Shown here: positions 1 through 64,000 of the stretch, one piece after another | How the letters are laid out: every line of letters begins with the position of its first letter | Position numbering within the stretch: position 1 is the stretch's first letter | Source of the DNA: Desulfosporosinus sp. FKB | Lineage (GTDB): Bacteria; Bacillota; Desulfitobacteriia; Desulfitobacteriales; Desulfitobacteriaceae | DNA: 64,000 nucleotides | Direction: 5' to 3' | NCBI RefSeq assembly: GCF_002196705.1 | Contig: NZ_NADJ01000015.1 | Coordinates: 62,001 to 126,000, forward strand | Made by a program: the position numbers and the translations under genes | Notes under the pieces: model-generated | Seen by the model: the letters and a program-made list of their open reading frames with translations, nothing else | Database searches by the model: none | Told to the model about the DNA's origin: nothing

Positions 1-683
1 AGGGAGTTAAGAAGTCCTTGGCGAATAATTTGTCCCCACTCGCTCTCCATCATTATTTCGAGATTATTCCAGAGATAGGCTTGATCAAGAGAATTAAGCC
101 AATGCAAGGGGCTCGGCTGACTTTGGGCAAAATCGAAAATACGCAGTATTTGTTCCATAACTGCCAGATCATCTCGATCAGAACCTAAGGCATCAATAAG
201 TGCGCTAAAGTCAGAGTCTTCTTTGTTATACCAAGCTTCAAAGAGATCTTCAATGACATCTTGGCGGAGGAGGGTTATTTCTGCTTCGTCAGCAACTCGA
301 AAAGCTGGATCAAGATCTAATTGGTAAAAATATTTTCTAATTAACTCTAAGCAAAAGGAATGCAGTGTTGTAATATTTGCTTTCTGAAGCAGCGCACGCT
401 GCTGGAGCAGGTGTTCAACTTGCCGGAGGTCATCCTCCTGAAACAAGGCCTCGTCGATAGCTTTGCCGATTCTCTCCCGCATTTCATTAGCTGCCGCTTT
501 GGTAAAGGTAACGACTAGAAAACGATCTACATCGACCGGGTTGTCTAAATCTGTAATTTGTTTAATGATTCGTTCTACTAACACAGCTGTTTTACCGGAA
601 CCGGCAGCGGCAGCCACCAAGAGTTGACCGCGTAAATTAATCGCCGTATGTTGTTCTGCAGTCCATGAAGGCTTACTCATCAT
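1..683 (-). CDS. addA: ATP-dependent helicase/nuclease subunit A (N-terminal part)
   Basis: Only the first 227 or so residues are inside the window; the gene runs off the left edge. AddA is the UvrD-type helicase and nuclease subunit of AddAB, which resects double-strand breaks for recombination. The reverse strand reads MMSKPSWTAEQH, then a Walker A loop AAAAGSGKTAVLVERI at about residues 24-39. These are followed by LVVTFTKAAANEMRERI (motif Ia) and TTLHSFCLELIRKY, all typical of AddA. Two adjacent ATG codons follow a GGAGGAGAT ribosome site. The start overlaps the end of addB by 11 bases, so the two are translationally coupled. Identification is firm. Confidence 0.95.
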   Translation of the reverse strand, partial: MMSKPSWTAEQHTAINLRGQLLVAAAAGSGKTAVLVERIIKQITDLDNPVDVDRFLVVTFTKAAANEMRERIGKAIDEALFQEDDLRQVEHLLQQRALLQKANITTLHSFCLELIRKYFYQLDLDPAFRVADEAEITLLRQDVIEDLFEAWYNKEDSDFSALIDALGSDRDDLAVMEQILRIFDFAQSQPSPLHWLNSLDQAYLWNNLEIMMESEWGQIIRQGLLNS

Positions 684-3600
684 GATCTCCTCCTTCCAAC
701 CAATGTAATTCTCCTTTTGTTGACATGTGATTATTTTCCTCGGGAGAGCCAATACTTTTCAGACGATTCCATAGATCTTCTTGGTCTAGTGGGCTCAGCT
801 CCCGATATTGATTTTCCGGAAGGAAAGGATCGAAGTGACATACGGGGCGATAGGAGCAATATTGACAAGCGGTGCTTTTGCCTCGTCGATAAGGGTTTAA
901 GGAAATTTCGCCGGCAAGAATGTCCTCTCCCCTTTGACGAAGGGCTTGATAAAGATAATGTTGAAGTATGGCAAATTGGTTTTCGGTGAGAACATTGGCT
1001 CCTTTCCTAAAGGAACCGTCTTTATTTAATTTAAGGCCCAGTAATTCGGATTGTCCGGAGGCAAAGGAGGAGTCCATCGCTTCCAGAACCTGAGGATCCG
1101 CTAATAAATAACCGCTGACTTTGACGGCTTTTAGTCTTCTCTCTTCAGCTTCCTCCGCACTGAGGGGAGCTTTCTCGTCTAGTTGCGGTTCAAGCACAGG
1201 AAAATAGAGAATACCGGCAGGCAATGGTGACGCGTTAACGGTATTTAATAAAACCTCTGCTCCCTGAAGAGCGACGCTTAGATACGTGAGCAATTGAAGA
1301 TTAAGGCCGTAGTAAATGGTATCCAGAGCCAAGGTCTGTTCGCGGGATTTATAATCAAGGATTCTCAAATAAACTTGACCTTGCAAAAAGGCAGCGTCAA
1401 CCCGATCAATTTGTCCCGTTAAAACTAAGGAATCTCCTTCGGATAAAGGAACCTCAATTCCGGGAAGTGTTTCATTGGGACCGAATTTGACTTCCAATTG
1501 GATGGGAAGGAATACGCCTTGCCGCGCATGCTCTCCCAGTACTCGAACGGCATGATGAACTGTGCGTTTGAGCTTGTGAGTAATGTAGCGATAGCGAGCA
1601 CTACTTAGGAGAATTTCGTGCTGTAATTGAGGTGCCAGTTGATCAGCACATTCCGTGACAAGCGCCCAGGACTCTTCCTTTGTCAATTTTCCCCAATCCA
1701 AATCTCTTTCCTGGAGTTTTTGGGCAAAATCCCGTAAAAGAGTGTGAAAAAATTCTCCCATATCCGGCCGGGAAAGTTGATACGTCGCTCGTTCACGCAG
1801 CTTTAGTCCATAATGGGCAAAATGTCCAAAGGGACATTTGGAGAATTGTTCCAACCGGGAAACACTTGCCTTTAACTGCTTGCCATAGAGGCGGCGAGCA
1901 AGTAAACGAGGAATTCGTTGTTCTTGGTTTTTGGCGGTAAGGCTGGACTGAATATAATTTAGCTTCCGCTGGTGTTTAGGATCTTGGCCCAGCCATCTCT
2001 CAGCAGCTTTCCAAAGGGATGACAGAGGCTCTCCCTGCTGCAGATGTCGTAACTGATCAGCATAATATTGAAGGGTTGAGTTCCCTTGAGTAATTAATTC
2101 TAAGGCTTCCTGATTGCCTAAAAAGTTCTCAGAAATCGGAAAAAGATGTTTGAGGCGCAGGATAATAGAGGAAACTGTCAGTGCTTTCCCCTCTTCATCT
2201 GTTAGAGGATATGAGACCACTAACTTTTCCCTCGCTCTTGTAAAAGCAGTGTAAATAAAAAATTGTTCCTCGTAGATTTGAGCTTTCCCTTTTGGCGCGA
2301 GAGAAATCCCCTCTTTTTCTAATTGTTCTCGTTCCTCCGCATCGAGAACTCCTTCAGAGGCAGGTCTGGCCGGAAGAACTCCTTCATTGGCTCCCAAGAT
2401 GAATTGAATTCGCACCTCAGGATTGCGCGAACGGTCTAAGGAACCCACGAGGACTTGATCAATTCCCGGGGGAATCTGTCCGAGTTCCAGGGCTTCGATT
2501 CCTGAGGTAAGAATTAAAAGATATTCCTCAAGTTCCAAGGTTTCGTCTCCTAAACCGGAGACAATTTCATCGAAAACTTGGATAACAGCGTCCCAGAGCT
2601 GATCTTGAAGCCTGGCTTCACTCAGTTTTCCTTCGCCTAGAGATTTTTCCGCCCACCTCTTTAAGGTTAAGGGGACGTTGAGGTTCTCTAAAAATGAAAA
2701 CAGTGCTTCTGTAATCCCCCGAACTGTTAAGTCTTCTTTTTTCTTTATTGAATCGAGGGTATTGAATATTGGAATGATGTGCTCATAGATAATTGATCTG
2801 CAGGTATTTAACTGAGCTTCGAATTTTTGTTCACGATCAAGTTGTTCTTCATTCTCGCCTAGTGACCATTGGCGATGATACCGCCAGGGGATATTGTTTC
2901 TCCAACGTTCTCCGTGTATCCCCTGCTCGAGAACATAGTTTTCCAAACGATCGATATCGTCTCTTTGCAGCGGGAAAAAGTCAGTCTTCAAACAGCGAAA
3001 GAGTGGTTCGTACGCCCAATTACTGGAAACCACTTCAAGGATCGAAAGAACTAATTCAATGAAAGGGTGATGAAGGATAGTGTGTTTATGATCAATATAA
3101 AGGGGAATCTCGTAGGAGGTAAAGACTTGAGAGATTATCTCCTGATACCCCGGAAGATCACGTGTCATAACGGACATGTCTTTCCAGAACATTCCTTCAT
3201 CTCGGGCGTGACGTCGTAATTCTCTGGCAATCCCTTCAACTTCTGCCCGCCGATTGACTGCAGAAATTATTTGAATTCCGGGTAAATCCGTAGCGGAAGC
3301 GTGTGTTCCCTTATAAGGAATCGTAGGATAGGTAGAATAATTCTTCTCTAAATAATCAAGCCAAGGATGTTTAAAGCGTTTTGCCGTTTTAAGAATTGTC
3401 GGAGGCAGAACTTGAACTCCAGTTTCCAGGGCCAATCGCTGCAATGCTTGATAAGTTTGCCAGGGGCCTGTAAAAAACTCTTCTCCTATTTTTAAAGCGC
3501 TTTCTTCCCGATCCCTCTCTTTAGCGATGATGTCCGGGTCAAGCGGAATTGTAATCACAACGTCTGCGGACGTCATGAGGAGGTGCTTTAAAACCTCAAG

Positions 3601-4227
3601 CTCCTGAGGGGTAAAGCCAGTGAAACCGTCGATCCAAACTTGGGCTCCCTGAGCAAGAGGGGCCATGGGAATCTTGGCGGCTAGAAGGGAAAGCTCATCG
3701 TCAGGATCCCTTATATCTTGTCCAAGAGATACTTGAAATTCTTCATAGATTAAGGCTAAATCATGGAGCTTATTTTCCAATATCTCCTGATTGCTTTTAA
3801 CATAACGCAAATCATAAGGGGTAATTCGATAGGTTTTAAATTCCCCGATGGTTTGTGACAGAAGGTCTGCCATTCCAGGCCGAGTTGCCGAACGGGCAAA
3901 GGCTTTAAGTTCCAGACGATGCTTTAAAAGAATTCGTCGCAAAAGCATTCGTTTGCCTGTAGCCCCAATCAGTATCTTCTGTCCTCCTCCGGTTTCCGAA
4001 AAAACTCGCCAGCCCATGCGCCGAAAACTTAAGACCTGAGCCCGCAGGCTTCCTCCCAAATCCGGCGTATTGGCCAGGGCCACTTCCATCTGATAGCTCG
4101 CCTGTTCGGGAACAAGCAGAATTATTGGATTTCCCCAAGGTTGGTTCCGAAGTTCTCGGCGGATTTCCTCTAAGCAAAGAGTACTTTTGCCACTGCCTGC
4201 TCGGCCAATTACCAATCGGAGGCTCAA
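673..4227 (-). CDS. addB: ATP-dependent helicase/deoxyribonuclease subunit B
   Basis: AddB (1184 aa) is the partner of AddA in the RecBCD-like end-resection complex. The N-terminus carries a Walker A loop, GRAGSGKST at residues 8-16. The C-terminal nuclease domain keeps the four cysteines of the AddB iron-sulfur cluster: one in SKCPFGHFAHYGL near residue 800, and C1121, C1124 and C1130 in CQYCSYRPVC. The nuclease core shows GQIDRVD and LDYKSRE. Length and cysteine spacing match the Bacillus protein closely, so it should be functional. It is the first gene of the visible addB-addA operon; the next gene upstream ends 55 bases away. Confidence 0.96.
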   Translation of the reverse strand: MSLRLVIGRAGSGKSTLCLEEIRRELRNQPWGNPIILLVPEQASYQMEVALANTPDLGGSLRAQVLSFRRMGWRVFSETGGGQKILIGATGKRMLLRRILLKHRLELKAFARSATRPGMADLLSQTIGEFKTYRITPYDLRYVKSNQEILENKLHDLALIYEEFQVSLGQDIRDPDDELSLLAAKIPMAPLAQGAQVWIDGFTGFTPQELEVLKHLLMTSADVVITIPLDPDIIAKERDREESALKIGEEFFTGPWQTYQALQRLALETGVQVLPPTILKTAKRFKHPWLDYLEKNYSTYPTIPYKGTHASATDLPGIQIISAVNRRAEVEGIARELRRHARDEGMFWKDMSVMTRDLPGYQEIISQVFTSYEIPLYIDHKHTILHHPFIELVLSILEVVSSNWAYEPLFRCLKTDFFPLQRDDIDRLENYVLEQGIHGERWRNNIPWRYHRQWSLGENEEQLDREQKFEAQLNTCRSIIYEHIIPIFNTLDSIKKKEDLTVRGITEALFSFLENLNVPLTLKRWAEKSLGEGKLSEARLQDQLWDAVIQVFDEIVSGLGDETLELEEYLLILTSGIEALELGQIPPGIDQVLVGSLDRSRNPEVRIQFILGANEGVLPARPASEGVLDAEEREQLEKEGISLAPKGKAQIYEEQFFIYTAFTRAREKLVVSYPLTDEEGKALTVSSIILRLKHLFPISENFLGNQEALELITQGNSTLQYYADQLRHLQQGEPLSSLWKAAERWLGQDPKHQRKLNYIQSSLTAKNQEQRIPRLLARRLYGKQLKASVSRLEQFSKCPFGHFAHYGLKLRERATYQLSRPDMGEFFHTLLRDFAQKLQERDLDWGKLTKEESWALVTECADQLAPQLQHEILLSSARYRYITHKLKRTVHHAVRVLGEHARQGVFLPIQLEVKFGPNETLPGIEVPLSEGDSLVLTGQIDRVDAAFLQGQVYLRILDYKSREQTLALDTIYYGLNLQLLTYLSVALQGAEVLLNTVNASPLPAGILYFPVLEPQLDEKAPLSAEEAEERRLKAVKVSGYLLADPQVLEAMDSSFASGQSELLGLKLNKDGSFRKGANVLTENQFAILQHYLYQALRQRGEDILAGEISLNPYRRGKSTACQYCSYRPVCHFDPFLPENQYRELSPLDQEDLWNRLKSIGSPEENNHMSTKGELHWLEGGDHDE

Positions 4228-4281
4228 ATTAATTGCTCCTTTCCAATTATAAACATGACTAAATTTGAATAACTAAATCTG

Positions 4282-5223
4282 TCAAATCTCTATATGCCGT
4301 ACTTGAGAAATCTTACTTAACAGAGCTGCACCAACAGATGGCTGATAAGAAGGTTGAAGCAATCGCAGGTTGGAAAACTCTTCATGAACTGTCATTAAGA
4401 AGGTTGGCTCAATGAACTTCCAAATATGGATAATTCCTCCGACAAGCCCCAGATCAATACCTCCAGTTTTCCGGAGCAGTGCTCTTGTAACGAGCCCTAA
4501 ATCTCTTCCGGCTTGAGCAAATATAGTTTGAGCGACAGCATCCTGGTTACGAGCTGCCTCTACAACTATGGGAACTAAGCCAGCAATATCTTTATTTGTG
4601 CGTTCAGCTTGATTCAGCCAGTCAACGATTTCACGCACCTGTTTTAGCTTCAAATGATTTGTTACTATTGATTCTAAAATGCTTTTAGGTCCGTAGCCAT
4701 CACAGGATGCAACCATAGCCGCAAGTGCCTTGCAGCCTATATCGTAGCCGCTGCCCTGGTCACCGATTAGATGCCCCCAACCTCCAACGCGAAAGACCTT
4801 TCCCTCGTCATCAACTCCGAGGGCCACAGTTCCGGTTCCAACAGCCAGAACATTTCCGGAAAATTTCCCTCGTACAGACATTAAGGCACCAAAAGCGTCA
4901 TTCTCCATAACAATAGGAATATCCCGGAAAGATAATCCGAGCTCTTTCCCTAAACTTAGCAATTCAGCTCTTAAGCCATTCGCCATAATATTCCAGTCCT
5001 CTATGGTGTCAATACCAGCAAGACTAATTCCGACACCCTCTAAAGAGTCCTCTTTCAGAGTATCGCGAATTCCGTTTACGATATTGTTTACAGCTTGCAT
5101 CCTGCCGACGACATGATAGTTACTTGAAGGATTGAGCTGAGAACAAAGTACCTTTCCGGTTGAATCAAGTGCTACAACTTCTGTCTTACTGCCTCCGCCG
5201 TCAACTCCGATTCTTATTCCCAT
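4282..5223 (-). CDS. BadF/BadG/BcrA/BcrD-type ATPase, probable N-acetylglucosamine kinase-like sugar kinase
   Basis: A 313-aa ASKHA-fold ATPase. The N-terminal phosphate-1 loop reads GIRIGVDGGGSKTEV and a second phosphate motif is AVGTGTVALG. Eukaryotic GlcNAc kinase and bacterial BadF-family single-domain kinases look like this. I chose the internal ATG at 5223 because GGAAGAGGAAG lies just upstream of it; the longer frame to 5295 adds 24 residues without family character. A role in amino-sugar recycling from cell-wall turnover is plausible but is inference. It follows no obvious operon partner, and its upstream leader contains a large inverted repeat. Confidence 0.8.
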   Translation of the reverse strand: MGIRIGVDGGGSKTEVVALDSTGKVLCSQLNPSSNYHVVGRMQAVNNIVNGIRDTLKEDSLEGVGISLAGIDTIEDWNIMANGLRAELLSLGKELGLSFRDIPIVMENDAFGALMSVRGKFSGNVLAVGTGTVALGVDDEGKVFRVGGWGHLIGDQGSGYDIGCKALAAMVASCDGYGPKSILESIVTNHLKLKQVREIVDWLNQAERTNKDIAGLVPIVVEAARNQDAVAQTIFAQAGRDLGLVTRALLRKTGGIDLGLVGGIIHIWKFIEPTFLMTVHEEFSNLRLLQPSYQPSVGAALLSKISQVRHIEI

Positions 5224-5359
5224 GTTATCACTTCCTCTTCCTTGGTAAATCAAGTTGCTGTTTTGGCAATCCAATACTTTGTGCCTTAGAAGCATACTGC
5301 ATAATAGATTATCTAAATTATAGCACGTGTCAACGACATCAGAATGTTCCTATAAAAAG

Positions 5360-5419
5360 TTTCGCAGCAAAGGCAACAGAACAACGGATAACCGGTTTTC
5401 TGCTGCCTTTGCTGCGAAA
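5360..5419 (-). repeat. 16-bp perfect inverted repeat in the divergent leader
   Basis: The arms at 5360-5375 and 5404-5419 are perfect complements (TTTCGCAGCAAAGGCA against its reverse complement). A mismatch and five further pairs (CAGAA/TTCTG) extend the stem. Read on the minus strand the stem is followed by ACTTTTTAT, so it could act as a terminator or attenuator in the leader of the kinase gene. It sits between two divergent genes, which is an unusual place for a plain terminator. Confidence 0.6.
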
Positions 5420-5533
5420 TCGAATATGATCATGTGCTCGGAGAGAGCAGGTATGAGGATAAGATTTGGAAAGAGTAGGCATGGTTCAAGATATTTACCC
5501 ATAGGATAATAAAAGCAATTGGGGGTGTAAGCA

Positions 5534-6283
5534 GTGGTTTTTTTGGTATTAACTCGACGAAGACTAATTGTGGTTTGCTCTTTTATCGCTATTTTGGGAG
5601 TTATTACCTTCGCAACAGCGTTTTCCTTAACGGCCCCTTCTTTAGTACGAACACCTGGAACCTATTATATGGCTCATACCCAGGAAAAAGTAGTTGCCTT
5701 AACCTTTGACGACGGTCCTGACCCCATTGACACGCCGAAAGTCTTGGAAATACTTAAGGAAAAAGAAGTTAGAGCAACATTTTTTGTTTTAGGGCAAGCT
5801 GTTAAGGACAATCCAAGGTTATTAAAGCGTTTAGCTAACGAAGGACATGAAATTGGAAATCACAGTTATGACCATGATTATAAACAACAACGCCTATTGA
5901 AAGAGATCAGTCAAACCGACGATGAGGTTTATGCGGCAACGGGTATCCATACTTATTTTTATCGCCCGCCTGGAGGTTTTCTAACGAAGGCGCAGTTGGA
6001 AAGCATTAAAAAGAATGGACATGTCGTTGCTCTCTGGAGTGTCGATAGTAAAGACTGGCGCAATCCCGGAGTTAATCAGATCGTTAAAAACGTCATGGAT
6101 AACGTTTTCCCGGGAGCAATTATACTTATGCACGATGGCGGTTATCATCGAACTCAGACTGTTAAAGCCCTGGGATTAATTATTGATTCTCTTCAAAGGG
6201 AAGGTTATCGAATCGTCACCTTAAGTGAACTGAAAAAATTTGATACAGAACGTAATTCGGAACGTAATTCAGAACTAAAGTGA
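5534..6283 (+). CDS. Polysaccharide deacetylase (NodB family)
   Basis: A 249-aa membrane-anchored NodB-type deacetylase that removes acetyl groups from amino sugars in cell-wall or related polymers. Residues about 7-30 form a single hydrophobic anchor. Catalytic motifs follow in order: LTFDDGPD (motif 1), GNHSYDHD (metal-binding H-x3-H motif 2), FYRPPGG (motif 3), LWSVDSKDW (motif 4) and ILMHDGG (motif 5). Start is GTG after GGGGGTGTAA. The overall form resembles the PdaB/spore-cortex or peptidoglycan deacetylases of spore formers; the exact substrate cannot be told. The tail has a small RNSE repeat (ERNSERNSELK). It ends four bases from a convergent gene. Confidence 0.9.
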   Translation: MVFLVLTRRRLIVVCSFIAILGVITFATAFSLTAPSLVRTPGTYYMAHTQEKVVALTFDDGPDPIDTPKVLEILKEKEVRATFFVLGQAVKDNPRLLKRLANEGHEIGNHSYDHDYKQQRLLKEISQTDDEVYAATGIHTYFYRPPGGFLTKAQLESIKKNGHVVALWSVDSKDWRNPGVNQIVKNVMDNVFPGAIILMHDGGYHRTQTVKALGLIIDSLQREGYRIVTLSELKKFDTERNSERNSELK

Positions 6284-6287
6284 GCAG

Positions 6288-7661
6288 TTAGGAACTCAAA
6301 TTAGAAATACCTTTGGACTTTGGATCATAGATTGATAATTGGTTTTTGCCATTGCGTTTTGAACAATAGAGAGCATCGTCGGCATGTTTGATGAGTTCTT
6401 CCGCTGTCATGGCGTGCAGCGGATAAACAGCCAGTCCCACCGAAATTGTGGTTTGCAGCAAAGGATTATTTTCCATAATTCTGACGCGCGTCGTTTCAAG
6501 CAACCTTTCAGCAATACTGACTGCTGCCTCGAGAGGTGTCTTAGGCAAGAGAATGACAAATTCATCGCCTGCATACCGCACCACAGCATCCCCTTCTCTT
6601 ACAGTTTCCAGTAAGAGTTTAGCAAAGAAACGCAAATATTGATCCCCGACGGGATGTCCAAAATGGTCGTTAATTCCTTTAAAGTTGTCACAATCAATAA
6701 AAAGAAGCGAAACTTTTCCCTTAGTGGTCTGGGCATGATTGATAGCGCGTTCTGTTAAATCAGTAAGAGAACGGGAATTCAAAAGACCTGTTAAGCTGTC
6801 CGTCTCTGACAGACAACGAACATGTTCATATAAGCGGGCGTTCGCTAAGGCGACACTCACTTGGTTGGCAAAGATCTGGGCTAATTGAAGATCATCTTTG
6901 CTAAAGGCATTTAAACTCAGCGTATAGATCCAAAGGACTCCAAAGGTTTCTCCTTCTAATTTAAGCGGAATTCCCATGACGGATTCGTCATCATAGGGAG
7001 TACCTGGAATGTGTATAGCCCTTGGATCGTGTTCAGCATCTCCGGAAAGGACTGCTTCACCTGTCGCTGCTATCCAACCTACCAAACCAAATCCCACTCG
7101 AGGATGGTTATTGAGAATACTGGTTAGTATATCGGGATCACTTTGACTCTCACGGGCACTAATTACCCGCAGCGATTTTTCTTCATCTTCCATTAAGTAA
7201 ATTGTACAGCCGTCTGCCTGAAACAAAGAAAAGATTTGATCAACCACTTGATTCGTTAAGTCACACAAATCAAGAGTTTTTGTTAAAGAGGTCGAGATAT
7301 CGGATAATGCTGACATTTCTGTTTCGTGTCGCTGAATTTGACGAATTGCATCGATCTCTCGATTAACAGCAATACCTATAAAGAGATAAACAAATGTATA
7401 GAGGAGCCATTGCAGCAGTGTTAGACGGTGTGTATGCTCATATAAAATAAGAAATGTTAAGCCAGAGGCGAGAATGATCTGAATTAATAAAAATTCCCAC
7501 GGGAAATACAGAGCAACTAGAGCTGTGATGAGGAAGAAAAAGGATACTAAAGAGATGCTTTGATCACCTAGGAGCATGATTATCATTGTAAGACCAAACA
7601 TGAAACAAATCATGCCTAAAGCCCAAATTTTATTTGGGCTCCATTTCTTCTCGCCTATCAC
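6288..7661 (-). CDS. Membrane GAF-domain diguanylate cyclase (GGDEF)
   Basis: A 457-aa c-di-GMP synthase. The first 110 or so residues hold four or so hydrophobic membrane segments. A GAF sensor domain follows at about 130-275 (LSDISTSLTKTLDLC to NARLYEHV), then a GGDEF domain at about 285-445. The active-site signature reads RYAGDEF, with Ala in the first glycine position, a variant still seen in active cyclases. The FIDCDNFKGINDHFGHPVGD segment that binds metal and GTP is intact. No clear RxxD inhibitory site is present upstream of the signature. The GAF ligand is unknown. Confidence 0.9.
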   Translation of the reverse strand: MIGEKKWSPNKIWALGMICFMFGLTMIIMLLGDQSISLVSFFFLITALVALYFPWEFLLIQIILASGLTFLILYEHTHRLTLLQWLLYTFVYLFIGIAVNREIDAIRQIQRHETEMSALSDISTSLTKTLDLCDLTNQVVDQIFSLFQADGCTIYLMEDEEKSLRVISARESQSDPDILTSILNNHPRVGFGLVGWIAATGEAVLSGDAEHDPRAIHIPGTPYDDESVMGIPLKLEGETFGVLWIYTLSLNAFSKDDLQLAQIFANQVSVALANARLYEHVRCLSETDSLTGLLNSRSLTDLTERAINHAQTTKGKVSLLFIDCDNFKGINDHFGHPVGDQYLRFFAKLLLETVREGDAVVRYAGDEFVILLPKTPLEAAVSIAERLLETTRVRIMENNPLLQTTISVGLAVYPLHAMTAEELIKHADDALYCSKRNGKNQLSIYDPKSKGISNLSS

Positions 7662-7773
7662 CGTTCGTCACCTCTGTTCTATAACTGGCAAAAGATAACT
7701 TGCATGTTTTATAGTGTCTACTTCTCTTTTCGCTGCTATAAATCCTGCAACAAGAATTTTATATCATTTTTAT

Positions 7774-8622
7774 TCACTCATTTTTTAAGAATCCTCTGCC
7801 GAGAACTTCCCCGGCATTGGATACGATCATAAAAGCTTCCGGGTCAACATCACGCACCGCTTGCTTTAAGCGACCTAGTTCCGGAAGGCTGACTACACAG
7901 ATAATAACATTTTTAGGCTCGTTAGAATAAGCGCCGCGGCCACTTAAAAAAGTTGCTCCTCTGCCTAAGTCCACCATAATCCGATCAACCAAAGCTTCCG
8001 GTTGATCGGATATAATCGTTATTGATTTCGAAGGAACGCCGCTTTGGATTATGTCGAGGACCCGCCCGTAGACAAAAAGATTAACTAAGGTATAGAGAGC
8101 CCTATTTGAACCTAAGATTGCCCAGGAAACCAAAATTATCAGGCTATTGATCGCTAAAGCAGACGTTCCCATGGGCACTCCATATCTTCGATGGATAACT
8201 TTCGAAATAATATCCGTGCCTCCCAGACTTCCGCCAAAACGAAACACAATACTTGAGGAAATCCCCGAAAACACACCGCCGTAGACTGCCCCAAGAAAGA
8301 TATCGTTTAACGGCACAGGATTGATACCTTTAAAGAGATCAAGGAAGATAGAAAATATAACTAATCCCCAGATGGTTTTAAAAATAAAGTCTTTGTTAAT
8401 TTCTCTCCAGCCTAAAACGAACAAGGGAATATTTAACAAAAAGGTCATTAAACCAATAGGGAGTTTTAATGTATAAAGGAGCAGCAGCGCTATGCCGCCG
8501 ACCCCTCCACCGCCTAGCCCAGAAGGGACGACAAAGGCTTGAACTCCATATGCGGCAATAATTGCCCCAGCAGCAATTGCCAAAATGCCGCCAATAGATT
8601 TAGTACGTTTCGATAACTTCAT
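7774..8622 (-). CDS. YitT family membrane protein (DUF161/DUF2179)
   Basis: A 282-aa protein with five or so membrane segments in the first 190 residues (for example GIALLLLYTLKLPIG and LVIFSIFLDLF). A soluble C-terminal DUF2179 domain follows at about 205-282, with SKSITIISDQPEALVDRI and GRGATFLSGRGAYS. YitT proteins are common in Firmicutes and their transport or signalling role is not settled. Start ATG at 8622 is preferred because GGAGGTAGGC precedes it; the ATG at 8634 has no ribosome site. It is downstream of the cardiolipin synthase gene on the same strand, separated by a terminator. Confidence 0.88.
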   Translation of the reverse strand: MKLSKRTKSIGGILAIAAGAIIAAYGVQAFVVPSGLGGGGVGGIALLLLYTLKLPIGLMTFLLNIPLFVLGWREINKDFIFKTIWGLVIFSIFLDLFKGINPVPLNDIFLGAVYGGVFSGISSSIVFRFGGSLGGTDIISKVIHRRYGVPMGTSALAINSLIILVSWAILGSNRALYTLVNLFVYGRVLDIIQSGVPSKSITIISDQPEALVDRIMVDLGRGATFLSGRGAYSNEPKNVIICVVSLPELGRLKQAVRDVDPEAFMIVSNAGEVLGRGFLKNE

Positions 8623-8639
8623 GCCTACCTCCATGAATC

Positions 8640-8676
8640 AAACCTCCCCTGTTTCGCGAAGCGGCCGGGGAGGTTT
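8640..8676 (-). terminator. Terminator after cardiolipin synthase
   Basis: Perfect 10-bp arms AAACCTCCCC (8640-8649) and GGGGAGGTTT (8667-8676). On the minus strand the GC-rich stem ends in GGTTTGATT, a short T tract, just before the ribosome site of the YitT gene. Confidence 0.65.
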
Positions 8677-8737
8677 GAAATTAGTAATATTATACAGACA
8701 TTTGAAGATAAGGTAAAGTTGTGGAACTATTATAAAG

Positions 8738-10162
8738 TTATAACAGTGGTGAAAATAAACGAGCAAAGGACTCTTTAAGACGTTCAGAATAAGGACGGGT
8801 TTGGAACACTTCAAGGTCGATACTTCGGGATTCACTCAAATCATTTTCGAAGTCTTGAACTAAGAGCAACGTTAATTTCTCATCATACATAAACGCGGAG
8901 ATTTCAAAGTCAAGGGAAAAACTACGTACATCCATATTAGCAGACCCTACAGATGCTAAAGTTTCATCAATGAGAAGAACTTTGGCGTGAAGAATTCCTT
9001 TCATATACTTATAGATTTTAACGCCTGCTTCGAGCAGTTCTTCAAGATAGGAGTTCATAGCCCAGTAAGTCACTTTGTGTTCCGGTACTCCTTGGATAAT
9101 GATTTGAACATCTAATCCTGACAGAGCTGCAGTCTTGAGAGCCATGATTAGACTTTCATCAGGTATAAAATAGGGTGTCTCAATTTTTATACTCTGCTTA
9201 GCCATGGTTATCGCTACGAAAAAGCCTTGGAGAATGGATGCACAATCAGAATCCGGTCCGCTGGCACCAATCTGAATAGGAAGTATATCAGGGATTTCAA
9301 CCCTAGGAAAGTAGTTTTCACCGTTTATCTCCTGATGAGTTACAGTATACCAGTCGTTTAGAAAGATACCTTGCAGGGTATGGACGGATTCCCCAGATAA
9401 TTTGAGATGAGTATCTCTCCAAAATCCAAGTTTCGGGTCACGAGAAAGATATTCGTCTCCAATATTGAGCCCTCCCATGTACCCCACATATCCGTCAATG
9501 ATTACAATTTTTCGGTGGTAACGTAAATTAAGCCTTGGTGTTAAAAAGGGAAAGCGTAATGGGAAATACCATTGAGCTTGGATTCCGGCTTGTCTCATGG
9601 TAGTCATGAAATTTCCAGCCAGGGATAGGCTCCCCACTCCGTCAAGGAGAACGCGTACTTCCACTCCTTCAGAAACTTTCTGAGAGAGAATTTTTAAGAT
9701 GTCGGCACCTATTTCATCATCCTTGAAAATGTAATAGCTCAGATGGATGTGATGGGCGGCATTTTCTAACGATTGAAGCAAAGCTTTAAATTTCTCCCGG
9801 CCATTGACGAGAACGTCAACTTTATTATGAATCCTTAAGTGGGCATAACCACTATTCATAAGGAGGTTAGCTAATTTAAGGTCTAAATTGTTATCTGGAG
9901 AAAAAGTTGGGTATTCATTCTTTGGGAAGGTATCGTATTCATTGATTCTTTGCTTTGGCCTATTTGTTTTTTGAGCCTTTTTCTTAAACAGTTTATTGCG
10001 TTGCTTTTGCGCAAACAGAATAAAAAGAAGAAAACCAAGAAGCGGCAGGAGACTCAGAATAAACAACCAGGTTACGGTTTTTCCCGGATCTTTATTTTCA
10101 AGAATAATCACAGTTCCCAAGAGCAATACTTGAACGCAAACCAATAATATGACCCATAACAT
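8738..10162 (-). CDS. cls: Cardiolipin synthase
   Basis: A 474-aa phospholipase D superfamily enzyme that condenses two phosphatidylglycerols into cardiolipin at the membrane. Two N-terminal membrane helices span about residues 1-20 and 30-50. The two HKD motifs are YHRKIVIIDGYVGYMGG (H216, K218, D223) and LHAKVLLIDETLASVGSAN near residue 390. The length is normal for the Firmicute enzyme. It appears to be a single-gene unit closed by the hairpin at 8640-8676. Confidence 0.95.
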   Translation of the reverse strand: MLWVILLVCVQVLLLGTVIILENKDPGKTVTWLFILSLLPLLGFLLFILFAQKQRNKLFKKKAQKTNRPKQRINEYDTFPKNEYPTFSPDNNLDLKLANLLMNSGYAHLRIHNKVDVLVNGREKFKALLQSLENAAHHIHLSYYIFKDDEIGADILKILSQKVSEGVEVRVLLDGVGSLSLAGNFMTTMRQAGIQAQWYFPLRFPFLTPRLNLRYHRKIVIIDGYVGYMGGLNIGDEYLSRDPKLGFWRDTHLKLSGESVHTLQGIFLNDWYTVTHQEINGENYFPRVEIPDILPIQIGASGPDSDCASILQGFFVAITMAKQSIKIETPYFIPDESLIMALKTAALSGLDVQIIIQGVPEHKVTYWAMNSYLEELLEAGVKIYKYMKGILHAKVLLIDETLASVGSANMDVRSFSLDFEISAFMYDEKLTLLLVQDFENDLSESRSIDLEVFQTRPYSERLKESFARLFSPLL

Positions 10163-10307
10163 ATTTCCACCGCCAGTTATAATTTTCAGCGAGTGCCTTA
10201 TTTATTGCTTTTCGTATTATGTGCACTCAAAGGGCATTTTAACTAGGAACTGAAAATCCATCACTATAAGCATAACTCTCTTTAGGAATTGCACCTATTG
10301 TTCTATC

Positions 10308-12959
10308 TTACGTCTTATTTTCATCTTTAATCAGTTCATCAATCCGCTGTTTTGCTTCTGGAGACAATGTGTCCATTAAATAATTACGTGGTCTTCTCTG
10401 TATTCCCTGATATTCCTGCTTTGTTCTTTCATTAGTCTCTTCGATCTCGGACTTAAGTTCTCTGGCCGATAATAAGGCACATCCTTCCCCCCTGATAATA
10501 ATCTGCTGTAAACCGTCTGATGTAGCAACGGTTATATTATACTTTTTCTGATTATCATGAGCGAATTTTTCAATATACTGGTCTGCTGTTTGTGCCTCCC
10601 TTGTATAAACCAGATGAATGTTATGATAGTCGATGACTTCTTCAAGATGCCCCTGAACGAGGTAAGCATCGAACACAACAATAATTTGGCATTTTCGAAT
10701 CCCTTGATAATTGCATAGACTATCCAATAATTTCATTCTGGCGCCGTCCATATTGCTATCCGTAAGTTCTTTGAGCTCAGGCCAGGCATGGATTACATTA
10801 TATCCATCGACAAGGAGATACTCTTCTTTGTTTACCTTCTCACTGCTTACTGAGACAAAGTCTTCGTAATAACTTTCGCGGGCTGTTTTGCGTTTTTTCC
10901 AGGCAGATTTTTTCCCTTGGTTCGCATAGAAGGTATTATTAATAATTTGGTCAATCTCATCTAAGCTAATCCACTTATCTTCTGAGTATGAGACACGGTT
11001 TGGGGCTATTTCTCCCGCTGAATCCTCTTTTTTCTGAAAATAGCTTTCAACATGCATGTAATCCTTCACGTTATCCCAATCCACCAAGAAGCCTGAGCCA
11101 TGTGCACAAAATACAGAACCCGTTGGATTATCAATGTCTCTTTCTGAATCATAGCCGATACTTTCAATGATCTCTTCCGCATTGTGGCATGGCTCATACC
11201 CTTTTAGGCTGCAGAAAAGCCTGCCAAGACCTTTCGTGTAGGCGATAACTTCTTTCTGATAATTTCTCATGGTAAGAACAGGGGCACTACCCACAAGAAC
11301 CGACATCTCGCCATTTGTCTGCGATAATTCGGATGTACCATGCATTTTCTCGATGTCCGTCATAGCTCTTCCTACCATTTTCACAGGGAGTTCCAGCTCA
11401 AAGGCATAATAAGGCTCCAGTAATATAGATTCTGCTTCCTTTAAACCTTGGCGTACTGCACGGTAGGTAGCCTCTCTGAAATCACCGCCTTCAGTATGCC
11501 TAGTGTGTGCTCTGCCTGAGACTAAAGTGATTTTCATATCTGTGATCGATGATCCTGTTAAAATTCCTTTGTGCTCTTTTTCTTCCAAATGAGTTAATAT
11601 AAGCCTTTGCCAGTTTTTACTTAAGGTATCCTCACTGCATTCTGCTCCAAACTTAAGACCACTTCCCGGCTCACCCGGCTCTAATAAAAGGTGAACCTCC
11701 GCATAATGGCGCAATGGTTCAAAATGTCCTACCCCTTCAACAATATTGGCAATCGTTTCTTTATAGACAATTCTTCCGGCATCAAAGGTCACTGGAACAC
11801 CAAAACGGCTTTGTATAAGATTCTGCAAAATTTCGATTTGCACCTCTCCCATGATCTGTGCCTGAATTTCTTGTAATTGTTCATTCCAGATAAGATGAAG
11901 TTCCGGCTCCTCTTCTTCAATCTGACGCAGTTTGGGAATCATTACTCTTGGGTCACTGCCTTCTGAAAGTATAATCTGATAAAACAATACGGGTTCCAAA
12001 ACCGGTGTGTTTGAAGCTTCTTCTATCCCTAAACCTTCTCCCGGTCTAGTTTGGCTGAGGCCCGTTACTGCCAAGACTGAACCTGCTTCTATTTCATTCA
12101 CTGCCTCGAATTTCTGTCCGGAATAAATACGAATTTGATTTACTTTCTCTTCCCAAATCCCATTCTTCAAAATATCTTTTACCTTTAGTTTTCCGCCTGT
12201 AAGTTTCATATGCGTGAGACGGTTTCCCTGCTCGTCTCTGGTTATTTTGAATATTTTAGCTCCGAATTGATTGGAATAGGTAGGTGCTATGGTATAGTCG
12301 GCAATGCCCTGCATGAATTGCTCAACGCCTTCTAATTTTAAGGCTGAACCGAAAAAGCACGGAAATACTTTCCGCTCCGTAATTGCCTTTTTGATCTGTG
12401 ACGTTTCAATATGATCTGTTTCCAGATAGGCTTCCATCATTGTTTCATCACACATGGCTAGTTGATCGTAAAAGCGGTCTGTCTTGACATGTTCAAATTC
12501 AACGCATTCATCATTCAATTGCTTTTTTATTTCTCTCATTAAATTGTCCTTATCCGTCCCATTCTGATCCATCTTATTGACGAATAAAAATACAGGTATC
12601 TGATACATGTCAAGAAGCCGCCACAACGTTTTCGTATGCCCCTGTACCCCGTCAGCACCGCTTATAACTAAAATGGCATAATCCAGTACCTGAAGCGTTC
12701 TCTCCATTTCAGCTGAAAAATCTACATGCCCTGGGGTATCCAGTAACGTAATCTGAGTCTCGTCTATTTCAAATATGGCCTGCTTCGAAAAAATAGTGAT
12801 TCCCCTTGCTCGTTCAAGCTCAAAGGTATCTAAATAAGCATTTTTATGGTCTACTCGTCCTAATTTGCCAATTTTACCGCTCAGATAAAGGATGCCCTCT
12901 GATAAGGTCGTCTTGCCCGCATCCACATGTGCTAATATTCCAATGACTAATTTCTTCAT
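10308..12959 (-). CDS. Ribosome-protection-type GTPase fused to a Rae1/YacP NYN ribonuclease
   Basis: An 883-aa fusion. Residues 1 to about 640 are an EF-G-like translational GTPase of the TetM/TetO/TetW type: GILAHVDAGKTTLSE (G1), DTPGHVDFSAEME (G3), VNKMDQNG (G4) and the later EF-G-like domains. After a lysine-rich linker (about 650-710) comes a complete NYN/PIN-like domain at 712-883. It contains LLVDGYNVIHAWPEL (D718, N721), IIVVFDAY (D764) and TVATSDG (D815), with an ARELKSEIE helix, which matches Bacillus Rae1 (YacP). Rae1 is an endoribonuclease that acts on mRNA in the ribosomal A site. Both halves therefore act at the A site, so the fusion should bring a nuclease to stalled or drug-bound ribosomes. 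Whether it confers tetracycline resistance cannot be told. Confidence 0.9.
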   Translation of the reverse strand: MKKLVIGILAHVDAGKTTLSEGILYLSGKIGKLGRVDHKNAYLDTFELERARGITIFSKQAIFEIDETQITLLDTPGHVDFSAEMERTLQVLDYAILVISGADGVQGHTKTLWRLLDMYQIPVFLFVNKMDQNGTDKDNLMREIKKQLNDECVEFEHVKTDRFYDQLAMCDETMMEAYLETDHIETSQIKKAITERKVFPCFFGSALKLEGVEQFMQGIADYTIAPTYSNQFGAKIFKITRDEQGNRLTHMKLTGGKLKVKDILKNGIWEEKVNQIRIYSGQKFEAVNEIEAGSVLAVTGLSQTRPGEGLGIEEASNTPVLEPVLFYQIILSEGSDPRVMIPKLRQIEEEEPELHLIWNEQLQEIQAQIMGEVQIEILQNLIQSRFGVPVTFDAGRIVYKETIANIVEGVGHFEPLRHYAEVHLLLEPGEPGSGLKFGAECSEDTLSKNWQRLILTHLEEKEHKGILTGSSITDMKITLVSGRAHTRHTEGGDFREATYRAVRQGLKEAESILLEPYYAFELELPVKMVGRAMTDIEKMHGTSELSQTNGEMSVLVGSAPVLTMRNYQKEVIAYTKGLGRLFCSLKGYEPCHNAEEIIESIGYDSERDIDNPTGSVFCAHGSGFLVDWDNVKDYMHVESYFQKKEDSAGEIAPNRVSYSEDKWISLDEIDQIINNTFYANQGKKSAWKKRKTARESYYEDFVSVSSEKVNKEEYLLVDGYNVIHAWPELKELTDSNMDGARMKLLDSLCNYQGIRKCQIIVVFDAYLVQGHLEEVIDYHNIHLVYTREAQTADQYIEKFAHDNQKKYNITVATSDGLQQIIIRGEGCALLSARELKSEIEETNERTKQEYQGIQRRPRNYLMDTLSPEAKQRIDELIKDENKT

Positions 12960-13191
12960 TATCTATGTTCAAATCCTTTATTCATTCATCTGATACTATT
13001 TAGCTTCAGGATATATAGGTTTTTAAGTCAATTCTTTAGATATTATGATAACAGTAAGTTTTGATTTTAACAATTTACCATATTATTATTTACATTATAA
13101 TTAAAAGCTTTAAGATTTCTATTTAATATTTTCTTAATATTGTCAAATTAGAAGTGATATTTATTCCTCATTATATTTTGAAAAATGTATT
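12960..13191. other. AT-rich intergenic stretch upstream of the GTPase-nuclease gene
   Basis: This stretch is rich in A and T and holds no open frame that I can support. It should carry the promoter and leader of the minus-strand GTPase-nuclease gene. I could not identify a convincing -35/-10 pair or a leader peptide. Confidence 0.4.
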
Positions 13192-13219
13192 AAAAAAACT
13201 CGACAATAATGCCGAGTTT
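13192..13219 (-). terminator. Intrinsic terminator after the SatP-type transporter
   Basis: Arms AAACTCG (13196-13202) and CGAGTTT (13213-13219) with a 10-base loop. On the minus strand the stem runs straight into seven T residues, a textbook terminator about 50 bases after the transporter stop codon. Confidence 0.85.
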
Positions 13220-13266
13220 AAAATGTTACTTGCTGAATCCAACAAAGGATAAATATAAGGTGTCAA

Positions 13267-13896
13267 TCAGGCCTGTTTTCCTGAAGAAAAATGTTTCTGA
13301 ACAGTTACAGCACGAGAGCCTACCGGGAGAACCGTACGACCATAAAGTGGATTTAGAATTCCAGCCGCTGAGGCATACCATGCACAAGCTGCCGTAATTA
13401 ATCCAAAAACACCTCCAGGAACACTTGAGATTATTCCAAATTCGGCTAAATCCAGTAAAACAAAAGCAATTTCCACGAAGGTAAATACTGCCAATAAAGC
13501 ATTATTAATTCTGAAAGTCCCTATCCACATATAGAACGTAAAAATGGTAAACCCTGTTAAGTATACTCCTAGAGCTATATGACCAGAAGCACCAAAATTG
13601 AGTATCTTGAGTGTCTCTAATATGACAGTGGCTGCTAAACCCATCCAAAATGCTCCATAAGTTGTGAAAGCCACTGCCCCAAACGTATTATTCTTTTTAA
13701 ACTCCCACATCCCGGCAAGGATCTGGGCTAAACCACCGTAAAATAGTGCCAGAGGGACAAATAATGTACCAAGTTCCGCTGGAACTAGTTTCGCATTTGA
13801 CAGACTAAGTATGAATGTTGTAAGTGCAAAACCGGCTAAACCAAGTGGCCCTGGGTCGGCAATTGAACTTTCTCGGATCTCCATGATCTCTGCCAT
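13267..13896 (-). CDS. GPR1/FUN34/YaaH (SatP) family acetate/succinate transporter
   Basis: A 209-aa protein with six predicted membrane helices. Near the N-terminus it has DPGPLGLAGFALTTFIL, the NPAPLGL-type signature of the acetate uptake transporter family, with Asp and Gly replacing Asn and Ala. Other family features are FYGGLAQILAGMWEF and the conserved TTYGAFWM. Members carry acetate or succinate across the membrane with protons. It lies just downstream of the alcohol dehydrogenase gene but beyond a strong terminator, so it is a separate unit. In this neighbourhood moving acetate made from ethanol is a reasonable guess. Confidence 0.88.
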   Translation of the reverse strand: MAEIMEIRESSIADPGPLGLAGFALTTFILSLSNAKLVPAELGTLFVPLALFYGGLAQILAGMWEFKKNNTFGAVAFTTYGAFWMGLAATVILETLKILNFGASGHIALGVYLTGFTIFTFYMWIGTFRINNALLAVFTFVEIAFVLLDLAEFGIISSVPGGVFGLITAACAWYASAAGILNPLYGRTVLPVGSRAVTVQKHFSSGKQA

Positions 13897-14183
13897 TAAT
13901 CATCGACTCCCCTTTACTTTCATGATTCGTAAGTTCTCATTGGAATGATAAAATTGTTATAAGTCCAAAACATAGCTCTCCAGTTGTTTCACCTCCCATC
14001 ATTGTTACTTTTTTAGAATATATATTAAGACCTTAATATTTAATTATATGAACTTTCTAAATTTTCATGATATTAGTATACCAATTACTAACATTTTCGT
14101 CAAGTTAATACTCAAGCCAAGAGTATCTATTCCTTTTAACAATTTTTTTCGCCAGAGGCTGCGAGAAGACTAATTCATATCAT
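13897..14183. other. Intergenic region upstream of the SatP-type gene
   Basis: No gene is supported here. It should contain the transporter promoter on the minus strand. I looked for a sigma-54 site like those of the neighbouring genes and found only a degenerate lookalike (TTGGTATACTAATATCA near 14080-14096) that lacks the -12 GC. A CACCTCCCAT stretch at 13990-13999 reads as a ribosome-site-like sequence on the minus strand, without an obvious frame. Confidence 0.4.
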
Positions 14184-14244
14184 AAAAAAATTAATGCGTT
14201 GGCGAGATGAATAAAATCTTCTCTGCCAACGCATTAATTTTTTT
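14184..14244 (-). terminator. Strong bidirectional terminator after alcohol dehydrogenase
   Basis: Perfect 20-bp arms at 14184-14203 and 14225-14244 (AAAAAAATTAATGCGTTGGC and its complement) with a 21-base loop. The A and T ends give T tracts on both strands. It lies 30 bases past the alcohol dehydrogenase stop codon. Confidence 0.9.
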
Positions 14245-14273
14245 CAACGAAATCTTCTTATAATAAGTTCCTT

Positions 14274-15437
14274 TTACATTGCGTTTTTATAAATTTGAAT
14301 AACTTGATCAAGGGTTGCAGTTCGTGGATTCGTTAATTGACAAGCATCCAGCTTGGCATTGCCTGCCATAAGGGCAAAGTCCTCTTCTTTAACTCCCAGT
14401 TCTGCTAATCCTGTAGGAATACCAACATCCTGAGAAAGTGTTGCTATAGAGCTGAAACATTTCTCGGCAGCCTCTCTGGCTGAAAGCCCGGTAATATTTT
14501 CTCCCATGGCTTCAGCAATCTCCGCATAACGTTCGACATTGCCAATCATATTAAAACGTGAGACGTGAGGCAAAAGGATGGCATTGCAAACACCATGCGG
14601 CAAATTATAAAATCCTCCTAATTGGTGGGCCATAGCATGAACATAACCTAAACTGGCATTATTAAAGGCCATTCCAGCTAATAATTGAGCGTAAGCCATT
14701 TGTTCACGGGCTTCGAAATCTTCCCCATTGGCCACGGCACGACGCAAATACTTGCTAATTAATCTAAAGGCCATTAAAGCAGCCGAATCCGTTACAGGTG
14801 TAGCTATTGTGGAAACATAGGCCTCTACTGCATGGGTAAGAGCATCCATTCCGGTTGCAGCTGTTAAACTGGGTGGTTGTTTCATCATCAATAAAGGATC
14901 ATTAATAGAAACATTAGGTGTTACATGCCAGTCAACGATAGCCATTTTTATGTGTCTGGCTAAATCTGTAATAATGCAGAATCTTGTCATTTCTGCCGCC
15001 GTTCCTGCGGTGGTATTAATGGCAATCATTGGGGCCATCGGCAAAGGAGATTTATCCACGCCTTCATAATCATTAATTCTGCCGCCATTTCCGGCAACCA
15101 ATCCAATACCCTTTGCACAGTCATGGGAAGAGCCTCCACCAACCGAAACAATAAGGTTGCAGCCTTCTTTAGTGTAAATATCAAATCCATCATGAACATT
15201 TTTGTCGGTTGGATTTGGTTCAGCCCCCCCGTAAATGACAACTTCGAGGCCTTCTTTACTGATAATATCAGCAATTTCTTGAGCCATACCGATCTTTTCC
15301 AGGAATGCATCGGTTACTAAGAAGACTTTTTTACCGCCCAATAATTTTGCTTGTTTTCCGGTTTCTTGTACTGCTCCTGCTCCCATAAGGTTTACTGTTG
15401 GCATGAAATACCCATAGACTTGATGAATGATTCCCAT
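14274..15437 (-). CDS. Iron-containing alcohol dehydrogenase
   Basis: A 387-aa type III (Fe-dependent) alcohol dehydrogenase that interconverts alcohols and aldehydes with NAD(P). It has the nucleotide-binding GGGSSHDCAKGIGL, then DALTHAVEAYVST and GYVHAMAHQLGG with PHGVCNAILLPHV, which supply the metal-binding histidines. I prefer the ATG at 15437 (MGIIHQVYGYF) because GGGGGT precedes it. The ATG at 15452 adds five residues and has no ribosome site. Upstream there is a sigma-54 promoter at 15533-15548 and paired activator-like sites near 15790-15833, so expression probably depends on the sigma-54 activator at 30027-31898. Confidence 0.93.
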   Translation of the reverse strand: MGIIHQVYGYFMPTVNLMGAGAVQETGKQAKLLGGKKVFLVTDAFLEKIGMAQEIADIISKEGLEVVIYGGAEPNPTDKNVHDGFDIYTKEGCNLIVSVGGGSSHDCAKGIGLVAGNGGRINDYEGVDKSPLPMAPMIAINTTAGTAAEMTRFCIITDLARHIKMAIVDWHVTPNVSINDPLLMMKQPPSLTAATGMDALTHAVEAYVSTIATPVTDSAALMAFRLISKYLRRAVANGEDFEAREQMAYAQLLAGMAFNNASLGYVHAMAHQLGGFYNLPHGVCNAILLPHVSRFNMIGNVERYAEIAEAMGENITGLSAREAAEKCFSSIATLSQDVGIPTGLAELGVKEEDFALMAGNAKLDACQLTNPRTATLDQVIQIYKNAM

Positions 15438-15532
15438 GTTTTTAACCCCCATTTTCTTATTAGTTTTAGCATTTGCTTTTCTACGCTGAATTTTTGCCGG
15501 AATTTTAATCCGGATTCTTGACTGAATATTAT

Positions 15533-15548
15533 TGCAATATTAGTGCCA
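15533..15548 (-). promoter_or_regulatory. Sigma-54 promoter of the alcohol dehydrogenase gene
   Basis: The minus strand reads TGGCACTAATATTGCA. This matches the -24/-12 consensus TGGCAC-N5-TTGCA exactly, with ten bases between GG and GC. The predicted start of transcription lies about 80 bases upstream of the chosen ATG. Confidence 0.9.
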
Positions 15549-15599
15549 AAACTATCAGAAAATTTAGCTATTAATTTCACATGTCGTATTTCAACGAAA

Positions 15600-15690
15600 T
15601 CCTCAGGTTAAAGCCGAACATCCAGATTGCTGGAGGACGAAATCGGCCCCACCGTAGCAAGCGAAGGGAGTCCCGCCAACTTATTACCGC
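15600..15690 (+). repeat. Probable relic of the palindromic IS200/IS605-type element
   Basis: The segment contains TTAAAGCCGAACATC, which resembles CTAAAGCTGAACATC of the intact copies. Further on, CCCACCGTAGCAAGCGAAGGGAG aligns with the right-hand part of the copy at 54955. It is too diverged to fold as cleanly as the intact copies. It sits between the alcohol dehydrogenase sigma-54 promoter and its likely upstream sites. Confidence 0.4.
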
Positions 15691-15789
15691 TAGATTCTTA
15701 ATAATATAAATAACTAATGGGACAAAACCATAATCCTTACATCAAATTAATCTATAAAATTAATGTTAACTCCTCAAAATGGACTATTT

Positions 15790-15833
15790 TGGAACACTTT
15801 GCTTCGAACAAACGTTTTAAATTGGAGCACTTT
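15790..15833 (-). promoter_or_regulatory. Candidate upstream activating sites for the sigma-54 activator
   Basis: TGGAACACTTT (15790-15800), CGAACA (15805-15810) and TGGAGCACTTT (15823-15833). Read on the minus strand, TGTTCG followed by AGTGTTCCA closely matches the arrangement upstream of the activator gene at 29904-29922. They lie about 240-300 bases upstream of the promoter, a normal distance for enhancer sites. Confidence 0.55.
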
Positions 15834-15863
15834 TAGCAATAATGTGAATAGTTACAAAATAGC

Positions 15864-15909
15864 AAAGGGTTAATTTATTGATTTTTGCAAATCAATAAAT
15901 TAACCCTTT
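15864..15909 (-). terminator. Terminator at the end of the aldehyde oxidoreductase operon
   Basis: Perfect 21-bp arms at 15864-15884 and 15889-15909 (AAAGGGTTAATTTATTGATTT and complement) with a four-base loop. The stem overlaps the last codons of the phosphatase gene and marks the operon end. The tail after the stem has few T residues. Confidence 0.7.
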
Positions 15910-16521
15910 AGCGGTTTCCTTGACAACCAAATTGTTCATATAGTTTAATCTGTATCCGCAACTATCATGACAAAGTAAATTAACGCTGCCATAACTCTGT
16001 TCAAGTTGAAAAACATTCTCCAAGGGCATCCCAAGGACATGGCAGATGATTATTCTGTTTACGCCGGCATGAGCAATAATTAAAATTGTGTTTCCGGCAG
16101 ATTTCATAAGCCACTCAAACGCCGGAAGGACACGTTTGGAACAGTCTGTAAAGCTTTCACCCCGGGGCGGGACGAAATTTGCAATAGTTTGACCACGTTC
16201 TGCGAATTCCTTAGGGAACTTTGTTCTAATTTCCGAGAAAGTTTTCCCCTCCCAATCGCCCATGTTCAATTCCCGGAACTCCGGACAAAGGATGGGAGCT
16301 GCTGGGCGAGGAACTGCGATAATCTTCGCTGTTTGCTGCGCTCTCATTAAATCGCTGCAAAAAATATTATCGAACGATATGGGGCTAAACATATCCTTTA
16401 ATAATGAAGCCTGCTTTAGACCAAGAGGACTTAAGGGCAGATCAGTTTGACCAATATAACGTTTTTCACTCCCTAGGCCGATATCACCATGTCTGACCAA
16501 GTAAATTAATTTTTGCTTCAT
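15892..16521 (-). CDS. Histidine phosphatase family protein
   Basis: A 209-aa branch-1 histidine phosphatase (phosphoglycerate mutase/alpha-ribazole phosphatase fold). The phosphorylated histidine is H11 in YLVRHGDIGLG. The second catalytic region is ILIIAHAGVNRIIICHVLG, and PLSPLGLKQA is also typical. It is the last gene of the molybdenum aldehyde oxidoreductase operon, 24 bases after XdhC. The position suggests it processes a phosphorylated cofactor intermediate, but the substrate is unknown. Confidence 0.88.
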   Translation of the reverse strand: MKQKLIYLVRHGDIGLGSEKRYIGQTDLPLSPLGLKQASLLKDMFSPISFDNIFCSDLMRAQQTAKIIAVPRPAAPILCPEFRELNMGDWEGKTFSEIRTKFPKEFAERGQTIANFVPPRGESFTDCSKRVLPAFEWLMKSAGNTILIIAHAGVNRIIICHVLGMPLENVFQLEQSYGSVNLLCHDSCGYRLNYMNNLVVKETAKGLIY

Positions 16522-16545
16522 GTCTTCATGTCTCTCCAGGATCGT

Positions 16546-17655
16546 CTACTTTAAGGTTTGATCCATCTCCCTTTGAACTTTAATCAACTCGCTGAGAATA
16601 CTAACGGCAATTTCCTCCGGAGTTTCTGCTCCTATCTTCAGACCAATCGGGGAATGAAGATTTTGAAGTAATTCGGCTGGAACTCCCTCTTCCTCTAATT
16701 CAGCTTTTAAAGCTTTAACTCTTTTGCGGCTGCCGATCATGCCAAAATATGCTGCCGGTCGGCGAATCACTTTTTCCAGACATACCTTATCGTAGCGATG
16801 CCCTCTTGTGACAATTACCACAAAGGTTTGGGGAGTGATAGTGATCCTCTCTAAGGCTTGTGCAAAATCAGCGCAAATAACTGTGTCTGCCTCTTTAAAG
16901 CGAACAGAATTGGCAAAGGCCGGACGATCATCAACTACTGTGATCTCATACCCTACAATTTTAGCCATAATGGCAAGGGGGAGCGCTATATGACCACCAC
17001 CTAAAATCAACAATTGCACAATTGTTCTTTGCGGTTCTAAGAGTAACCGAAAGGATGGTTTGCTCACAGAGGTTTCGCAAGGCTCAAATTCAGAATCTAA
17101 ACTAATTAATAACGGCTGACACCGTTTAGCGCAAATTTTGCCACTTTCTTGAGCAACACGATTTAAACCATCTAAATGAAGATCGCCGCTTACTTCCCCA
17201 TTAGCCTTAATAACTAGTTTGTTCCCTATCAAATGTTCAGGAGCTGATTCGATTACGGTAACAAGGATAGGATTCTGATTTTCTTCCTCAAGTGCTGATA
17301 AATATTTTTGGTAGAGTTTTAATTGTTCGGCGGAGTTATGAAAACCCAAATAATCAATGAATAATCCCATGATTCCCCCGCAAACCATTCCCTCATCCTG
17401 AGCAATATCAGCGGTCATATTTAAGAAATACACCTTAGAAGTGCGTGCTGCTATGACATTGAGAGCTTCCCTCCTGGCTTCAGCCTCACCGCATCCACCG
17501 CCAATAGTACCTACGATTGTCCCGTCAGGAAAAACTAACATTTTAGCTCCGGGCTTACGAGGAGTTGAGCCAAGGACGCTGATGATTGTAACCATAGCAA
17601 CTTCAGTATTTTTCTCTAAGGCTGTTTTAAGTTTATAGATTATTTCATTTTCCAT
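16546..17655 (-). CDS. XdhC/CoxI family molybdenum enzyme maturation factor
   Basis: A 369-aa XdhC-type protein. XdhC proteins bind molybdenum cofactor, promote its sulfuration and insert it into hydroxylases of the xanthine dehydrogenase family. The N-terminal XdhC/CoxI domain (about 10-85) includes VLGSTPRKPGAKMLVF and GTIGGGCGEAEARREAL. A Rossmann-type second domain (about 210-345) has ILGGGHIALPLA and GMIGSRKRVKAL. It sits in the operon with the aldehyde oxidoreductase, which is the expected client. Confidence 0.93.
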   Translation of the reverse strand: MENEIIYKLKTALEKNTEVAMVTIISVLGSTPRKPGAKMLVFPDGTIVGTIGGGCGEAEARREALNVIAARTSKVYFLNMTADIAQDEGMVCGGIMGLFIDYLGFHNSAEQLKLYQKYLSALEEENQNPILVTVIESAPEHLIGNKLVIKANGEVSGDLHLDGLNRVAQESGKICAKRCQPLLISLDSEFEPCETSVSKPSFRLLLEPQRTIVQLLILGGGHIALPLAIMAKIVGYEITVVDDRPAFANSVRFKEADTVICADFAQALERITITPQTFVVIVTRGHRYDKVCLEKVIRRPAAYFGMIGSRKRVKALKAELEEEGVPAELLQNLHSPIGLKIGAETPEEIAVSILSELIKVQREMDQTLK

Positions 17656-17674
17656 TGTTTCCTACCCCTCTAGA

Positions 17675-18805
17675 TTAACTTAATAGTTCAGATAAAGGCA
17701 TGTTAATAATTTTTTCAATCTTTGTCTTAATCCACTCGGCATCCAAATATCGTCGTTGTATTTCCTTAAGTGCATCCGGGTTGTTTTGATGCTGCTCCAA
17801 GGGGCCTGCAAATCTGTCTTTAAGGGAAACAATCTGCTCGTCTTTAACAAGCTTATCAGCCAAATAGACGACTTCTTTTTCCGATATGGTCTGTTCAACG
17901 TTTAAACAAATGTCCGTATGTTCGGCCACAATTTTTGCAACCTCCGGGTAATTCGTGAGCATGCTTGCTCCAACTTGTGCATGGCGCGGTTTACCTTTGG
18001 CCAGATCATGCAATAAGGCTGCAGCCTTAATTAAGCCAAGGTTCATGCGGCATCCTGAACTTATTAAACAGCTGCCGATAGCGCAGCTAAGTGCGGCTAC
18101 TTGTTTACTGTGGTTAATGACCCTTAAGGGAGTTTCAGCATTCTTGGCTATCTCATAACATTCCTCTTCAGAGGGCAGCGGGGTATCGCCACAGTAAGCA
18201 AGCAGTTTACGGTAGTCTTCTGGTGTGTCCATGTCAAGTAGAATACCTGAGTCTTCAACATGGACTTCGACGGCATTATCATCATACTGCTCTAACATTG
18301 CTCTCAGTCCGCCTGGTTTATTCCATTTCAGAATGTCGTTAAAATAGCGGCTGGAAATTAGAGGAGGGTGTCCCCTCTTGCCTTGAAACGATGGATAAAC
18401 TATTCCCTCCTGCGTGGAAAAGAAAGTCTCTTCCAACATTTCAAGAGTGTGGCTTTTAATCATGGGATTATCGGCGGGTAAAAGAAAAAAACCAGACGTC
18501 TCAGGAGTGAGACTCTTAACTCCGGACCGGACTGAAGAAAACATCCCTTCGGAATAATTGGTGTTCACGATAATCCGAACCCCTAAATTTTCTAAAAGTG
18601 GAAACAGTTCATTCCCCCGATGCCCAACGACGACTCGAATATCCTTGAGGCCATAGCCCAGAAAACTATGAACAGCTTGTTCTATGACCGTAATCCCTCC
18701 CAAAGGCAACAATGGTTTGAATTGTTTCATACGAAACGAATATCCTGCAGCAACAATAATTGCTGCCAATACCCCCCTCTCCCGTCTGGCTTCTGCTTCA
18801 GTCAA
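17675..18805 (-). CDS. MobA/MocA-like NTP transferase fused to an HD domain (DVU_1551-like)
   Basis: A 376-aa two-domain protein. Residues about 10-200 are a nucleotidyltransferase (IIVAAGYSFRMKQFKPLLPL, the NTP loop; later PADNPMI) related to MocA, which adds CMP to molybdopterin. Residues about 225-345 are an HD phosphohydrolase (HSKQVAALSCAIG, LLHDLAKGKPRHA). It overlaps the preceding CoA-ligase-like gene by four bases. I assign it to the NTP transferase family met beside such aldehyde oxidoreductases (DVU_1551 in Desulfovibrio) from memory of that gene set. A role in making the cytosine dinucleotide form of the cofactor is likely. Confidence 0.85.
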   Translation of the reverse strand: MTEAEARRERGVLAAIIVAAGYSFRMKQFKPLLPLGGITVIEQAVHSFLGYGLKDIRVVVGHRGNELFPLLENLGVRIIVNTNYSEGMFSSVRSGVKSLTPETSGFFLLPADNPMIKSHTLEMLEETFFSTQEGIVYPSFQGKRGHPPLISSRYFNDILKWNKPGGLRAMLEQYDDNAVEVHVEDSGILLDMDTPEDYRKLLAYCGDTPLPSEEECYEIAKNAETPLRVINHSKQVAALSCAIGSCLISSGCRMNLGLIKAAALLHDLAKGKPRHAQVGASMLTNYPEVAKIVAEHTDICLNVEQTISEKEVVYLADKLVKDEQIVSLKDRFAGPLEQHQNNPDALKEIQRRYLDAEWIKTKIEKIINMPLSELLS

Positions 18806-20145
18806 GGCCGGACACCCCTTCTCCGGTCTTGAATCTGTCGCTTAGCACTGCTTTTGGGGGCTCTTACCTCGGAAGTTACGTTAAAATTAAGGTTAACCTG
18901 CAAACTGTTGGTTTGCAGTCCGGCCTTGAGGATGGGGATTTTGGCGAGAGATTGTAAAAGTGGCTGTTTTATGTCGGCATCAACTGGTTTCCTCAAGAGA
19001 ATATTGAGGTTTAACTGGTTTTGCTTTGCCTCTTCAGTAAGCGTAACTTCGAAGTCAATAATATCCCCAAATTCAAAGAGAACCTCGTCAAAATCGGAGA
19101 TCGTCAAATAATCCGTCTCATTCAGAAAAACCCGATCTCTGGATTTTACCCGTTCTAATCGCTTTAGGACCGTGTTACAGGCGCAGATGCCAGGTATAAA
19201 TCTTGAAATATCGCCGGTTCGATAACGAACTAAGGGCATTGCTGATCTGGTTAGTGTCGTAAAGACGATTTCCCCTGGCCGCCCGTCTATCACAGGTGTT
19301 CCTGTCAGCGGATCGATAATTTCAAAATATAGGTCTGCTTCTCTCAGGTGATAGCCACAGAAGCCCTCACATTCAATGCCGCCGCCTAAACCCATCTCAG
19401 TCATACCATAATGATTAAACACCTGACACCCCCAATATCTTTGCAGTTCTTTGACAACAGTTAATGGTACATAATCGGTACTTAACAAGACGCTTTTGAT
19501 GTTTAGAGAAGATGATTCGTCCCGTGAATCAATAAACCTTGCTAAATTCAGCACTTGAGTGGGTATACCGACAAGAACATTGATTTTTTCCCGTTTTATT
19601 TGTTCAAAGGCGGCTTCCGGATTACTAACGATTCCGTGAACGCTTCCTGTTACGCCTGCTCTTGCTAAACCTAAACGCAGTAAGTCACCGACACTTCCAG
19701 TCGTTTCACCGGGTAGCAAAATCAAGACTCTATCCCCTGGTTTAATCAAGGTGAACATGCCATGATGAAAAAAATCGATGGTTAGTTCTTGATCAGGTTC
19801 ACTAAAGAAGAGGCGTTTGGGTTTTCCCGTTGTACCGGAAGTCTGGAGGGTAACGATTCTGCTGATGTTATCTTGGGAAACACATAAGAAATCCAGGGGA
19901 TAATCTTTGAGGTCTTCAGACGTGGTAAAAGGCAGTTTGTTTATGTCTGCTAAACTGGTAATCTTACAATCCAATCCCTGATAGAGACGGCGGTAAAATC
20001 TGCTGCTAGCGCTTACCCAAGCAATAGTTTCCTGCAGTTTGTTCAACTGGTAATCCTCGATCAGCTTTCGCGTCAGTCTTCCCGAACAATTACCGGTAAT
20101 TTTCTCCTGTACCCATGGTTCAAGCGGGGTAACATTTATGGCCAA
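18802..20145 (-). CDS. PaaK-like AMP-dependent ligase (DVU_1553-like)
   Basis: A 447-aa member of the adenylate-forming superfamily, similar to phenylacetate-CoA ligase. The ATP-binding motif is TLQTSGTTGKPKRLFFS. The core also has FNHYGMTEMGLGGGIEC and RPGEIVFTTLTRSAMPLVRYRTGDIS. No free aromatic catabolic genes are near, so the substrate is more likely an intermediate of the cofactor or protein modification carried out by this operon than phenylacetate. It follows the radical SAM gene by three bases and overlaps the NTP transferase gene by four bases. Confidence 0.85.
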   Translation of the reverse strand: MAINVTPLEPWVQEKITGNCSGRLTRKLIEDYQLNKLQETIAWVSASSRFYRRLYQGLDCKITSLADINKLPFTTSEDLKDYPLDFLCVSQDNISRIVTLQTSGTTGKPKRLFFSEPDQELTIDFFHHGMFTLIKPGDRVLILLPGETTGSVGDLLRLGLARAGVTGSVHGIVSNPEAAFEQIKREKINVLVGIPTQVLNLARFIDSRDESSSLNIKSVLLSTDYVPLTVVKELQRYWGCQVFNHYGMTEMGLGGGIECEGFCGYHLREADLYFEIIDPLTGTPVIDGRPGEIVFTTLTRSAMPLVRYRTGDISRFIPGICACNTVLKRLERVKSRDRVFLNETDYLTISDFDEVLFEFGDIIDFEVTLTEEAKQNQLNLNILLRKPVDADIKQPLLQSLAKIPILKAGLQTNSLQVNLNFNVTSEVRAPKSSAKRQIQDRRRGVRP

Positions 20146-20148
20146 GAT

Positions 20149-21492
20149 TTATCTCCCCTTGCGGTAAATTGAGCGCCCATTTTTAGCGGTGAGATTATAA
20201 GCACAAAAGGGAATCAACTTGCCCTCAGGGCTTACAACATGGATACAGCAATTTTTTAAGCGTTCAAGATCCAGATTCCAAACATCTTGAAAAGCCATAC
20301 CACTGAGGGAAAAAGCATAGGTTTTAAATTGTTGAATTAAGTTGTCCCAGGAGTCGCCCGGATTATCCTTTGCGGTCTGAACTTTAAACAGTTCAGGCCC
20401 TGACCACTGCCGGGCTACGAAGGTCCGGGTTTTTCTGGCCAGCTCATCCGCTCGTTCCGGTCGCTCACAGCAGGAATTGTTCAAGATTGGCTTCAAGCTC
20501 CCGTCAACTCTTCGCGTAAAGCTGCCGCTAAAAGAGCAACGACCATTGTGGGGCTTCAAGTTTTCAGCTTTAATCAGCCCTTCTGTCTGCTTCTCAATGG
20601 CTTGTATAACTTCCGGCAGTGTAATCCGATCCCGGTCCAACGGTTCTTTGGGAATTCTTCCGAAATAACTTACAGGTTGGAAATGAACACCTCGGACTGC
20701 AGGATGATTTTTTAAGGCAAACTTAATGATTCCACCGATATTTTCAGTGTTTATTCCCGGTATGAGAGTTGGTACTAAGACAACTCCGATTCCGTGTTGG
20801 GCACAGTTTTCTATGGCTTTAACTTTGAGATCGTAAAGATGCCGCCCTCTGATTGCCTGGTATATCTGATCCTCAGTACCATCAAATTGCAAAAAAACCG
20901 AGCTAAGGCCGGCCATCTTTAAGCGGCTTAGAAAAGGGAAATCCTCGGCCAGCCGTAAGCCATTCGTATTAATCTGGATAAAATTAAAGCCCAAGCTCCT
21001 GCCCATTTCCACGATTTCCGGCAAATCGTCCCGGAGAGTTGGTTCGCCGCCGGATAACTGGATATTCACCGGGCCGCTGGCAGCCAGGACGCTTTTATAC
21101 CACCCTTCAATCACTTTCAGCGAAGGTTCGTCCAGCTCCGTTCCGGCATTGGCAAAACAAAAGCGACAGTTTAGATTGCAGCGCTGGGTAACTTCAAGCA
21201 AAGCCGTACAAGTTGTCTTATAATGGTCTGCGCATAAACCGCAGTCAAAGGGACATCCCTTGGCAACTTGCGTAAAACATTCCTTGGGTGGAGTAGGAAT
21301 TGTAGGTCTGACCCAGGAGGCCCATTGAGGACTTCCATGCCAAATCAAGGTTCGATACCCACCATGTTCTGGGCAGCGTTTTACCAGATAAACATTTTCA
21401 CCCTGAACCTCTCTTTGTGCCGGAATCCTGCGCAAACATTCCGGACATAAACTCTCAGTAGCGGAAGTCAAATTTCCCTTCCTATCCTCCAT
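20149..21492 (-). CDS. Radical SAM protein, TrsS-like (cysteine form)
   Basis: A 447-aa radical SAM enzyme. The cluster-binding motif is CNLNCRFC (C105, C109, C112). The N-terminal region has more cysteine pairs, CPECLRR (16-22), CPEHGG (40-45) and CPFDCGLCADH (80-90), then TTCTALLEVT with C95. Twitch/SPASM-like regions follow. The SAM glycine-rich part is IQLSGGEPTLRDD. I recall relatives in this setting annotated as radical SAM (seleno)proteins, TrsS. Here C95 stands where I expect selenocysteine in such relatives, and no in-frame TGA is used. It is in the operon between methyltransferase and CoA-ligase-like genes; the reaction is unknown. Confidence 0.85.
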   Translation of the reverse strand: MEDRKGNLTSATESLCPECLRRIPAQREVQGENVYLVKRCPEHGGYRTLIWHGSPQWASWVRPTIPTPPKECFTQVAKGCPFDCGLCADHYKTTCTALLEVTQRCNLNCRFCFANAGTELDEPSLKVIEGWYKSVLAASGPVNIQLSGGEPTLRDDLPEIVEMGRSLGFNFIQINTNGLRLAEDFPFLSRLKMAGLSSVFLQFDGTEDQIYQAIRGRHLYDLKVKAIENCAQHGIGVVLVPTLIPGINTENIGGIIKFALKNHPAVRGVHFQPVSYFGRIPKEPLDRDRITLPEVIQAIEKQTEGLIKAENLKPHNGRCSFSGSFTRRVDGSLKPILNNSCCERPERADELARKTRTFVARQWSGPELFKVQTAKDNPGDSWDNLIQQFKTYAFSLSGMAFQDVWNLDLERLKNCCIHVVSPEGKLIPFCAYNLTAKNGRSIYRKGR

Positions 21493-21512
21493 ACGCTCTA
21501 ATCCCTCTCTTA

Positions 21513-22253
21513 CTAGAACTGGTATCCCTTGTGGGCAATCAGTTGGAAATACCCCATCTTTGCTTTTTTGACCGCTTCCTGGATAGGGTTAGGATCAACG
21601 AAGCTTAAGCACGAAGCAGATTTAAGCCAAAAATTTGTCATCGATCCATAGGTCATTATTAGATCAACCGTCAATTGGATCAATAAATTTGTATGATCAC
21701 TCCAGTCAACGATATGAAAGCCAAAGTCATTAAGCATATTCAGCAGCTCGTCCCTGGTCAACGCCCTTCTGATGCATGACTCGATGCCGAGTTCGCGAAG
21801 GTCCTTTAGTCCATCAGGATTCCGGGCATAAACATCATTAATGATCAGCCATCCACCCTGCTTGAGCACCCGGAAAATTTCTTTCAGAACCTGATTCGGC
21901 TCTTCCATTACGGATAAGGTGCACTCAGCGAATACCCCGTCCAGGTCGTCAGGCGGAAAGGGCAGGTCCTCTCCCTGACCCCGAATCAGGTTTAAGTCAG
22001 GATTTCTTCTTTTTCCGATCTCCAATAATACCTCCGAGGGGTCAATCCCAATGGCTTGGAGCTGATATTCGGAGATCAAACGTTCAACCGTTGCACCACT
22101 GCCGGAACCCACGTCTAAGACTTTGTCACCAGGAAGAAAGTTACAGCGTTTCACTCCCAGGTCGGTTAGAAAAAAGCCGCCCGGACGTAAAGTATCTCCT
22201 GTAGCCTGCCGAAGAGCGTCACCTTCATAGACTTTAAAAACATTGTTATTCAT
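21513..22253 (-). CDS. SAM-dependent methyltransferase (DVU_1556-like)
   Basis: A 246-aa class I methyltransferase. Motif I is KVLDVGSGSGATVERL, motif II region QAIGIDPSEVLLEIG, and motif III LKQGGWLIINDVY. The N-terminus (VYEGDALRQATGDTLRPGG) is typical of the methyltransferase found beside TrsS-type radical SAM proteins. Its substrate is unknown; context suggests a step in making or attaching a cofactor of the aldehyde oxidoreductase system. A 118-base gap separates it from the C-GCAxxG-C-C gene upstream. Confidence 0.85.
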   Translation of the reverse strand: MNNNVFKVYEGDALRQATGDTLRPGGFFLTDLGVKRCNFLPGDKVLDVGSGSGATVERLISEYQLQAIGIDPSEVLLEIGKRRNPDLNLIRGQGEDLPFPPDDLDGVFAECTLSVMEEPNQVLKEIFRVLKQGGWLIINDVYARNPDGLKDLRELGIESCIRRALTRDELLNMLNDFGFHIVDWSDHTNLLIQLTVDLIMTYGSMTNFWLKSASCLSFVDPNPIQEAVKKAKMGYFQLIAHKGYQF

Positions 22254-22371
22254 ACAGTTTTGAGTCCTCCGTCTGAGTCGCCAACTTCCGGTTTTCAGCC
22301 TTATAATTTAATAGATATTAGATATTAGATATTTTAATATTTGAAAAATAAGATTTAATATCTGATTTTTA

Positions 22372-22821
22372 CTAGTTTTCTTCGACAAATTCTGTGTCTT
22401 CAGAATTAGCCGCTATTATCTCTTGAACTTTATTAAAAGTTGCTGCAACAATATTGCCGCAGCGTACCGGATACTCATTTCCCTCAGCCAAGGACTGGTC
22501 TAAAATTCCTTCACAATCAATACTGCCATGGACATCTTCAAACCAGTTCATTAATTTCTTGAGCATAGCGTTGATTTTAGGGTGCCCGAATTCGCCTGGG
22601 CTGCCTTTCCCGGCATATAAGCCAATCAAGCAAGCCCCTCCTGTAAGGGCCCCGCAGGTTTTTCCTGACCTTCCTATTCCTCCGCACAAACCATGCATCG
22701 CTTTGATAAGGTCAGGATTTTCCTTTCCAAGATCATCTAAACCCAAAATTAAAATAATTTGGCTGCAGCAAAACCCTTGAGCAGCCAGTTGAAACATCCG
22801 AAAGGCGTCGGCCGGCATCAT
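22372..22821 (-). CDS. C-GCAxxG-C-C family protein (DVU_1555-like)
   Basis: A 149-aa cysteine-rich protein of the C_GCAxxG_C_C family. Conserved positions are GFCCSQIIL, GLCGGIGRSGKTCGALTGG and, near the end, CEGILDQ and RCGNIVAATF. The conserved cysteines are thought to carry a redox or metal site. I start it at the double ATG (22821) because AAGGGGGATGG lies just before; an earlier start at 22863 would overlap the upstream gene. Function is not established; it is one of the constant neighbours of this oxidoreductase operon. Confidence 0.85.
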   Translation of the reverse strand: MMPADAFRMFQLAAQGFCCSQIILILGLDDLGKENPDLIKAMHGLCGGIGRSGKTCGALTGGACLIGLYAGKGSPGEFGHPKINAMLKKLMNWFEDVHGSIDCEGILDQSLAEGNEYPVRCGNIVAATFNKVQEIIAANSEDTEFVEEN

Positions 22822-22831
22822 CCATCCCCCT

Positions 22832-23044
22832 TTACTTATCTTCCAGGCTTTGCTCGACTTCAAACATCTTTCCTAATGCCAGTTCCTCGGTAATCAGGAC
22901 CAGACCGCAGTTAAGACATTTAAGTTCTTGAACCTCGAAATCATTGCCTAAATAAGATGCCTTAACCAAACCCCGTTCCAGTTCGCCGCCGCATTTCCCG
23001 CACTTCCAAGGCAGTTTTCCCGTTTGTTTTGGCGTATTATTCAT
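22832..23044 (-). CDS. Small zinc-ribbon-like redox protein (DVU_1557-like)
   Basis: A 70-aa protein with two CxxC pairs, KCGKCGGEL and LKCLNCGLV, set about 30 residues apart. This makes a zinc ribbon or rubredoxin-like metal site. The ATG at 23044 follows GGAGGGAGCTC and overlaps the end of the upstream FAD protein gene by eight bases, so it is translationally coupled. It is likely a small redox or structural partner of the Fe-S/FAD protein. No reaction can be assigned. Confidence 0.8.
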   Translation of the reverse strand: MNNTPKQTGKLPWKCGKCGGELERGLVKASYLGNDFEVQELKCLNCGLVLITEELALGKMFEVEQSLEDK

Positions 23045-25349
23045 GAGCTCCCTCCACAATTTCCATGCGATGGCTATAAGCATTGTAGACGATAAAACCT
23101 TGGTTCTGAGGTTCGTATTCTACCCAGTACGTTACCCTGAGAGGGCGGTAATGGGCCAAACTACGGCCATTATCGGGATTTACAAACTTTCTTCCTGTCC
23201 GCTCCGCGTACTCAATAACCTGTTGGATATCCTCAATAAGAATATGGCGATCCTCCATTGTCTCCCAAACCCTGTCATCGATTTGAAGGTTTATACTCAT
23301 ATAGGCTTCCTCCTGATCTGACGGAGTTTCTTGCCACAGCGTATGCAGCAGTTTGCGTTTTAATTTGGCCCGGTTTTCATGCCGGTAGGAAAAACCAACA
23401 CCGGGTTTAACTGCAGCCTGCTCAAGATCGTCTGCATAAATCAGATCTAGTAAATGCCATGTACGTTTACCTTTAGAGGCAAACCGATCTCTGCACATAG
23501 CGCAGTAAGCAACATAATCCACATCGGACTCACTGATTCGATCCTCGACAATTTTCTGCGCTAATTCCCGGTTGGCAAAGGACATCAGTCCACCATAACC
23601 GCAGCACTTGGTCCGCTCTCTGCTGTATGGCAATTCTTCAATGTCATACTTTAGTTTCTTTAAAATTTTTCTTACTGCATTATGAATCGACGGTTCATGT
23701 CTCGTTGTACAAGCATCCTGGACAGCCACTTTTCCTCCACTGAGCTTGTCTTCTTGTCCGGGAAGCTCCATGTCAGCCATCAGCTCCCACAAAGAGACGA
23801 TGTGTGGGAACTTTGTTTGGAACATACTGTGACAAGTGGAACAGGCTGTGATGATCTGAGGTCTGCCCAACCGTTCCCATTCAGCAGCTAAGACTTCCGA
23901 ATTTCTTCGGAACAGGTCTTGCTCACCCGCCCAGTCAGCTGGAGCACCGCAGCAGCCAAGCATTAAACCTACGCCTCCGGAAAGTTTCTCCGTCAACAAT
24001 TTATAAACGTTTTCTACATGCTCAGGAGATGAAGCGCTCAATTGGCACCCGGGAAAAAAGACGTAGCTGCTGGAATTACAGTCTGGCTGATGCCTGGCTA
24101 AGGCAAACTTATCACTGTTGCTGAAAGCCATGTCCCGCAAAGCAAAATCGTGGGCCGATGGCGGCATTTTTCCTTTGCCGACCATGGTTACCCGGCTTGC
24201 TTTGCAAACTTCTCCCAGATCTAATCCCTGCGGACAAACTTCAGCACATAACCCGCACAAACTGCAGGAGTTGATCATTTTATTGGCATGCCGCATCCCC
24301 ATGACGATGGAATTATTATTATAAATTTGGCGCAAATACTTTTTTGGATAACTTCCGTAATTTTCGATATATTTGCAGGCCTTTATACATTCCAGACACT
24401 GACAATTCAAACATCTGGAAGCCTCTGCTACAGCTTCTTCAACAGTGTAACCTGCTTGTTCATTACTCATGGACACTGCCGGCAATGGTTCAATTTCTTG
24501 AGTATTAACGAACAGTTTACTCTCATAAGAGCCTTCGCCTTCACGGGAAGCCGTTAAGGAAACACCTTGCAAAAAACGGTCTATAGAAATTGCTGCTTTA
24601 CGGCCGTCAGCGACAGACCTTATCGGTGAGTTATTACCTGCCAGGGTTCCCCCAAAAATACCCTTAATCGCTGTTGCACTGGTGACAGGGTCAAGCTCAT
24701 AATTTTTTCCGAGGAGTTCAACTGCGTCAGCTGATTGCTGGGCCAGGCCAAGATACATGGCAGCAAATTTCTCCTGAAGATTGGCTAAATCCAAGCGAGT
24801 TATTTCCCTATTTAGTTCGATCTGGACCTCAAGTCGGGATAAGACGGAAAGTTCCTCGACAATAACTTCCGGGGACAATTGGTCTACAGGAAAATTCCAA
24901 AGGCTGCCGCCAACTCGATCTGCCTTTTCAAACAAAGTAACCTTATATCCTTTTTTAGCCAAATCATAAGCCGCCGTCAGGCCTCTCAGTCCCGAACCAA
25001 CTACCGCTACAGTTTGACTTTTTTTCGAAATCATCCCCGCTTTCGGCGAATTTCCAGATTGATTTTGTACACAAAACTTTTCTAATGCCGCTATTGAAAT
25101 AGGCGATCCAACATCTCTGCGTTTACAAACGTCCTCACACGGGTGATCACAAATCCGACCTATAATTCCGGGAAAGGGCTGTTTTTTTTGTAATGTTGCC
25201 AGAGCGCTTTTTAAATCCCTTTTTTGTATGTCGGACATTAGCTTGCGGGCATCGACATGGATTGGGCAACCCGCCGTACAAGCCGGAGGATTTTCTTGGG
25301 TACATTTATCTTCCAGCTGTTTTAATTCCTCTTGTTCCATAAGCAACAC
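23037..25349 (-). CDS. FAD/Fe-S oxidoreductase with dicluster ferredoxin and CCG domains (DVU_1558-like)
   Basis: A 770-aa multi-domain redox protein. Residues about 15-95 are a GltD-type N-terminal Fe-S domain (PPACTAGCPIHVDAR, RICDHPCEDVCKR). FAD binding follows at about 110-150 (AVVGSGLRGLTAAYDL). A dicluster 4Fe-4S part has CLNCQCLECIKAC and CSLCGLCAEVCP near 310-370. Two CCG heterodisulfide-reductase-type motifs follow (FFPGCQLS..GCCGAP, CSTCHSMF..KCCGYGG). A C-terminal segment of about 90 residues looks like a separate small domain. It probably takes electrons from the aldehyde oxidoreductase. The reductase core is shorter than in GltD, with little left of the NADPH domain. Confidence 0.85.
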   Translation of the reverse strand: MLLMEQEELKQLEDKCTQENPPACTAGCPIHVDARKLMSDIQKRDLKSALATLQKKQPFPGIIGRICDHPCEDVCKRRDVGSPISIAALEKFCVQNQSGNSPKAGMISKKSQTVAVVGSGLRGLTAAYDLAKKGYKVTLFEKADRVGGSLWNFPVDQLSPEVIVEELSVLSRLEVQIELNREITRLDLANLQEKFAAMYLGLAQQSADAVELLGKNYELDPVTSATAIKGIFGGTLAGNNSPIRSVADGRKAAISIDRFLQGVSLTASREGEGSYESKLFVNTQEIEPLPAVSMSNEQAGYTVEEAVAEASRCLNCQCLECIKACKYIENYGSYPKKYLRQIYNNNSIVMGMRHANKMINSCSLCGLCAEVCPQGLDLGEVCKASRVTMVGKGKMPPSAHDFALRDMAFSNSDKFALARHQPDCNSSSYVFFPGCQLSASSPEHVENVYKLLTEKLSGGVGLMLGCCGAPADWAGEQDLFRRNSEVLAAEWERLGRPQIITACSTCHSMFQTKFPHIVSLWELMADMELPGQEDKLSGGKVAVQDACTTRHEPSIHNAVRKILKKLKYDIEELPYSRERTKCCGYGGLMSFANRELAQKIVEDRISESDVDYVAYCAMCRDRFASKGKRTWHLLDLIYADDLEQAAVKPGVGFSYRHENRAKLKRKLLHTLWQETPSDQEEAYMSINLQIDDRVWETMEDRHILIEDIQQVIEYAERTGRKFVNPDNGRSLAHYRPLRVTYWVEYEPQNQGFIVYNAYSHRMEIVEGAHE

Positions 25350-25417
25350 CCGATTTCCTTAGTTATGGCTGCAAAACATTAAAAACGGGTATACCGCGGC
25401 TACTTAGCCCGGATAAA

Positions 25418-25458
25418 GCCGGGAACCTGCCATTACTGAGCATGTTCAGGTTCCCGGC
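25418..25458 (-). terminator. Hairpin between aldehyde oxidoreductase and downstream genes
   Basis: Perfect 12-bp arms GCCGGGAACCTG (25418-25429) and CAGGTTCCCGGC (25447-25458). On the minus strand the stem is followed by TTTATCC. This could terminate part of the transcripts or stabilise the upstream message, so that the oxidoreductase is made in excess over the accessory proteins. Confidence 0.55.
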
Positions 25459-25485
25459 ACTGGATTCAATCCAAATCTTTAATCC

Positions 25486-28212
25486 TTAACCCTTAGCCTG
25501 AAGACCGGCAAGTACTTTTTCCGGACGGGCGGGTAAATGAGTTACCCGAACACCGCAGGCATTATAGATAGCATTAATAATGGAAGCATGGGGTGAGGTC
25601 AAAGGCAGTTCTCCTGAACCTGCGGCGCCAAAGGGGCCGTTGGGGCGATAAGTTTCAACATAGAGAAGTTCAATATCATCCGGTACATCTTTGATAAAGG
25701 GCAGTCCGGCGCCGATGAGATCTGAGTGTTTTTTCAAGTCCTCAAAATCTTCGCTCAGAGCCAGGCCAAGACCTTGAACTAACCCGCCGTAAAGCTGCCC
25801 ATCCACAACCAGCTTATTGGCAATCTTGCCGACATCGGCAACCATTGTCATCTTGGCAACGTTTGTTTTGCCGGTTGTAATATCGACTTCAACTTGTGCT
25901 AAGAAGGCTCCGTACATATAAACGGCGAAGGGATTGCCTTGTCCTGTCTCCACATTGCACTCCGAGGCAGGAGCAGTCCAAGCACCTTGGAAATAAACCG
26001 GCAGATTCTCGGCGATCATTTCTTCGTAGGTGCGGAAGGTTCCGTCCTCTTTCTTAAGACCTTGCAGCAGCGTTTCACAAGCAACCCGAGTAGCATTACC
26101 GACTAGGACTTGTGAACGGCTTCCTCCGGCAGGCCCGCTATTGGGGGTTTTCTCCATATCATTCATTACAAGCTTAATGTTTTCCGGTTTAATTCCCAAG
26201 GGACGCAGAGCTTCATGGGCTGTGGCCAGTGATCCCATATCAGCTCCCTGACCGTGATCCTCCCAGGACGTGTAAACCGTTACACCGGTTGCCGTTAGTT
26301 CCACATTAACTGCAGCACTGTCTGCCCCGTCTAAGCCTGACCCGTAGACCCCAATCGAGATACCGATTCCGCGTTTTTTATTGGGAGATGATGGTGGCTG
26401 TTTAGCCCATTCTTTTGCTTGATCGTATTTAGGTTTAAGTTTATCCATAATCTCAACCAAACAATACACATCAGGTTCACAACCGGTAGGTGTTGTATCA
26501 CCGGGGCGGTAGACATTTTTATAGCGCAGGTCAAAAGGATCCATACCCAGCTTTTCGGCAAGTTCATCCATCAAAACCTCAGAAGAAAATACGCTTTGCG
26601 GTGAGCCATACCCTCTAAAAGCTGAGCCCCAAGCATGATTGGTACAAACCGTTCGGCCAAAGCCGCGGATGTTGGGAATATTGTAGCCACAACCAATGAA
26701 TTGGGAGCCCCTTATGGTAAGCAGATCGCCAAATTCGGAATATGGACCGTGATCTACGGACCAATCGGATTCCATGGCCATTAATTTGCCCTCTTTAGTT
26801 GCTCCAAATTTAAGATTAATAAAGAATGGTGAACGTTTTCCGGTGTAGGTCATCTGCTGATAATAATCAAACTCCAGGTAAACAGGCTTGCCTGTGGCAA
26901 CTGCCGCGACTCCTAACAAAGCTTCGATAGTCGGGCTGAACTTATAGCCGAAGGTTCCGCCCGCGTTGTTTTGAACTAATATCAGTTTTTCAGACTCAAT
27001 TCCTATGCCTGCACAAATCATGGCCTGATGGAGATGGATGCCAATACTTTTGGAATGGATAATTAGTTTACCTTCCTCATTGAAAAAGGCGAAGCCGACA
27101 TCAGGCTCTATGGGCATGTGGGGTTGACGTCCAACATAAAAATCGTCTTCCACAACGACATCTGCTTTTTCCAGCAGAGGTGCAGTATCTTCACCCTTAA
27201 CAACCTTCGTTTCAAAATAAACATTTGGGGTTCCGGGATGAATCTCGATGGCATCGTCAGCCATGGCCGCTGGAGCACTCATATATTCCGGCAGCAATTC
27301 AAGGTCCACTTTAACCTTGTCCACTGCGGCTTGAGCATGTTCCGCAGTATCGGCTGCAACGATAGCTATCGCATCACCAAATTGGAACACTTTTTTATCG
27401 CAGAGGATCGGACGATCCCAGCCGTCACCTTTATTCGTCGGGAAAGTAATTAAACCTGTAATTTTGTTTTTGCCCACGACTTCTTTGGCTGTAATAACTT
27501 TGTAGACACCGGGCATTTTTTCTGCTTCTGAAGTATCAATAGAAAGAATATTGGCATGAGAAACTTTGGCCTGAACCAGTTTCAGCTGCAAGGTTCCGCA
27601 CGGCAATTTATGTCCGGCGTCTGCGCCAAAATCCCAAGTCCCGGTAACCTTGGCCAAAGCGGAGGGACGAATATAGTTAGTACCCCAAATATGGCCGTCT
27701 TCAGGTAATTTGCACCATAATTCTTCGGTGGTAACTTCTCCCCGCATTAAACGTGCAGCATCCATCACTGCGTCCACTAAAGGCTTATAACCTGTGCAGC
27801 GGCAGGCATTGCGATGCTTTTGAAACCAATCCCGAACTTCCTCTCTGGCAGGGTTAATATTTTCTTCCAAGAGCTGCTTAGCAGATACAATAAATCCGGG
27901 GCTGCAGAAGCCACATTGAGCGGCGCCATGAATCATCCAGGACAGTTGTAAAGGATGCAAATGTTCTTTAGTTCCCACTCCTTCAATAGTTGTAATCTCA
28001 GCATGATCGGCAATTCGTTTCATTTTTGTTACACAGGAGCGGATAACCTTACCATCCACGATCACGGAACAGGCACCACATTGGGCTTTGCCGCAGCCGA
28101 TTTTTGTTCCCGTCATGTGCATTTGTCCACGCAGTACATTTGCCAGGGTAGCTTCACCATCGACAATTAAAATTTGAGGTCTTCCGTTAATAATTAAGTT
28201 CTTTTTAAGCAA
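25486..28212 (-). CDS. Molybdopterin-dependent aldehyde oxidoreductase (MOP type)
   Basis: A 908-aa single-chain enzyme of the xanthine dehydrogenase family that oxidises aldehydes to acids, like the 907-aa Desulfovibrio gigas MOP. The two N-terminal [2Fe-2S] domains are clear: GCGKAQCGACSVIVDGK and QCGFCSPG with CRCTGYKP. The molybdenum domains include GSAFRGYGSPQSV, the moco-binding NSGPAGGSRSQV and the active-site glutamate in GAAGSGELPLTSP. The start is a TTG at 28212 after AAAGGAGAG; the frame extends upstream but would contain the ribosome site. It is first in a ten-gene operon with a sigma-54 promoter. Confidence 0.95.
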   Translation of the reverse strand: MLKKNLIINGRPQILIVDGEATLANVLRGQMHMTGTKIGCGKAQCGACSVIVDGKVIRSCVTKMKRIADHAEITTIEGVGTKEHLHPLQLSWMIHGAAQCGFCSPGFIVSAKQLLEENINPAREEVRDWFQKHRNACRCTGYKPLVDAVMDAARLMRGEVTTEELWCKLPEDGHIWGTNYIRPSALAKVTGTWDFGADAGHKLPCGTLQLKLVQAKVSHANILSIDTSEAEKMPGVYKVITAKEVVGKNKITGLITFPTNKGDGWDRPILCDKKVFQFGDAIAIVAADTAEHAQAAVDKVKVDLELLPEYMSAPAAMADDAIEIHPGTPNVYFETKVVKGEDTAPLLEKADVVVEDDFYVGRQPHMPIEPDVGFAFFNEEGKLIIHSKSIGIHLHQAMICAGIGIESEKLILVQNNAGGTFGYKFSPTIEALLGVAAVATGKPVYLEFDYYQQMTYTGKRSPFFINLKFGATKEGKLMAMESDWSVDHGPYSEFGDLLTIRGSQFIGCGYNIPNIRGFGRTVCTNHAWGSAFRGYGSPQSVFSSEVLMDELAEKLGMDPFDLRYKNVYRPGDTTPTGCEPDVYCLVEIMDKLKPKYDQAKEWAKQPPSSPNKKRGIGISIGVYGSGLDGADSAAVNVELTATGVTVYTSWEDHGQGADMGSLATAHEALRPLGIKPENIKLVMNDMEKTPNSGPAGGSRSQVLVGNATRVACETLLQGLKKEDGTFRTYEEMIAENLPVYFQGAWTAPASECNVETGQGNPFAVYMYGAFLAQVEVDITTGKTNVAKMTMVADVGKIANKLVVDGQLYGGLVQGLGLALSEDFEDLKKHSDLIGAGLPFIKDVPDDIELLYVETYRPNGPFGAAGSGELPLTSPHASIINAIYNACGVRVTHLPARPEKVLAGLQAKG

Positions 28213-28458
28213 TTTTTTTCTCTCCTTTGCGGTCAATTAATCCTAAAAGGATGATCCATTCTTCTCCAGTTTGTTTTAAACACCAGTTTAATTTGAAATA
28301 AACGCCAATATTCGTCCGTATTTTACCAGAAAGTTTTTCCCTCCAAAACAGCGCATAGTCAACTGAAAATTTCCTCCCACCCCTTTTTTCTTAAAATGAT
28401 ACCTTTTAATAACCTTTGTGTAACTTTAATGTTTTTGATCCTTTACGCTAGTTTTAAC

Positions 28459-28474
28459 TGCAAGATTTATGCCA
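28459..28474 (-). promoter_or_regulatory. Sigma-54 promoter of the aldehyde oxidoreductase operon
   Basis: The minus strand reads TGGCATAAATCTTGCA, a near-consensus -24/-12 element with ten bases between GG and GC. Transcription would start near 28448, leaving a leader of about 235 bases before the TTG start at 28212. An ATGGAGTTAAA site at about 28607-28617 on the minus strand resembles the activator sites elsewhere, but less closely. Confidence 0.85.
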
Positions 28475-28669
28475 ATAATTTTATGAATTTTTAACTACCT
28501 TATTTTAATGAAAATTCCAGCTTGATCTCACCTATAGAATACGATACCATAAAAGATAGCCAGTATTCCTTCCCTCAGCCGCCTTGAAACTTCTGAAAGT
28601 TTTAAGTTTAACTCCATGATGCATAGTTTTAAACCCTCCTTTCCCTTACACAAATTGGAGGTTGTCACA

Positions 28670-29692
28670 ATGGAAAAAATCAAGGTTCAAGATTCTGTTG
28701 GCGCTGTCTTAATTCATGACATGACTCAAATTATTCCTGGTGTTACAAAAGGTCCGCGCTTTCGCAAGGGACATGTCGTCCGTGAAGAAGATATTCCTAT
28801 TCTGCTAAGCATGGGAAAGGAACACATTTATGTTTGGGATCAAACCCCCGGCCTGATTCATGAAAATGAAGCGGCAGAGCGCCTTGCCAAAGCAGCTTGC
28901 GGACCGGGGCTTACCCTTGACGAACCCAAAGAAGGAAAAATTACATTCACCGCCGCCCACGACGGACTCCTTTATCTCTCTGAAGACGGCGTTTTAGACT
29001 TAAACTCTTTGGAGTACATTATTCTCTCTACGCTTCACAATCATCGTCCCGTCAAAAAAGGCACTAAGGTTGCGGGAACTCGTGTTGTTCCGCTGATGAT
29101 TGACGAGAAGGTGATCCTTGAAGCTGAACGAATTGCCAAAATGTTTTCAACCCCGCTCCTTGAAGTTCGTCCTTTGAAATCATTCAAAGTCGGTATTGTC
29201 ACTACTGGCAATGAAGTCTATCATGGAAGAATTCAAGATAAGTTTGGCCCTGTCCTGCGGGCTAAGATTGAAGCCTGGGGTTCTGCGGTACTGAGGCAAA
29301 CATTTGCCAGCGATGATATCTCTCAGATTCAAAGCTCTATCCAAGATCATTTAGACCAGGGTGCGGACATGATCCTTGTCAGTGGCGGTATGTCGGTAGA
29401 CCCGGATGATGTAACACCCACAGCCATTAAAGAAATGGGCGCAGAGCTAATCACCTATGGTGCTCCTATTTTACCCGGCGCTATGTTTTTATTGGCCTAT
29501 ATTAATGATGTTCCAATCCTTGGGTTACCCGGATGCGTTATGTATTCTAAAACAACTGCGTTTGACCTATTTGCTCCGAGGCTGCTGACTGGAGAGCGGC
29601 TGTCACGCCGTGATATCGTCAAAGCTGGGCATGGCGGACTTTGTCTGGACTGTCCTGTCTGTTCTTACCCTCATTGTTCCTTCGGCAAATAA
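28670..29692 (+). CDS. MoeA-like molybdopterin-binding protein
   Basis: A 340-aa protein with the MogA/MoeA molybdopterin-binding fold in its C-terminal half: KVGIVTTGNEVYHGRI, LVSGGMSVDPDDVTP and PILPGAMFLLAY. The N-terminal part (VQDSVGAVLIHDMTQIIPG) resembles MoeA, and the C-terminus ends with a cysteine cluster (CLDCPVCSYPHC). I start it at 28670 because TTGGAGG precedes it. It lies divergently from the aldehyde oxidoreductase operon and probably helps molybdenum insertion or cofactor handling for that enzyme. Confidence 0.88.
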   Translation: MEKIKVQDSVGAVLIHDMTQIIPGVTKGPRFRKGHVVREEDIPILLSMGKEHIYVWDQTPGLIHENEAAERLAKAACGPGLTLDEPKEGKITFTAAHDGLLYLSEDGVLDLNSLEYIILSTLHNHRPVKKGTKVAGTRVVPLMIDEKVILEAERIAKMFSTPLLEVRPLKSFKVGIVTTGNEVYHGRIQDKFGPVLRAKIEAWGSAVLRQTFASDDISQIQSSIQDHLDQGADMILVSGGMSVDPDDVTPTAIKEMGAELITYGAPILPGAMFLLAYINDVPILGLPGCVMYSKTTAFDLFAPRLLTGERLSRRDIVKAGHGGLCLDCPVCSYPHCSFGK

Positions 29693-29722
29693 GTTGTTCA
29701 CTTAAACTGCCAAGAACTTCAG

Positions 29723-29757
29723 AGCCCAACCTTCAGAAAATCTAAGTTGGGCTTTTG
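29723..29757 (+). terminator. Terminator after the MoeA-like gene
   Basis: AGCCCAAC (29723-29730) pairs with GTTGGGCT (29746-29753), followed by TTTT. It lies about 30 bases after the stop codon. Confidence 0.8.
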
Positions 29758-29883
29758 ATGTTTCATAAAGGCTAGGTGATATAGTTTTCGCATATTATTA
29801 TTAAAATATAACTTAATTTTATTTAAAATTTTAATAAAACCTAAAGATAAAAGTTCAAAATGTAATAGTTTGAAAAATAAAAA

Positions 29884-29932
29884 TGTTCCATTTCTGATCT
29901 TTGTGTTCGTTTTAGTGTTCCATAATGGAGCA
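29884..29932 (+). promoter_or_regulatory. Candidate operator sites upstream of the sigma-54 activator gene
   Basis: TGTTCCA at 29884-29890, TGTTCG at 29904-29909 and a near-palindrome TGTTCCATAATGGAGCA at 29916-29932. The same half-sites (TGGAACA, TGGAGCA) occur upstream of the alcohol dehydrogenase gene. This suggests self-regulation by the activator and a shared regulon. Confidence 0.55.
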
Positions 29933-30026
29933 TTTAACTTAGCGATCTGCAGTTGTTCGTCGAGAATATTTATGTTATTCTGAAAACGTGCCAGTCAACT
30001 TTAATGCTAGAGAAAGGGGAAAGAGT

Positions 30027-31898
30027 ATGAGCAACCGTTGGAATCGTTTCATCAATGGAGAGAGCGTCGAATCGGAAGTAACTCCTTCCATCTATCGTTC
30101 CTGGCAGAGAAGTATTGAATTTCAAGTTGATCATAGACTAATTACAAATCAGGACATTCTCTCAAAGCCCCGTCTTAATGAGCGTCGTGATGCCCAAGAA
30201 TCATTAATCCGGGCCGGTGGAACAGTTTTGCCTTATATATTCAGTTTGTTAGGAAGCAATAAGTATACGGTATTGCTCTGCGACAACGAGGGATATATTA
30301 TCGAAGCTACCGGCGATGATTCTTTCATGAGTAAAGCCCAAAAAGTTTATCTAAGTCCCGGAGCCAGTTGGCGGGAAGAAATAAGAGGAACCAATGCCAT
30401 CGGAACTGCTCTCCGAGATAATGCCCCCATCTCTGTCTTCGGTTGGGAACATTTTGTTCGTGAAAATCATTTTTTAGCATGCTGGGCCGCTCCTATTCAA
30501 AACACAGCAGGAGCACCTCTCGGCGTTCTTGATATCAGCGGTGATGCCGCTAAAGATCGTGAGAAAATTCTTAGAATTGCTCGGATGGGGGCAAGCATGA
30601 TTGAAAAAAATTTGCAGCTTCTTGAGTTAGAAGATCAGCTGGAATTTTATCAAGAAGGTGCAAAGTTAGCTTCATCCCTTTTAAATCAAGGATTTCTGGC
30701 TATTGATCGAAATGGGATCATTACGAACATCAACTCTTTAGGGGCTGCACTTCTCGGGCGCAAAGAGGAGGAGATTATCGGGCAGCTTGCCGCCGACATT
30801 TTCAGTTCACCGAAAGGTTGGATGTTAAGCGGACGTTCCTTAAATCTGAAAATAAAGAATAGTTACGGAAATGAGATATCTTCTCATTTAAAACAGGTTA
30901 TTAATGATAAGGGTTACTCATTAGGTGCAGTAGGGACTCTTCAAGTTACAACAGAACCCTCTGCTGTGTCCAATAACACATTATGGGTTGGACATGGTCA
31001 GCACACTCAGCAAACTTTGGCAAGAGCTTCCAAAGTTGCTGCCACTCACTCTTCCGTACTAATTCACGGAGAAAGTGGGACTGGAAAAGAAATTATCGCT
31101 CGGACAATCCATCAACTTAGCCCACGACGAGACGGGCCCTTTATTGCTCTGAATTGTGCTTCGCTGTCTTCTTCACTTGTTGAAAGCGAGTTGTTTGGGT
31201 ATGTCGAAGGAGCCTTCACTGGAGCACGTCGTGGTGGAAAACCTGGTAAATTTGAATTAGCGGACAAGGGAACCATTTTCTTGGATGAAATAGGCGATAT
31301 GCCCTTAAATGTTCAGGTTGCCCTACTTCGCGCCCTTCAGGAAAGAGAAGTCTGCCGCATTGGAGATACAAAGACGAAAAAAATTGACGTTCGAGTCATT
31401 GCGGCATCACACAAGGATCTTTCCGCTCTTGTTGCATCCGATCGCTTCCGACTGGACTTATACTATCGCTTGAAAGTTGTGACTTTAGAATTGCCTCCGC
31501 TTCGCGAACGGGTGGAAGATATCAGAGATTTAGTCCCCCATTTCATTCACAAAGCCAGTACATCCTTTGGCATTCAAGTCATCGGAATCCAAGAAGAAGT
31601 ATATCCTTACTTGCTAGCCCAAAAATGGCCGGGCAATGTCCGTGAACTCGAAAATTGTATTGAGAGTATGGTTGCTCTTGCCGAAGGTCCCATTTTAACC
31701 TTAGCAGACTTACCCGATGAATTTAAACAATCAGATACAAAAACTGAGCCTGAGCCTTTACTTGAGCAACAAACTAAACATGCAATCCTCTATGCGCTTA
31801 CTCAAACCAAAGGCAAAATAGCTCCGGCTGCCAAACTTCTCGGTATTGGAAGGAATACCCTTTACCGAAGGATGAAAGAAATGGATATACAGATATAA
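30027..31898 (+). CDS. Sigma-54-dependent transcriptional activator (GAF-PAS-AAA-Fis, AcoR type)
   Basis: A 623-aa activator. An N-terminal sensor region (about 1-190) shows the AcoR-like GAF pattern [18 protein letters not shown] domain follows ([14 protein letters not shown]). The AAA+ domain (about 310-540) has Walker [15 protein letters not shown], the sigma-54 contact loop GAFTGARRG and Walker [11 protein letters not shown]-terminal Fis-type helix-turn-helix reads [18 protein letters not shown] at 30027 follows AAAGGGGAAAGAGT. It lies beside the genes with sigma-54 promoters and likely responds to alcohol or aldehyde, since AcoR-type proteins sense acetoin or related small compounds. Confidence 0.93.
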
Positions 31899-31937
31899 GA
31901 GGCCCTCTTCAGTTGGAAAAAGAAATAATAGTTGATT

Positions 31938-31980
31938 ATCAAAACATCCTGGAGATAGCAGTTCTCCAGGATGTTTTGAT
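31938..31980 (+). terminator. Bidirectional terminator between the activator gene and a small ORF
   Basis: Perfect 18-bp arms at 31938-31955 and 31963-31980 (ATCAAAACATCCTGGAGA and complement). The TTTT and AAAA segments lie within the stem, so it can serve both convergent genes. Confidence 0.8.
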
Positions 31981-31998
31981 AGAATTCAACTTATGCGA

Positions 31999-32133
31999 TT
32001 AGTGAATATTATCTGTGCTTTTGCTGCTGAGACGAAACAACTTGTATCCAACACTTGGTACATTAGAACTACGGATAAGATTCAACTGATTTGAACCCTT
32101 GTATTTTGTTGCGTTCGTATTACGATTGTTCAT
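31999..32133 (-). CDS. Small 44-aa hypothetical protein
   Basis: A short frame, MNNRNTNATKYKGSNQ and so on, ending SSKSTDNIH, preceded by GGGAGG ten bases before the ATG and followed by a strong terminator. It is rich in Asn, Ser, Thr and Lys, with no membrane segment, signal or cysteine. I do not recognise it. The ribosome site and terminator support its being real. The length leaves room for doubt. Confidence 0.5.
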   Translation of the reverse strand: MNNRNTNATKYKGSNQLNLIRSSNVPSVGYKLFRLSSKSTDNIH

Positions 32134-32430
32134 TAAATGATAACCTCCCTATTGCGAATATTGTTAAAGTTATATAGCGAAATATAATTATATAGTTTCT
32201 CATTAACTTTAAGTATAGTATGGTAAGTTTTAATATTTTCTACAATATAACCCAACACCTTTCCTGAGTAAACTTGGAATTGTTAAATTTAGTTTAGTCC
32301 CAAAACTCTAAATCCTCCATGACGTCAGCAATAGAAAATCTCCACGGAAGATATGAACTATATTACAAATTCTCACGAAGTTTTTGCAATTTCAATGTAT
32401 AGGCGATAATTCATACTCAAACTAACAAGT
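32134..32430. other. AT-rich intergenic stretch downstream of ligD
   Basis: No gene or clear structural signal is visible. It holds the probable promoter region of the small minus-strand frame at 31999-32133 and the untranslated end of the ligD transcript. I found no convincing terminator for ligD here. Confidence 0.4.
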
Positions 32431-34884
32431 TCACCTAAGCCGCTGATTATTTCGAAAAAAATCTTGCCAAGGGTCATTGCCCTCGATCCTCCGGAGCGCC
32501 TCCGTCATATTAACACCGTTAGGTGCTACCGTGTCCAGTTCATCCCAAGCGATAGGCATGGACACACCAGCTCCGGTCCTCGCTCTCAGCGAATAAGGGG
32601 CAATGCTGGTAGCACCTCGGCCATTGCGAATCCAGTCGATAAAGATCTTGTTAGCACGCTTGGCCTTTCTCACATTACTTGTATAGCGGTCAGGCCATTT
32701 CTGCTCCATCACTTGAGCAACGCGTTTGGCAAAATCGTGAAACGTGTCCCAGGCAACGACAGGTTTTAAAGGAACGACCACATGGTATCCTTTACCGCCG
32801 CTGGTCTTCAAATAAGAATTCAGGGAAAGTTCGGCAAGAATAGTTTTCATATCCCGCACACCTTGGCGCACCCTGCTTAGATCCATCCCCTCATCCGGAT
32901 CCAAATCAAAGACCATCACATCAGGCTTTTCTAAGTTGTCGACACTGCTTCCCCAGGTATGAAATTCCAGCGTACCCATTTGGGCTTCGGCAATCAGCCC
33001 TGATGTATCCTTTATATAGAAGTAATCTTCTGTTTCTCCGTCACTGGTGACTACAGGGATTGTGACAATTCCTTTGCTGCCCGGACCGGGATGTTTTTTA
33101 TAAAAGCAGGTCTGGGAGATGCCCTTAGGACAGCATACAATGCTAAGAATCCTGCGGCTCACATAGGGCAGCATACGTTCTGCAACTTGGCTGTAATATC
33201 GGATTACGTCACCTTTGGTAATTTCCGAATCTGCAAAGATCACCTTGTCCGGGTTGCTAATCTTGATTCCTTCAATAATGATACAGTCGGCGTTTGTTTC
33301 CATAGCTCTCTCCATTTTATTGCCGGATGAGGGGGGGCGTATTTCTTCATCCGCCTTTTCCTTATTAATACCCCTTGGATTCTTATCTGTCCGCAGACCT
33401 TTGAAACTGGCCTGTCTTAAGAGATGCTCTGAGGTCCATTCGGCATATTTAACTTCCGCGACCAGCTCGGGTTCAAGCCAGGTGATTTTTTCCTGGGATC
33501 TAGGCTTGGGCGCGATCTGGAATGAAGGCTCCTTTCGCTTAAGGCCCGTAAATTTTTCTTCCAGCTCTTTTCTGTCTGCTTCACTCAGGCCGGTTCCGGC
33601 ACGTCCGGCATAGACTAATTCATCGTCGTCATAGATGCCCAGGAGCAGGGAGCTTACTCCGCTTGTTTTTCTATCGGAAAGTGTATATCCACCGATCACA
33701 AATTCCTGCCTTTGCTCACATTTAAGTTTGATCCAGTCGCTGTTTCTTGCTCCACTATAGATGGAATCGGCTTTCTTGCCTACTATCCCCTCCATACCTG
33801 CCTCACAGGCCGCACGGAAACTTCCCTTGCCGTTTCCTCTCACATGCCGGCTGTAGTAAAGGTTTTTAGGGGCATCCTTCAGCAGCGCTTCCAGCCTTTC
33901 CTTTCTGTCAATCAGACGCTGTCCCCGCAGGTCCACACTATCCAGCGCCAGAAGATCGAAGACAATATAGGTCAGATTTTTGTCCTGGGGATTTTTTAGA
34001 TAGTTTTGGAGAGCCTGAAAATCCGTCTTGCCCGCCGCATTCGTGACGGTCATTTCTCCGTCCAGAATCATCGCCCTGCCGCCGGCCCATTCCACGAGGG
34101 AAGAGGCAACTTCCCTGAAACGTTCCGTAAAATCGTTGCCGTTCCTGGTGATAAGCCGAACGCTGTTCCCTTCAATATATGCCAGTATCCTGTAGCCGTC
34201 GTATTTCAATTCAAAAAGCCAATCCTCACCCTTTGGGGCTGTGTTGACTAATCGGGCAAGCTGCACGCCGGTATTGCTGAAGGGATTGCTCGTGCTCTTA
34301 GTGTCTTCTCCTTCTTCAATTTCCGTCATGGTGCGTCCGGTTCTGATGCTCGTGATAAATTGGCAGATCTCGTCGGAGACTTTGGCATACTCATCTCTTT
34401 CTTTAAGTAACAGCCAGTTTTCCTGTTTCTCGTCTGTTTTCCCTTTTAAACGCACCAGAGCCCACTTTCCTTTAAGCCTGCAGCCTTGCAGAACAAACTT
34501 CAGCATCCCTGCACGAAGTCCGTCGGCAACATCCCCATAGGGCTCCCAGTGACCTTCATCCCAGATCATGACGACTCCCCCGCCATATTCCCCTTTGGGA
34601 ATCGTCCCCTCAAAGTTTCTGTATTCCAAGGGATGCTCCTCCACCCGTATGGCGAGCCTCTTGTCACGGGTATCGAGGGAAGGACCCTTGGGCACTGCCC
34701 AGCTTAAGAGAGCTCCGTCCCATTCCAGGCGGAAATCATAGTGATCCCTGCGGGCTATATGGTGCTGAACAACAAACCTCAGGCCCTCTTGGGCCAATTC
34801 TGTTCTCCCTTCAGGTTCCTGGGTTCTTGTAAAATTCCTTTTTTGGTTATACTTGTAGAGATTTGCGGTCATATAATTAGCCAA
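32431..34884 (-). CDS. ligD: Multifunctional ATP-dependent DNA ligase LigD (PE-LIG-POL)
   Basis: An 817-aa LigD for non-homologous end joining. It has three domains in order. The 3'-phosphoesterase domain (about 30-180) has VQHHIARRDHYDFRLEWDG. The ATP ligase (about 205-520) has the adenylation motif FELKYDGYRIL and later EGIVGKKADS. The primase-polymerase (about 540-810) has CFYKKHPGPG and FDLDPDEG with its catalytic aspartates. The Pseudomonas type has this order, while Bacillus LigD lacks the phosphoesterase domain. The partner Ku gene is not in the window. The start codon (TTG 34884, or ATG 34872) is uncertain because neither has a strong ribosome site. Confidence 0.95.
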   Translation of the reverse strand: MANYMTANLYKYNQKRNFTRTQEPEGRTELAQEGLRFVVQHHIARRDHYDFRLEWDGALLSWAVPKGPSLDTRDKRLAIRVEEHPLEYRNFEGTIPKGEYGGGVVMIWDEGHWEPYGDVADGLRAGMLKFVLQGCRLKGKWALVRLKGKTDEKQENWLLLKERDEYAKVSDEICQFITSIRTGRTMTEIEEGEDTKSTSNPFSNTGVQLARLVNTAPKGEDWLFELKYDGYRILAYIEGNSVRLITRNGNDFTERFREVASSLVEWAGGRAMILDGEMTVTNAAGKTDFQALQNYLKNPQDKNLTYIVFDLLALDSVDLRGQRLIDRKERLEALLKDAPKNLYYSRHVRGNGKGSFRAACEAGMEGIVGKKADSIYSGARNSDWIKLKCEQRQEFVIGGYTLSDRKTSGVSSLLLGIYDDDELVYAGRAGTGLSEADRKELEEKFTGLKRKEPSFQIAPKPRSQEKITWLEPELVAEVKYAEWTSEHLLRQASFKGLRTDKNPRGINKEKADEEIRPPSSGNKMERAMETNADCIIIEGIKISNPDKVIFADSEITKGDVIRYYSQVAERMLPYVSRRILSIVCCPKGISQTCFYKKHPGPGSKGIVTIPVVTSDGETEDYFYIKDTSGLIAEAQMGTLEFHTWGSSVDNLEKPDVMVFDLDPDEGMDLSRVRQGVRDMKTILAELSLNSYLKTSGGKGYHVVVPLKPVVAWDTFHDFAKRVAQVMEQKWPDRYTSNVRKAKRANKIFIDWIRNGRGATSIAPYSLRARTGAGVSMPIAWDELDTVAPNGVNMTEALRRIEGNDPWQDFFRNNQRLR

Positions 34885-35040
34885 TTCTTTCTGCTTTTCG
34901 TTATTGTTTCCAATTGAATTATAAGTATCCTGAAACTCATTTTGTTATTTACCTTGATATGATAATAGTTAATAGTGCTTGTCTAGGGGTAACTGCTGGA
35001 CTTCCGTCCATTTTGTGACCTTATAACAGCATAAATCCAT

Positions 35041-35337
35041 TTAAATACTCTCCGCTGCCGGAATGTAGACAGCTCTGTCTGTTGGTTTAGCTAAATAAGG
35101 AGTGACAGTTTCATTCCAGGCTTTGAAATGAGCAGTTTTAAGATGTTCATCCATAGCCTGCTGAGAATTATAAACTTCGTACAGCACAAATTTTGATGAA
35201 TCATCCCTGCACTGGAAAAAATCAAAACTCTCTATGCCTTCTTCCTGAATGGAATTCCTTCGGTTTATCCTCGTTGCCTCAATAAATGCCTTGACGTCTG
35301 ACTCTTTTACGTAAAAGGTTACAATTTTAATTAACAT
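35041..35337 (-). CDS. Antibiotic biosynthesis monooxygenase (ABM) domain protein
   Basis: A 98-aa ferredoxin-like-fold protein of the ABM/YgiN group. Typical features are IKIVTFYVKESDVKAFIEA at the start, then GIESFDFFQ, FVLYEVYNSQQAMDEH and HFKAWNETVTPYL. Small ABM proteins often act on quinols or bind heme, or are merely structural. The ATG at 35337 is preceded by AAGGAGAG. Function here is unknown. Confidence 0.8.
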   Translation of the reverse strand: MLIKIVTFYVKESDVKAFIEATRINRRNSIQEEGIESFDFFQCRDDSSKFVLYEVYNSQQAMDEHLKTAHFKAWNETVTPYLAKPTDRAVYIPAAESI

Positions 35338-35392
35338 ATACCATCTCTCCTTCAAATATTGTTTTCCCTTTTATTGTTAAAGATAATGAAGA

Positions 35393-35656
35393 TTAATAAG
35401 TCTTCTCTGGAGACTCGATAAACCATTGGATTAATCCGCAGCGAGTACAAATGAGAATAGTCGCTGACTTATTGAGCCAATCAAGATTTAGAAACGTGGC
35501 ACCAGCAGTATTCAATTGTGCTGAACCTTCTTCGAAAACGTCATTTTTGCAATGAGGACATATCACTTTTATAGTTGCAACTTCATACCGACTTGGTCCG
35601 AACGATTCTTTTATGGCTTTAGCACCTCTTTTTAATCCTTCAATGAAATCCGGCAT
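35393..35656 (-). CDS. Small zinc-ribbon protein, hypothetical
   Basis: An 87-aa protein with two CxxC pairs, VICPHCKND and LICTRCGLI, about 33 residues apart, making a likely zinc ribbon. The N-terminus (MPDFIEGLKRGAKAIKESF) is basic and amphipathic. I cannot assign a function. It is upstream of the ABM gene on the same strand with a 55-base gap and may share its transcript. Confidence 0.6.
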   Translation of the reverse strand: MPDFIEGLKRGAKAIKESFGPSRYEVATIKVICPHCKNDVFEEGSAQLNTAGATFLNLDWLNKSATILICTRCGLIQWFIESPEKTY

Positions 35657-35908
35657 TATTTCACCATCCTTGTGAATTTAATCTGGTTATGCTTAGAGTT
35701 TGTAATCATATAGATTGACGTTTCTTTTATGTTTTTATGGCTGGGAAATTTCATAGGTATATTCTGCAGCTTACTTATATAACATTAATTCCCATAAAAC
35801 TATTATACATAGTAACAATTCCATTATTATTGTCTTTTTCCTTCAAAAAAAATTGCAGCCCTTAAAACATTCCCTATCGCTCTCAGAAGGTAATTGAAAT
35901 ATCTATAC

Positions 35909-35934
35909 AAAAAAATCCCCTCACAATGAGGGGA
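35909..35934 (-). terminator. Intrinsic terminator
   Basis: TCCCCTC (35916-35922) and GAGGGGA (35928-35934) with a five-base loop, followed on the minus strand by seven T residues. It would end the transcript that contains the CHASE4/GGDEF/HD-GYP gene and perhaps the small frame at 35968. Confidence 0.85.
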
Positions 35935-35967
35935 AGATAGAGGAGGAAAAGAGTGAATAACTCTATG

Positions 35968-36210
35968 TTAACCGCCAATTGGCAGATAATAAGTTAGCTT
36001 CCATTTATAGTTATAATTTGTACTAAACACTAGAACACTGCTTTGTTTTCTGACCTTTTCTGACTTTAGTATACCCTCTTTGGGTATATCGCTCAACCCA
36101 TAAATTTGACCATTATTGACCTTTAATTCTGGTTTTAACTGATTTTGACTTTCTACCTTCTCAAGGATTAAAAATTCGTTAATATTGATACAAAAATAAC
36201 CGATCACCAA
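35968..36210 (-). CDS. Doubtful 80-aa hypothetical ORF
   Basis: An 80-aa frame with a TTG start and no convincing ribosome site. The product ends in NYKWKLTYYLPIGG. It lies between the large c-di-GMP gene and a terminator on the same strand, so it would be transcribed. No domain or signal is recognised. It may be a genuine small protein or chance. Confidence 0.3.
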   Translation of the reverse strand: MVIGYFCININEFLILEKVESQNQLKPELKVNNGQIYGLSDIPKEGILKSEKVRKQSSVLVFSTNYNYKWKLTYYLPIGG

Positions 36211-36279
36211 TCTATGGGAAACGGTTATGACTTAGTAATCAGCATAGTCCTCTGAGAGGTGGAGGAATGATGTTGGAAT

Positions 36280-38739
36280 TTATGATGATATGATATCGTT
36301 TTTTTCTAACTTATTGTCCTTCAATAACTTGAGAAATACTTCAACAATAGCTGGATCAAATTGTTTTCCCGCACATGCTTTTAATTCTTCGATTGCCTCT
36401 TCTACACTAATGGCAGCTTTGTATGGTCTAGTATTCGTCATAACATCAAAAGAATCAACTATGCTTAATATTCTTGCCATCTTCGGTATCCCTTCGCCTT
36501 TTAAGCCATTAGGATATCCCTTCCCATCATATCGCTCATGATGCGAAAGAATATTCTTGGCAATATGCGATAGTTCCGGCGTTGACTCGGCAATACGAAA
36601 GCCTATTTCTGAATGTTTTTTCATGATACCCCATTCTTCTTCAGATAGTTTGTCCGGTTTCATTAATATATGATCAGGAATCGCAATTTTGCCAATATCA
36701 TGGAGCATTGCAAACAATGCTAATTCGTCAAGTTCGTACTGCGAAAATCTCATTGCCTCACCAATTTTTACGCACATAGTCCTCAGTCTAGCTGCGTGTT
36801 CTTCGGTTTCTTGGTCTTTTTCAAAAAGGGTTCTTTCGAGAGACAAGAGCGTTGAACTTCTAAGGCTTGTACTTTCTAAAAGCTTATTTTGGTACATTCT
36901 TTCCTCAGCTATTTTTATAATATCTTTACTTTTGTAATTACCTGTCTTTTCAGCGCTTCCGATTGCAATGCTTAATTTTATAGGAAGATCCGGCGAAATA
37001 TTTTTACATTCGCTTTTAATTTTTTTAATAACTTCTTGACAATATAGTTGATCCTTATCTTTAATGAGAATAATAAATTCATCTCCACCCCAACGAGCGA
37101 TGATATCGCTCACTGAGCAGCTTTTCTTGAAAATTTCAGAGATTTGGCATAATAACTTATCACCCTGATTATGCCCATAGGTATCATTGGTATATTTCAA
37201 TCCATTTAAATCACCCATCAAGATTTGATAGTTTGATTCAGCGGATTGATCTAAACTTTCCAGCACTTTTTCCATATACGCTCTATTTTTCAGACCGGTT
37301 AACTTATCGGTATAACTCAAACTATATAATTCTTGCTCAATCCGTTTTTGCGTTGTAATATCTGAAAAAGTCCCCACCACACGTTTGGGTTGTCCTGAAG
37401 AATCATAATCAACGACTTTACCACGATTTAAGATCCAAATCTGTTCCCCAGTTATTTTGCATACACTGTATTCTTCATGTAAATACTCCTTGTCTCCACG
37501 AATACACTCGTCCAAGGCATTATTTATAGTTGATCCATCTTCTTGAGCTGGACAGAAGTATTTTTTGTAAAGGTCTTCCTTATTAAGCGTTTCATCGCCA
37601 ACTAACCTTAACCACTCAGAGTTAATATATAGATTCATATCTTCAATTCTCAGGTCCCAGAACCCATCATTGGTTGCTTCCATTGTTAACCTGAATCGTT
37701 CTTCGCCTTCTTGGATATCTTTGTATGCTGTTTTAATTTCTTCAAGCATCTGATTGATAGCTGTCGCTAACCTCGAAATTTCATCCTTTCCACTAAGCTC
37801 AATTCTTGACCAAACGTCTTTTCGTATACTTACCTCATGGACAAAACTATAAAGCTTGTGTAAACGTTTCAGTATTGTTCGATCAATTGCGAGGATACAG
37901 ATTACGATTATCGTAAACAATCCCGCTAAAAACACCCACCTAAATAGATGCAGAGTTTTGATTCCCTGATCATAAATATTCCTTTGCCTCTTCATAGTTA
38001 TTGCAATATCGGGATTTCCGTTAAGATCTTTGACAAAAGCTGTAGCCATTGCCAGGGTTTTGCTTTTTTCAATTACTAAGTCATCATCAAGAGATCTTGC
38101 TTGGATTTGATTAACGCTTCCAATTTCTATGGTCTCATGAGTAACTTCGTCCAGATAATTCAAATAACTTTTATCCAGATATTGCCCAATGACAAGATAA
38201 CCTTCAGCAGGAGGCTTCTCATCGGATTGAGTAATCGAGGTAATAAGAATAATCATAGGTCTGTTTGAGACCATAAGCATTCCGGCAAGTATATCATTTC
38301 CTCGAATATTCAATAATTGTTGTTGATGTTTATTGATGTAACTAATAACACCAGTATCAATTGGAGTTTTAACACCATTCTCCAGATCATAACCTTTAGC
38401 GTAAATGATCTTTCCCTTATTATTTAAAAATATCATCATGTTAAGGGACAAGTCAGTAAATGTTGAATTCTGTAAATTGTCCTTAATATATGCTTGATTA
38501 CTGTCTTTAATAAAATTAAACGTGTCATCCCATTTTGCCCAATCCAGGAGAGTGCTTCTTAAAGAATCTTTTCTTGAGTTTAACATAATAGATATACTTT
38601 TATAATTTTGTTTTAAGATTTGATCTTCTTGATTTAATAAGTTATCAATTAAAAATATTCGAATTGCACCTAACATAACTAGAGCAACAGCTAGTGCACC
38701 CGCAGAAATTACAATAAAAGTTTTAAGCCTGATCCCCAT
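36280..38739 (-). CDS. CHASE4-HAMP-PAS-GGDEF-HD-GYP c-di-GMP signalling protein
   Basis: An 819-aa membrane sensor with opposing output domains. A membrane helix (about 8-29) is followed by an extracytoplasmic CHASE4 domain (about 45-200, LLDWAKWDDTFNF is characteristic). A second helix (about 265-285), HAMP and a PAS domain (about 345-470) come next. The GGDEF domain is intact (RWGGDEFIILI), so it should make c-di-GMP. The HD-GYP domain keeps LHDIGKIAIPDHIL and HHERYDGKGYPNGL, so it should hydrolyse it. Balance between the two would depend on the external signal. Confidence 0.9.
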   Translation of the reverse strand: MGIRLKTFIVISAGALAVALVMLGAIRIFLIDNLLNQEDQILKQNYKSISIMLNSRKDSLRSTLLDWAKWDDTFNFIKDSNQAYIKDNLQNSTFTDLSLNMMIFLNNKGKIIYAKGYDLENGVKTPIDTGVISYINKHQQQLLNIRGNDILAGMLMVSNRPMIILITSITQSDEKPPAEGYLVIGQYLDKSYLNYLDEVTHETIEIGSVNQIQARSLDDDLVIEKSKTLAMATAFVKDLNGNPDIAITMKRQRNIYDQGIKTLHLFRWVFLAGLFTIIVICILAIDRTILKRLHKLYSFVHEVSIRKDVWSRIELSGKDEISRLATAINQMLEEIKTAYKDIQEGEERFRLTMEATNDGFWDLRIEDMNLYINSEWLRLVGDETLNKEDLYKKYFCPAQEDGSTINNALDECIRGDKEYLHEEYSVCKITGEQIWILNRGKVVDYDSSGQPKRVVGTFSDITTQKRIEQELYSLSYTDKLTGLKNRAYMEKVLESLDQSAESNYQILMGDLNGLKYTNDTYGHNQGDKLLCQISEIFKKSCSVSDIIARWGGDEFIILIKDKDQLYCQEVIKKIKSECKNISPDLPIKLSIAIGSAEKTGNYKSKDIIKIAEERMYQNKLLESTSLRSSTLLSLERTLFEKDQETEEHAARLRTMCVKIGEAMRFSQYELDELALFAMLHDIGKIAIPDHILMKPDKLSEEEWGIMKKHSEIGFRIAESTPELSHIAKNILSHHERYDGKGYPNGLKGEGIPKMARILSIVDSFDVMTNTRPYKAAISVEEAIEELKACAGKQFDPAIVEVFLKLLKDNKLEKNDIISS

Positions 38740-38947
38740 AACCCTAACCTCTTCTCAACAACCTATGAACTAAATTTAGAAATGTCCGTTTTTTCTTGAT
38801 ATACAATATTCGACGTAATTCGATTATTCTCCTTTAATTATTTGCTAAGAATTTTCCTCCTTTTAAAAACAATATAGTTTCCTAAACTTTTCACTGAAAA
38901 ATCTTTTTTAAAGTTCATCACATCTACGAAAATATTTCGCATAGCAA

Positions 38948-38974
38948 ACCGCTGAACCTGTCAGGTTCAGCGGT
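38948..38974 (-). terminator. Hairpin after mscL
   Basis: Arms ACCGCTGAACCTG and CAGGTTCAGCGGT form an almost perfect 27-base palindrome. On the minus strand it is followed by TTTGC, so the T tract is weak, but it lies 35 bases past the mscL stop codon. Confidence 0.6.
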
Positions 38975-39009
38975 CTTAAGAGATGCTCTATGGATTTTGG
39001 ATTAACTTT

Positions 39010-39459
39010 TTAGTCATTCAGAATTGCAGTGCAATGTGGACATCTTGTAGCCTTGAGGTTGATTTCGGTAATACAATAAGGACAAGTTTTAGTTTTCGAT
39101 GGTTCATCTTCAACCTCTTTCTTCTTAGTAAAGCGATTAACTTGCTTAATAACTATGAAAATGGAAAAGGCGATAATTAAGAAATTAATAACATTATTAA
39201 TAAACGTACCGTAATTTATGGTTGCCACTCCAGCATTCTTGGCCTCAACGAGTGTCTTATAATGTCCGCTTCCGAGTACAATAAACAAATTAGAAAAGTC
39301 AACTTTACCCAGAAGAATACCTAGAAGAGGCATGATGATATCACTGACCAGAGAAGTAACGATCTTACCGAATGCGCCCCCGATAATCACACCAATAGCC
39401 AAATCAATGACATTCCCTTTAAGCGAAAACTCTTTAAATTCCTTCCACATTTTCCACAT
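39010..39459 (-). CDS. mscL: Large-conductance mechanosensitive channel with C-terminal zinc ribbon
   Basis: A 149-aa MscL, the pentameric tension-gated channel that releases solutes on osmotic downshock. It has [18 protein letters not shown] at the start, the first membrane helix ([19 protein letters not shown]) and the second ([18 protein letters not shown]). Unlike the classic protein, the C-terminus carries CPYCITEIN and CPHCTAIL, a zinc-ribbon-like addition that replaces the usual helical bundle tail. ATG at 39459 follows AGGAGGGAGGAT. It is a gene on its own behind a hairpin. Confidence 0.93.
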
Positions 39460-39494
39460 ATCCTCCCTCCTGTCCAAACTGACTCAAAGTATAA

Positions 39495-39962
39495 TTAAAG
39501 GCTTCTTAAATCCTCTAAAACCTGCTCAACATGACCCTTAACTTTAACTTTAGGGTAGATTTTACGAATTACTCCGTCTTGATCAATAAGAAAAGTCGTA
39601 CGTTCGATTCCCATACTCTTTTTACCATACATAGTCTTTTCTTTCCAAACATCATAAGCCTGAATGATCTCTAAATTCGGATCACTTATCAAGATAAAAG
39701 GAAGCTGATACTTTTCAATAAATTTGTGATGACTTCCCATGGGGTCTTTACTCACACCAATTACCAAAGTGTCATTACTGCTTAAATCTGTGTAATGGTC
39801 ACGAAAATCACAGGCCTCCGTAGTACAACCAGAAGTCATATCTTTAGGATAAAAATAAAGGACTATCTTTTTACCGCGAAGTTCTGATAGTTTTACGGGC
39901 TGGCCGTGACTTCCTTCAGCAAGAAAATCAGGCGCAATATCTCCTGTTTTGAGCATCTTCAT
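39495..39962 (-). CDS. bcp: Thiol peroxidase, Bcp-type peroxiredoxin
   Basis: A 155-aa atypical peroxiredoxin that reduces hydroperoxides, using thioredoxin. The peroxidatic cysteine is in SGCTTEACDFRD, with a second cysteine five residues later that can act as resolving cysteine. The region ahead, VLYFYPKDMTSG, is the family signature. ATG at 39962 is preceded by AGAAAGGATTG. mscL lies 35 bases downstream. Confidence 0.93.
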   Translation of the reverse strand: MKMLKTGDIAPDFLAEGSHGQPVKLSELRGKKIVLYFYPKDMTSGCTTEACDFRDHYTDLSSNDTLVIGVSKDPMGSHHKFIEKYQLPFILISDPNLEIIQAYDVWKEKTMYGKKSMGIERTTFLIDQDGVIRKIYPKVKVKGHVEQVLEDLRSL

Positions 39963-40140
39963 CAATCCTTTCTGAATCAAGAAGTAATCCCTTATTATAG
40001 AATGTAAAACATTTAATGATAAAACTCAAATCACTAGCCAGTTCCTGAATATGTGTATACCCAAAAATTCTCCAATAATTATGTAATTCCTGCGAATCTT
40101 AGGACTAAAAATCGTAAAAGCCATAAATTATATAAAAAAT

Positions 40141-40164
40141 AAGCCCTGTCCTCTGACAGAGCTT
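40141..40164 (-). terminator. Terminator after the OsmC gene
   Basis: AAGCCCTGTC (40141-40150) pairs with GACAGAGCTT (40155-40164), with one wobble, followed on the minus strand by TATTTTTTATA. It lies 14 bases past the stop codon. Confidence 0.8.
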
Positions 40165-40177
40165 CAAAATCAAATTG

Positions 40178-40591
40178 CTAACATTGGGTATTTCGTAGAT
40201 TTCCATTCACATAACACTCAACTTCAATATCTGCACTTTTTTGCAAAATATTAAATACTGTGCAGTAACTCTTCCCAAGTTTTATGGCTTTAATTACCTT
40301 ATTTTCTTGTTCCTCATCAACTTCTAGCTGGTAAATTATTTTAATTTTGGTGAAGAGCTTTGGCGGTTCAACGTCTCGCTCTGCCTCTGTAACAACTTTT
40401 AACGTCTTGAGTGATACTCTCATTTTAGCTAAAATCTCCAATAAAACTCCGATACTGCAGCTTACTAACCCTGCTAAAACAAGATCTGTCGCTTTCGGGC
40501 CGTTTTCATTTACTACAAGCTCAATATCCGGATTAAGAGACAGAACAACATTCTTACCGTTTTGCCAAGTCCCAGCTACCTGCTGCTTCAT
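40178..40591 (-). CDS. OsmC family protein
   Basis: A 137-aa OsmC-fold protein. The two cysteines of the redox site sit in LVSCSIGVLLEI and GKSYCTVFNIL. Family members reduce organic hydroperoxides, or in the YhfA-like branch have other thiol chemistry. Start ATG at 40591 follows AGAGAGGAATTAT. It lies downstream of the thioredoxin-reductase-like gene on the same strand, which fits a thiol-redox theme, but a gap of about 95 bases separates them. Confidence 0.85.
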   Translation of the reverse strand: MKQQVAGTWQNGKNVVLSLNPDIELVVNENGPKATDLVLAGLVSCSIGVLLEILAKMRVSLKTLKVVTEAERDVEPPKLFTKIKIIYQLEVDEEQENKVIKAIKLGKSYCTVFNILQKSADIEVECYVNGNLRNTQC

Positions 40592-40685
40592 TATAATTCC
40601 TCTCTTATTCACTCTTTTTCATACAATCAAATAACACACAATCCTCTTGCTTGATATACAACCATCATTAATACCACTTAATCAA

Positions 40686-41900
40686 TTAGCTTAATTGCCT
40701 CTTCAAACTTTCTTTATCCATTACACAAACAACTCGTTTGATTTCCCGTCCTTTATCAAGCACCACAACCGAAGGAACGATTTCAATACTAAATTTATGC
40801 GCGAGATTCTTCTTAGTGGCTATATCGATTTTCATGACGTTATAGGGTTCTGCCAGTTCTTTGTTTACTTCTTCTAATAAAGTACCGTATTCCAAGCTTG
40901 TATTGTTTAACGCATTGAAGAAAAGTAAGAGAACTTTTTTATCACTTTGGAGAACGTTCGACTTAAAGGCATTCAATTCTTCAATATACCGCTCAGCAGC
41001 TACAGCCGCCGTGGCCCCATCGCCGGCTGCCGAGACGACTTGCCTTAAATATTTAACCCTATTATCTCCTACCGCATAAACTCCTTCAAGATTTGTTTCC
41101 ATCAGGTCGTTGACAGGTATATATCCTCGTTGATCCAACTCTACGCCACTGTCTTTAAGAATTTGCGTAGAAGGTATCATACCGACGAAGAAAAATACTC
41201 CCTGGCAGGTCAATTCTGAAGACTCCCCTGTTTTAAGGTTCTTAATTTTTACGCCCTCAACATTTTCTTCTCCCAAAACTTCTTCGACAGTGGCGTTCCA
41301 AATGAACTCCATTTTTTTATTTTGGAAGGCGCGCTCTGCACTGAGTTTATTGCAATCTAAAATACCCTCATCATGAAGCACAATCACTGTAACTTTTTGG
41401 GCAAACTTAGTAATATACATACCTTCCTCGATGGCTTGGTCGCCGCTGCCGATGACAACGACATCCTCACCTTCAAAGAATTCAGCATCACAGGTGGCAC
41501 AATAAGCTACTCCACTGCCTTGAAGTCGTTTCTCACCCGGAATGTTCAGGAGTCTTGGCTCACTGCCGCAAGCTAAAATCACAGCCTTAGCTGTAAATTC
41601 CTTTCCCTTTTTGGTTTTGATGACTTTATCTTCTTGGGAAAAATCAGTACTTAAAACCTGATCCCTTAAAAATTCTACGCCAAAGCTTTCTGCATGTTTT
41701 TTAAAGTCCAGCATAAGATCAGAGCCGCTGATCAGTCCGTAGCCAGGATAATTGACAATTTCCCGTGTTGTATTCACTAATCCCCCAACAGTTCCCTTAT
41801 TAATAATCAGGGTTTTAAGCTTAGCTCTGCCGCCATAGATACCGGCAGATAATCCGGCAGGTCCACCGCCGATAATTATTAAATCATACGCATTGGTCAT
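40686..41900 (-). CDS. Thioredoxin reductase-like flavoprotein with a degenerate thioredoxin domain
   Basis: A 404-aa protein. Residues about 1-310 match low-molecular-weight thioredoxin reductases: IIIGGGPAGLSAGIYGGRA for FAD, the redox CATCD motif and GDNRVKYLRQVVSAAGDGA. The second nucleotide loop is VVIGSGDQAIEEGMY, but the arginine-rich HRRxxxR motif expected for NADPH is not present (VLHDEGILDC stands there). Residues about 318-404 are a thioredoxin-fold domain with no CxxC (FFNALNNTSLEYGTLL). The electron donor may therefore not be NADPH. It follows the thioredoxin gene by 14 bases and likely reduces it. Confidence 0.88.
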   Translation of the reverse strand: MTNAYDLIIIGGGPAGLSAGIYGGRAKLKTLIINKGTVGGLVNTTREIVNYPGYGLISGSDLMLDFKKHAESFGVEFLRDQVLSTDFSQEDKVIKTKKGKEFTAKAVILACGSEPRLLNIPGEKRLQGSGVAYCATCDAEFFEGEDVVVIGSGDQAIEEGMYITKFAQKVTVIVLHDEGILDCNKLSAERAFQNKKMEFIWNATVEEVLGEENVEGVKIKNLKTGESSELTCQGVFFFVGMIPSTQILKDSGVELDQRGYIPVNDLMETNLEGVYAVGDNRVKYLRQVVSAAGDGATAAVAAERYIEELNAFKSNVLQSDKKVLLLFFNALNNTSLEYGTLLEEVNKELAEPYNVMKIDIATKKNLAHKFSIEIVPSVVVLDKGREIKRVVCVMDKESLKRQLS

Positions 41901-41914
41901 TTGTTCATTCCACC

Positions 41915-42247
41915 TTATGAATCTGAATTTAACACATCTGTAATTCTTTCCTCGACGTCCTCTTCCTCAACCTTCCCGGTTAATTTACCTTGATATTCTC
42001 CATCTTTAAAGAAAAGGATTTGCGGAACGCCTTTGAGGGAAAATTTTTGATATAAGCTCTTATCTTCCTCAACATCAACATAATAAAAACCATACTTGCC
42101 ATCAAATTGCGGCTGCAAATCTTCCAAGACAGGCACGACGCTTTGACAGACATGACAGCTTTTTCGGGAGAAAATAACCAAACAAGGTTCTCCGTCATTG
42201 TAAATCACTTCTTCGAAACGACTCGAATTTAATTGTACTAATGACAT
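41915..42247 (-). CDS. Thioredoxin-like protein (CHVC active site)
   Basis: A 110-aa thioredoxin-fold protein with active site SCHVCQSVVPVLE, so CxxC with His-Val between the cysteines in place of Gly-Pro. The cis-proline region reads GVPQILFFKDG. It is in line with the arylsulfotransferase gene (122 bases upstream) and the flavoprotein gene (14 bases downstream). Gram-negative AssT uses a dedicated DsbL/DsbI pair; here a cytoplasmic thioredoxin and reductase take the same place. That they serve the sulfotransferase is inference. Confidence 0.85.
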   Translation of the reverse strand: MSLVQLNSSRFEEVIYNDGEPCLVIFSRKSCHVCQSVVPVLEDLQPQFDGKYGFYYVDVEEDKSLYQKFSLKGVPQILFFKDGEYQGKLTGKVEEEDVEERITDVLNSDS

Positions 42248-42287
42248 TTTTTGTACACTCCTTTATAGTGAAAAACTACAAGTGAAA

Positions 42288-42349
42288 TGCTCCCTTGCGA
42301 GTACAGATCTAGGATTATTAATTATCTGTCGTCTGCTTCGAAGGGAGCA
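42288..42349 (-). repeat. Long hairpin between assT and the thioredoxin gene
   Basis: Outer arms TGCTCCCTT (42288-42296) and AAGGGAGCA (42341-42349), inner arms ACAGAT (42303-42308) and ATCTGT (42324-42329). There is no T tract, so it is more likely an mRNA stability or partial-termination element, letting assT be expressed above the redox pair. Confidence 0.5.
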
Positions 42350-42369
42350 TAGTGCGATGTTGGATTATC

Positions 42370-44262
42370 TTAAAAGTTTGCCGAAAAATGAGTATCATAG
42401 CGTTTATTATCAATATCTAAAAAGATGTGATAATCACCGGATAATCCTTCTCTGCTGACATAGAACTGAAAATCATTATCGTTTTGCTCCTCAAACGAAA
42501 CACAGGCTGCAGTAACATCATGAACCACGGTTGGAACTGAGTAGAACCTGGATCCGTTCTCACCCTGTAATTCAATAAAGACTTCCGATCCTTCCTTGAA
42601 GGTTGCCCGCAGGGCCAAGCGATCTTCTTCGAGGATTAAGGATAGATTGTGTTTCGCCGGTAGTTCTACCCCTGCATCTTTAAATTTAACTTTAAATCCA
42701 AATTCGGGAGTTACGCCAAAGCCACCCAGGAACTCGCCTTTACCAAGGGTTAACTTCGTCGTTTCATCATATAAGGAGAGTCTTCTGGCTCGATAATAAT
42801 TACCGCCTAAAACTTTCAATTCATATTTAACCTCATCATTTTGAACTTCAACGGTAATGGACTCCAAGGTTAAATGAATATGCTCGTCTTTATATTTATT
42901 TAATAACATTGCGCCTAAACCGTCTGTATGTTTTCCACGATAAGTGGCAATACCTCCGGAGTGAATCATATAGTTTCCTTCACTATAGTAATCAACGTTG
43001 CAAATATAAGGGGAGTAAAATTCTGCTCCTCGTTCTTTACCATACTGCCAAATTTGCTCGATTTCCATTTTGTCCGTATCAATTCGATAAATAACTCCAC
43101 GTGAGAAGTTGTCTTCAGGTGAAATTCTTGTAGCTTCGTTCTTTGAACGATAGGTTCCATTATCAAAGACGAAGACATCCCCATTAGGCAGAATTCTGGC
43201 GGCATGTTGCTCATATTGCCAATCAAAATCACCTTTAGTCACGTTTTTGAAGAAATACTTTTGCCACTCCTCTCCCCACCCTTCGGGATCACCAAGAATC
43301 CAGTTCAATTTTGACGTATCATAATCGAAGTTAATAATCGCATCCTTATGTCTGCCCGACATTGTAATGGAGTTCGTCGCTCTGTCATACCATACTGCGT
43401 TATTATGGAACCAATCATGGTGGTTCCAATCTCCTGCATTCCCTTTTTCTCTGGGTAATATCTTAAGAAGATCCCAAGATTTAAGGACTTCCCCAGTTTT
43501 TCTATCGACTTCAACAACAAAATCTTCAACAGATTCTTCAAAGTCATTATCAGAAGCCGCCAAAAGGTTCCCGTTTTCTAACTCGATCGCATCATGATGG
43601 AACCCGCCCGGCAAGCGATATTCTTTATAGATTTTGCCGCAAAAATCCATTTCCATAAGGCCAACCGTATAATAGGGCTTTTGCATCGTTCGGTAAGAAG
43701 TATAGAGAAGTCTTCCATTAGCAAGTTTTTTAATATCCCAGCTTTGCTTGTTCGTTATAACCCATCTTAAATCACCGGCATAATCAAAACCGACCGTTTG
43801 GGCTGAACTGATTAACGGGGTCGTTGTCGAGATGATCATGAGATCTTTCCCGAAATACTCAGATGTAGTATGACAATACAGAGCTCTATTAACGTCGAGC
43901 TCTTCAACTTTAATTTTAACTTCTGACGTTTTCCCATTGCCAAGGACGATACTCACCGTGTTTTCATAGTTGTCGTATAGTCCATAAATCGGTAATACAT
44001 GCTCCTTGGCAGATGCAAAGGTATGGGTAAGATCACCTTCTGCTGCTTTGCCTTTTACGGTGATTTGGGCAGTCGTTTCTTCATCAGTATTAAAGCAAAT
44101 CACTGCAGCAAGAGGATTAATTAGATAGGGATTTTTGACAACAAGCGGGTTTTCCAGTGTATAAGTTCCAGATCTAAACTCAGCTAAATACTTTTCTTCT
44201 GACTCAGCTTGTAGGGTAATCAAATGCTTTTCGGTATTTAAGTAATTGCTCAAGATGTTCAC
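42370..44262 (-). CDS. assT: Aryl-sulfate sulfotransferase (ASST family)
   Basis: A 630-aa PAPS-independent sulfotransferase that moves sulfate from one aryl sulfate to another phenol through a sulfohistidine. An N-terminal beta domain (about 1-110) precedes the propeller. Active-site segments are DWNHHDWFHNNAVWY, MSGRHKDAIINFD and DWQYEQHAARILPNGD, which hold the conserved His, Asn and Arg residues. There is no signal peptide, unlike the periplasmic enterobacterial enzyme, so it probably acts in the cytoplasm. Similar enzymes are known from Desulfitobacterium. It is first of the assT-thioredoxin-flavoprotein unit and divergent from a LysR regulator. Confidence 0.92.
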   Translation of the reverse strand: MNILSNYLNTEKHLITLQAESEEKYLAEFRSGTYTLENPLVVKNPYLINPLAAVICFNTDEETTAQITVKGKAAEGDLTHTFASAKEHVLPIYGLYDNYENTVSIVLGNGKTSEVKIKVEELDVNRALYCHTTSEYFGKDLMIISTTTPLISSAQTVGFDYAGDLRWVITNKQSWDIKKLANGRLLYTSYRTMQKPYYTVGLMEMDFCGKIYKEYRLPGGFHHDAIELENGNLLAASDNDFEESVEDFVVEVDRKTGEVLKSWDLLKILPREKGNAGDWNHHDWFHNNAVWYDRATNSITMSGRHKDAIINFDYDTSKLNWILGDPEGWGEEWQKYFFKNVTKGDFDWQYEQHAARILPNGDVFVFDNGTYRSKNEATRISPEDNFSRGVIYRIDTDKMEIEQIWQYGKERGAEFYSPYICNVDYYSEGNYMIHSGGIATYRGKHTDGLGAMLLNKYKDEHIHLTLESITVEVQNDEVKYELKVLGGNYYRARRLSLYDETTKLTLGKGEFLGGFGVTPEFGFKVKFKDAGVELPAKHNLSLILEEDRLALRATFKEGSEVFIELQGENGSRFYSVPTVVHDVTAACVSFEEQNDNDFQFYVSREGLSGDYHIFLDIDNKRYDTHFSANF

Positions 44263-44358
44263 TCCTTATCAGATGTCTAAGGGCACTGTCCTTGTTCTAT
44301 TAATCACATTATACATTTCATAAAATATTACATAAAACACAACTTCATTGTTTAAAAT

Positions 44359-44375
44359 CACAACGCTTAGTTGTG
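44359..44375. promoter_or_regulatory. Candidate LysR operator between assT and lysR
   Basis: CACAAC (44359-44364) and GTTGTG (44370-44375) form an inverted repeat around GCTTA, with the dyad form and spacing typical of LysR binding sites. It lies in the 227-base region between the divergent genes. Confidence 0.5.
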
Positions 44376-44489
44376 GACGTATCATCGAAGAGGTTCGTAT
44401 TAAATATCTTGATACTTGATACAATTACTAGTAAACAAGTTAAAATAAAAGTAAATTAAAAGTCTATAGTTAACAGGAAGTGAATTCGG

Positions 44490-45422
44490 ATGCGCATAAG
44501 TGATTTAAAACTTCTGATAGAATTATCTTACTCAAATTCAATTACTCTTACTGCAGAGAAAATGCATATTTCTCAACAAGGATTAAGCCAAATGATTACT
44601 CGTTTGGAACAAGAACTTAACGTTAAGCTTTTTCAAAGGAGTCGGCAAGGAACCACATTAACAGAAGCTGGTCAAAAAGCCATGATGACTGCGAAAGAGA
44701 TCGTGGAAAAATATGATGATTTAAAGGCAGAATTAGAGTTAATCAAATTGCGGCAAACATCCCCAGTTGAAGGGGAACTAACCCTTCTGCATTCCCATAA
44801 TTCAGGTACGACGATTTTGCCAAAGGCATTAAAACTCTATAAATCCAGATATCCAAACATAAACTTAACACTTAAAGAAAGCTCCCCGGTCGAAACTATT
44901 GCTCAGATTAACGATGATCCTTCGGTCGTAGGGCTTATAAACTTTCCGGAGTCTTTTTACCAAGATCCTGGAAATTATGTTTTAGCTTCGACTGAGTTAA
45001 TATATCAAGAACTTTTACAAGATGATTTAATCGTTTGTATACCAAAATCCTGGTTATTGAGCAATGATCAAATTAATTCGGCAAGTGAATTAGTTAAACA
45101 GCCAATGGTCTATTACGATACAAAACAATATTCAGAAATCGTATCACTAATTTTTTGTGACGCTGATCGATCTCCAAAAGTATTTTTGAAAACCCTTAAT
45201 AACGAATTATTTCGTCAAACAATCCTTGACGGGTTAGCTATGGGCCTTATTTCCAGGTTAGAATTGAGTGATAATCGACTATTAAAAGAGTGTACTGTCC
45301 AGTCGAATCTACGCTTAAAGCTAATCTTTACCTGGGTAAGTTCTGCAAAATACCCGATGTCAATTCCAGCCCAAAAGTTTTTGGAATGCCTGAAGCAATC
45401 CCCAAATATGTCGGACAGCTGA
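44490..45422 (+). CDS. LysR family transcriptional regulator
   Basis: A 310-aa LysR regulator. The N-terminal helix-turn-helix reads SITLTAEKMHISQQGLSQMI, followed by LNVKLFQRSRQGTTLTEAG. A substrate-binding domain covers about 90-300. It is divergent from assT and just ahead of the MFS transporter gene, so it probably controls both in answer to an aryl sulfate or phenolic compound. ATG at 44490 lies after GGAAGTGAATTCGG. Confidence 0.93.
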   Translation: MRISDLKLLIELSYSNSITLTAEKMHISQQGLSQMITRLEQELNVKLFQRSRQGTTLTEAGQKAMMTAKEIVEKYDDLKAELELIKLRQTSPVEGELTLLHSHNSGTTILPKALKLYKSRYPNINLTLKESSPVETIAQINDDPSVVGLINFPESFYQDPGNYVLASTELIYQELLQDDLIVCIPKSWLLSNDQINSASELVKQPMVYYDTKQYSEIVSLIFCDADRSPKVFLKTLNNELFRQTILDGLAMGLISRLELSDNRLLKECTVQSNLRLKLIFTWVSSAKYPMSIPAQKFLECLKQSPNMSDS

Positions 45423-45618
45423 CTACTTTTTGTTGTGAGAAAAGACAATAAGGTTCTGTTATATGGTGCCATTAGGTTTATGTATAATACGATTGAGGGA
45501 AAAAGTACAAACTAAACAGAAAGGAGTATAACCTTCCCAGCATAACCTTAACAGCCGATGTGCAGAGACCTTTGGTGTACTTTCTTATGATAAATTTCAC
45601 AATGTAGGGGGATTGGAA

Positions 45619-46995
45619 ATGGCAGTCGGGACGCAAGACAAAGATTATCTTTCCGGAGAATCTCTTCCAGCTCATAGAAAATTAAACAATAATTACTTTG
45701 ATAACCTAGAAGTTACCTCAATCCATAAGTTATTATTCTTCATTATTATGTTAGCCTATTTCTTTGAACAAATGGACAATTGGAATTTCGGTTTTATTGC
45801 CCCTGCGTTAATGAAGAGCTGGCACATTAACATGGCCGCTGTGGGAAAAATAAATTTTGCCTATTTTGTAGCCATGACCCTCGGTGGATTAACAGGTGGT
45901 ATTATTTCGGACTTTATTGGACGCCGAAAAACCTTTTTAGGAGCAATCCTTCTTTTCTCGATTGCTTCCATCGCCAATGGTTTTGCTCAAAATGTACAAG
46001 TGTTTACGATAACGAGAGCTCTAACTGGTTTCGGTGTTTTTTGTATGATGGTCACTTCTCAAGTGTATATTGCTGAAATGACACCAGCGGCTACACGTGG
46101 AAAATGGCAAAGCTTAACGGCTTCCTTTGGTTTTATGGCAGCCCCTTTGGTGGGACTTTTATGCCGCGTAGTTATTCCTCTGAGTCCCGAATCATGGCGT
46201 TATATCTTCTTCTTGGGCGGAGTTGGTCTTATTGGTTTTATAATGGGTCTCAAATATTTGAAAGAATCACCGCGTTGGTTAGTTACCAAAGGTAAGCAAG
46301 AATCAGCTGAAGAAGTCATTGAACAATTAACGAATGTTAAAGTTGACCTGACTGAAGCTGCTTCTAAAGTAGAACCTCGGGTTAAAACTTTAGATGTTTT
46401 AGCCGGAATATTATCACCGAAGTATCTTAAAAGGACATTAATCATCGTGTTCTTTGTTCTCCTTACAGTTCCTGCTGGGTTTGTCATCACGAACTGGACT
46501 CCGACACTATTAAACCAAAGAGGGTTAAGTGTTAATGATGCTTTGACAGCTTCTTCCCTCCTCATGTTTGGTGTTCCGGCAGGCTGTTACTTATCCTCCT
46601 TAATTGCTGACAAAGGCGGCCGAAAGGTTCCTATGGCAATCATGGCTTTATCAGTTGCATTATTATCCGTGATCTTTGGACAAATAAGCGGATTCGTCCC
46701 CATTGTACTTTGCGGATTCTTAATGATCGCGGTCAATATGGCTATGAACTTTATAACCTTCAGTTACATTGCTGAAAATTATCCCACGAAAATGCGGAAT
46801 ACCTCAACTGGAATTCACAATGCAGCAGGGCGCTTAGCAACCTCAGTTCTTCAATTATATATTCCTGTAGTCTTTGCTCAGTATAAATTTACAGGGGTTT
46901 ACAATATGGTAGCGATTTTAGTTTGTATTCCCGTAGCCTTCTTATTATTATGGGGATTAAGAACGGGTGGCAAGTCGCTTGAAGAGATTTCCTAA
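45619..46995 (+). CDS. MFS transporter, aromatic acid/sugar porter-like
   Basis: A 458-aa major facilitator superfamily protein with 12 predicted helices. The loop 2-3 signature is DFIGRRKTFLGAI, and others are RALTGFGVF, PESWRYIFFLGG and ESPRWLVTKGK. The last two are seen in sugar porter and AAHS-type carriers. ATG at 45619 follows GGGGGATTGGAA. In context it may import sulfated aromatics for AssT and the sulfatase. The substrate is not determined. A palindromic element starts four bases after its stop codon. Confidence 0.88.
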   Translation: MAVGTQDKDYLSGESLPAHRKLNNNYFDNLEVTSIHKLLFFIIMLAYFFEQMDNWNFGFIAPALMKSWHINMAAVGKINFAYFVAMTLGGLTGGIISDFIGRRKTFLGAILLFSIASIANGFAQNVQVFTITRALTGFGVFCMMVTSQVYIAEMTPAATRGKWQSLTASFGFMAAPLVGLLCRVVIPLSPESWRYIFFLGGVGLIGFIMGLKYLKESPRWLVTKGKQESAEEVIEQLTNVKVDLTEAASKVEPRVKTLDVLAGILSPKYLKRTLIIVFFVLLTVPAGFVITNWTPTLLNQRGLSVNDALTASSLLMFGVPAGCYLSSLIADKGGRKVPMAIMALSVALLSVIFGQISGFVPIVLCGFLMIAVNMAMNFITFSYIAENYPTKMRNTSTGIHNAAGRLATSVLQLYIPVVFAQYKFTGVYNMVAILVCIPVAFLLLWGLRTGGKSLEEIS

Positions 46996-46999
46996 AAGA

Positions 47000-47112
47000 G
47001 TGAACTCGTTCAGTAAAAGCTGAACATCAGAGCTTCGGTAGGACTCTCTCCCCATCGAGGCAAGGTATAGGAACCACTCCTACTCGAAGTGGGAGTCTTA
47101 CGATTGGGTAAA
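47000..47112 (+). mobile_element. Palindromic IS200/IS605-type miniature element, copy 1
   Basis: Begins GTGAACTCG with the left hairpin GTTCAGTAAAAGCTGAAC at 47008-47025, and ends in a right hairpin CTCCTACTCGAAGTGGGAG (47077-47095) plus CTTACGATTGGGTAAA. No coding capacity. Subterminal hairpins without terminal inverted repeats fit nonautonomous IS200/IS605 relatives. It starts right after the MFS stop codon. Confidence 0.65.
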
Positions 47113-47145
47113 GTAATCAGTTATACGTTCATAGTACAATTAACA

Positions 47146-47185
47146 GTAAAACACTGCCAAGAATAACCTTTGGGCAGTGTTTTAC
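47146..47185 (-). terminator. Terminator after the alkylsulfatase-like gene
   Basis: Perfect 13-bp arms GTAAAACACTGCC (47146-47158) and GGCAGTGTTTTAC (47173-47185). On the minus strand the stem ends GTTTTAC. It lies about 55 bases past the stop codon. Confidence 0.75.
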
Positions 47186-47241
47186 TTATCTCTTCATCTT
47201 TCGAAGTCCTATCTTCCTCAAACATCGGGTGTTGAACGCGG

Positions 47242-48522
47242 CTACAAATCAGCAAGCAGTTCCTTGGCACAGGCAAAATAGTAGTGACGCCCGTTCGCAC
47301 TTCGTTCTTGTCGGGCAAGACTGATAAGGCCTTGAGCTTTATACTTTAGCGCCAGTTTATTGGTACTATCTGCGGCAATAATAATATCAGCAAGTTCAAG
47401 GGCCCATTGGGCCTCTTCGTTGTCTAGGGCTTGACTGATGGCAGATAGGACAGACTCTATGCCCCCCATGAGAGCAATGGTCTTCTCAGCACGAGTTCGA
47501 ATTGGCAGAGGATTGAGCTTGGTCGGATTACCATCAAACCAACCCACATAACCGGCATATATTCCTCGCACAGACCAAGCAACTGTGCCATAAAATTCAC
47601 CAAGATAAGGAAGGTTGGCCCACTTTTCAGGCAGTTTGACGGCCTCTGCTACCTCATCCATAGTCATACCTTGATTCATTCCTTTAAGAGTTTCTGTAAG
47701 AACATAATCAATAGCATCACGAAAGTTAGTTAAAGTATCTGTAACAGCGCTTGCGCCGATGATTGGGCGTGTGTGACCAGGCAAAAGATAATTAGCCTGA
47801 TAAGCAATCAGCTTATCCAAAGTGTCTACCCAGGTACTGATATCTCGATACTGACTGCCTCGAATGGGATACAGATTGGGCCAGCAACCATAGTAATTGT
47901 CACCACAGCAAAGTACTTTTTGTGCCGGCAGCCAGATGAGTATCTGGTCATCAGATTCCCCTGGGGCTGCAGCAAGTTCAAAAGTGATTCCATCAATATC
48001 CCGTACGATCTTTTCCTCGCTATAAACAGTAGTTGGTGGCAAGAAAGCCCTTCGGCCCTTACCTTGAACAATACCTTCGCGAACGCCGATTCCTTCAGAA
48101 ATGGCTTCTTCATCGCTGAGTTCATAGCCAAATTGTCTGATGCCGCGCTGATTGAGCACGTCCTGCAGGGCATCCATTCGCCCAAGAACCGGCTTAGAAG
48201 GTGCAAAGGCGATAATCTCCGGGTTGGAGTCTCTAAAAACACCGGCACCTCCAAGATGATCCGGATGGCCATGAGTGTAGATGATCGTCTTAACCGGCTT
48301 TTCAGTATGCTCGGCAATAAGGGCTTTAAGAGCTTCAGCGCGATAGTCGCAGTCAAGAGTATCAATTAGAATGACTGTGTTTTTTCCTATAATAAAACTG
48401 GCATTGCTGATGCCATAACCCATAACATGATAGACAACGTCGGGTATTATTTCTGTGACTTGGCAAGGATAGGCCGTTGCTGAAAATTCTTTTAATAATT
48501 GTTCACCGTCTGGTAGTAACAT
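47242..48522 (-). CDS. Metallo-beta-lactamase-fold alkylsulfatase-like hydrolase
   Basis: A 426-aa MBL-fold enzyme. The metal motif is YTHGHPDHLGG (the THxHxDHxGG of SdsA1-type alkylsulfatases), with later YLLPGHTRPI. A helical alkylsulfatase dimerisation domain follows at about 280-426 (WALELADIIIAADSTNKLALKYKAQGL is typical in form). It lacks the C-terminal SCP2-like domain of full SdsA1 (about 630-660 aa). The start at ATG 48522 follows AGAGGTGTTAGTA. Beside AssT, the likely task is cleaving sulfate esters, but other ester or lactone substrates are possible. Confidence 0.82.
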   Translation of the reverse strand: MLLPDGEQLLKEFSATAYPCQVTEIIPDVVYHVMGYGISNASFIIGKNTVILIDTLDCDYRAEALKALIAEHTEKPVKTIIYTHGHPDHLGGAGVFRDSNPEIIAFAPSKPVLGRMDALQDVLNQRGIRQFGYELSDEEAISEGIGVREGIVQGKGRRAFLPPTTVYSEEKIVRDIDGITFELAAAPGESDDQILIWLPAQKVLCCGDNYYGCWPNLYPIRGSQYRDISTWVDTLDKLIAYQANYLLPGHTRPIIGASAVTDTLTNFRDAIDYVLTETLKGMNQGMTMDEVAEAVKLPEKWANLPYLGEFYGTVAWSVRGIYAGYVGWFDGNPTKLNPLPIRTRAEKTIALMGGIESVLSAISQALDNEEAQWALELADIIIAADSTNKLALKYKAQGLISLARQERSANGRHYYFACAKELLADL

Positions 48523-48750
48523 TACTAACACCTCTCATATTATCGATTTAGGACTGATATAGTTTAACACGTGAATGGCTGTAATGCGACCTGAACTTAT
48601 TAATTAAGATGCCTTTCGTTCTATCGAATCGCTTCGCATGCACTTCATTTGCTTCTCAGCAAATTTTTTCATGCTCGCCCCTTGTCCTTACAGCCCTTAT
48701 ATCCAATGCTAACCCAAACTGTTCCTTTAACCAGCAGTAAGCTGTAGTAA

Positions 48751-48800
48751 GTGAACTCGTTCAGCTAAAGCTGAACATCGGGGCTTACAATTGGATAAAA
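48751..48800 (+). mobile_element. Palindromic element, copy 2 (internally deleted)
   Basis: Has the left hairpin region (GTGAACTCGTTCAGC, GCTGAACATCGGGGCTT) directly joined to the tail ACAATTGGATAAAA, which follows the right end in other copies. The middle is missing. Its A-rich tail supplies the T tract of the terminator at 48806-48831 on the minus strand. Confidence 0.6.
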
Positions 48801-48831
48801 AAAGATAAGAGCACATGGAGTCATGCTCTTA
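48797..48831 (-). terminator. Terminator after the first MerR/TipA gene
   Basis: TAAGAGCA (48806-48813) pairs with TGCTCTTA (48824-48831). On the minus strand a run of seven T residues (48797-48803) follows a single base after TATC. Confidence 0.75.
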
Positions 48832-48862
48832 CCTTTTGATAAAGATTTAGATGCGTCCTTTA

Positions 48863-49609
48863 CTAATTAGAAGCCGCATATAGTTCAGCAGCTATACAAA
48901 GGTAATAGGAAAGCCCAATTTGCTCATTTTCAAGCATATTTCTATGAAAATCATCTTCCACAAAGAACTTTGCTTGAGCCGCAAAAGACTGCGCATTGAT
49001 ATTGTGGCTATGATTTTTTAAACATAGAATATGATTCTCCAACATCTGTTGTATCCTCTCATCATCTGCTTTCCAGCCGTTCTTTAGTGCATTGGAAATA
49101 CCGCATATAAATTGTTTAGCTTCCGTTGCTTGTTCATTTAAGTTATCCACTTGGTGTTCCTTTACTTTTGGCATTGTATACCCATATTTTTCTTTAAGGT
49201 ATTTCCCTTGCTCCGAAAGCGCATTTTCCCATTCCTCTTTGTTAAAACCGTTAAACATTTTTGATTTATCCATGACTTCTCCTTTCTTGGCGTGGACGAT
49301 CGAGTCTTCAATTGTCTTTACTAAACGTTCCAATCTCTGCTTGCGCGCCATAAGCAGTTCGTGTTGGTTAGTCAAGCATTCTAAACGACTCGGCTCGTCC
49401 TTAAGTGCTTTTTTGATATCTTCGAGTGAAAAATCAAGCTCACGGTAAAACAAGATTTGCTGTAATTGTTCAAGTTCTGTTGACCCATAAAGACGGTAGC
49501 CGGCATTAGTTATTTTGCAAGGCTTTAGTAAGCCAATTTTATGATAGTGGTGGAGCGTTTTTATCGTTACTCCTGCAAATTTCGCTACTTCTTTAACCGT
49601 GTACTGCAA
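48863..49609 (-). CDS. MerR family regulator with TipA-like C-terminal domain, copy 1
   Basis: A 248-aa regulator. The MerR helix-turn-helix is VKEVAKFAGVTIKTLHHYHKIGLL (residues 5-28). A coiled coil follows, then a TipAS-type ligand domain (about 125-245). TipA proteins bind thiopeptide or other antibiotics through this domain and switch on efflux or modification genes. It resembles the regulator at 62757-63533. No obvious target gene lies beside it apart from the GNAT gene at 49886. Confidence 0.88.
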   Translation of the reverse strand: MQYTVKEVAKFAGVTIKTLHHYHKIGLLKPCKITNAGYRLYGSTELEQLQQILFYRELDFSLEDIKKALKDEPSRLECLTNQHELLMARKQRLERLVKTIEDSIVHAKKGEVMDKSKMFNGFNKEEWENALSEQGKYLKEKYGYTMPKVKEHQVDNLNEQATEAKQFICGISNALKNGWKADDERIQQMLENHILCLKNHSHNINAQSFAAQAKFFVEDDFHRNMLENEQIGLSYYLCIAAELYAASN

Positions 49610-49672
49610 AATTTTTCACCTCGCGAATAATCGTAAGCCCTCCTCCAAGGTAAGAGTCAAGGTTTATAGTGA

Positions 49673-49855
49673 GTGAACTCGTTCAGCCAAAGCTGAACAT
49701 CGGGGCTTTAGATACAATAATGTCCAGTGGACATTATTGCCGAGCCGCCTTTCCCAATAGGAATACTTAGCGGCGAAGGAGGACTCTACCCCACCTGAAG
49801 TTAACGAAGGACCCACCCCCACTTAAGAAGCGGGGGTCTTAAAAACTGGATAAAA
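49673..49855 (+). mobile_element. Palindromic element, copy 3 (long form)
   Basis: Four hairpins in order: GTTCAGC-CAAA-GCTGAAC; CAATAATGTCC-AGT-GGACATTATTG; GCCGC with GCGGC around TTTCCCAATAGGAATACTTA; and the end hairpin CCCCACTT-AAGAAGCGGGG. Nearly the same as copy 5 (60278-60454, opposite strand). No coding capacity. Confidence 0.75.
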
Positions 49856-49885
49856 ATATTATTGCTGGATCGCAATAGAGAGTAA

Positions 49886-50425
49886 TTAAGGTTTTACTCT
49901 ACAAAGCCAGATCATGTGATCGTAATTTGATCCCCAATAATCTTTTACTACTTTATGGGGTTCTCCAAATTTCCTTAGCCATCGTTTCTGAGCATTTTTA
50001 TAGCCACTGTCTAAACAAAACCATTCAATACCTTGTTTCGACAGGTGTTTTAGCATAGTATTAATCAATTCTGAGCCTACGCCTTGACCTTGGTAAGGTG
50101 GCAAAATGAATAAACTTCCTAATTCACCAATATTGTTGAGCTGGTTTTCGGTACACTTTTTGATATCTTCACCACATAAACCAAAGGAAATCGTGCCAAT
50201 AACAGTTTCATTTAGTTTAGCGATCATGAAACACAAGGGGTAATTAGATTTATCCAGTGAAGACTTAAGCAATTGTTTCTTATGGGCAATTTCTCTGAGA
50301 ATATCCTCTTGGCGGTGCCCAAGTCCCTCATTGTTAAACGCATCAGGAATTGTTGTCTCAAAAACAAGTGATGCCCCTCTTATCTCGGATTGTGTAAGAT
50401 TACTTATCACTAATCCATTTATCAT
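49886..50425 (-). CDS. GNAT family N-acetyltransferase
   Basis: A 179-aa acetyltransferase. The acetyl-CoA site is LPPYQGQGVGSELINTML (motif A) with GELGSLFILPPY ahead. It moves an acetyl group to an unknown acceptor such as an amine, antibiotic or protein N-terminus. The ATG at 50425 is nine bases from AGAGGG; upstream TTG codons are possible. Confidence 0.82.
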   Translation of the reverse strand: MINGLVISNLTQSEIRGASLVFETTIPDAFNNEGLGHRQEDILREIAHKKQLLKSSLDKSNYPLCFMIAKLNETVIGTISFGLCGEDIKKCTENQLNNIGELGSLFILPPYQGQGVGSELINTMLKHLSKQGIEWFCLDSGYKNAQKRWLRKFGEPHKVVKDYWGSNYDHMIWLCRVKP

Positions 50426-50796
50426 CAACAAACACCCTCTTACAAAATAATCAAACTAATGGTTGTCTTCAAATTTAAGACCTCGTATGAACCATGCCTC
50501 AACCTCTCTGCCAAACTATACAATAAAATACCAACTCGCTACAAGGCTAAAATGCAAAACCCTTTTTACTCAGCATCAAGTGAGTTACTTAATCGAACAA
50601 CTCACAGAAAAGCCGGAGTAGCCGGACTAACATAATCCAGCTCAATAATATATTCATTTGGATTGTACATAAAATAATAAGCAGAACATACCAGTGTACA
50701 TCTTTTGTTCTTGGAGATATTAATTTCCAGACACAAATATTCTTTTTAAATTCCAGAATTCTTTACATAATAATTTCAAAACGGAGGGAAAACAAT
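50426..50796. other. Intergenic stretch before the Mur-ligase-like gene
   Basis: No gene or clear hairpin is seen in these 371 bases. It lies between divergent genes and should hold both promoters. I could not pick a confident promoter. Confidence 0.35.
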
Positions 50797-52671
50797 TTGA
50801 AAATCATTGGTTCTCAAGTTTTTCAAGGCAAAAATATTTACTCTCATAAAAAATGTATCCGATTAGACTTGGATTTGGAAGGATACAGTGAAATCCCTAC
50901 GAAAGATATCAAAGATTTTAACAAGACTTTAAAACATATACTTCCGGAGCTTTCGAAACACCGATGTGGGATTGATGAAGATCAAGGTTTTTATAAGCGG
51001 CTTGAAGAAGGAACGTACTTAGCCCACGTATCGGAACATATAATCATAGCCCTCCACAATATGCTTGGTTTAGATGTTAACTATGGGAAAGCCCGGGAGT
51101 TATCAGGAGATAACTATTATGTTATTTATCAATATGAATATGCCAAAACAGGTTTAGAAGCTGGAAGATTGGCCATTGACCTTATAAATTCCTTAATTGC
51201 CGGACAATCTCTTAACATCGATTTGCGGTTTAATCTCTTAAAACAACTCTTAAGAGCGGAACAGTTAGGGGTAAGTACATTAGCCATTTGCGAGGAAGCA
51301 AAAAAACGTGGTATTCCCATCTTAAGATTAAGCGAAGATCATATTGTGCAATTAGGTTATGGAAAGTACGCAAAACGAATTCGAGAAACGTTAAATTATG
51401 CTACACAGGAAATTGCAGCAACATATCGTGGAACCAAACGGAATGTGGCTGCACATATGGCCGACCAACTATTCAATGACGGGCAGACCTCTATTCCCTT
51501 AGTTGCTATAACTGGCACCAATGGTAAAACGACCACCACAAGACTTATAGCACATATACTTTCAATTGCTGGTTATACGGTTGGGATGACAACTAGCGAT
51601 GGAATATATATTAATAATAGATGCATTTCTAAAGGTGATACAACAGGCCCCCTAAGCGCACTTGCCATTCTGAAGAATAAAGATATTGAGGCAGCGGTTT
51701 TAGAAACGGCTCGCGGAGGAATTATTCGGGAGGGCTTAGCATATGACCTCGCCGACGTTGGAGTTATTACAAATATAACCGAGGATCATCTTGGGATAGA
51801 TGAAGTTCACACGTTAGACGATTTGGCAAAAGTTAAAGCTTTGGTGGGCGAAGCCGTGAAGGAAGATGGCTTTACCGTGATTAATGGGGATGACAAAATG
51901 AGTTTGACTATTATGACGCGATTCAAGAGTCAACTAATTATTTTTTCTCTTCATAAGGATAACAAAGCACTTCAGGCAAATTTGAAAAATGGTGGCTATG
52001 GTATATATAGAGATCAAGATAAACTTGTAGTCCAAAAGGGATCTTCTTCCGATGTACTCATGGACATCAAAGATATTGGCATAAGTATGAATGGTATTCT
52101 AATCTATAATGTTCAAAACGCCATGGCTTCCTGTGCAGCCGCCATAGGACTTGGCATCGATTTAACTACAATTAAACTGGGGCTATCCTCTTTTAACCAT
52201 GAGCAAAATCCTGGCCGATTTAATATGTATTCAGTTAATAATAAACGAGTGATCTTAGATTATGGCCATAATAAAGACGGATATTCTTCCGTATTAGAGG
52301 GACTGAAACATATGGAGTATAAACATCTCTTTGGAGTAATCGGAGTACCGGGAGATAGAATCGATAAAGACATAATTGATGTGGGTAAGTGTGCTGGTGA
52401 AAACTTCGATTATATTATTATTAAAGAAGATATAGAAAAACGAGGAAGGATAAGAGGCGAAGTTGCTGATCTTCTGGAAAGAGGAGTTCTAGCAGCCAAG
52501 TTCCCTAAACAGAATGTCCTGAAAATCTTGGAGGAAACGGAAGCCTTTAAAGCGGCTTTAGAACAAGCCGAGCCTGAAGATATTGTCATTATCTTCTTCG
52601 AAAAATCGGAGCCGCTAATAGACATTATAGAAAGTATGCCAGCTAAAATTGAAGCCTTATCTGCTAAATAG
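50797..52671 (+). CDS. Cyanophycin-synthetase-like Mur ligase lacking the ATP-grasp domain
   Basis: A 624-aa protein. The N-terminal part (1 to about 235) matches the start of CphA, including the segment LGVSTLAICEEAKKRGIPI and VQLGYGKYAKRI. It then passes straight to a Mur ligase: P-loop AITGTNGKTTTTRL (240-246), ETARGGIIREGLAYD, NITEDHLGIDE and ILDYGHNKDGY. In CphA about 250 residues of ATP-grasp, the module that adds aspartate to the backbone, lie between these parts. That module is absent and the join is clean, so the gene is not simply broken. Start TTG follows GGAGGG. The substrate is unknown. Confidence 0.85.
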   Translation: MKIIGSQVFQGKNIYSHKKCIRLDLDLEGYSEIPTKDIKDFNKTLKHILPELSKHRCGIDEDQGFYKRLEEGTYLAHVSEHIIIALHNMLGLDVNYGKARELSGDNYYVIYQYEYAKTGLEAGRLAIDLINSLIAGQSLNIDLRFNLLKQLLRAEQLGVSTLAICEEAKKRGIPILRLSEDHIVQLGYGKYAKRIRETLNYATQEIAATYRGTKRNVAAHMADQLFNDGQTSIPLVAITGTNGKTTTTRLIAHILSIAGYTVGMTTSDGIYINNRCISKGDTTGPLSALAILKNKDIEAAVLETARGGIIREGLAYDLADVGVITNITEDHLGIDEVHTLDDLAKVKALVGEAVKEDGFTVINGDDKMSLTIMTRFKSQLIIFSLHKDNKALQANLKNGGYGIYRDQDKLVVQKGSSSDVLMDIKDIGISMNGILIYNVQNAMASCAAAIGLGIDLTTIKLGLSSFNHEQNPGRFNMYSVNNKRVILDYGHNKDGYSSVLEGLKHMEYKHLFGVIGVPGDRIDKDIIDVGKCAGENFDYIIIKEDIEKRGRIRGEVADLLERGVLAAKFPKQNVLKILEETEAFKAALEQAEPEDIVIIFFEKSEPLIDIIESMPAKIEALSAK

Positions 52672-52844
52672 AATTAAATAACGGTTATTCAATGAAGAAT
52701 TTGGGGGATAGTTATTCACAAGAAGACCTTGTAAAAGTCCAAAAAGCAGAATAAGAGATTAACCAAGGAACTGATAGTTCTAAAATATTAATTGCTTATG
52801 ATAAAAAGAATAATGGTTTATGATTCCTAAAATAGAGAAATATA

Positions 52845-52869
52845 GGGCTGCAAATTAGCGGCCCCTTTT
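52845..52869 (+). terminator. Terminator after the Mur-ligase-like gene
   Basis: GGGCTGC (52845-52851) pairs with GCGGCCC (52858-52864), followed by CTTTTT, on the plus strand. Confidence 0.8.
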
Positions 52870-52960
52870 TGTTTCCCACTAATAAGTCATAACTCCAAAG
52901 AATAATAAGTAACCAATATGTACATTTTAACTACAGAATAGATAGGGAGGAAAATTACAT

Positions 52961-53359
52961 ATGCATCAGCGAAAATCAATTTCAATAATTTCTTTTCTTA
53001 TTGTCCTACTCTTAGTAGGATGCAGTAAACAACCTGCACCTGCACCTACAAATCCGCCCTCTCCTCAAACTGGGCAATCAACAAAATCGCCTACGGCTAA
53101 CATCTCTTCTGGGGCATCAAACGCTGTAACCCAAGTAAGTGGCGCAGCTTTATACACGACAAATTGTGCTGGATGTCACGGTGCTACTGGCGCCGGCACG
53201 AGTGGCCCTGCTATTAATACGGACGAGTGGAAGAATAATTCTGCAAAGGTTCAAGGTATTATAAAAAAAGGACAGGGCACCATGCCTTCTTTCTCTGGAA
53301 AACTCAATGACACACAAATCAAGGCAATTGGAGATTTCGTTGCATCGTTGAAAAAATAG
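52961..53359 (+). CDS. Cytochrome c class I lipoprotein
   Basis: A 132-aa secreted lipoprotein with one c-type heme. The signal peptide ends in the lipobox LLLVGC; a Pro/Ser/Thr-rich linker follows (about 24-60). The heme motif is CAGCH with a probable axial methionine in TMPSFSGKL. Such small cytochromes c carry electrons at the outer face of the membrane. No maturation or partner gene is near. Start ATG at 52961 follows AGGGAGGAAAATTAC. The sequence is compact like cytochrome c6/c551. Confidence 0.92.
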   Translation: MHQRKSISIISFLIVLLLVGCSKQPAPAPTNPPSPQTGQSTKSPTANISSGASNAVTQVSGAALYTTNCAGCHGATGAGTSGPAINTDEWKNNSAKVQGIIKKGQGTMPSFSGKLNDTQIKAIGDFVASLKK

Positions 53360-53412
53360 ACTATTTTACATAAAAAATATCGTTTGAACAAAGAAACCCT
53401 TATTCCATATTT

Positions 53413-53458
53413 AAAACTTCAAATACCCTAGCACAGTCTAAGGGTATTTGAAGTTTTT
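53413..53458 (+). terminator. Terminator after the cytochrome gene
   Basis: Perfect 18-bp arms AAAACTTCAAATACCCTA (53413-53430) and complement (53440-53457), followed by TT on the plus strand. Confidence 0.85.
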
Positions 53459-53648
53459 TATACATAATTATATTTTTTGCTATTTCGCAGATTTTTGACG
53501 TCTATGAGTTTTACTTTAGAATATATATTTATCTTAGCCTTTTATTTAATAGGTCAATATTTCAAATATAATTTCTTTCTTTTTACATAAAGTTTTGAAA
53601 AGTCTCATCTTATAAATCAAACACTACTGAGCAGAAGGGTACTATAAA

Positions 53649-54539
53649 ATGAAACAAAACTGCAAACTGATTTTTGGTAGAGCTATCATTCTAGCCCTAG
53701 TATTAATTTTGAGTAGTGTAACTGTAAGATTGCTTATACCATCTGATTTTAAATCCGGCAATACTTACATAACTAAATCTAACAATTTAACTAAATTAAC
53801 CAAATCTAGGCTGTCATTGCCGCCTCCAGGTTCTAATTCTCCAGTCCCATACCAAAACCAAAACAAATCAAAACTGGTTGCCTTCCCCAAAGAAGGTATA
53901 CCTGTGCTTATGTATCATTCCATTAAAACGCTTCCAGGCAACTCACTTGGCGTCCCAGTAAAACAGTTTACTGAGGAAATGTCATGGCTTCACCGACAAG
54001 GCTATAATTCGATATCCCCAAAGGATTTATATGATGCCTTAATAGACGGAAAACCTGTTCCCGAAAAACCAATTTTGCTAACATTTGATGACGGATATAG
54101 CGACAATTATAACTCCGCTTGGCCAATACTTTGTCAAAATGATTTCAAGGCTACTTTCTTTATAATTACAGATTTTGTGGGTTCAGGAATGATGAAATGG
54201 GACCAACTTAATGATCTCATTAAACAGGGAAATACAGTAGAAAGTCATACTGCACATCATCTTGACCTTTCCACGCTTAGTGATAATCAACAAGAACTTG
54301 AACTAAATGTTTCAAAGCGGGAACTTGAAAGTCATCTTGGGATCAATGTACAATCTCTATGTTTTCCTTCAGGAAAATATAATAAAACAACCCTGGCATT
54401 GATGCCAAAGGTGGGATATAAACTAGGGTTTACCACGAAACCCGGCAAAGTGCATTTAGGTGATAACATATTGACATTGAAGCGCGAGCGAATTTATGGA
54501 GGTATGTCTCTGGCACTATTTCAAAGACTTTTCCCGTAA
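53649..54539 (+). CDS. Polysaccharide deacetylase (NodB family), second copy
   Basis: A 296-aa protein with an N-terminal membrane anchor (about 10-30), a 60-residue Ser/Pro/Asn-rich stretch and a NodB domain (about 85-295). Motifs are GIPVLMYHSIK, LTFDDGYSDN (motif 1), VESHTAHHLDLS (motif 2) and SLCFPSGKYN (motif 3). It belongs to the PgaB/YadE-like extracellular type rather than the PdaB type at 5534. Substrate may be peptidoglycan or an exopolysaccharide. Confidence 0.88.
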   Translation: MKQNCKLIFGRAIILALVLILSSVTVRLLIPSDFKSGNTYITKSNNLTKLTKSRLSLPPPGSNSPVPYQNQNKSKLVAFPKEGIPVLMYHSIKTLPGNSLGVPVKQFTEEMSWLHRQGYNSISPKDLYDALIDGKPVPEKPILLTFDDGYSDNYNSAWPILCQNDFKATFFIITDFVGSGMMKWDQLNDLIKQGNTVESHTAHHLDLSTLSDNQQELELNVSKRELESHLGINVQSLCFPSGKYNKTTLALMPKVGYKLGFTTKPGKVHLGDNILTLKRERIYGGMSLALFQRLFP

Positions 54540-54832
54540 GCTAAGTTTTCATTAATTCTCACTGAATACAACCACGCTTAAAACATTCGCGTTAAAATAC
54601 GCCAATGGCCTCTATTCTAGTGGATCCCGATCTTCAAGATGGTATGCATAACAATGACATTACATATCTTGTCATCTTTGGGATTATAATTATTACTATG
54701 AAATTATAAATTGGTAACCTTATAAACTGAAGGGATTAATTAACTAAATGGATAATCCCCTCGCCCTCTTGTCTATGTAATAACTGGATTTATGTAGAAA
54801 ATAGTCTCTGAAAATTTTTGGGGGTGATTCTT

Positions 54833-54958
54833 TTGGAAAAAAAAGATATTTGCAAAATCGAAGACGATATCAAGATAGTTACTGAATTATGTCAGCTTAA
54901 AGATTTAGATTATGAGATCAAAATCGTTAACCAATTAGATCAATTTAAAGATGAGTGA
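54833..54958 (+). CDS. Small 41-aa ORF abutted by a palindromic element
   Basis: TTG start after GGGGGTGATTC. The peptide, rich in Asp, Glu, Lys and Ile, contains a loose twofold repeat (IKIVTELCQLKDLDYE and IKIVNQLDQFKDE). Its stop codon TGA lies within the first bases of the element at 54955, so the original C-terminus may have been replaced on insertion. I do not recognise the family. Confidence 0.45.
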   Translation: MEKKDICKIEDDIKIVTELCQLKDLDYEIKIVNQLDQFKDE

Positions 54959-55060
54959 ACTCGTTCAGCTAAAGCTGAACATCGTTGCTTTGGCGGGGAC
55001 TCTAACTCCCACCGAAACAAGGCATGGGAACCACTCCCACTTGGAGAAGTGGGGATAAAT
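54955..55060 (+). mobile_element. Palindromic element, copy 4
   Basis: GTGAACTCG, left hairpin GTTCAGCTAAAGCTGAAC, then GGGGACTCTAACTCCCACCG and a right hairpin CCCACTTGGAGAAGTGGG. Short form like copy 1. It supplies the stop codon of the preceding small ORF. Confidence 0.65.
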
Positions 55061-55092
55061 TACATCCTTTTAGTTATTGAAAAGATCTGATT

Positions 55093-55129
55093 AATCTCTC
55101 ATCGTCTGAACGGTGAGGGATTTTCTTTT
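55093..55129 (+). terminator. Terminator downstream of copy 4
   Basis: AATCTCTCATCG (55093-55104) pairs with CGGTGAGGGATT (55111-55122) with wobbles, followed by TTCTTTT. It ends the small-ORF transcript. Confidence 0.7.
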
Positions 55130-55306
55130 AACAAAATAGCCCAAATATAGTTTTATAATAAATTTACTACATGGTCTTACTTCTCAGCTAATTTTAAGCA
55201 ATTGATATTATAATCCTTTCTGTGTTATGGTCAGCGTACAAACGTAAGTGCACACAAAATTGTGCATTAATTGACCTAAACTAAAATCCTAAAAGGATGT
55301 GAATAA

Positions 55307-55996
55307 ATGACTTTCTTTGCATTTCGTATTTTAGTAGTCGATGATGAGCCTTCGATTCGACAAATGTTAGATTTAGGTTTACGAAAAGCGGGTTACCTTG
55401 TAAAAACTGCTGCTAATGGGCAAATCGCTTTAGAACTAATTCCTGCATTTGACCCACATCTAATTATTTTGGATCTAATGATGCCTGTCATGGATGGAAA
55501 TGATTTTTGTCAGACTGTTCCGGAAATTAGTCAAGCTCCAATGATTATGCTGACAGCCAAAAATTCTGCTACGGATATTGTTGTTGGTTTGAGGCAAGGA
55601 GCCAATGATTACCTGACCAAACCTTTTCATTTTGAGGAACTATTAGCTAGAATTGAAGTTCAGTTACGAAACCGCTACCCAGAGTTGACTGGAAAACATA
55701 GTATAGGTGCTTTTTGCTTGGATGAAGCACACCATTCCATTACATTTAACAATTGCCAGCTCTCCCTTTCCCCTACTGAATATAAACTTTTATCCTATTT
55801 GCTTTGGAACCCAGGTCAAATACTTGGCAAAAGCTCCATTCTAAGACACGTTTGGGGATACGACTTTGACGGTGAAGATAATATTGTCGAAGTATATATC
55901 CGTTACCTTCGTGACAAACTTGGCGACAAGGAACACAAATTAATTCAAACTGTGCGTGGTGTTGGCTATCGCCTGGTTCCTCCGCTGAAGAATTGA
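55307..55996 (+). CDS. OmpR/PhoB family response regulator
   Basis: A 229-aa response regulator. The receiver (about 5-120) has VVDDEPSIRQML, the phosphorylated aspartate in LIILDLMMPVMDG and the lysine in NDYLTKPFH. The C-terminal winged helix (about 135-227) has LSPTEYKLLSYLL and EVYIRYLRDKLG. It is followed 41 bases later by the sensor kinase gene. Confidence 0.95.
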   Translation: MTFFAFRILVVDDEPSIRQMLDLGLRKAGYLVKTAANGQIALELIPAFDPHLIILDLMMPVMDGNDFCQTVPEISQAPMIMLTAKNSATDIVVGLRQGANDYLTKPFHFEELLARIEVQLRNRYPELTGKHSIGAFCLDEAHHSITFNNCQLSLSPTEYKLLSYLLWNPGQILGKSSILRHVWGYDFDGEDNIVEVYIRYLRDKLGDKEHKLIQTVRGVGYRLVPPLKN

Positions 55997-56037
55997 AATT
56001 TGTAAGATAAGCTTCTCAAAGGAGGGAAGGTGTTAGA

Positions 56038-57543
56038 ATGCTGGATGAAGGTAATAAAGAAGATTGGAAAAATTCCCTGACTACTAAACTATTAGTGAGA
56101 TTTTGGTTGAGCCTTTTACTGGTATCGCTGACTATGGGAGTGATTCAGTATCAGGCATTAAATTCGTTTTTGATGAAAGGAGAAACCCAGGATCTACAAA
56201 CTCAGATAGGTTCATTTGGGGTTAATCAACTAAAGTTATGGCTGGATCATGAACAGCAATTTCCCAAGGCTTGGCAGAGTCTCAGCCCTGGTGTTGTCGT
56301 CGGTTTCTTTTCACCCGATAAAAAGCTTGAGGGTATACTCAGCCGCCAGGAAGTTAAGGCAAAAAATCCTTACGTTTTGGAAAAATCTTTTTTTCAAAGA
56401 CAAATTACAAAAGATAAGCTTCGAACAAATGTTATTTTAACGTCCCCAAAGGGCATCCGCTACAGGGTTATTTCCGGGCCGATCTACCTAAATCAAGAAA
56501 CTGGAGCCAGTGTAACAGGACAAATGTCAAAATCAGCGTCAAACAATACATTAATCGGTTATGCAACTCTAGCTGCCCCTCTAACACAGATCAACAATAT
56601 ACTCTACCACCAACTTCAGGTTTTCCTGATCAGCACACTGTTTATTCTTGTGTTTGGCGGACTTCTGACGTTGTATATTCTGAAAAAACCTCTCTTACCC
56701 TTATCACGCATGTCCGAGATCTCAGGAAAGATAGCCGCCGGCAATTACGCCTTAAGAATACCCGAGGAACCAGCAGCATCGGAAATTGTACATTTAAGAT
56801 CTGTTTTAAATCAAATGCTCGATACGCTTAATCGATCTATAGTGACAGAAACAGAAGCCAAAGAACAAATGGCAAGGTTTATTGGTGATGCTTCCCATGA
56901 ATTAAGAACACCTTTGACGTCTATTCGGGGATTTCTGGAAATCTTATTGTGCGACCCGGAAACAGACTCGGAAACTTTAGCTGCGGCCCATAAATCAATG
57001 CTCACTGAAACTGAGAGATTAATCCACCTCACCGAGGATTTATTGACTCTCAACCGTTTAGCAAAACAAATTGCTCATGATCCGCTAGTTAACCCGGAAA
57101 CAATTGTTCAAGATGTTCTTCCAGAGGTTTTGCCCCTATTGAATTCATTATTAGGATACCGGACCTTAGATATCCAATGTGACGAGATAACCCTGCCGGT
57201 TGAACCAGGAGAACTTAAGCAAATTCTCTATAACCTAGTTCATAATGCTATTCAACACACTTCTGTCAATGGAAAGATTACGATAAAAACTGAAACGAAT
57301 GGCAAGGTAAGCTATCTTTATGTCTCAGATAACGGAGAAGGAATTGCCCCTCAGGATCTTCCCTATATATTTGAGCGCTTTTATCGGAGCAGCCGATCAA
57401 GGGAAAGGAGGTCCGGTAGTGGTGCAGGATTAGGATTGGCTATCGTTCATGAATTCATAAATTTACGAGGCGGGAAAATCGATGTTGAAAGTACGCTGGG
57501 GAAAGGTACGACCTTTATAATTCATTTCCCCAAAGAGTCTTAA
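56038..57543 (+). CDS. Sensor histidine kinase
   Basis: A 501-aa membrane kinase, partner of the response regulator upstream. It has two membrane helices (about 20-40 and 185-210) with an extracellular sensor between, HAMP (about 210-260) and the phosphoacceptor region FIGDASHELRTPLTSI. The ATP-binding parts are LVHNAIQHT, DNGEGIAPQDL and GSGAGLGLAIVHEF. The gene starts at ATG 56038 after AAAGGAGGGAAGGTGTTAGA. The signal is unknown. The convergent envelope genes at 57647 and 58372 are possible targets. Confidence 0.94.
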   Translation: MLDEGNKEDWKNSLTTKLLVRFWLSLLLVSLTMGVIQYQALNSFLMKGETQDLQTQIGSFGVNQLKLWLDHEQQFPKAWQSLSPGVVVGFFSPDKKLEGILSRQEVKAKNPYVLEKSFFQRQITKDKLRTNVILTSPKGIRYRVISGPIYLNQETGASVTGQMSKSASNNTLIGYATLAAPLTQINNILYHQLQVFLISTLFILVFGGLLTLYILKKPLLPLSRMSEISGKIAAGNYALRIPEEPAASEIVHLRSVLNQMLDTLNRSIVTETEAKEQMARFIGDASHELRTPLTSIRGFLEILLCDPETDSETLAAAHKSMLTETERLIHLTEDLLTLNRLAKQIAHDPLVNPETIVQDVLPEVLPLLNSLLGYRTLDIQCDEITLPVEPGELKQILYNLVHNAIQHTSVNGKITIKTETNGKVSYLYVSDNGEGIAPQDLPYIFERFYRSSRSRERRSGSGAGLGLAIVHEFINLRGGKIDVESTLGKGTTFIIHFPKES

Positions 57544-57612
57544 AAGATTTTTAGTGTTTAATAAATACAATCTTATTTGAGCTGAAGCCTTAGATAACGT
57601 TTAGAACAAAGA

Positions 57613-57638
57613 AGAACCGTACTCAAGTGTACGGCTCT
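57613..57638. terminator. Bidirectional terminator between kinase and envelope gene
   Basis: AGAACCGTAC (57613-57622) pairs with GTACGGCTCT (57629-57638) with one mismatch. The minus-strand reading is followed by TCTTTG and the plus-strand reading by TAAAAAC, so it is most useful to the minus-strand gene. Confidence 0.7.
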
Positions 57639-57646
57639 TAAAAACA

Positions 57647-58288
57647 TTAAGTCGCAGAAGATGTTGAAGATGAATTTGAAGCAGGAGTTGTCGTTGAAGT
57701 CGAAGTGTTCAAATCTCCATTTATTTTCTGAAGATCTGCTAAAATCTTTTGATAAACATTGATTCTATTTTGAATATCTGTTTGAATCTTGCTTAAGTCT
57801 GAAGTAACTGCCGAGGAGTTATTAGCTTTGTTATCAGTGCTAAGTTGTGTCCAATCCGCTTTAGCAGTTTGAGCAGCTTCCTGTGCATTGGCTATATCAT
57901 CCTGCATAGGAATCATGTCATTAAGGGCAGCTAATAAAGCACTATAGTTCTTACCTTGACGATCTGTTTTGACTTGCGCATGGATTGTCTGTCTCAAAGT
58001 TTTAATTTGATCAAGCAGTTGTTTATCTTGAGCCTGAAGTTGGCGGATAGGAGCCAAATTTTGCTGAAATTGCTCTGCATTTTGTAGATGCAAAATTTCA
58101 TTTTGAAGCTTCTGTTTTCTGGCAGCTGCTTTGTCAGCAGAGGTCATAGGAGTTTCTGTTGAGGAATTTTGACTTTGAGAAGTTGTAGGCACAGAGGATT
58201 GGGTAGTATCAGCAAGGACAGGAAGAGAAAAGCTAAAGATTGAAGATGCTATTAAAGAACAAGCTAACAATTTACTTGATTTTCGCAT
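57647..58288 (-). CDS. Secreted coiled-coil protein, hypothetical
   Basis: A 213-aa exported protein. The signal peptide ends FSFSLPVLADTTQ. A long helical, Gln/Lys/Asp-rich middle (about 50-180) is likely coiled coil, with LQKINGDL near the end, and a Ser/Thr/Ala-rich tail follows. It has no catalytic motif that I recognise. It is 83 bases after a lipoprotein gene on the same strand and convergent with the two-component genes, so an envelope-stress or surface role is a reasonable guess. Confidence 0.75.
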   Translation of the reverse strand: MRKSSKLLACSLIASSIFSFSLPVLADTTQSSVPTTSQSQNSSTETPMTSADKAAARKQKLQNEILHLQNAEQFQQNLAPIRQLQAQDKQLLDQIKTLRQTIHAQVKTDRQGKNYSALLAALNDMIPMQDDIANAQEAAQTAKADWTQLSTDNKANNSSAVTSDLSKIQTDIQNRINVYQKILADLQKINGDLNTSTSTTTPASNSSSTSSAT

Positions 58289-58371
58289 AGGTAAGTCGAT
58301 TCTCCTTTATTGAATACTTTTTAATTATTTAATATCGTTGATTCTTAGTTCGTACCTTTTACTTACTAATA

Positions 58372-58674
58372 TTACAATTTACCTAGACTTCTATCGAGAA
58401 CGTTGAGAGATTTATCCAGGTTTTTGAGATTCTCATTAATTTGAGCATTAACTTCTTGCTGTCCCTTAGCCGCTTTTATGTTGATGGATTTAACCTGTTG
58501 TTGACTCGTCATTAGGTTAGGAGAAGATGCTTCTTGATTATTAGCTGTTGAAGTCGCATTTGAAGTTCCCATAGCGGAACTTGCAGAAGTCTGAGTACCA
58601 CATCCAGTGAGTACTAATAATGAAGAAAAAATAACCAGCGAAGCAGAAATTGCTTTTAGACGGAATCGTTTCAT
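58372..58674 (-). CDS. Small lipoprotein, hypothetical
   Basis: A 100-aa lipoprotein with signal peptide and lipobox VLTGCGTQ. The mature part is Ser/Thr/Ala-rich, then a short helix ending in LNVLDRSLGKL. ATG at 58674 follows GGAGGCGCATTG. It probably shares a transcript with the coiled-coil protein gene downstream. Confidence 0.75.
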   Translation of the reverse strand: MKRFRLKAISASLVIFSSLLVLTGCGTQTSASSAMGTSNATSTANNQEASSPNLMTSQQQVKSINIKAAKGQQEVNAQINENLKNLDKSLNVLDRSLGKL

Positions 58675-58911
58675 CAATGCGCCTCCTTTCTTGTCAAATA
58701 TTTCGTTTTTTTACATTGCTTATTCTAAAGAATGAAACTGAGAATTTGCTGAGAAATTCTAAAATTAAATACCAGACCTTATCGTCTGGCCAGCGATGAC
58801 ATCAACTATGCTGGTGGTTATTTATGAGATTGGCACAATAATTTAATTAAACTCCATTTTGCTATTTCCAGAATAGAATAGTATGTAATTATCCATGAAT
58901 GGAGGATGGAC

Positions 58912-59184
58912 ATGATAGACTTCTATGCTCTTGATAAACCTTGCCCCAAATGTTCTGGACTCGGCAGGATAGAAAATCCTCAATGGCTACAATTTTGGAC
59001 GAAAATGGAACCATTTCGAACCTCGATAGACCAACAAAATACTCTGAAAATGATAACCTCGGCAGAACCAACGGAACCCATGTTCTTTGTCTGTAAAGAA
59101 TGTCATGGCAAGGGAAAAATACTTACAACCGAGGGGAAGAAACTTATCGAGTTCATTAGATTTTGGTTGAATCCGAATTATTAG
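58912..59184 (+). CDS. Small DnaJ-type zinc-finger protein, hypothetical
   Basis: A 90-aa protein with two CxxCxGxG-type pairs, CPKCSGLGRI and CKECHGKGKI, about 50 residues apart, as in the cysteine-rich domain of DnaJ. Together they should bind one zinc. The second ATG (58912) is chosen, seven bases after GGAGG. Function is unknown; similar small proteins are annotated as zinc-finger or tryptophan-regulation relatives, which I cannot confirm. Confidence 0.65.
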   Translation: MIDFYALDKPCPKCSGLGRIENPQWLQFWTKMEPFRTSIDQQNTLKMITSAEPTEPMFFVCKECHGKGKILTTEGKKLIEFIRFWLNPNY

Positions 59185-59297
59185 ATATACATTCTTGGAC
59201 ATTTGTAATTCATAGCTATTCACTCTTTTCCCGGAAGCACATCCGATATTTTCACAGAAACAGTATACCAAGAGATTATTATAATTATTAAAGGGTG

Positions 59298-59311
59298 GCG
59301 GCTTAAGCCGC
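59298..59311 (+). terminator. Weak terminator
   Basis: The palindrome GCGGCTTAAGCCGC is followed by TATTCTTT on the plus strand, about 115 bases after the zinc-finger gene. Confidence 0.5.
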
Positions 59312-59448
59312 TATTCTTTATAGTTGTATCGGAAAAATTGAGCAACGAAGACAGATTTAATATTCCCATAAATGCAAATTACCATAATGTACCAATATAC
59401 TATACGATGCATATTATATAGTAACTTTTAACAAAGGAGGAAATGAAA

Positions 59449-59556
59449 ATGGCATTTGGCGCTGTTGATGGAGTTTGTACCCCTAATTTTATGCCCGGTA
59501 TCGCGATCGTTGTCGTAATTATTCTTTTGCTTATTGCAATGGGTATTGTATTCTAA
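59449..59556 (+). CDS. YjcZ-like small hydrophobic (sporulation-type) peptide 1
   Basis: A 35-aa peptide. MAFGAVDGVCTPNFM is followed by a single membrane helix with the tail LLIAMGIVF. The ATG at 59449 is eight bases after GGAGG. Small peptides with a short head and a hydrophobic tail like this (YjcZ type) are known as spore-associated proteins in Bacilli. A -10-like CATATTATA at 59410-59418 resembles sporulation sigma (E/K) sites. Confidence 0.65.
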   Translation: MAFGAVDGVCTPNFMPGIAIVVVIILLLIAMGIVF

Positions 59557-59580
59557 ATTTTATTTGAAAGGAGAAATTAT

Positions 59581-59748
59581 ATGTACGGATTTGGACATTT
59601 CCCTAACATTTCACCCGTTGGCGCTCCTCCACACATCGGACCTATCACAACCTGTCGCCCATTCTGTCCCCCTGTAACAGGATGCGTTGGCGTAGGAATT
59701 ATTGCTATTGCCATATTAATTCTTATCGCTTTAGGCGTTATTTTCTAA
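59581..59748 (+). CDS. YjcZ-like small hydrophobic peptide 2
   Basis: A 55-aa paralogue of the peptide 25 bases upstream. It has a Pro/Gly/Cys-rich head (MYGFGHFPNISPVGAP) and a tail LILIALGVIF matching the first peptide's LLIAMGIVF. AAGGAGAAATTAT precedes the ATG. It probably forms an operon with the first and ends at the terminator at 59752. Confidence 0.65.
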   Translation: MYGFGHFPNISPVGAPPHIGPITTCRPFCPPVTGCVGVGIIAIAILILIALGVIF

Positions 59749-59751
59749 ATT

Positions 59752-59785
59752 AAACGGCTACCATCCTTCAAGATGGTAGCCGTTT
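59752..59785 (+). terminator. Terminator after the small peptide genes
   Basis: Perfect 14-bp arms AAACGGCTACCATC (59752-59765) and complement (59772-59785), followed by CTACTT on the plus strand. It ends the two-gene unit four bases after the stop codon. Confidence 0.75.
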
Positions 59786-59925
59786 CTACTTAAGCAGAAG
59801 AAAAATGTTTTGGCAGCCAATTTCTGGTTCAAAAGCATCGGTCAACTTTCGAAGACAATATAAATTGAATAATATGGAATTGCAGGAAATAATCATCCAC
59901 TAAATAATTAATAGAGGTGAGAGAA

Positions 59926-60228
59926 TTGGTTTATCCCCGAACAAATGTGGTTCCTATATACGGTCATTATCCGCATCAGGTACGCTGGTATCCGGTGAAC
60001 TATACAGGCGGCTATGAACCAGCTTGGTGGGAACGTTACGAAGAACAGTTTGAACCACGCTGGATTAAAGAAATGGAAAAACGTATGGGTTTTATGCCAG
60101 GCAGAGAACCTATTTGGTGGGAACTTTTTGAAGAACAATTTGAACCCGCTTGGCTTCAACGTTTAGAACGGCGAATGGGTATCCCTCAGCCATTTGACCC
60201 GCGTTATGACAATCCTTACAAAAGATAG
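59926..60228 (+). CDS. Small tandem-repeat protein (WW-EEQFEP repeats), hypothetical
   Basis: A 100-aa protein with a 25-residue unit repeated twice: EPAWWERYEEQFEPRW with EMEKRMG, then EPIWWELFEEQFEPAW with RLERRMG. The head is Tyr/Pro/His-rich (VYPRTNVVPIYGHYP). I prefer the TTG at 59926 because GAGGTGA is five bases upstream; a GTG at 59917 is also possible. Not recognised. Its neighbourhood of spore-type peptides suggests a spore coat role, as inference. Confidence 0.6.
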   Translation: MVYPRTNVVPIYGHYPHQVRWYPVNYTGGYEPAWWERYEEQFEPRWIKEMEKRMGFMPGREPIWWELFEEQFEPAWLQRLERRMGIPQPFDPRYDNPYKR

Positions 60229-60277
60229 TAATTCAAGTGGTTTTTTGTGTTCAGGGCCAATAAAAAGGTCCTTTTTT

Positions 60278-60454
60278 CATCGGGTTTTTAGGACCCCCAC
60301 TTCTATAAGTGGGGGTCCTTCGTTAACTTCAGGTGGGGTAGAGTCCGCCTTCGCCGCTAAATATTCCTATCGGGAAAGGCGGCTCGGCAATAATGTCCAC
60401 TGGACATTATTGTATCTGAAGCCCCGATGTTCAGCTTAAGCTGAACGAGTTCAC
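60278..60454 (-). mobile_element. Palindromic element, copy 5 (long form)
   Basis: Reverse strand reads GTGAACTCGTTCAGCTTAAGC with the same four-hairpin order as copy 3, including CAATAATGTCC-AGT-GGACATTATTG, and ends in the hairpin CCCCACTT-ATAG-AAGTGGGG. About 90 percent alike to copy 3 by eye. Confidence 0.75.
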
Positions 60455-60479
60455 TGATATCCTTATAACGCGATCTGCT

Positions 60480-61682
60480 CTATCCCTTGATGCCGAGACT
60501 TCGTTTATACGCGAAGATTTCCTCGACGGCTCGATGATATCCTCCTGCAGCTCGAAAGGAATCTCCGATTTCTTCGCACGACTTTCGGAATGACGCATCC
60601 TTGAGCACACGTTCCGCCGTCTCTAGAAGGTCTTCCTCCGTTAGTCCTTCTTGCTTCAGTTGAATGCCGGCGCCAATCTCGGCCACACGTCTTGCAACAA
60701 TGGGCTGATCTGCACTTTGCGGAAGTACAATCAGTGGAACGCCATAATAAAGCCCTTCACTGGTACTATTCATACCACCGTGTGTGATAAATAATCCAGC
60801 GTGATGCAGTACTTCGAGCTGAGGCACGTGATTCCGAACTATAAAATTCTCGGGAATGTCTCCCAGTTCCGCAATCCTGGTTTGCCTTCCGACAGATAAC
60901 ATGACTGTGTACTTCGTGTTTGCAAACGCCTTAAAGCATAGCTTATAAAAATCAGCGGCTTGATTGAACACGGTACCAAGCGAGATGTAAATCAAGTTAT
61001 CTATATCTATTTGAGACCAGTTAAATTCGTCGTTTAAAGGAGGAACTACGGACGGTCCTACAAATTTGTACGATTCATCGAAGCTTTCTCCGCCTGGTTG
61101 AAAGTGCCTCGATGTATAGCTGATTGTCAATGGTGCCGGATTGCAGAAAACCTCATAGGTAGAGCCAATTTGCACATTGTATTTCTCTTGCATACGGCTA
61201 ACCAACTGTTGAAACTCCTGTTTTGCAAATTCATTCAGTTCTGCGGGAAATTGGAGTAAGCGTTGGTCTTGTCTATTGTCAAAGCTATTTTTTTTGATTG
61301 CAAAACTCGCACACGAGTTGATAGCAGGCAGACCCAGTATTTGAGCAAGCAGATACCCAGAGCCGAACATAGAGTCATGAATGATATAATCAAATCGTTC
61401 TCCTTTGGTTTGCCGCAAAACGCTGGGAATGACCACGTCGGAGGTACGCAAAAGTCCACTTGCGCGAGTCCAAGGATTGTCTCCTCCGCCGAGGAATAGT
61501 TTCAAAAATTTAGCAGCATCATAGGTGATCACCCTTGCGCCTATCTGTTCGATTCGATCGCGAAATTGCTCTGTCACCACGTAAACCACGTCTTCACGAC
61601 GACGAATAAGTTCTTGTACTATACCGAGTGTTGGGTTGATATGTCCCTCTGCACCTGCATTGATTATAAGAACGCGTGCCAT
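60480..61682 (-). CDS. Macrolide-type (MGT/UDP-glucosyl) glycosyltransferase
   Basis: A 400-aa GT1 glycosyltransferase. The start is RVLIINAGAEGHINPTLG, with the sugar-nucleotide signature HHAGLFITHGGMNSTSEGLYYGVPLIVLPQ (about 290-320). MGT enzymes attach a sugar to macrolides or other small acceptors, which can detoxify them. ATG at 61682 follows GGGGAAGGTGAT. A strong sigma-A promoter with two TetR-type operators lies upstream, next to the divergent TetR regulator. Confidence 0.9.
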   Translation of the reverse strand: MARVLIINAGAEGHINPTLGIVQELIRRREDVVYVVTEQFRDRIEQIGARVITYDAAKFLKLFLGGGDNPWTRASGLLRTSDVVIPSVLRQTKGERFDYIIHDSMFGSGYLLAQILGLPAINSCASFAIKKNSFDNRQDQRLLQFPAELNEFAKQEFQQLVSRMQEKYNVQIGSTYEVFCNPAPLTISYTSRHFQPGGESFDESYKFVGPSVVPPLNDEFNWSQIDIDNLIYISLGTVFNQAADFYKLCFKAFANTKYTVMLSVGRQTRIAELGDIPENFIVRNHVPQLEVLHHAGLFITHGGMNSTSEGLYYGVPLIVLPQSADQPIVARRVAEIGAGIQLKQEGLTEEDLLETAERVLKDASFRKSCEEIGDSFRAAGGYHRAVEEIFAYKRSLGIKG

Positions 61683-61709
61683 AATTATCACCTTCCCCAA
61701 AATTAATGC

Positions 61710-61721
61710 GAGCAATTGCTC
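61710..61721. promoter_or_regulatory. TetR-type operator 1 (GAGCAATTGCTC)
   Basis: A perfect 12-base palindrome just after the -10 box of the glycosyltransferase promoter. The half-site TGAGC matches the one in operator 2. Confidence 0.6.
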
Positions 61722-61723
61722 AC

Positions 61724-61752
61724 ATTATATTCGCGAAAACGTAATCCGTCAA
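61724..61752 (-). promoter_or_regulatory. Sigma-A promoter of the glycosyltransferase gene
   Basis: On the minus strand TTGACG and TATAAT are separated by 17 bases, close to the ideal vegetative promoter. Two palindromes overlap its upstream and downstream edges, so a repressor would block it. Confidence 0.8.
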
Positions 61753-61753
61753 T

Positions 61754-61781
61754 AATAATATGAGCTATTACTCATATTATT
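61754..61781. promoter_or_regulatory. TetR-type operator 2
   Basis: Perfect 11-base arms AATAATATGAG (61754-61764) and CTCATATTATT (61771-61781) with a six-base spacer. It shares the TGAGnAATnGCTCA core with operator 1 and lies between the divergent genes. Confidence 0.65.
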
Positions 61782-61828
61782 ATTGACTCAATGGTTCAAG
61801 GATAATAAAATTATCATGGAAGGTGTTA

Positions 61829-62461
61829 ATGAAAATGGATGAAGTTAGTAGGATCAATAAGCAAGTACGTAAACCTAAGCAATCAAGAAGCATAAAGACC
61901 AAAGAAAAAATCCTCGAAGTTGCTTTTACTTTATTTTGTAAGAAAGGCTATTACAATACAACGACCAATGAAATTGCCAAGCAAACCGATGTATCTATTG
62001 GGAGTCTCTATTCCTATTTCAAGGACAAAGACTCTATTTTGCTAGAGATACTTGAGCTTTACAATCAACAATTTATCACGGCTAAAGAAGAAGTATTGGC
62101 TCAAGCAGATATTTTTGAAGAGGATAAGAAGGCATGGCTTCGCCTCTTGATTAACGCATTTATAAAAGCTCACGAAGCTTCAAAAGAGTTAATTAGGGAA
62201 TTAAATGTTTTGTATTATGTTAACCCGCAGGTAGCATCCATACTGGATAAACAAAGAGAAGAATCACGCCTAGCTATCCTCGATTATATTTCTTTGCATA
62301 AAGACGATGTTCAAGTTGAAGATATCGAGGCAGCCACTACTCTGGCATTTGATTTTGCCTCAGTAATAGTAGACCGGGTGGTTTTTGGCCCAAACAATAT
62401 TGATAAAGAACGAATTATTAAAAACGGGATAGACGCTATTTATAAATTTTTGTTCGACTAA
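61829..62461 (+). CDS. TetR family transcriptional regulator
   Basis: A 210-aa TetR repressor with helix-turn-helix TTNEIAKQTDVSIGSLYSYFKDK in residues about 45-70 and a C-terminal helical ligand domain. Divergent from the glycosyltransferase gene, which it very probably represses through the two palindromes at 61710 and 61754. ATG at 61829 follows GGAAGG. Confidence 0.92.
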   Translation: MKMDEVSRINKQVRKPKQSRSIKTKEKILEVAFTLFCKKGYYNTTTNEIAKQTDVSIGSLYSYFKDKDSILLEILELYNQQFITAKEEVLAQADIFEEDKKAWLRLLINAFIKAHEASKELIRELNVLYYVNPQVASILDKQREESRLAILDYISLHKDDVQVEDIEAATTLAFDFASVIVDRVVFGPNNIDKERIIKNGIDAIYKFLFD

Positions 62462-62466
62462 AAGTA

Positions 62467-62496
62467 AAACCAGAGCATTTTGCTCTGCTCTGGTTT
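62467..62496 (+). terminator. Terminator after the TetR gene
   Basis: AAACCAGAGCA (62467-62477) pairs with TGCTCTGGTTT (62486-62496) on the plus strand, six bases after the stop codon. The T tract is within the stem. Confidence 0.7.
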
Positions 62497-62652
62497 ACGT
62501 TTTCCCGCTTTTAAACCTTCCCCAACGATTCATATCATATTATCTTAAGCCAATTTGTACCTCTTCCGATGCGAAAGAACCATTTACAGCCATACCAGGC
62601 AGAATTATTGATTTTAAACACTCCTTAGCTACTTCAGCGCTATAGCATTGTT

Positions 62653-62738
62653 ATGGGCTTGGCGCTTTCGGCGAAAGTGTCCATAGGACACTTTCGTCAC
62701 CGAAGCCCCGATGTTTAGCTTTAGCTGAACGAGTTCAC
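62653..62738 (-). mobile_element. Palindromic element, copy 6 (diverged)
   Basis: The reverse strand begins GTGAACTCGTTCAGC, then GAAAGTGTCC-TAT-GGACACTTTC, where the other long copies have a different stem. AGCGC and GCGCT then replace GCCGC and GCGGC. The right end hairpin is not clear. Confidence 0.6.
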
Positions 62739-62756
62739 TTCTCTTCCCTACTATAA

Positions 62757-63533
62757 TTATCGATTCTGACACTTAATAGTTGCCGTAGAGATTCGGACTG
62801 CCTCTCTAAGAAATGCTGCCGCCCCAGGTCTATTCTTATCGTAATAAGCTTTGAATCTTTCGTCGTCGACATACATTTGAGTTACTCCTATATGCGCCTC
62901 TTTACTATAACTACTCCAAAAATAGCTCAGCCACTGACGGTGCAAATCCGCTGCTTTTTGGGCTAATTCGCCTGCGGGATCACCAGTTTCTACTGCATCA
63001 TAAAGAGTCTCAAGAACTTCTTGTTCCAGCCGAGTGACCTCGTCATATTGCTCCGGTGTCATATTGAACACCTTTTGATTGGAATAATTAACCGCGTCAT
63101 TACCGAATTTTGCACGGATTTCCTTGCCATACTTTTCTTCATTATCATCTATTAACTTCTGTTTGAAGCCTTCAAACTTTTCTTTATCAGACATTGTACT
63201 TCTCCCCTCTTTCACTGCAATAGATTTATCAACATTTATAATTAGTAAATCTAATTGCTTTCGTTTCTCAAGAAGTTTACCACGGTGTTCTCTCAGAGCT
63301 CTCATTTCGTCAAAGTCGGGGGAAGAGACTATTTCCTTAATTGTTTCCAAACTAAGATCCAGTTCTCGATAAAAGAGAATTTGTTGTAAACGATCCACCT
63401 CTGCTTGACCATATATACGATACCCCGATGAGTTAATTCTTGCCGGCTTTAAGATTCCAATCTCATCGTAATATCTTATGGTTCTTGGACTGATACCGGA
63501 CATCTGCCCTAATTTTTGGACTGTATATTCCAT
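62757..63533 (-). CDS. MerR family regulator with TipA-like C-terminal domain, copy 2
   Basis: A 258-aa regulator. The helix-turn-helix is VQKLGQMSGISPRTIRYYDE (residues 5-24), followed by IYGQAEVDRLQQILFYREL and a coiled coil. The TipAS-like domain covers about 130-250. It resembles the regulator at 48863-49609 in the first 80 residues; the ligand domain differs, so it may sense another compound. Confidence 0.88.
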   Translation of the reverse strand: MEYTVQKLGQMSGISPRTIRYYDEIGILKPARINSSGYRIYGQAEVDRLQQILFYRELDLSLETIKEIVSSPDFDEMRALREHRGKLLEKRKQLDLLIINVDKSIAVKEGRSTMSDKEKFEGFKQKLIDDNEEKYGKEIRAKFGNDAVNYSNQKVFNMTPEQYDEVTRLEQEVLETLYDAVETGDPAGELAQKAADLHRQWLSYFWSSYSKEAHIGVTQMYVDDERFKAYYDKNRPGAAAFLREAVRISTATIKCQNR

Positions 63534-63644
63534 GCTCTCACCTCCTGATGAGATAACTGTAAACCTTTACGCAACGGCAATATCAAGGACTTTTTTATGC
63601 TTATTCAAAAAGCGCCATACTTTCTTACGCTTCCAGACCATCTT

Positions 63645-64000
63645 TCATGATTTATTTAAAACTTTTTCAATAAATATTCTTGTTAACTCAGGGTCAAACT
63701 GTAATCCAGCATTTCTTCTGAGTTCTTCTATTACCATTGTTTCAGGAAGAGCACTCCGGTAACTTCGTTCACTGGTCATCGCATCATAAGCATCAGCAAG
63801 AGAAATGATTCTGGCAAATTTAGGAATATACTCACCTTTTAAGCCTTTGGGATAACCTGTACCATCCCATCGTTCATGATGTGCGAGTATACAATCTGCA
63901 ATATCCAACATATAATTCGACGAATTTAGTATCCTATATCCAATATCGGGATGACGTTCTATTTCACTTCGTTCCTGTTCTGTAAGTCTTCCTGGTTTAT
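63645..64000 (-). CDS. HD-GYP domain protein (C-terminal part)
   Basis: Only the last 118 or so residues are inside the window; the start lies beyond the right edge. The sequence has RLTEQERSEIERHPDIGYRI, then AHHERWDGTGYPKGLKGE and LADAYDAMTSERSYR, all HD-GYP features. The family hydrolyses c-di-GMP. Other domains, if any, cannot be seen. Confidence 0.85.
   Translation of the reverse strand, partial: KPGRLTEQERSEIERHPDIGYRILNSSNYMLDIADCILAHHERWDGTGYPKGLKGEYIPKFARIISLADAYDAMTSERSYRSALPETMVIEELRRNAGLQFDPELTRIFIEKVLNKS

Follow-up and report, generated by a model that had tools for sequence, protein, structure and literature searches.

The window, a 64-kb stretch of Desulfosporosinus DNA, contains a gene in which an EF-G/TetM-like GTPase is followed, in the same reading frame, by a YacP/Rae1-type NYN nuclease. 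The question raised by this locus is whether its product protects ribosomes from an antibiotic or serves as a housekeeping factor at the ribosome. The fusion itself is known, since it was described by Atkinson et al. (2015, BMC Genomics 16:78, PMC4342817), who report Tet-NYN fusions in ten Clostridiales species and suggest an RNase-based resistance. Those proteins and the fusion of the window have the same architecture and come from the same broad bacterial group. The present account departs from the earlier one in describing, instead of ten species and resistance by an RNase, a widely conserved gene that appears to stand in for free Rae1, and it adds a domain IV tip unlike that of TetM. In the open-licence literature searched, this was the sole report of the fusion that came up, and we found no mention of the wide distribution, the stand-in for yacP, the single clade or the tip-loop results given below; a 2018 paper on the distribution of Rae1 may mention the fusion. 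The reading of the NYN part as an A-site nuclease is said to be younger than the report of the fusion, dating from the 2017 work of Leroy and colleagues on Rae1 in EMBO J.

Domain Organization of the Fusion Protein

The reading frame occupies positions 10308–12959 of the minus strand, from an ATG at 12959 to a stop codon that ends at 10308, and encodes a protein of 883 amino acids; frame 1 of the plus strand contains many stops across the same interval. The sequence AAAGGA (12974–12979, minus strand), 14 nt upstream of the ATG and thus weakly spaced, is a possible ribosome-binding site. The Pfam domains are arranged in the order GTP_EFTU, EF-G_D2, EFG_III, EFG_IV, EFG_C and NYN_YacP, all encoded on the minus strand. 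The GTPase (G) domain (GTP_EFTU, residues 4–222; 12294–12950) contains the P-loop AHVDAGKTT and the motifs DTPGH and NKMD. It is followed by domain II (EF-G_D2, residues 233–305; 12045–12263) and by domain III (residues 322–392; 11784–11996), whose EFG_III match of 26.8 bits lies just under the curated cut-off of 27. Domain IV (EFG_IV, residues 395–509; 11433–11777) carries tip loop III (residues 482–494; 11478–11516), which reads GRAHTRHTEGGDF and pairs in the alignments with GLYYSPVSTPADF of TetM/TetO. Domain V (EFG_C, residues 513–593; 11181–11423) continues into a C-terminal extension (residues 594–640; 11040–11180), for which the alignment gives the consensus SVFCAHGxGFxVxWDxVxxYMH. A flexible linker (residues 641–714; 10818–11039), recognized by its low conservation and low pLDDT, leads to the Rae1-type nuclease domain (residues 715–876; 10332–10817).

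The NYN_YacP match of 187.2 bits (Pfam cut-off 24.6; E 2.8e-55) spans profile positions 1–164 of 166, and the domain is therefore complete. It contains the motifs DGYN (residues 718–721), VFDAY (762–766), TAD (791–793) and ATSD (812–815). The first-pass annotation had described a single frame that joins a TetM/TetO-like GTPase to a complete NYN domain with DGYN, VFDAY and ATSD retained; the exact coordinates, the order of the Pfam domains, the extent of the profile match and the motifs all bear this out.

Among solved structures, the best relatives of residues 1–591 by sequence are TetO and TetM, and the EF-G-like domains common to the fusion and TetM/TetO (3j9y, 4v6v) are aligned over this segment. 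The best solved relative of residues 714–854 is YacP from Bacillus subtilis (5mq9; E 1.2e-26 for the NYN part alone). This protein, Rae1 (5mq8/5mq9), shares with the fusion the NYN_YacP domain and the DGYN/VFDA/TAD/TSD acidic set; free YacP proteins differ in that they have no GTPase and measure, among the matches listed, mostly about 170–200 amino acids.

Conservation and Predicted Structure

Conservation was assessed in 98 aligned fusion proteins, the window's included, which had been pre-selected on the P-loop pattern. Outside this set stand L063, L124 and L135, which do not display the pattern at their start (L124 starts near a contig end and L135 reads GKMT), and five later fusions (L216–L220). 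Alignment A2 comprises the window's protein and 59 of the 77 usable named loci. The aspartates D718, D764, D793 and D815, which we take to be the catalytic residues of the NYN/PIN-like fold, are identical in all 98 proteins, and alignment of the C-terminus with Rae1, a check proposed in the first-pass annotation, matches all four to aspartates of B. subtilis YacP. The GTPase residues D13, K16, T17, T55, D74, G77, K129 and D131 are equally invariant, with H78 retained in 97 of the 98.

Domain IV is the best-conserved part of the protein, with a mean major-residue frequency of 0.81 compared with 0.63–0.67 in the other folded parts. At its tip, T489 and G491 are found in every one of the 98 sequences, H488 in 97, H485 in 96 and lysine at position 487 in 91. 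The C-terminal extension has four residues that are identical throughout (S615, F617, G621 and W628). The mean frequency falls to 0.29 in the linker (residues 641–712) and to 0.18 in the last 23 residues of the protein.

The AlphaFold2 model of the fusion has a mean pLDDT of 83.6. Within the linker, values drop below 50 at residues 650–665 and 677–708, and for NYN residues 711–860, 10 of the 15 ten-residue blocks reach at least 87, the lowest being 54. The NYN domain is thus predicted to be confidently folded, and the linker to be disordered. With a pTM of 0.60, the model gives no prediction of how the domains are placed relative to each other. Among the 50 matches listed by a fold search with the whole model, all are of EF-G/EF-2 type and none is titled YacP, TetM or TetO; the kinship with NYN and Tet proteins therefore rests on sequence.

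The Fusion Is a Widespread Protein of Clostridia

The locus of the window is one of 22 that, together with 80 named loci, make up a set of 102 (L073 duplicates L048). In all 102, one open reading frame covers both halves, with a length of 829–1085 amino acids from stop to stop. Read-through by chance and an artefact of assembly are rejected on this ground, and the conserved family with the order GTPase–NYN for which the first-pass annotation had recommended a search does exist. The 21 full-length relatives are 51–93% identical to the window protein. At least 80 named loci represent Lachnospiraceae, Oscillospiraceae, Ruminococcus, Anaerovorax, Fusibacter, Intestinimonas and others, and the fusion is a widespread protein of Clostridia. 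Five of the 22 loci are carried by contigs measuring 3.2–4.9 Mb and are therefore chromosomal.

The Fusion in Relation to Free YacP

In a draw of 398 genomes across the phylum, the NYN_YacP domain was detected in 219. The GTPase half was matched at E ≤ 1e-100 in 36 genomes, with three candidates scored per genome, and 28 of the 36 carry the fusion (27 confirmed by open reading frames, G090 by frame length). Each of these 28 has exactly one NYN match among the matches listed. Two NYN matches were listed for two genomes, G205 and G300; neither shows a GTPase match at 1e-100, and both are therefore irrelevant to the fusion. The genome of the window (5.12 Mb, 40 contigs) contains no second NYN_YacP at E ≤ 0.1.

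Within the family of the window, 30 of 45 genomes have the NYN domain, 29 of them in open frames of at least 767 amino acids and the thirtieth, G400, in a frame of 297. A family labelled f76 was sampled with one genome per genus, giving 120 genomes that were judged mainly by frame length. It probably corresponds to Lachnospiraceae, given that one of its members, G131, groups with a Butyrivibrio locus in each of the two trees described below. The NYN domain occurs in 108 of these genomes, as a fusion in 99 and as free YacP in nine; the fusions of G440, G529 and G532 are cut by contig ends, and that of G476 is split into two overlapping frames. No genome clearly holds both the fusion and a free YacP; G473 and G510, the two f76 genomes with two NYN matches, have the second of these at the end of a contig. 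In another family, f129, the domain was found in 10 of 80 genomes, nine times in frames of at least 780 amino acids and once cut at a contig end. The patchy occurrence outside f76, in 30 of 45 and 10 of 80 genomes, indicates that the fusion is dispensable.

In 30 of 32 free-YacP loci, yacP lies directly behind rlmB as judged by BLAST, and sigH comes next in 26; for four loci the stretch examined contains no sigH, while rlmB and sigH are both missing at L207 and L213. It should be noted that 22 of these loci (L010–L038) are the highest-scoring ones and not a random choice. The fusion gene of the window, by contrast, is not in the rlmB–sigH slot. In 19 of 21 fusion genomes, that of the window included, rlmB leads straight into sigH with no yacP between them; in the window genome the sigH frame follows 298 nt after rlmB (L143). 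The exceptions, L146 and L155, have rlmB elsewhere, and a 22nd genome, G220, has only a weak RlmB relative. Ordinary Rae1 thus appears to have been replaced by the fusion.

Phylogeny and GTPase-Only Relatives

Trees were computed for both halves, with 25 named fusions picked by hand. The GTPase tree, made with a quick method that flagged a few rows as long branches, unites the 52 fused rows in a single clade (SH-aLRT 99) from which the GTPase-only relatives are excluded. The NYN tree sets 50 fused sequences, together with the broken L223 and seven free YacP proteins from f76, apart from the other 25 free YacP proteins (99/90), and the seven from f76 branch inside the fused group (97/84). These seven are part of the nine free YacP proteins of the family, G454 and G450 having been left out. 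Of the fusions, L217 and L218 are absent from this tree, as their sequences gave no match to DGYN (DGFN in L218). Six of the seven loci lie behind rlmB. The position of the free f76 proteins inside the fused NYN clade suggests that the two parts of the fusion can separate. The simplest reading of the trees would be a single fusion, after which, in one sub-lineage, the nuclease domain went back to the operon and the GTPase was encoded separately, a history made uncertain by the shortness of the NYN alignment (171 columns).

The GTPase-only relatives, one shortened frame aside, have 651–678 amino acids, and the closer ones show 43–48% identity. Examples are those of G306 and G178 and the plasmid copies from Ligilactobacillus salivarius. 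These relatives have no NYN domain, and the ones included in the tree fall outside the fused clade. Among the relatives with at least 43% identity, the HxxHTxGGDF loop is present in seven of seven and a variant of the C-terminal extension in six of seven (L177 is cut short). In f76, a GTPase without NYN (43–48% identical) accompanies free YacP in five of nine genomes, compared with none of the 12 genomes that have no YacP (Fisher p 0.006, in a test that ignores relatedness and covers few independent lineages). Without the shortened frame of G533 the count is four of nine (p 0.02), and it would be six of nine if the 34% relative of G502, not counted here as GTPase-only, were added. A dependence of the GTPase on YacP across the phylum is not supported: five of the eight GTPase-only genomes of the phylum draw have a YacP match, against a background of 52% (p 0.72), and three (G357, G312 and G334) have none. 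As the association is no better than background in this draw, the GTPase may serve a separate purpose.

Comparison with Tetracycline-Protection Proteins

The best NCBIfam model for the fusion is tet_protect (NF012153), with a score of 431.2 bits compared with an equivalog cut-off of 775. When the 22 fusion members were compared with this model, the best E-value was 5.8e-134, close to the 5.5e-129 of the window protein, which implies that no member comes near the cut-off. The tip of TetM is formed by Ser508-Pro509-Val510, of which Pro509 overlaps bound tetracycline according to PMC7456112. In the alignment, these three residues pair with Thr486-Arg487-His488 of the fusion. Across the family the tip loop is retained as HxKHTEGGD in place of Ser-Pro-Val. 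The fusion therefore differs from TetM/TetO in that it does not keep the YYSPVS loop, carries an additional NYN domain and scores below the NCBI cut-off. The absence of the TetM tip, the 431 against 775 bits and the occurrence in 99 of 120 f76 genomes agree with the statement in the first-pass annotation that this is probably not an ordinary tetracycline-resistance gene.

Database labels vary: the copy of Agathobacter rectalis is named a TetM/TetW/TetO/TetS-family protein in RefSeq, and that of Monoglobus a translation factor GTPase family protein. A gene of 99 of the 120 sampled f76 genera is thus labelled as tetracycline resistance in at least one case, and counts of resistance genes in gut metagenomes could be inflated as a result.

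Proposed Function

On balance we favour, with some caution, the view that the fusion is a housekeeping factor associated with the ribosome, a TetM/EF-G-like GTPase that carries Rae1 as its C-terminal domain and acts as an A-site mRNA endonuclease. Rae1 is a translation-dependent mRNA endonuclease that works in the A site, according to PMC6613710. From this behaviour and the anatomy of the fusion we infer that the GTPase recruits Rae1 to paused ribosomes and times its action. In favour of the view are the domain order, the invariant nuclease and GTPase residues, the full-length fusions at all 102 loci, the vacant yacP slot, the single clade of fused GTPases and, within f76, the association of a separate GTPase with free YacP. 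Tight coupling is opposed by GTPase-only relatives in genomes with no YacP match, and the separation of the two parts in f76 and the patchy distribution elsewhere also count against the view. On this reading, the suggestion of the first-pass annotation that one factor clears the ribosome and cuts the message is plausible.

The suggestion already in print (PMC4342817), that the fusion protects ribosomes from antibiotics and that its RNase domain contributes a new mechanism of resistance, is in our view improbable. It draws on TetO/TetM being, by sequence, the solved structures nearest to the GTPase half, on tet_protect as the best NCBIfam model, on the TetM/TetW/TetO/TetS label of the A. rectalis copy and on two fusion copies that lie on plasmid-typed replicons. 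These two, however, are large records (252 and 518 kb), both typed non-mobilizable, and of the 1,059 plasmid records with a match they are the only ones that cover at least 80% of the query. The shortfall from the 775-bit cut-off, the alignment of the tetracycline-overlapping TetM tip with Thr-Arg-His in a conserved loop, the presence in 99 of 120 f76 genomes, one per genus, and the 101 loci without a conserved neighbour likewise argue against resistance. We regard as highly improbable a role as a maturation factor for stable RNA (rRNA or tRNA) that is delivered to ribosomes, in line with an older proposal for the YacP-like NYN domain cited by Atkinson et al. (2015, PMC4342817). The description of Rae1 in PMC6613710 as an mRNA endonuclease opposes it, and, since fused and free YacP are closely related, a changed substrate is the less economical assumption.

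A further explanation leaves the ribosome as the site of action and concerns the link between the two halves: the GTPase could have its own role in elongation, back-translocation or recycling, with the Rae1 domain riding along and with hydrolysis and cleavage uncoupled. Consistent with this, GTPase-only relatives with the same tip loop exist, some of them in genomes without a YacP match (G357, G312), the linker is long, variable and predicted to be disordered, and GTPase and YacP are separate genes in some f76 genomes. We nonetheless consider it unlikely, as the GTPase is absent from all 12 f76 genomes without YacP and, of the 108 f76 genomes with an NYN domain, 99 have it as the fusion.

For the favoured housekeeping factor, ribosome binding, A-site cleavage, the order of the steps and their coupling to GTP hydrolysis are deduced, and the following cycle may be envisaged. 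The five-domain part in its GTP-bound state would bind a paused or stalled ribosome at the factor site, and the conserved loop of domain IV would probe the decoding centre. GTP hydrolysis would then withdraw domain IV. The NYN domain, tethered by the roughly 70 residues that follow the C-terminal extension, would enter the emptied A site and cut the message, a step modelled on what is proposed for free Rae1, and the truncated message would pass on to rescue and decay. Domain IV and the Rae1 domain presumably cannot share one A site, and the steps would therefore be sequential or take place on different ribosomes. A more specific version is tentative and, in our estimate, doubtful: that the protein is a GTP-driven A-site endonuclease and a no-go-decay factor of many Clostridia, which frees a paused ribosome and cuts its mRNA within a single GTPase cycle, while the HxKHTEGGD tip senses the state of the decoding centre. 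SmrB and Cue2 are no-go-decay endonucleases that act on stalled ribosomes; they would share with the fusion the proposed job of cutting mRNA there, but have unrelated domains and no built-in translational GTPase. The physical tie between Rae1 and an EF-G-like factor hints at the route by which a translation-dependent nuclease gains access to the A site, and makes the fusion a single-protein system for asking whether GTP hydrolysis times mRNA cleavage.

Genetic Surroundings

An operon partner for the fusion is rejected, as no gene family was found within four genes of it in more than 11 of 101 loci; the most frequent family, present in those 11, was named by eye as an ABC-transporter ATPase. 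A search with the anti-phage defence models of PADLOC-DB 2.0.0 gave no families at E ≤ 0.001, and a defence system was rejected as a reading. Two records of a phage collection carry the fusion. One of them, MT835563, encodes MgtE, LysR, aminotransferase and mandelate-racemase-type genes and hence looks like bacterial DNA, which does not favour a phage-borne fusion. No structured RNA was detected within the 64-kb window at Rfam gathering scores. A terminator-like hairpin (13219–13196) is located between the fusion gene and its upstream neighbour, a weak observation given that three such sites were found and 2.3 expected. This neighbour, which has the same orientation as the fusion gene, belongs to the GPR1/FUN34/yaaH family, and the gene downstream of the fusion encodes a PLD-domain protein.

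In the NYN tree, seven free YacP proteins (NYN_YacP proteins lacking a GTPase) of family f76, probably Lachnospiraceae, fall within the clade of fused NYN domains (L207–L212 and L222). Because they are nested in this clade and six of the seven occupy the customary slot behind rlmB, they suggest a domain that was once part of the fusion and has since returned to its old operon position.

The GTPase apparently also manages without Rae1, as two genomes (G357 and G312) encode GTPase-only relatives, at 44–46% identity, and contain no YacP match. Further GTPase-only relatives (~48% identity) are carried by Ligilactobacillus salivarius plasmids of 169–360 kb (for example, NZ_CP020859.1, 153995–155899), and nine of the ten plasmid copies listed are labelled as TetM/TetW/TetO/TetS-family tetracycline-resistance proteins.

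The fusion copy at L223 (717–2199, genome G476) is split between the linker and the NYN domain into two overlapping frames, by either a frameshift or an assembly error. The P-loop of the Ruminococcus flavefaciens FD-1 fusion (L135, about 10001–12553) reads AHVDSGKMT, with Met replacing a Thr that is invariant across the 98 aligned proteins, which were pre-selected on a P-loop pattern; this substitution may weaken GTP binding.

A full fusion is also present in each of two human faecal records assigned to 'Bacteriophage sp.', MT835563.1 (L228; 5421–8015) and MT835514.1 (15276–17792). The phage label of MT835563.1 may be wrong, since its remaining genes resemble bacterial DNA.

Elsewhere in the window, a single frame (17675–18805) encodes a protein with an HD domain C-terminal to a MobA-like NTP transferase domain, and is adjoined by an XdhC/CoxI-family gene (16546–17655) and an AMP-binding enzyme gene (18802–20145).
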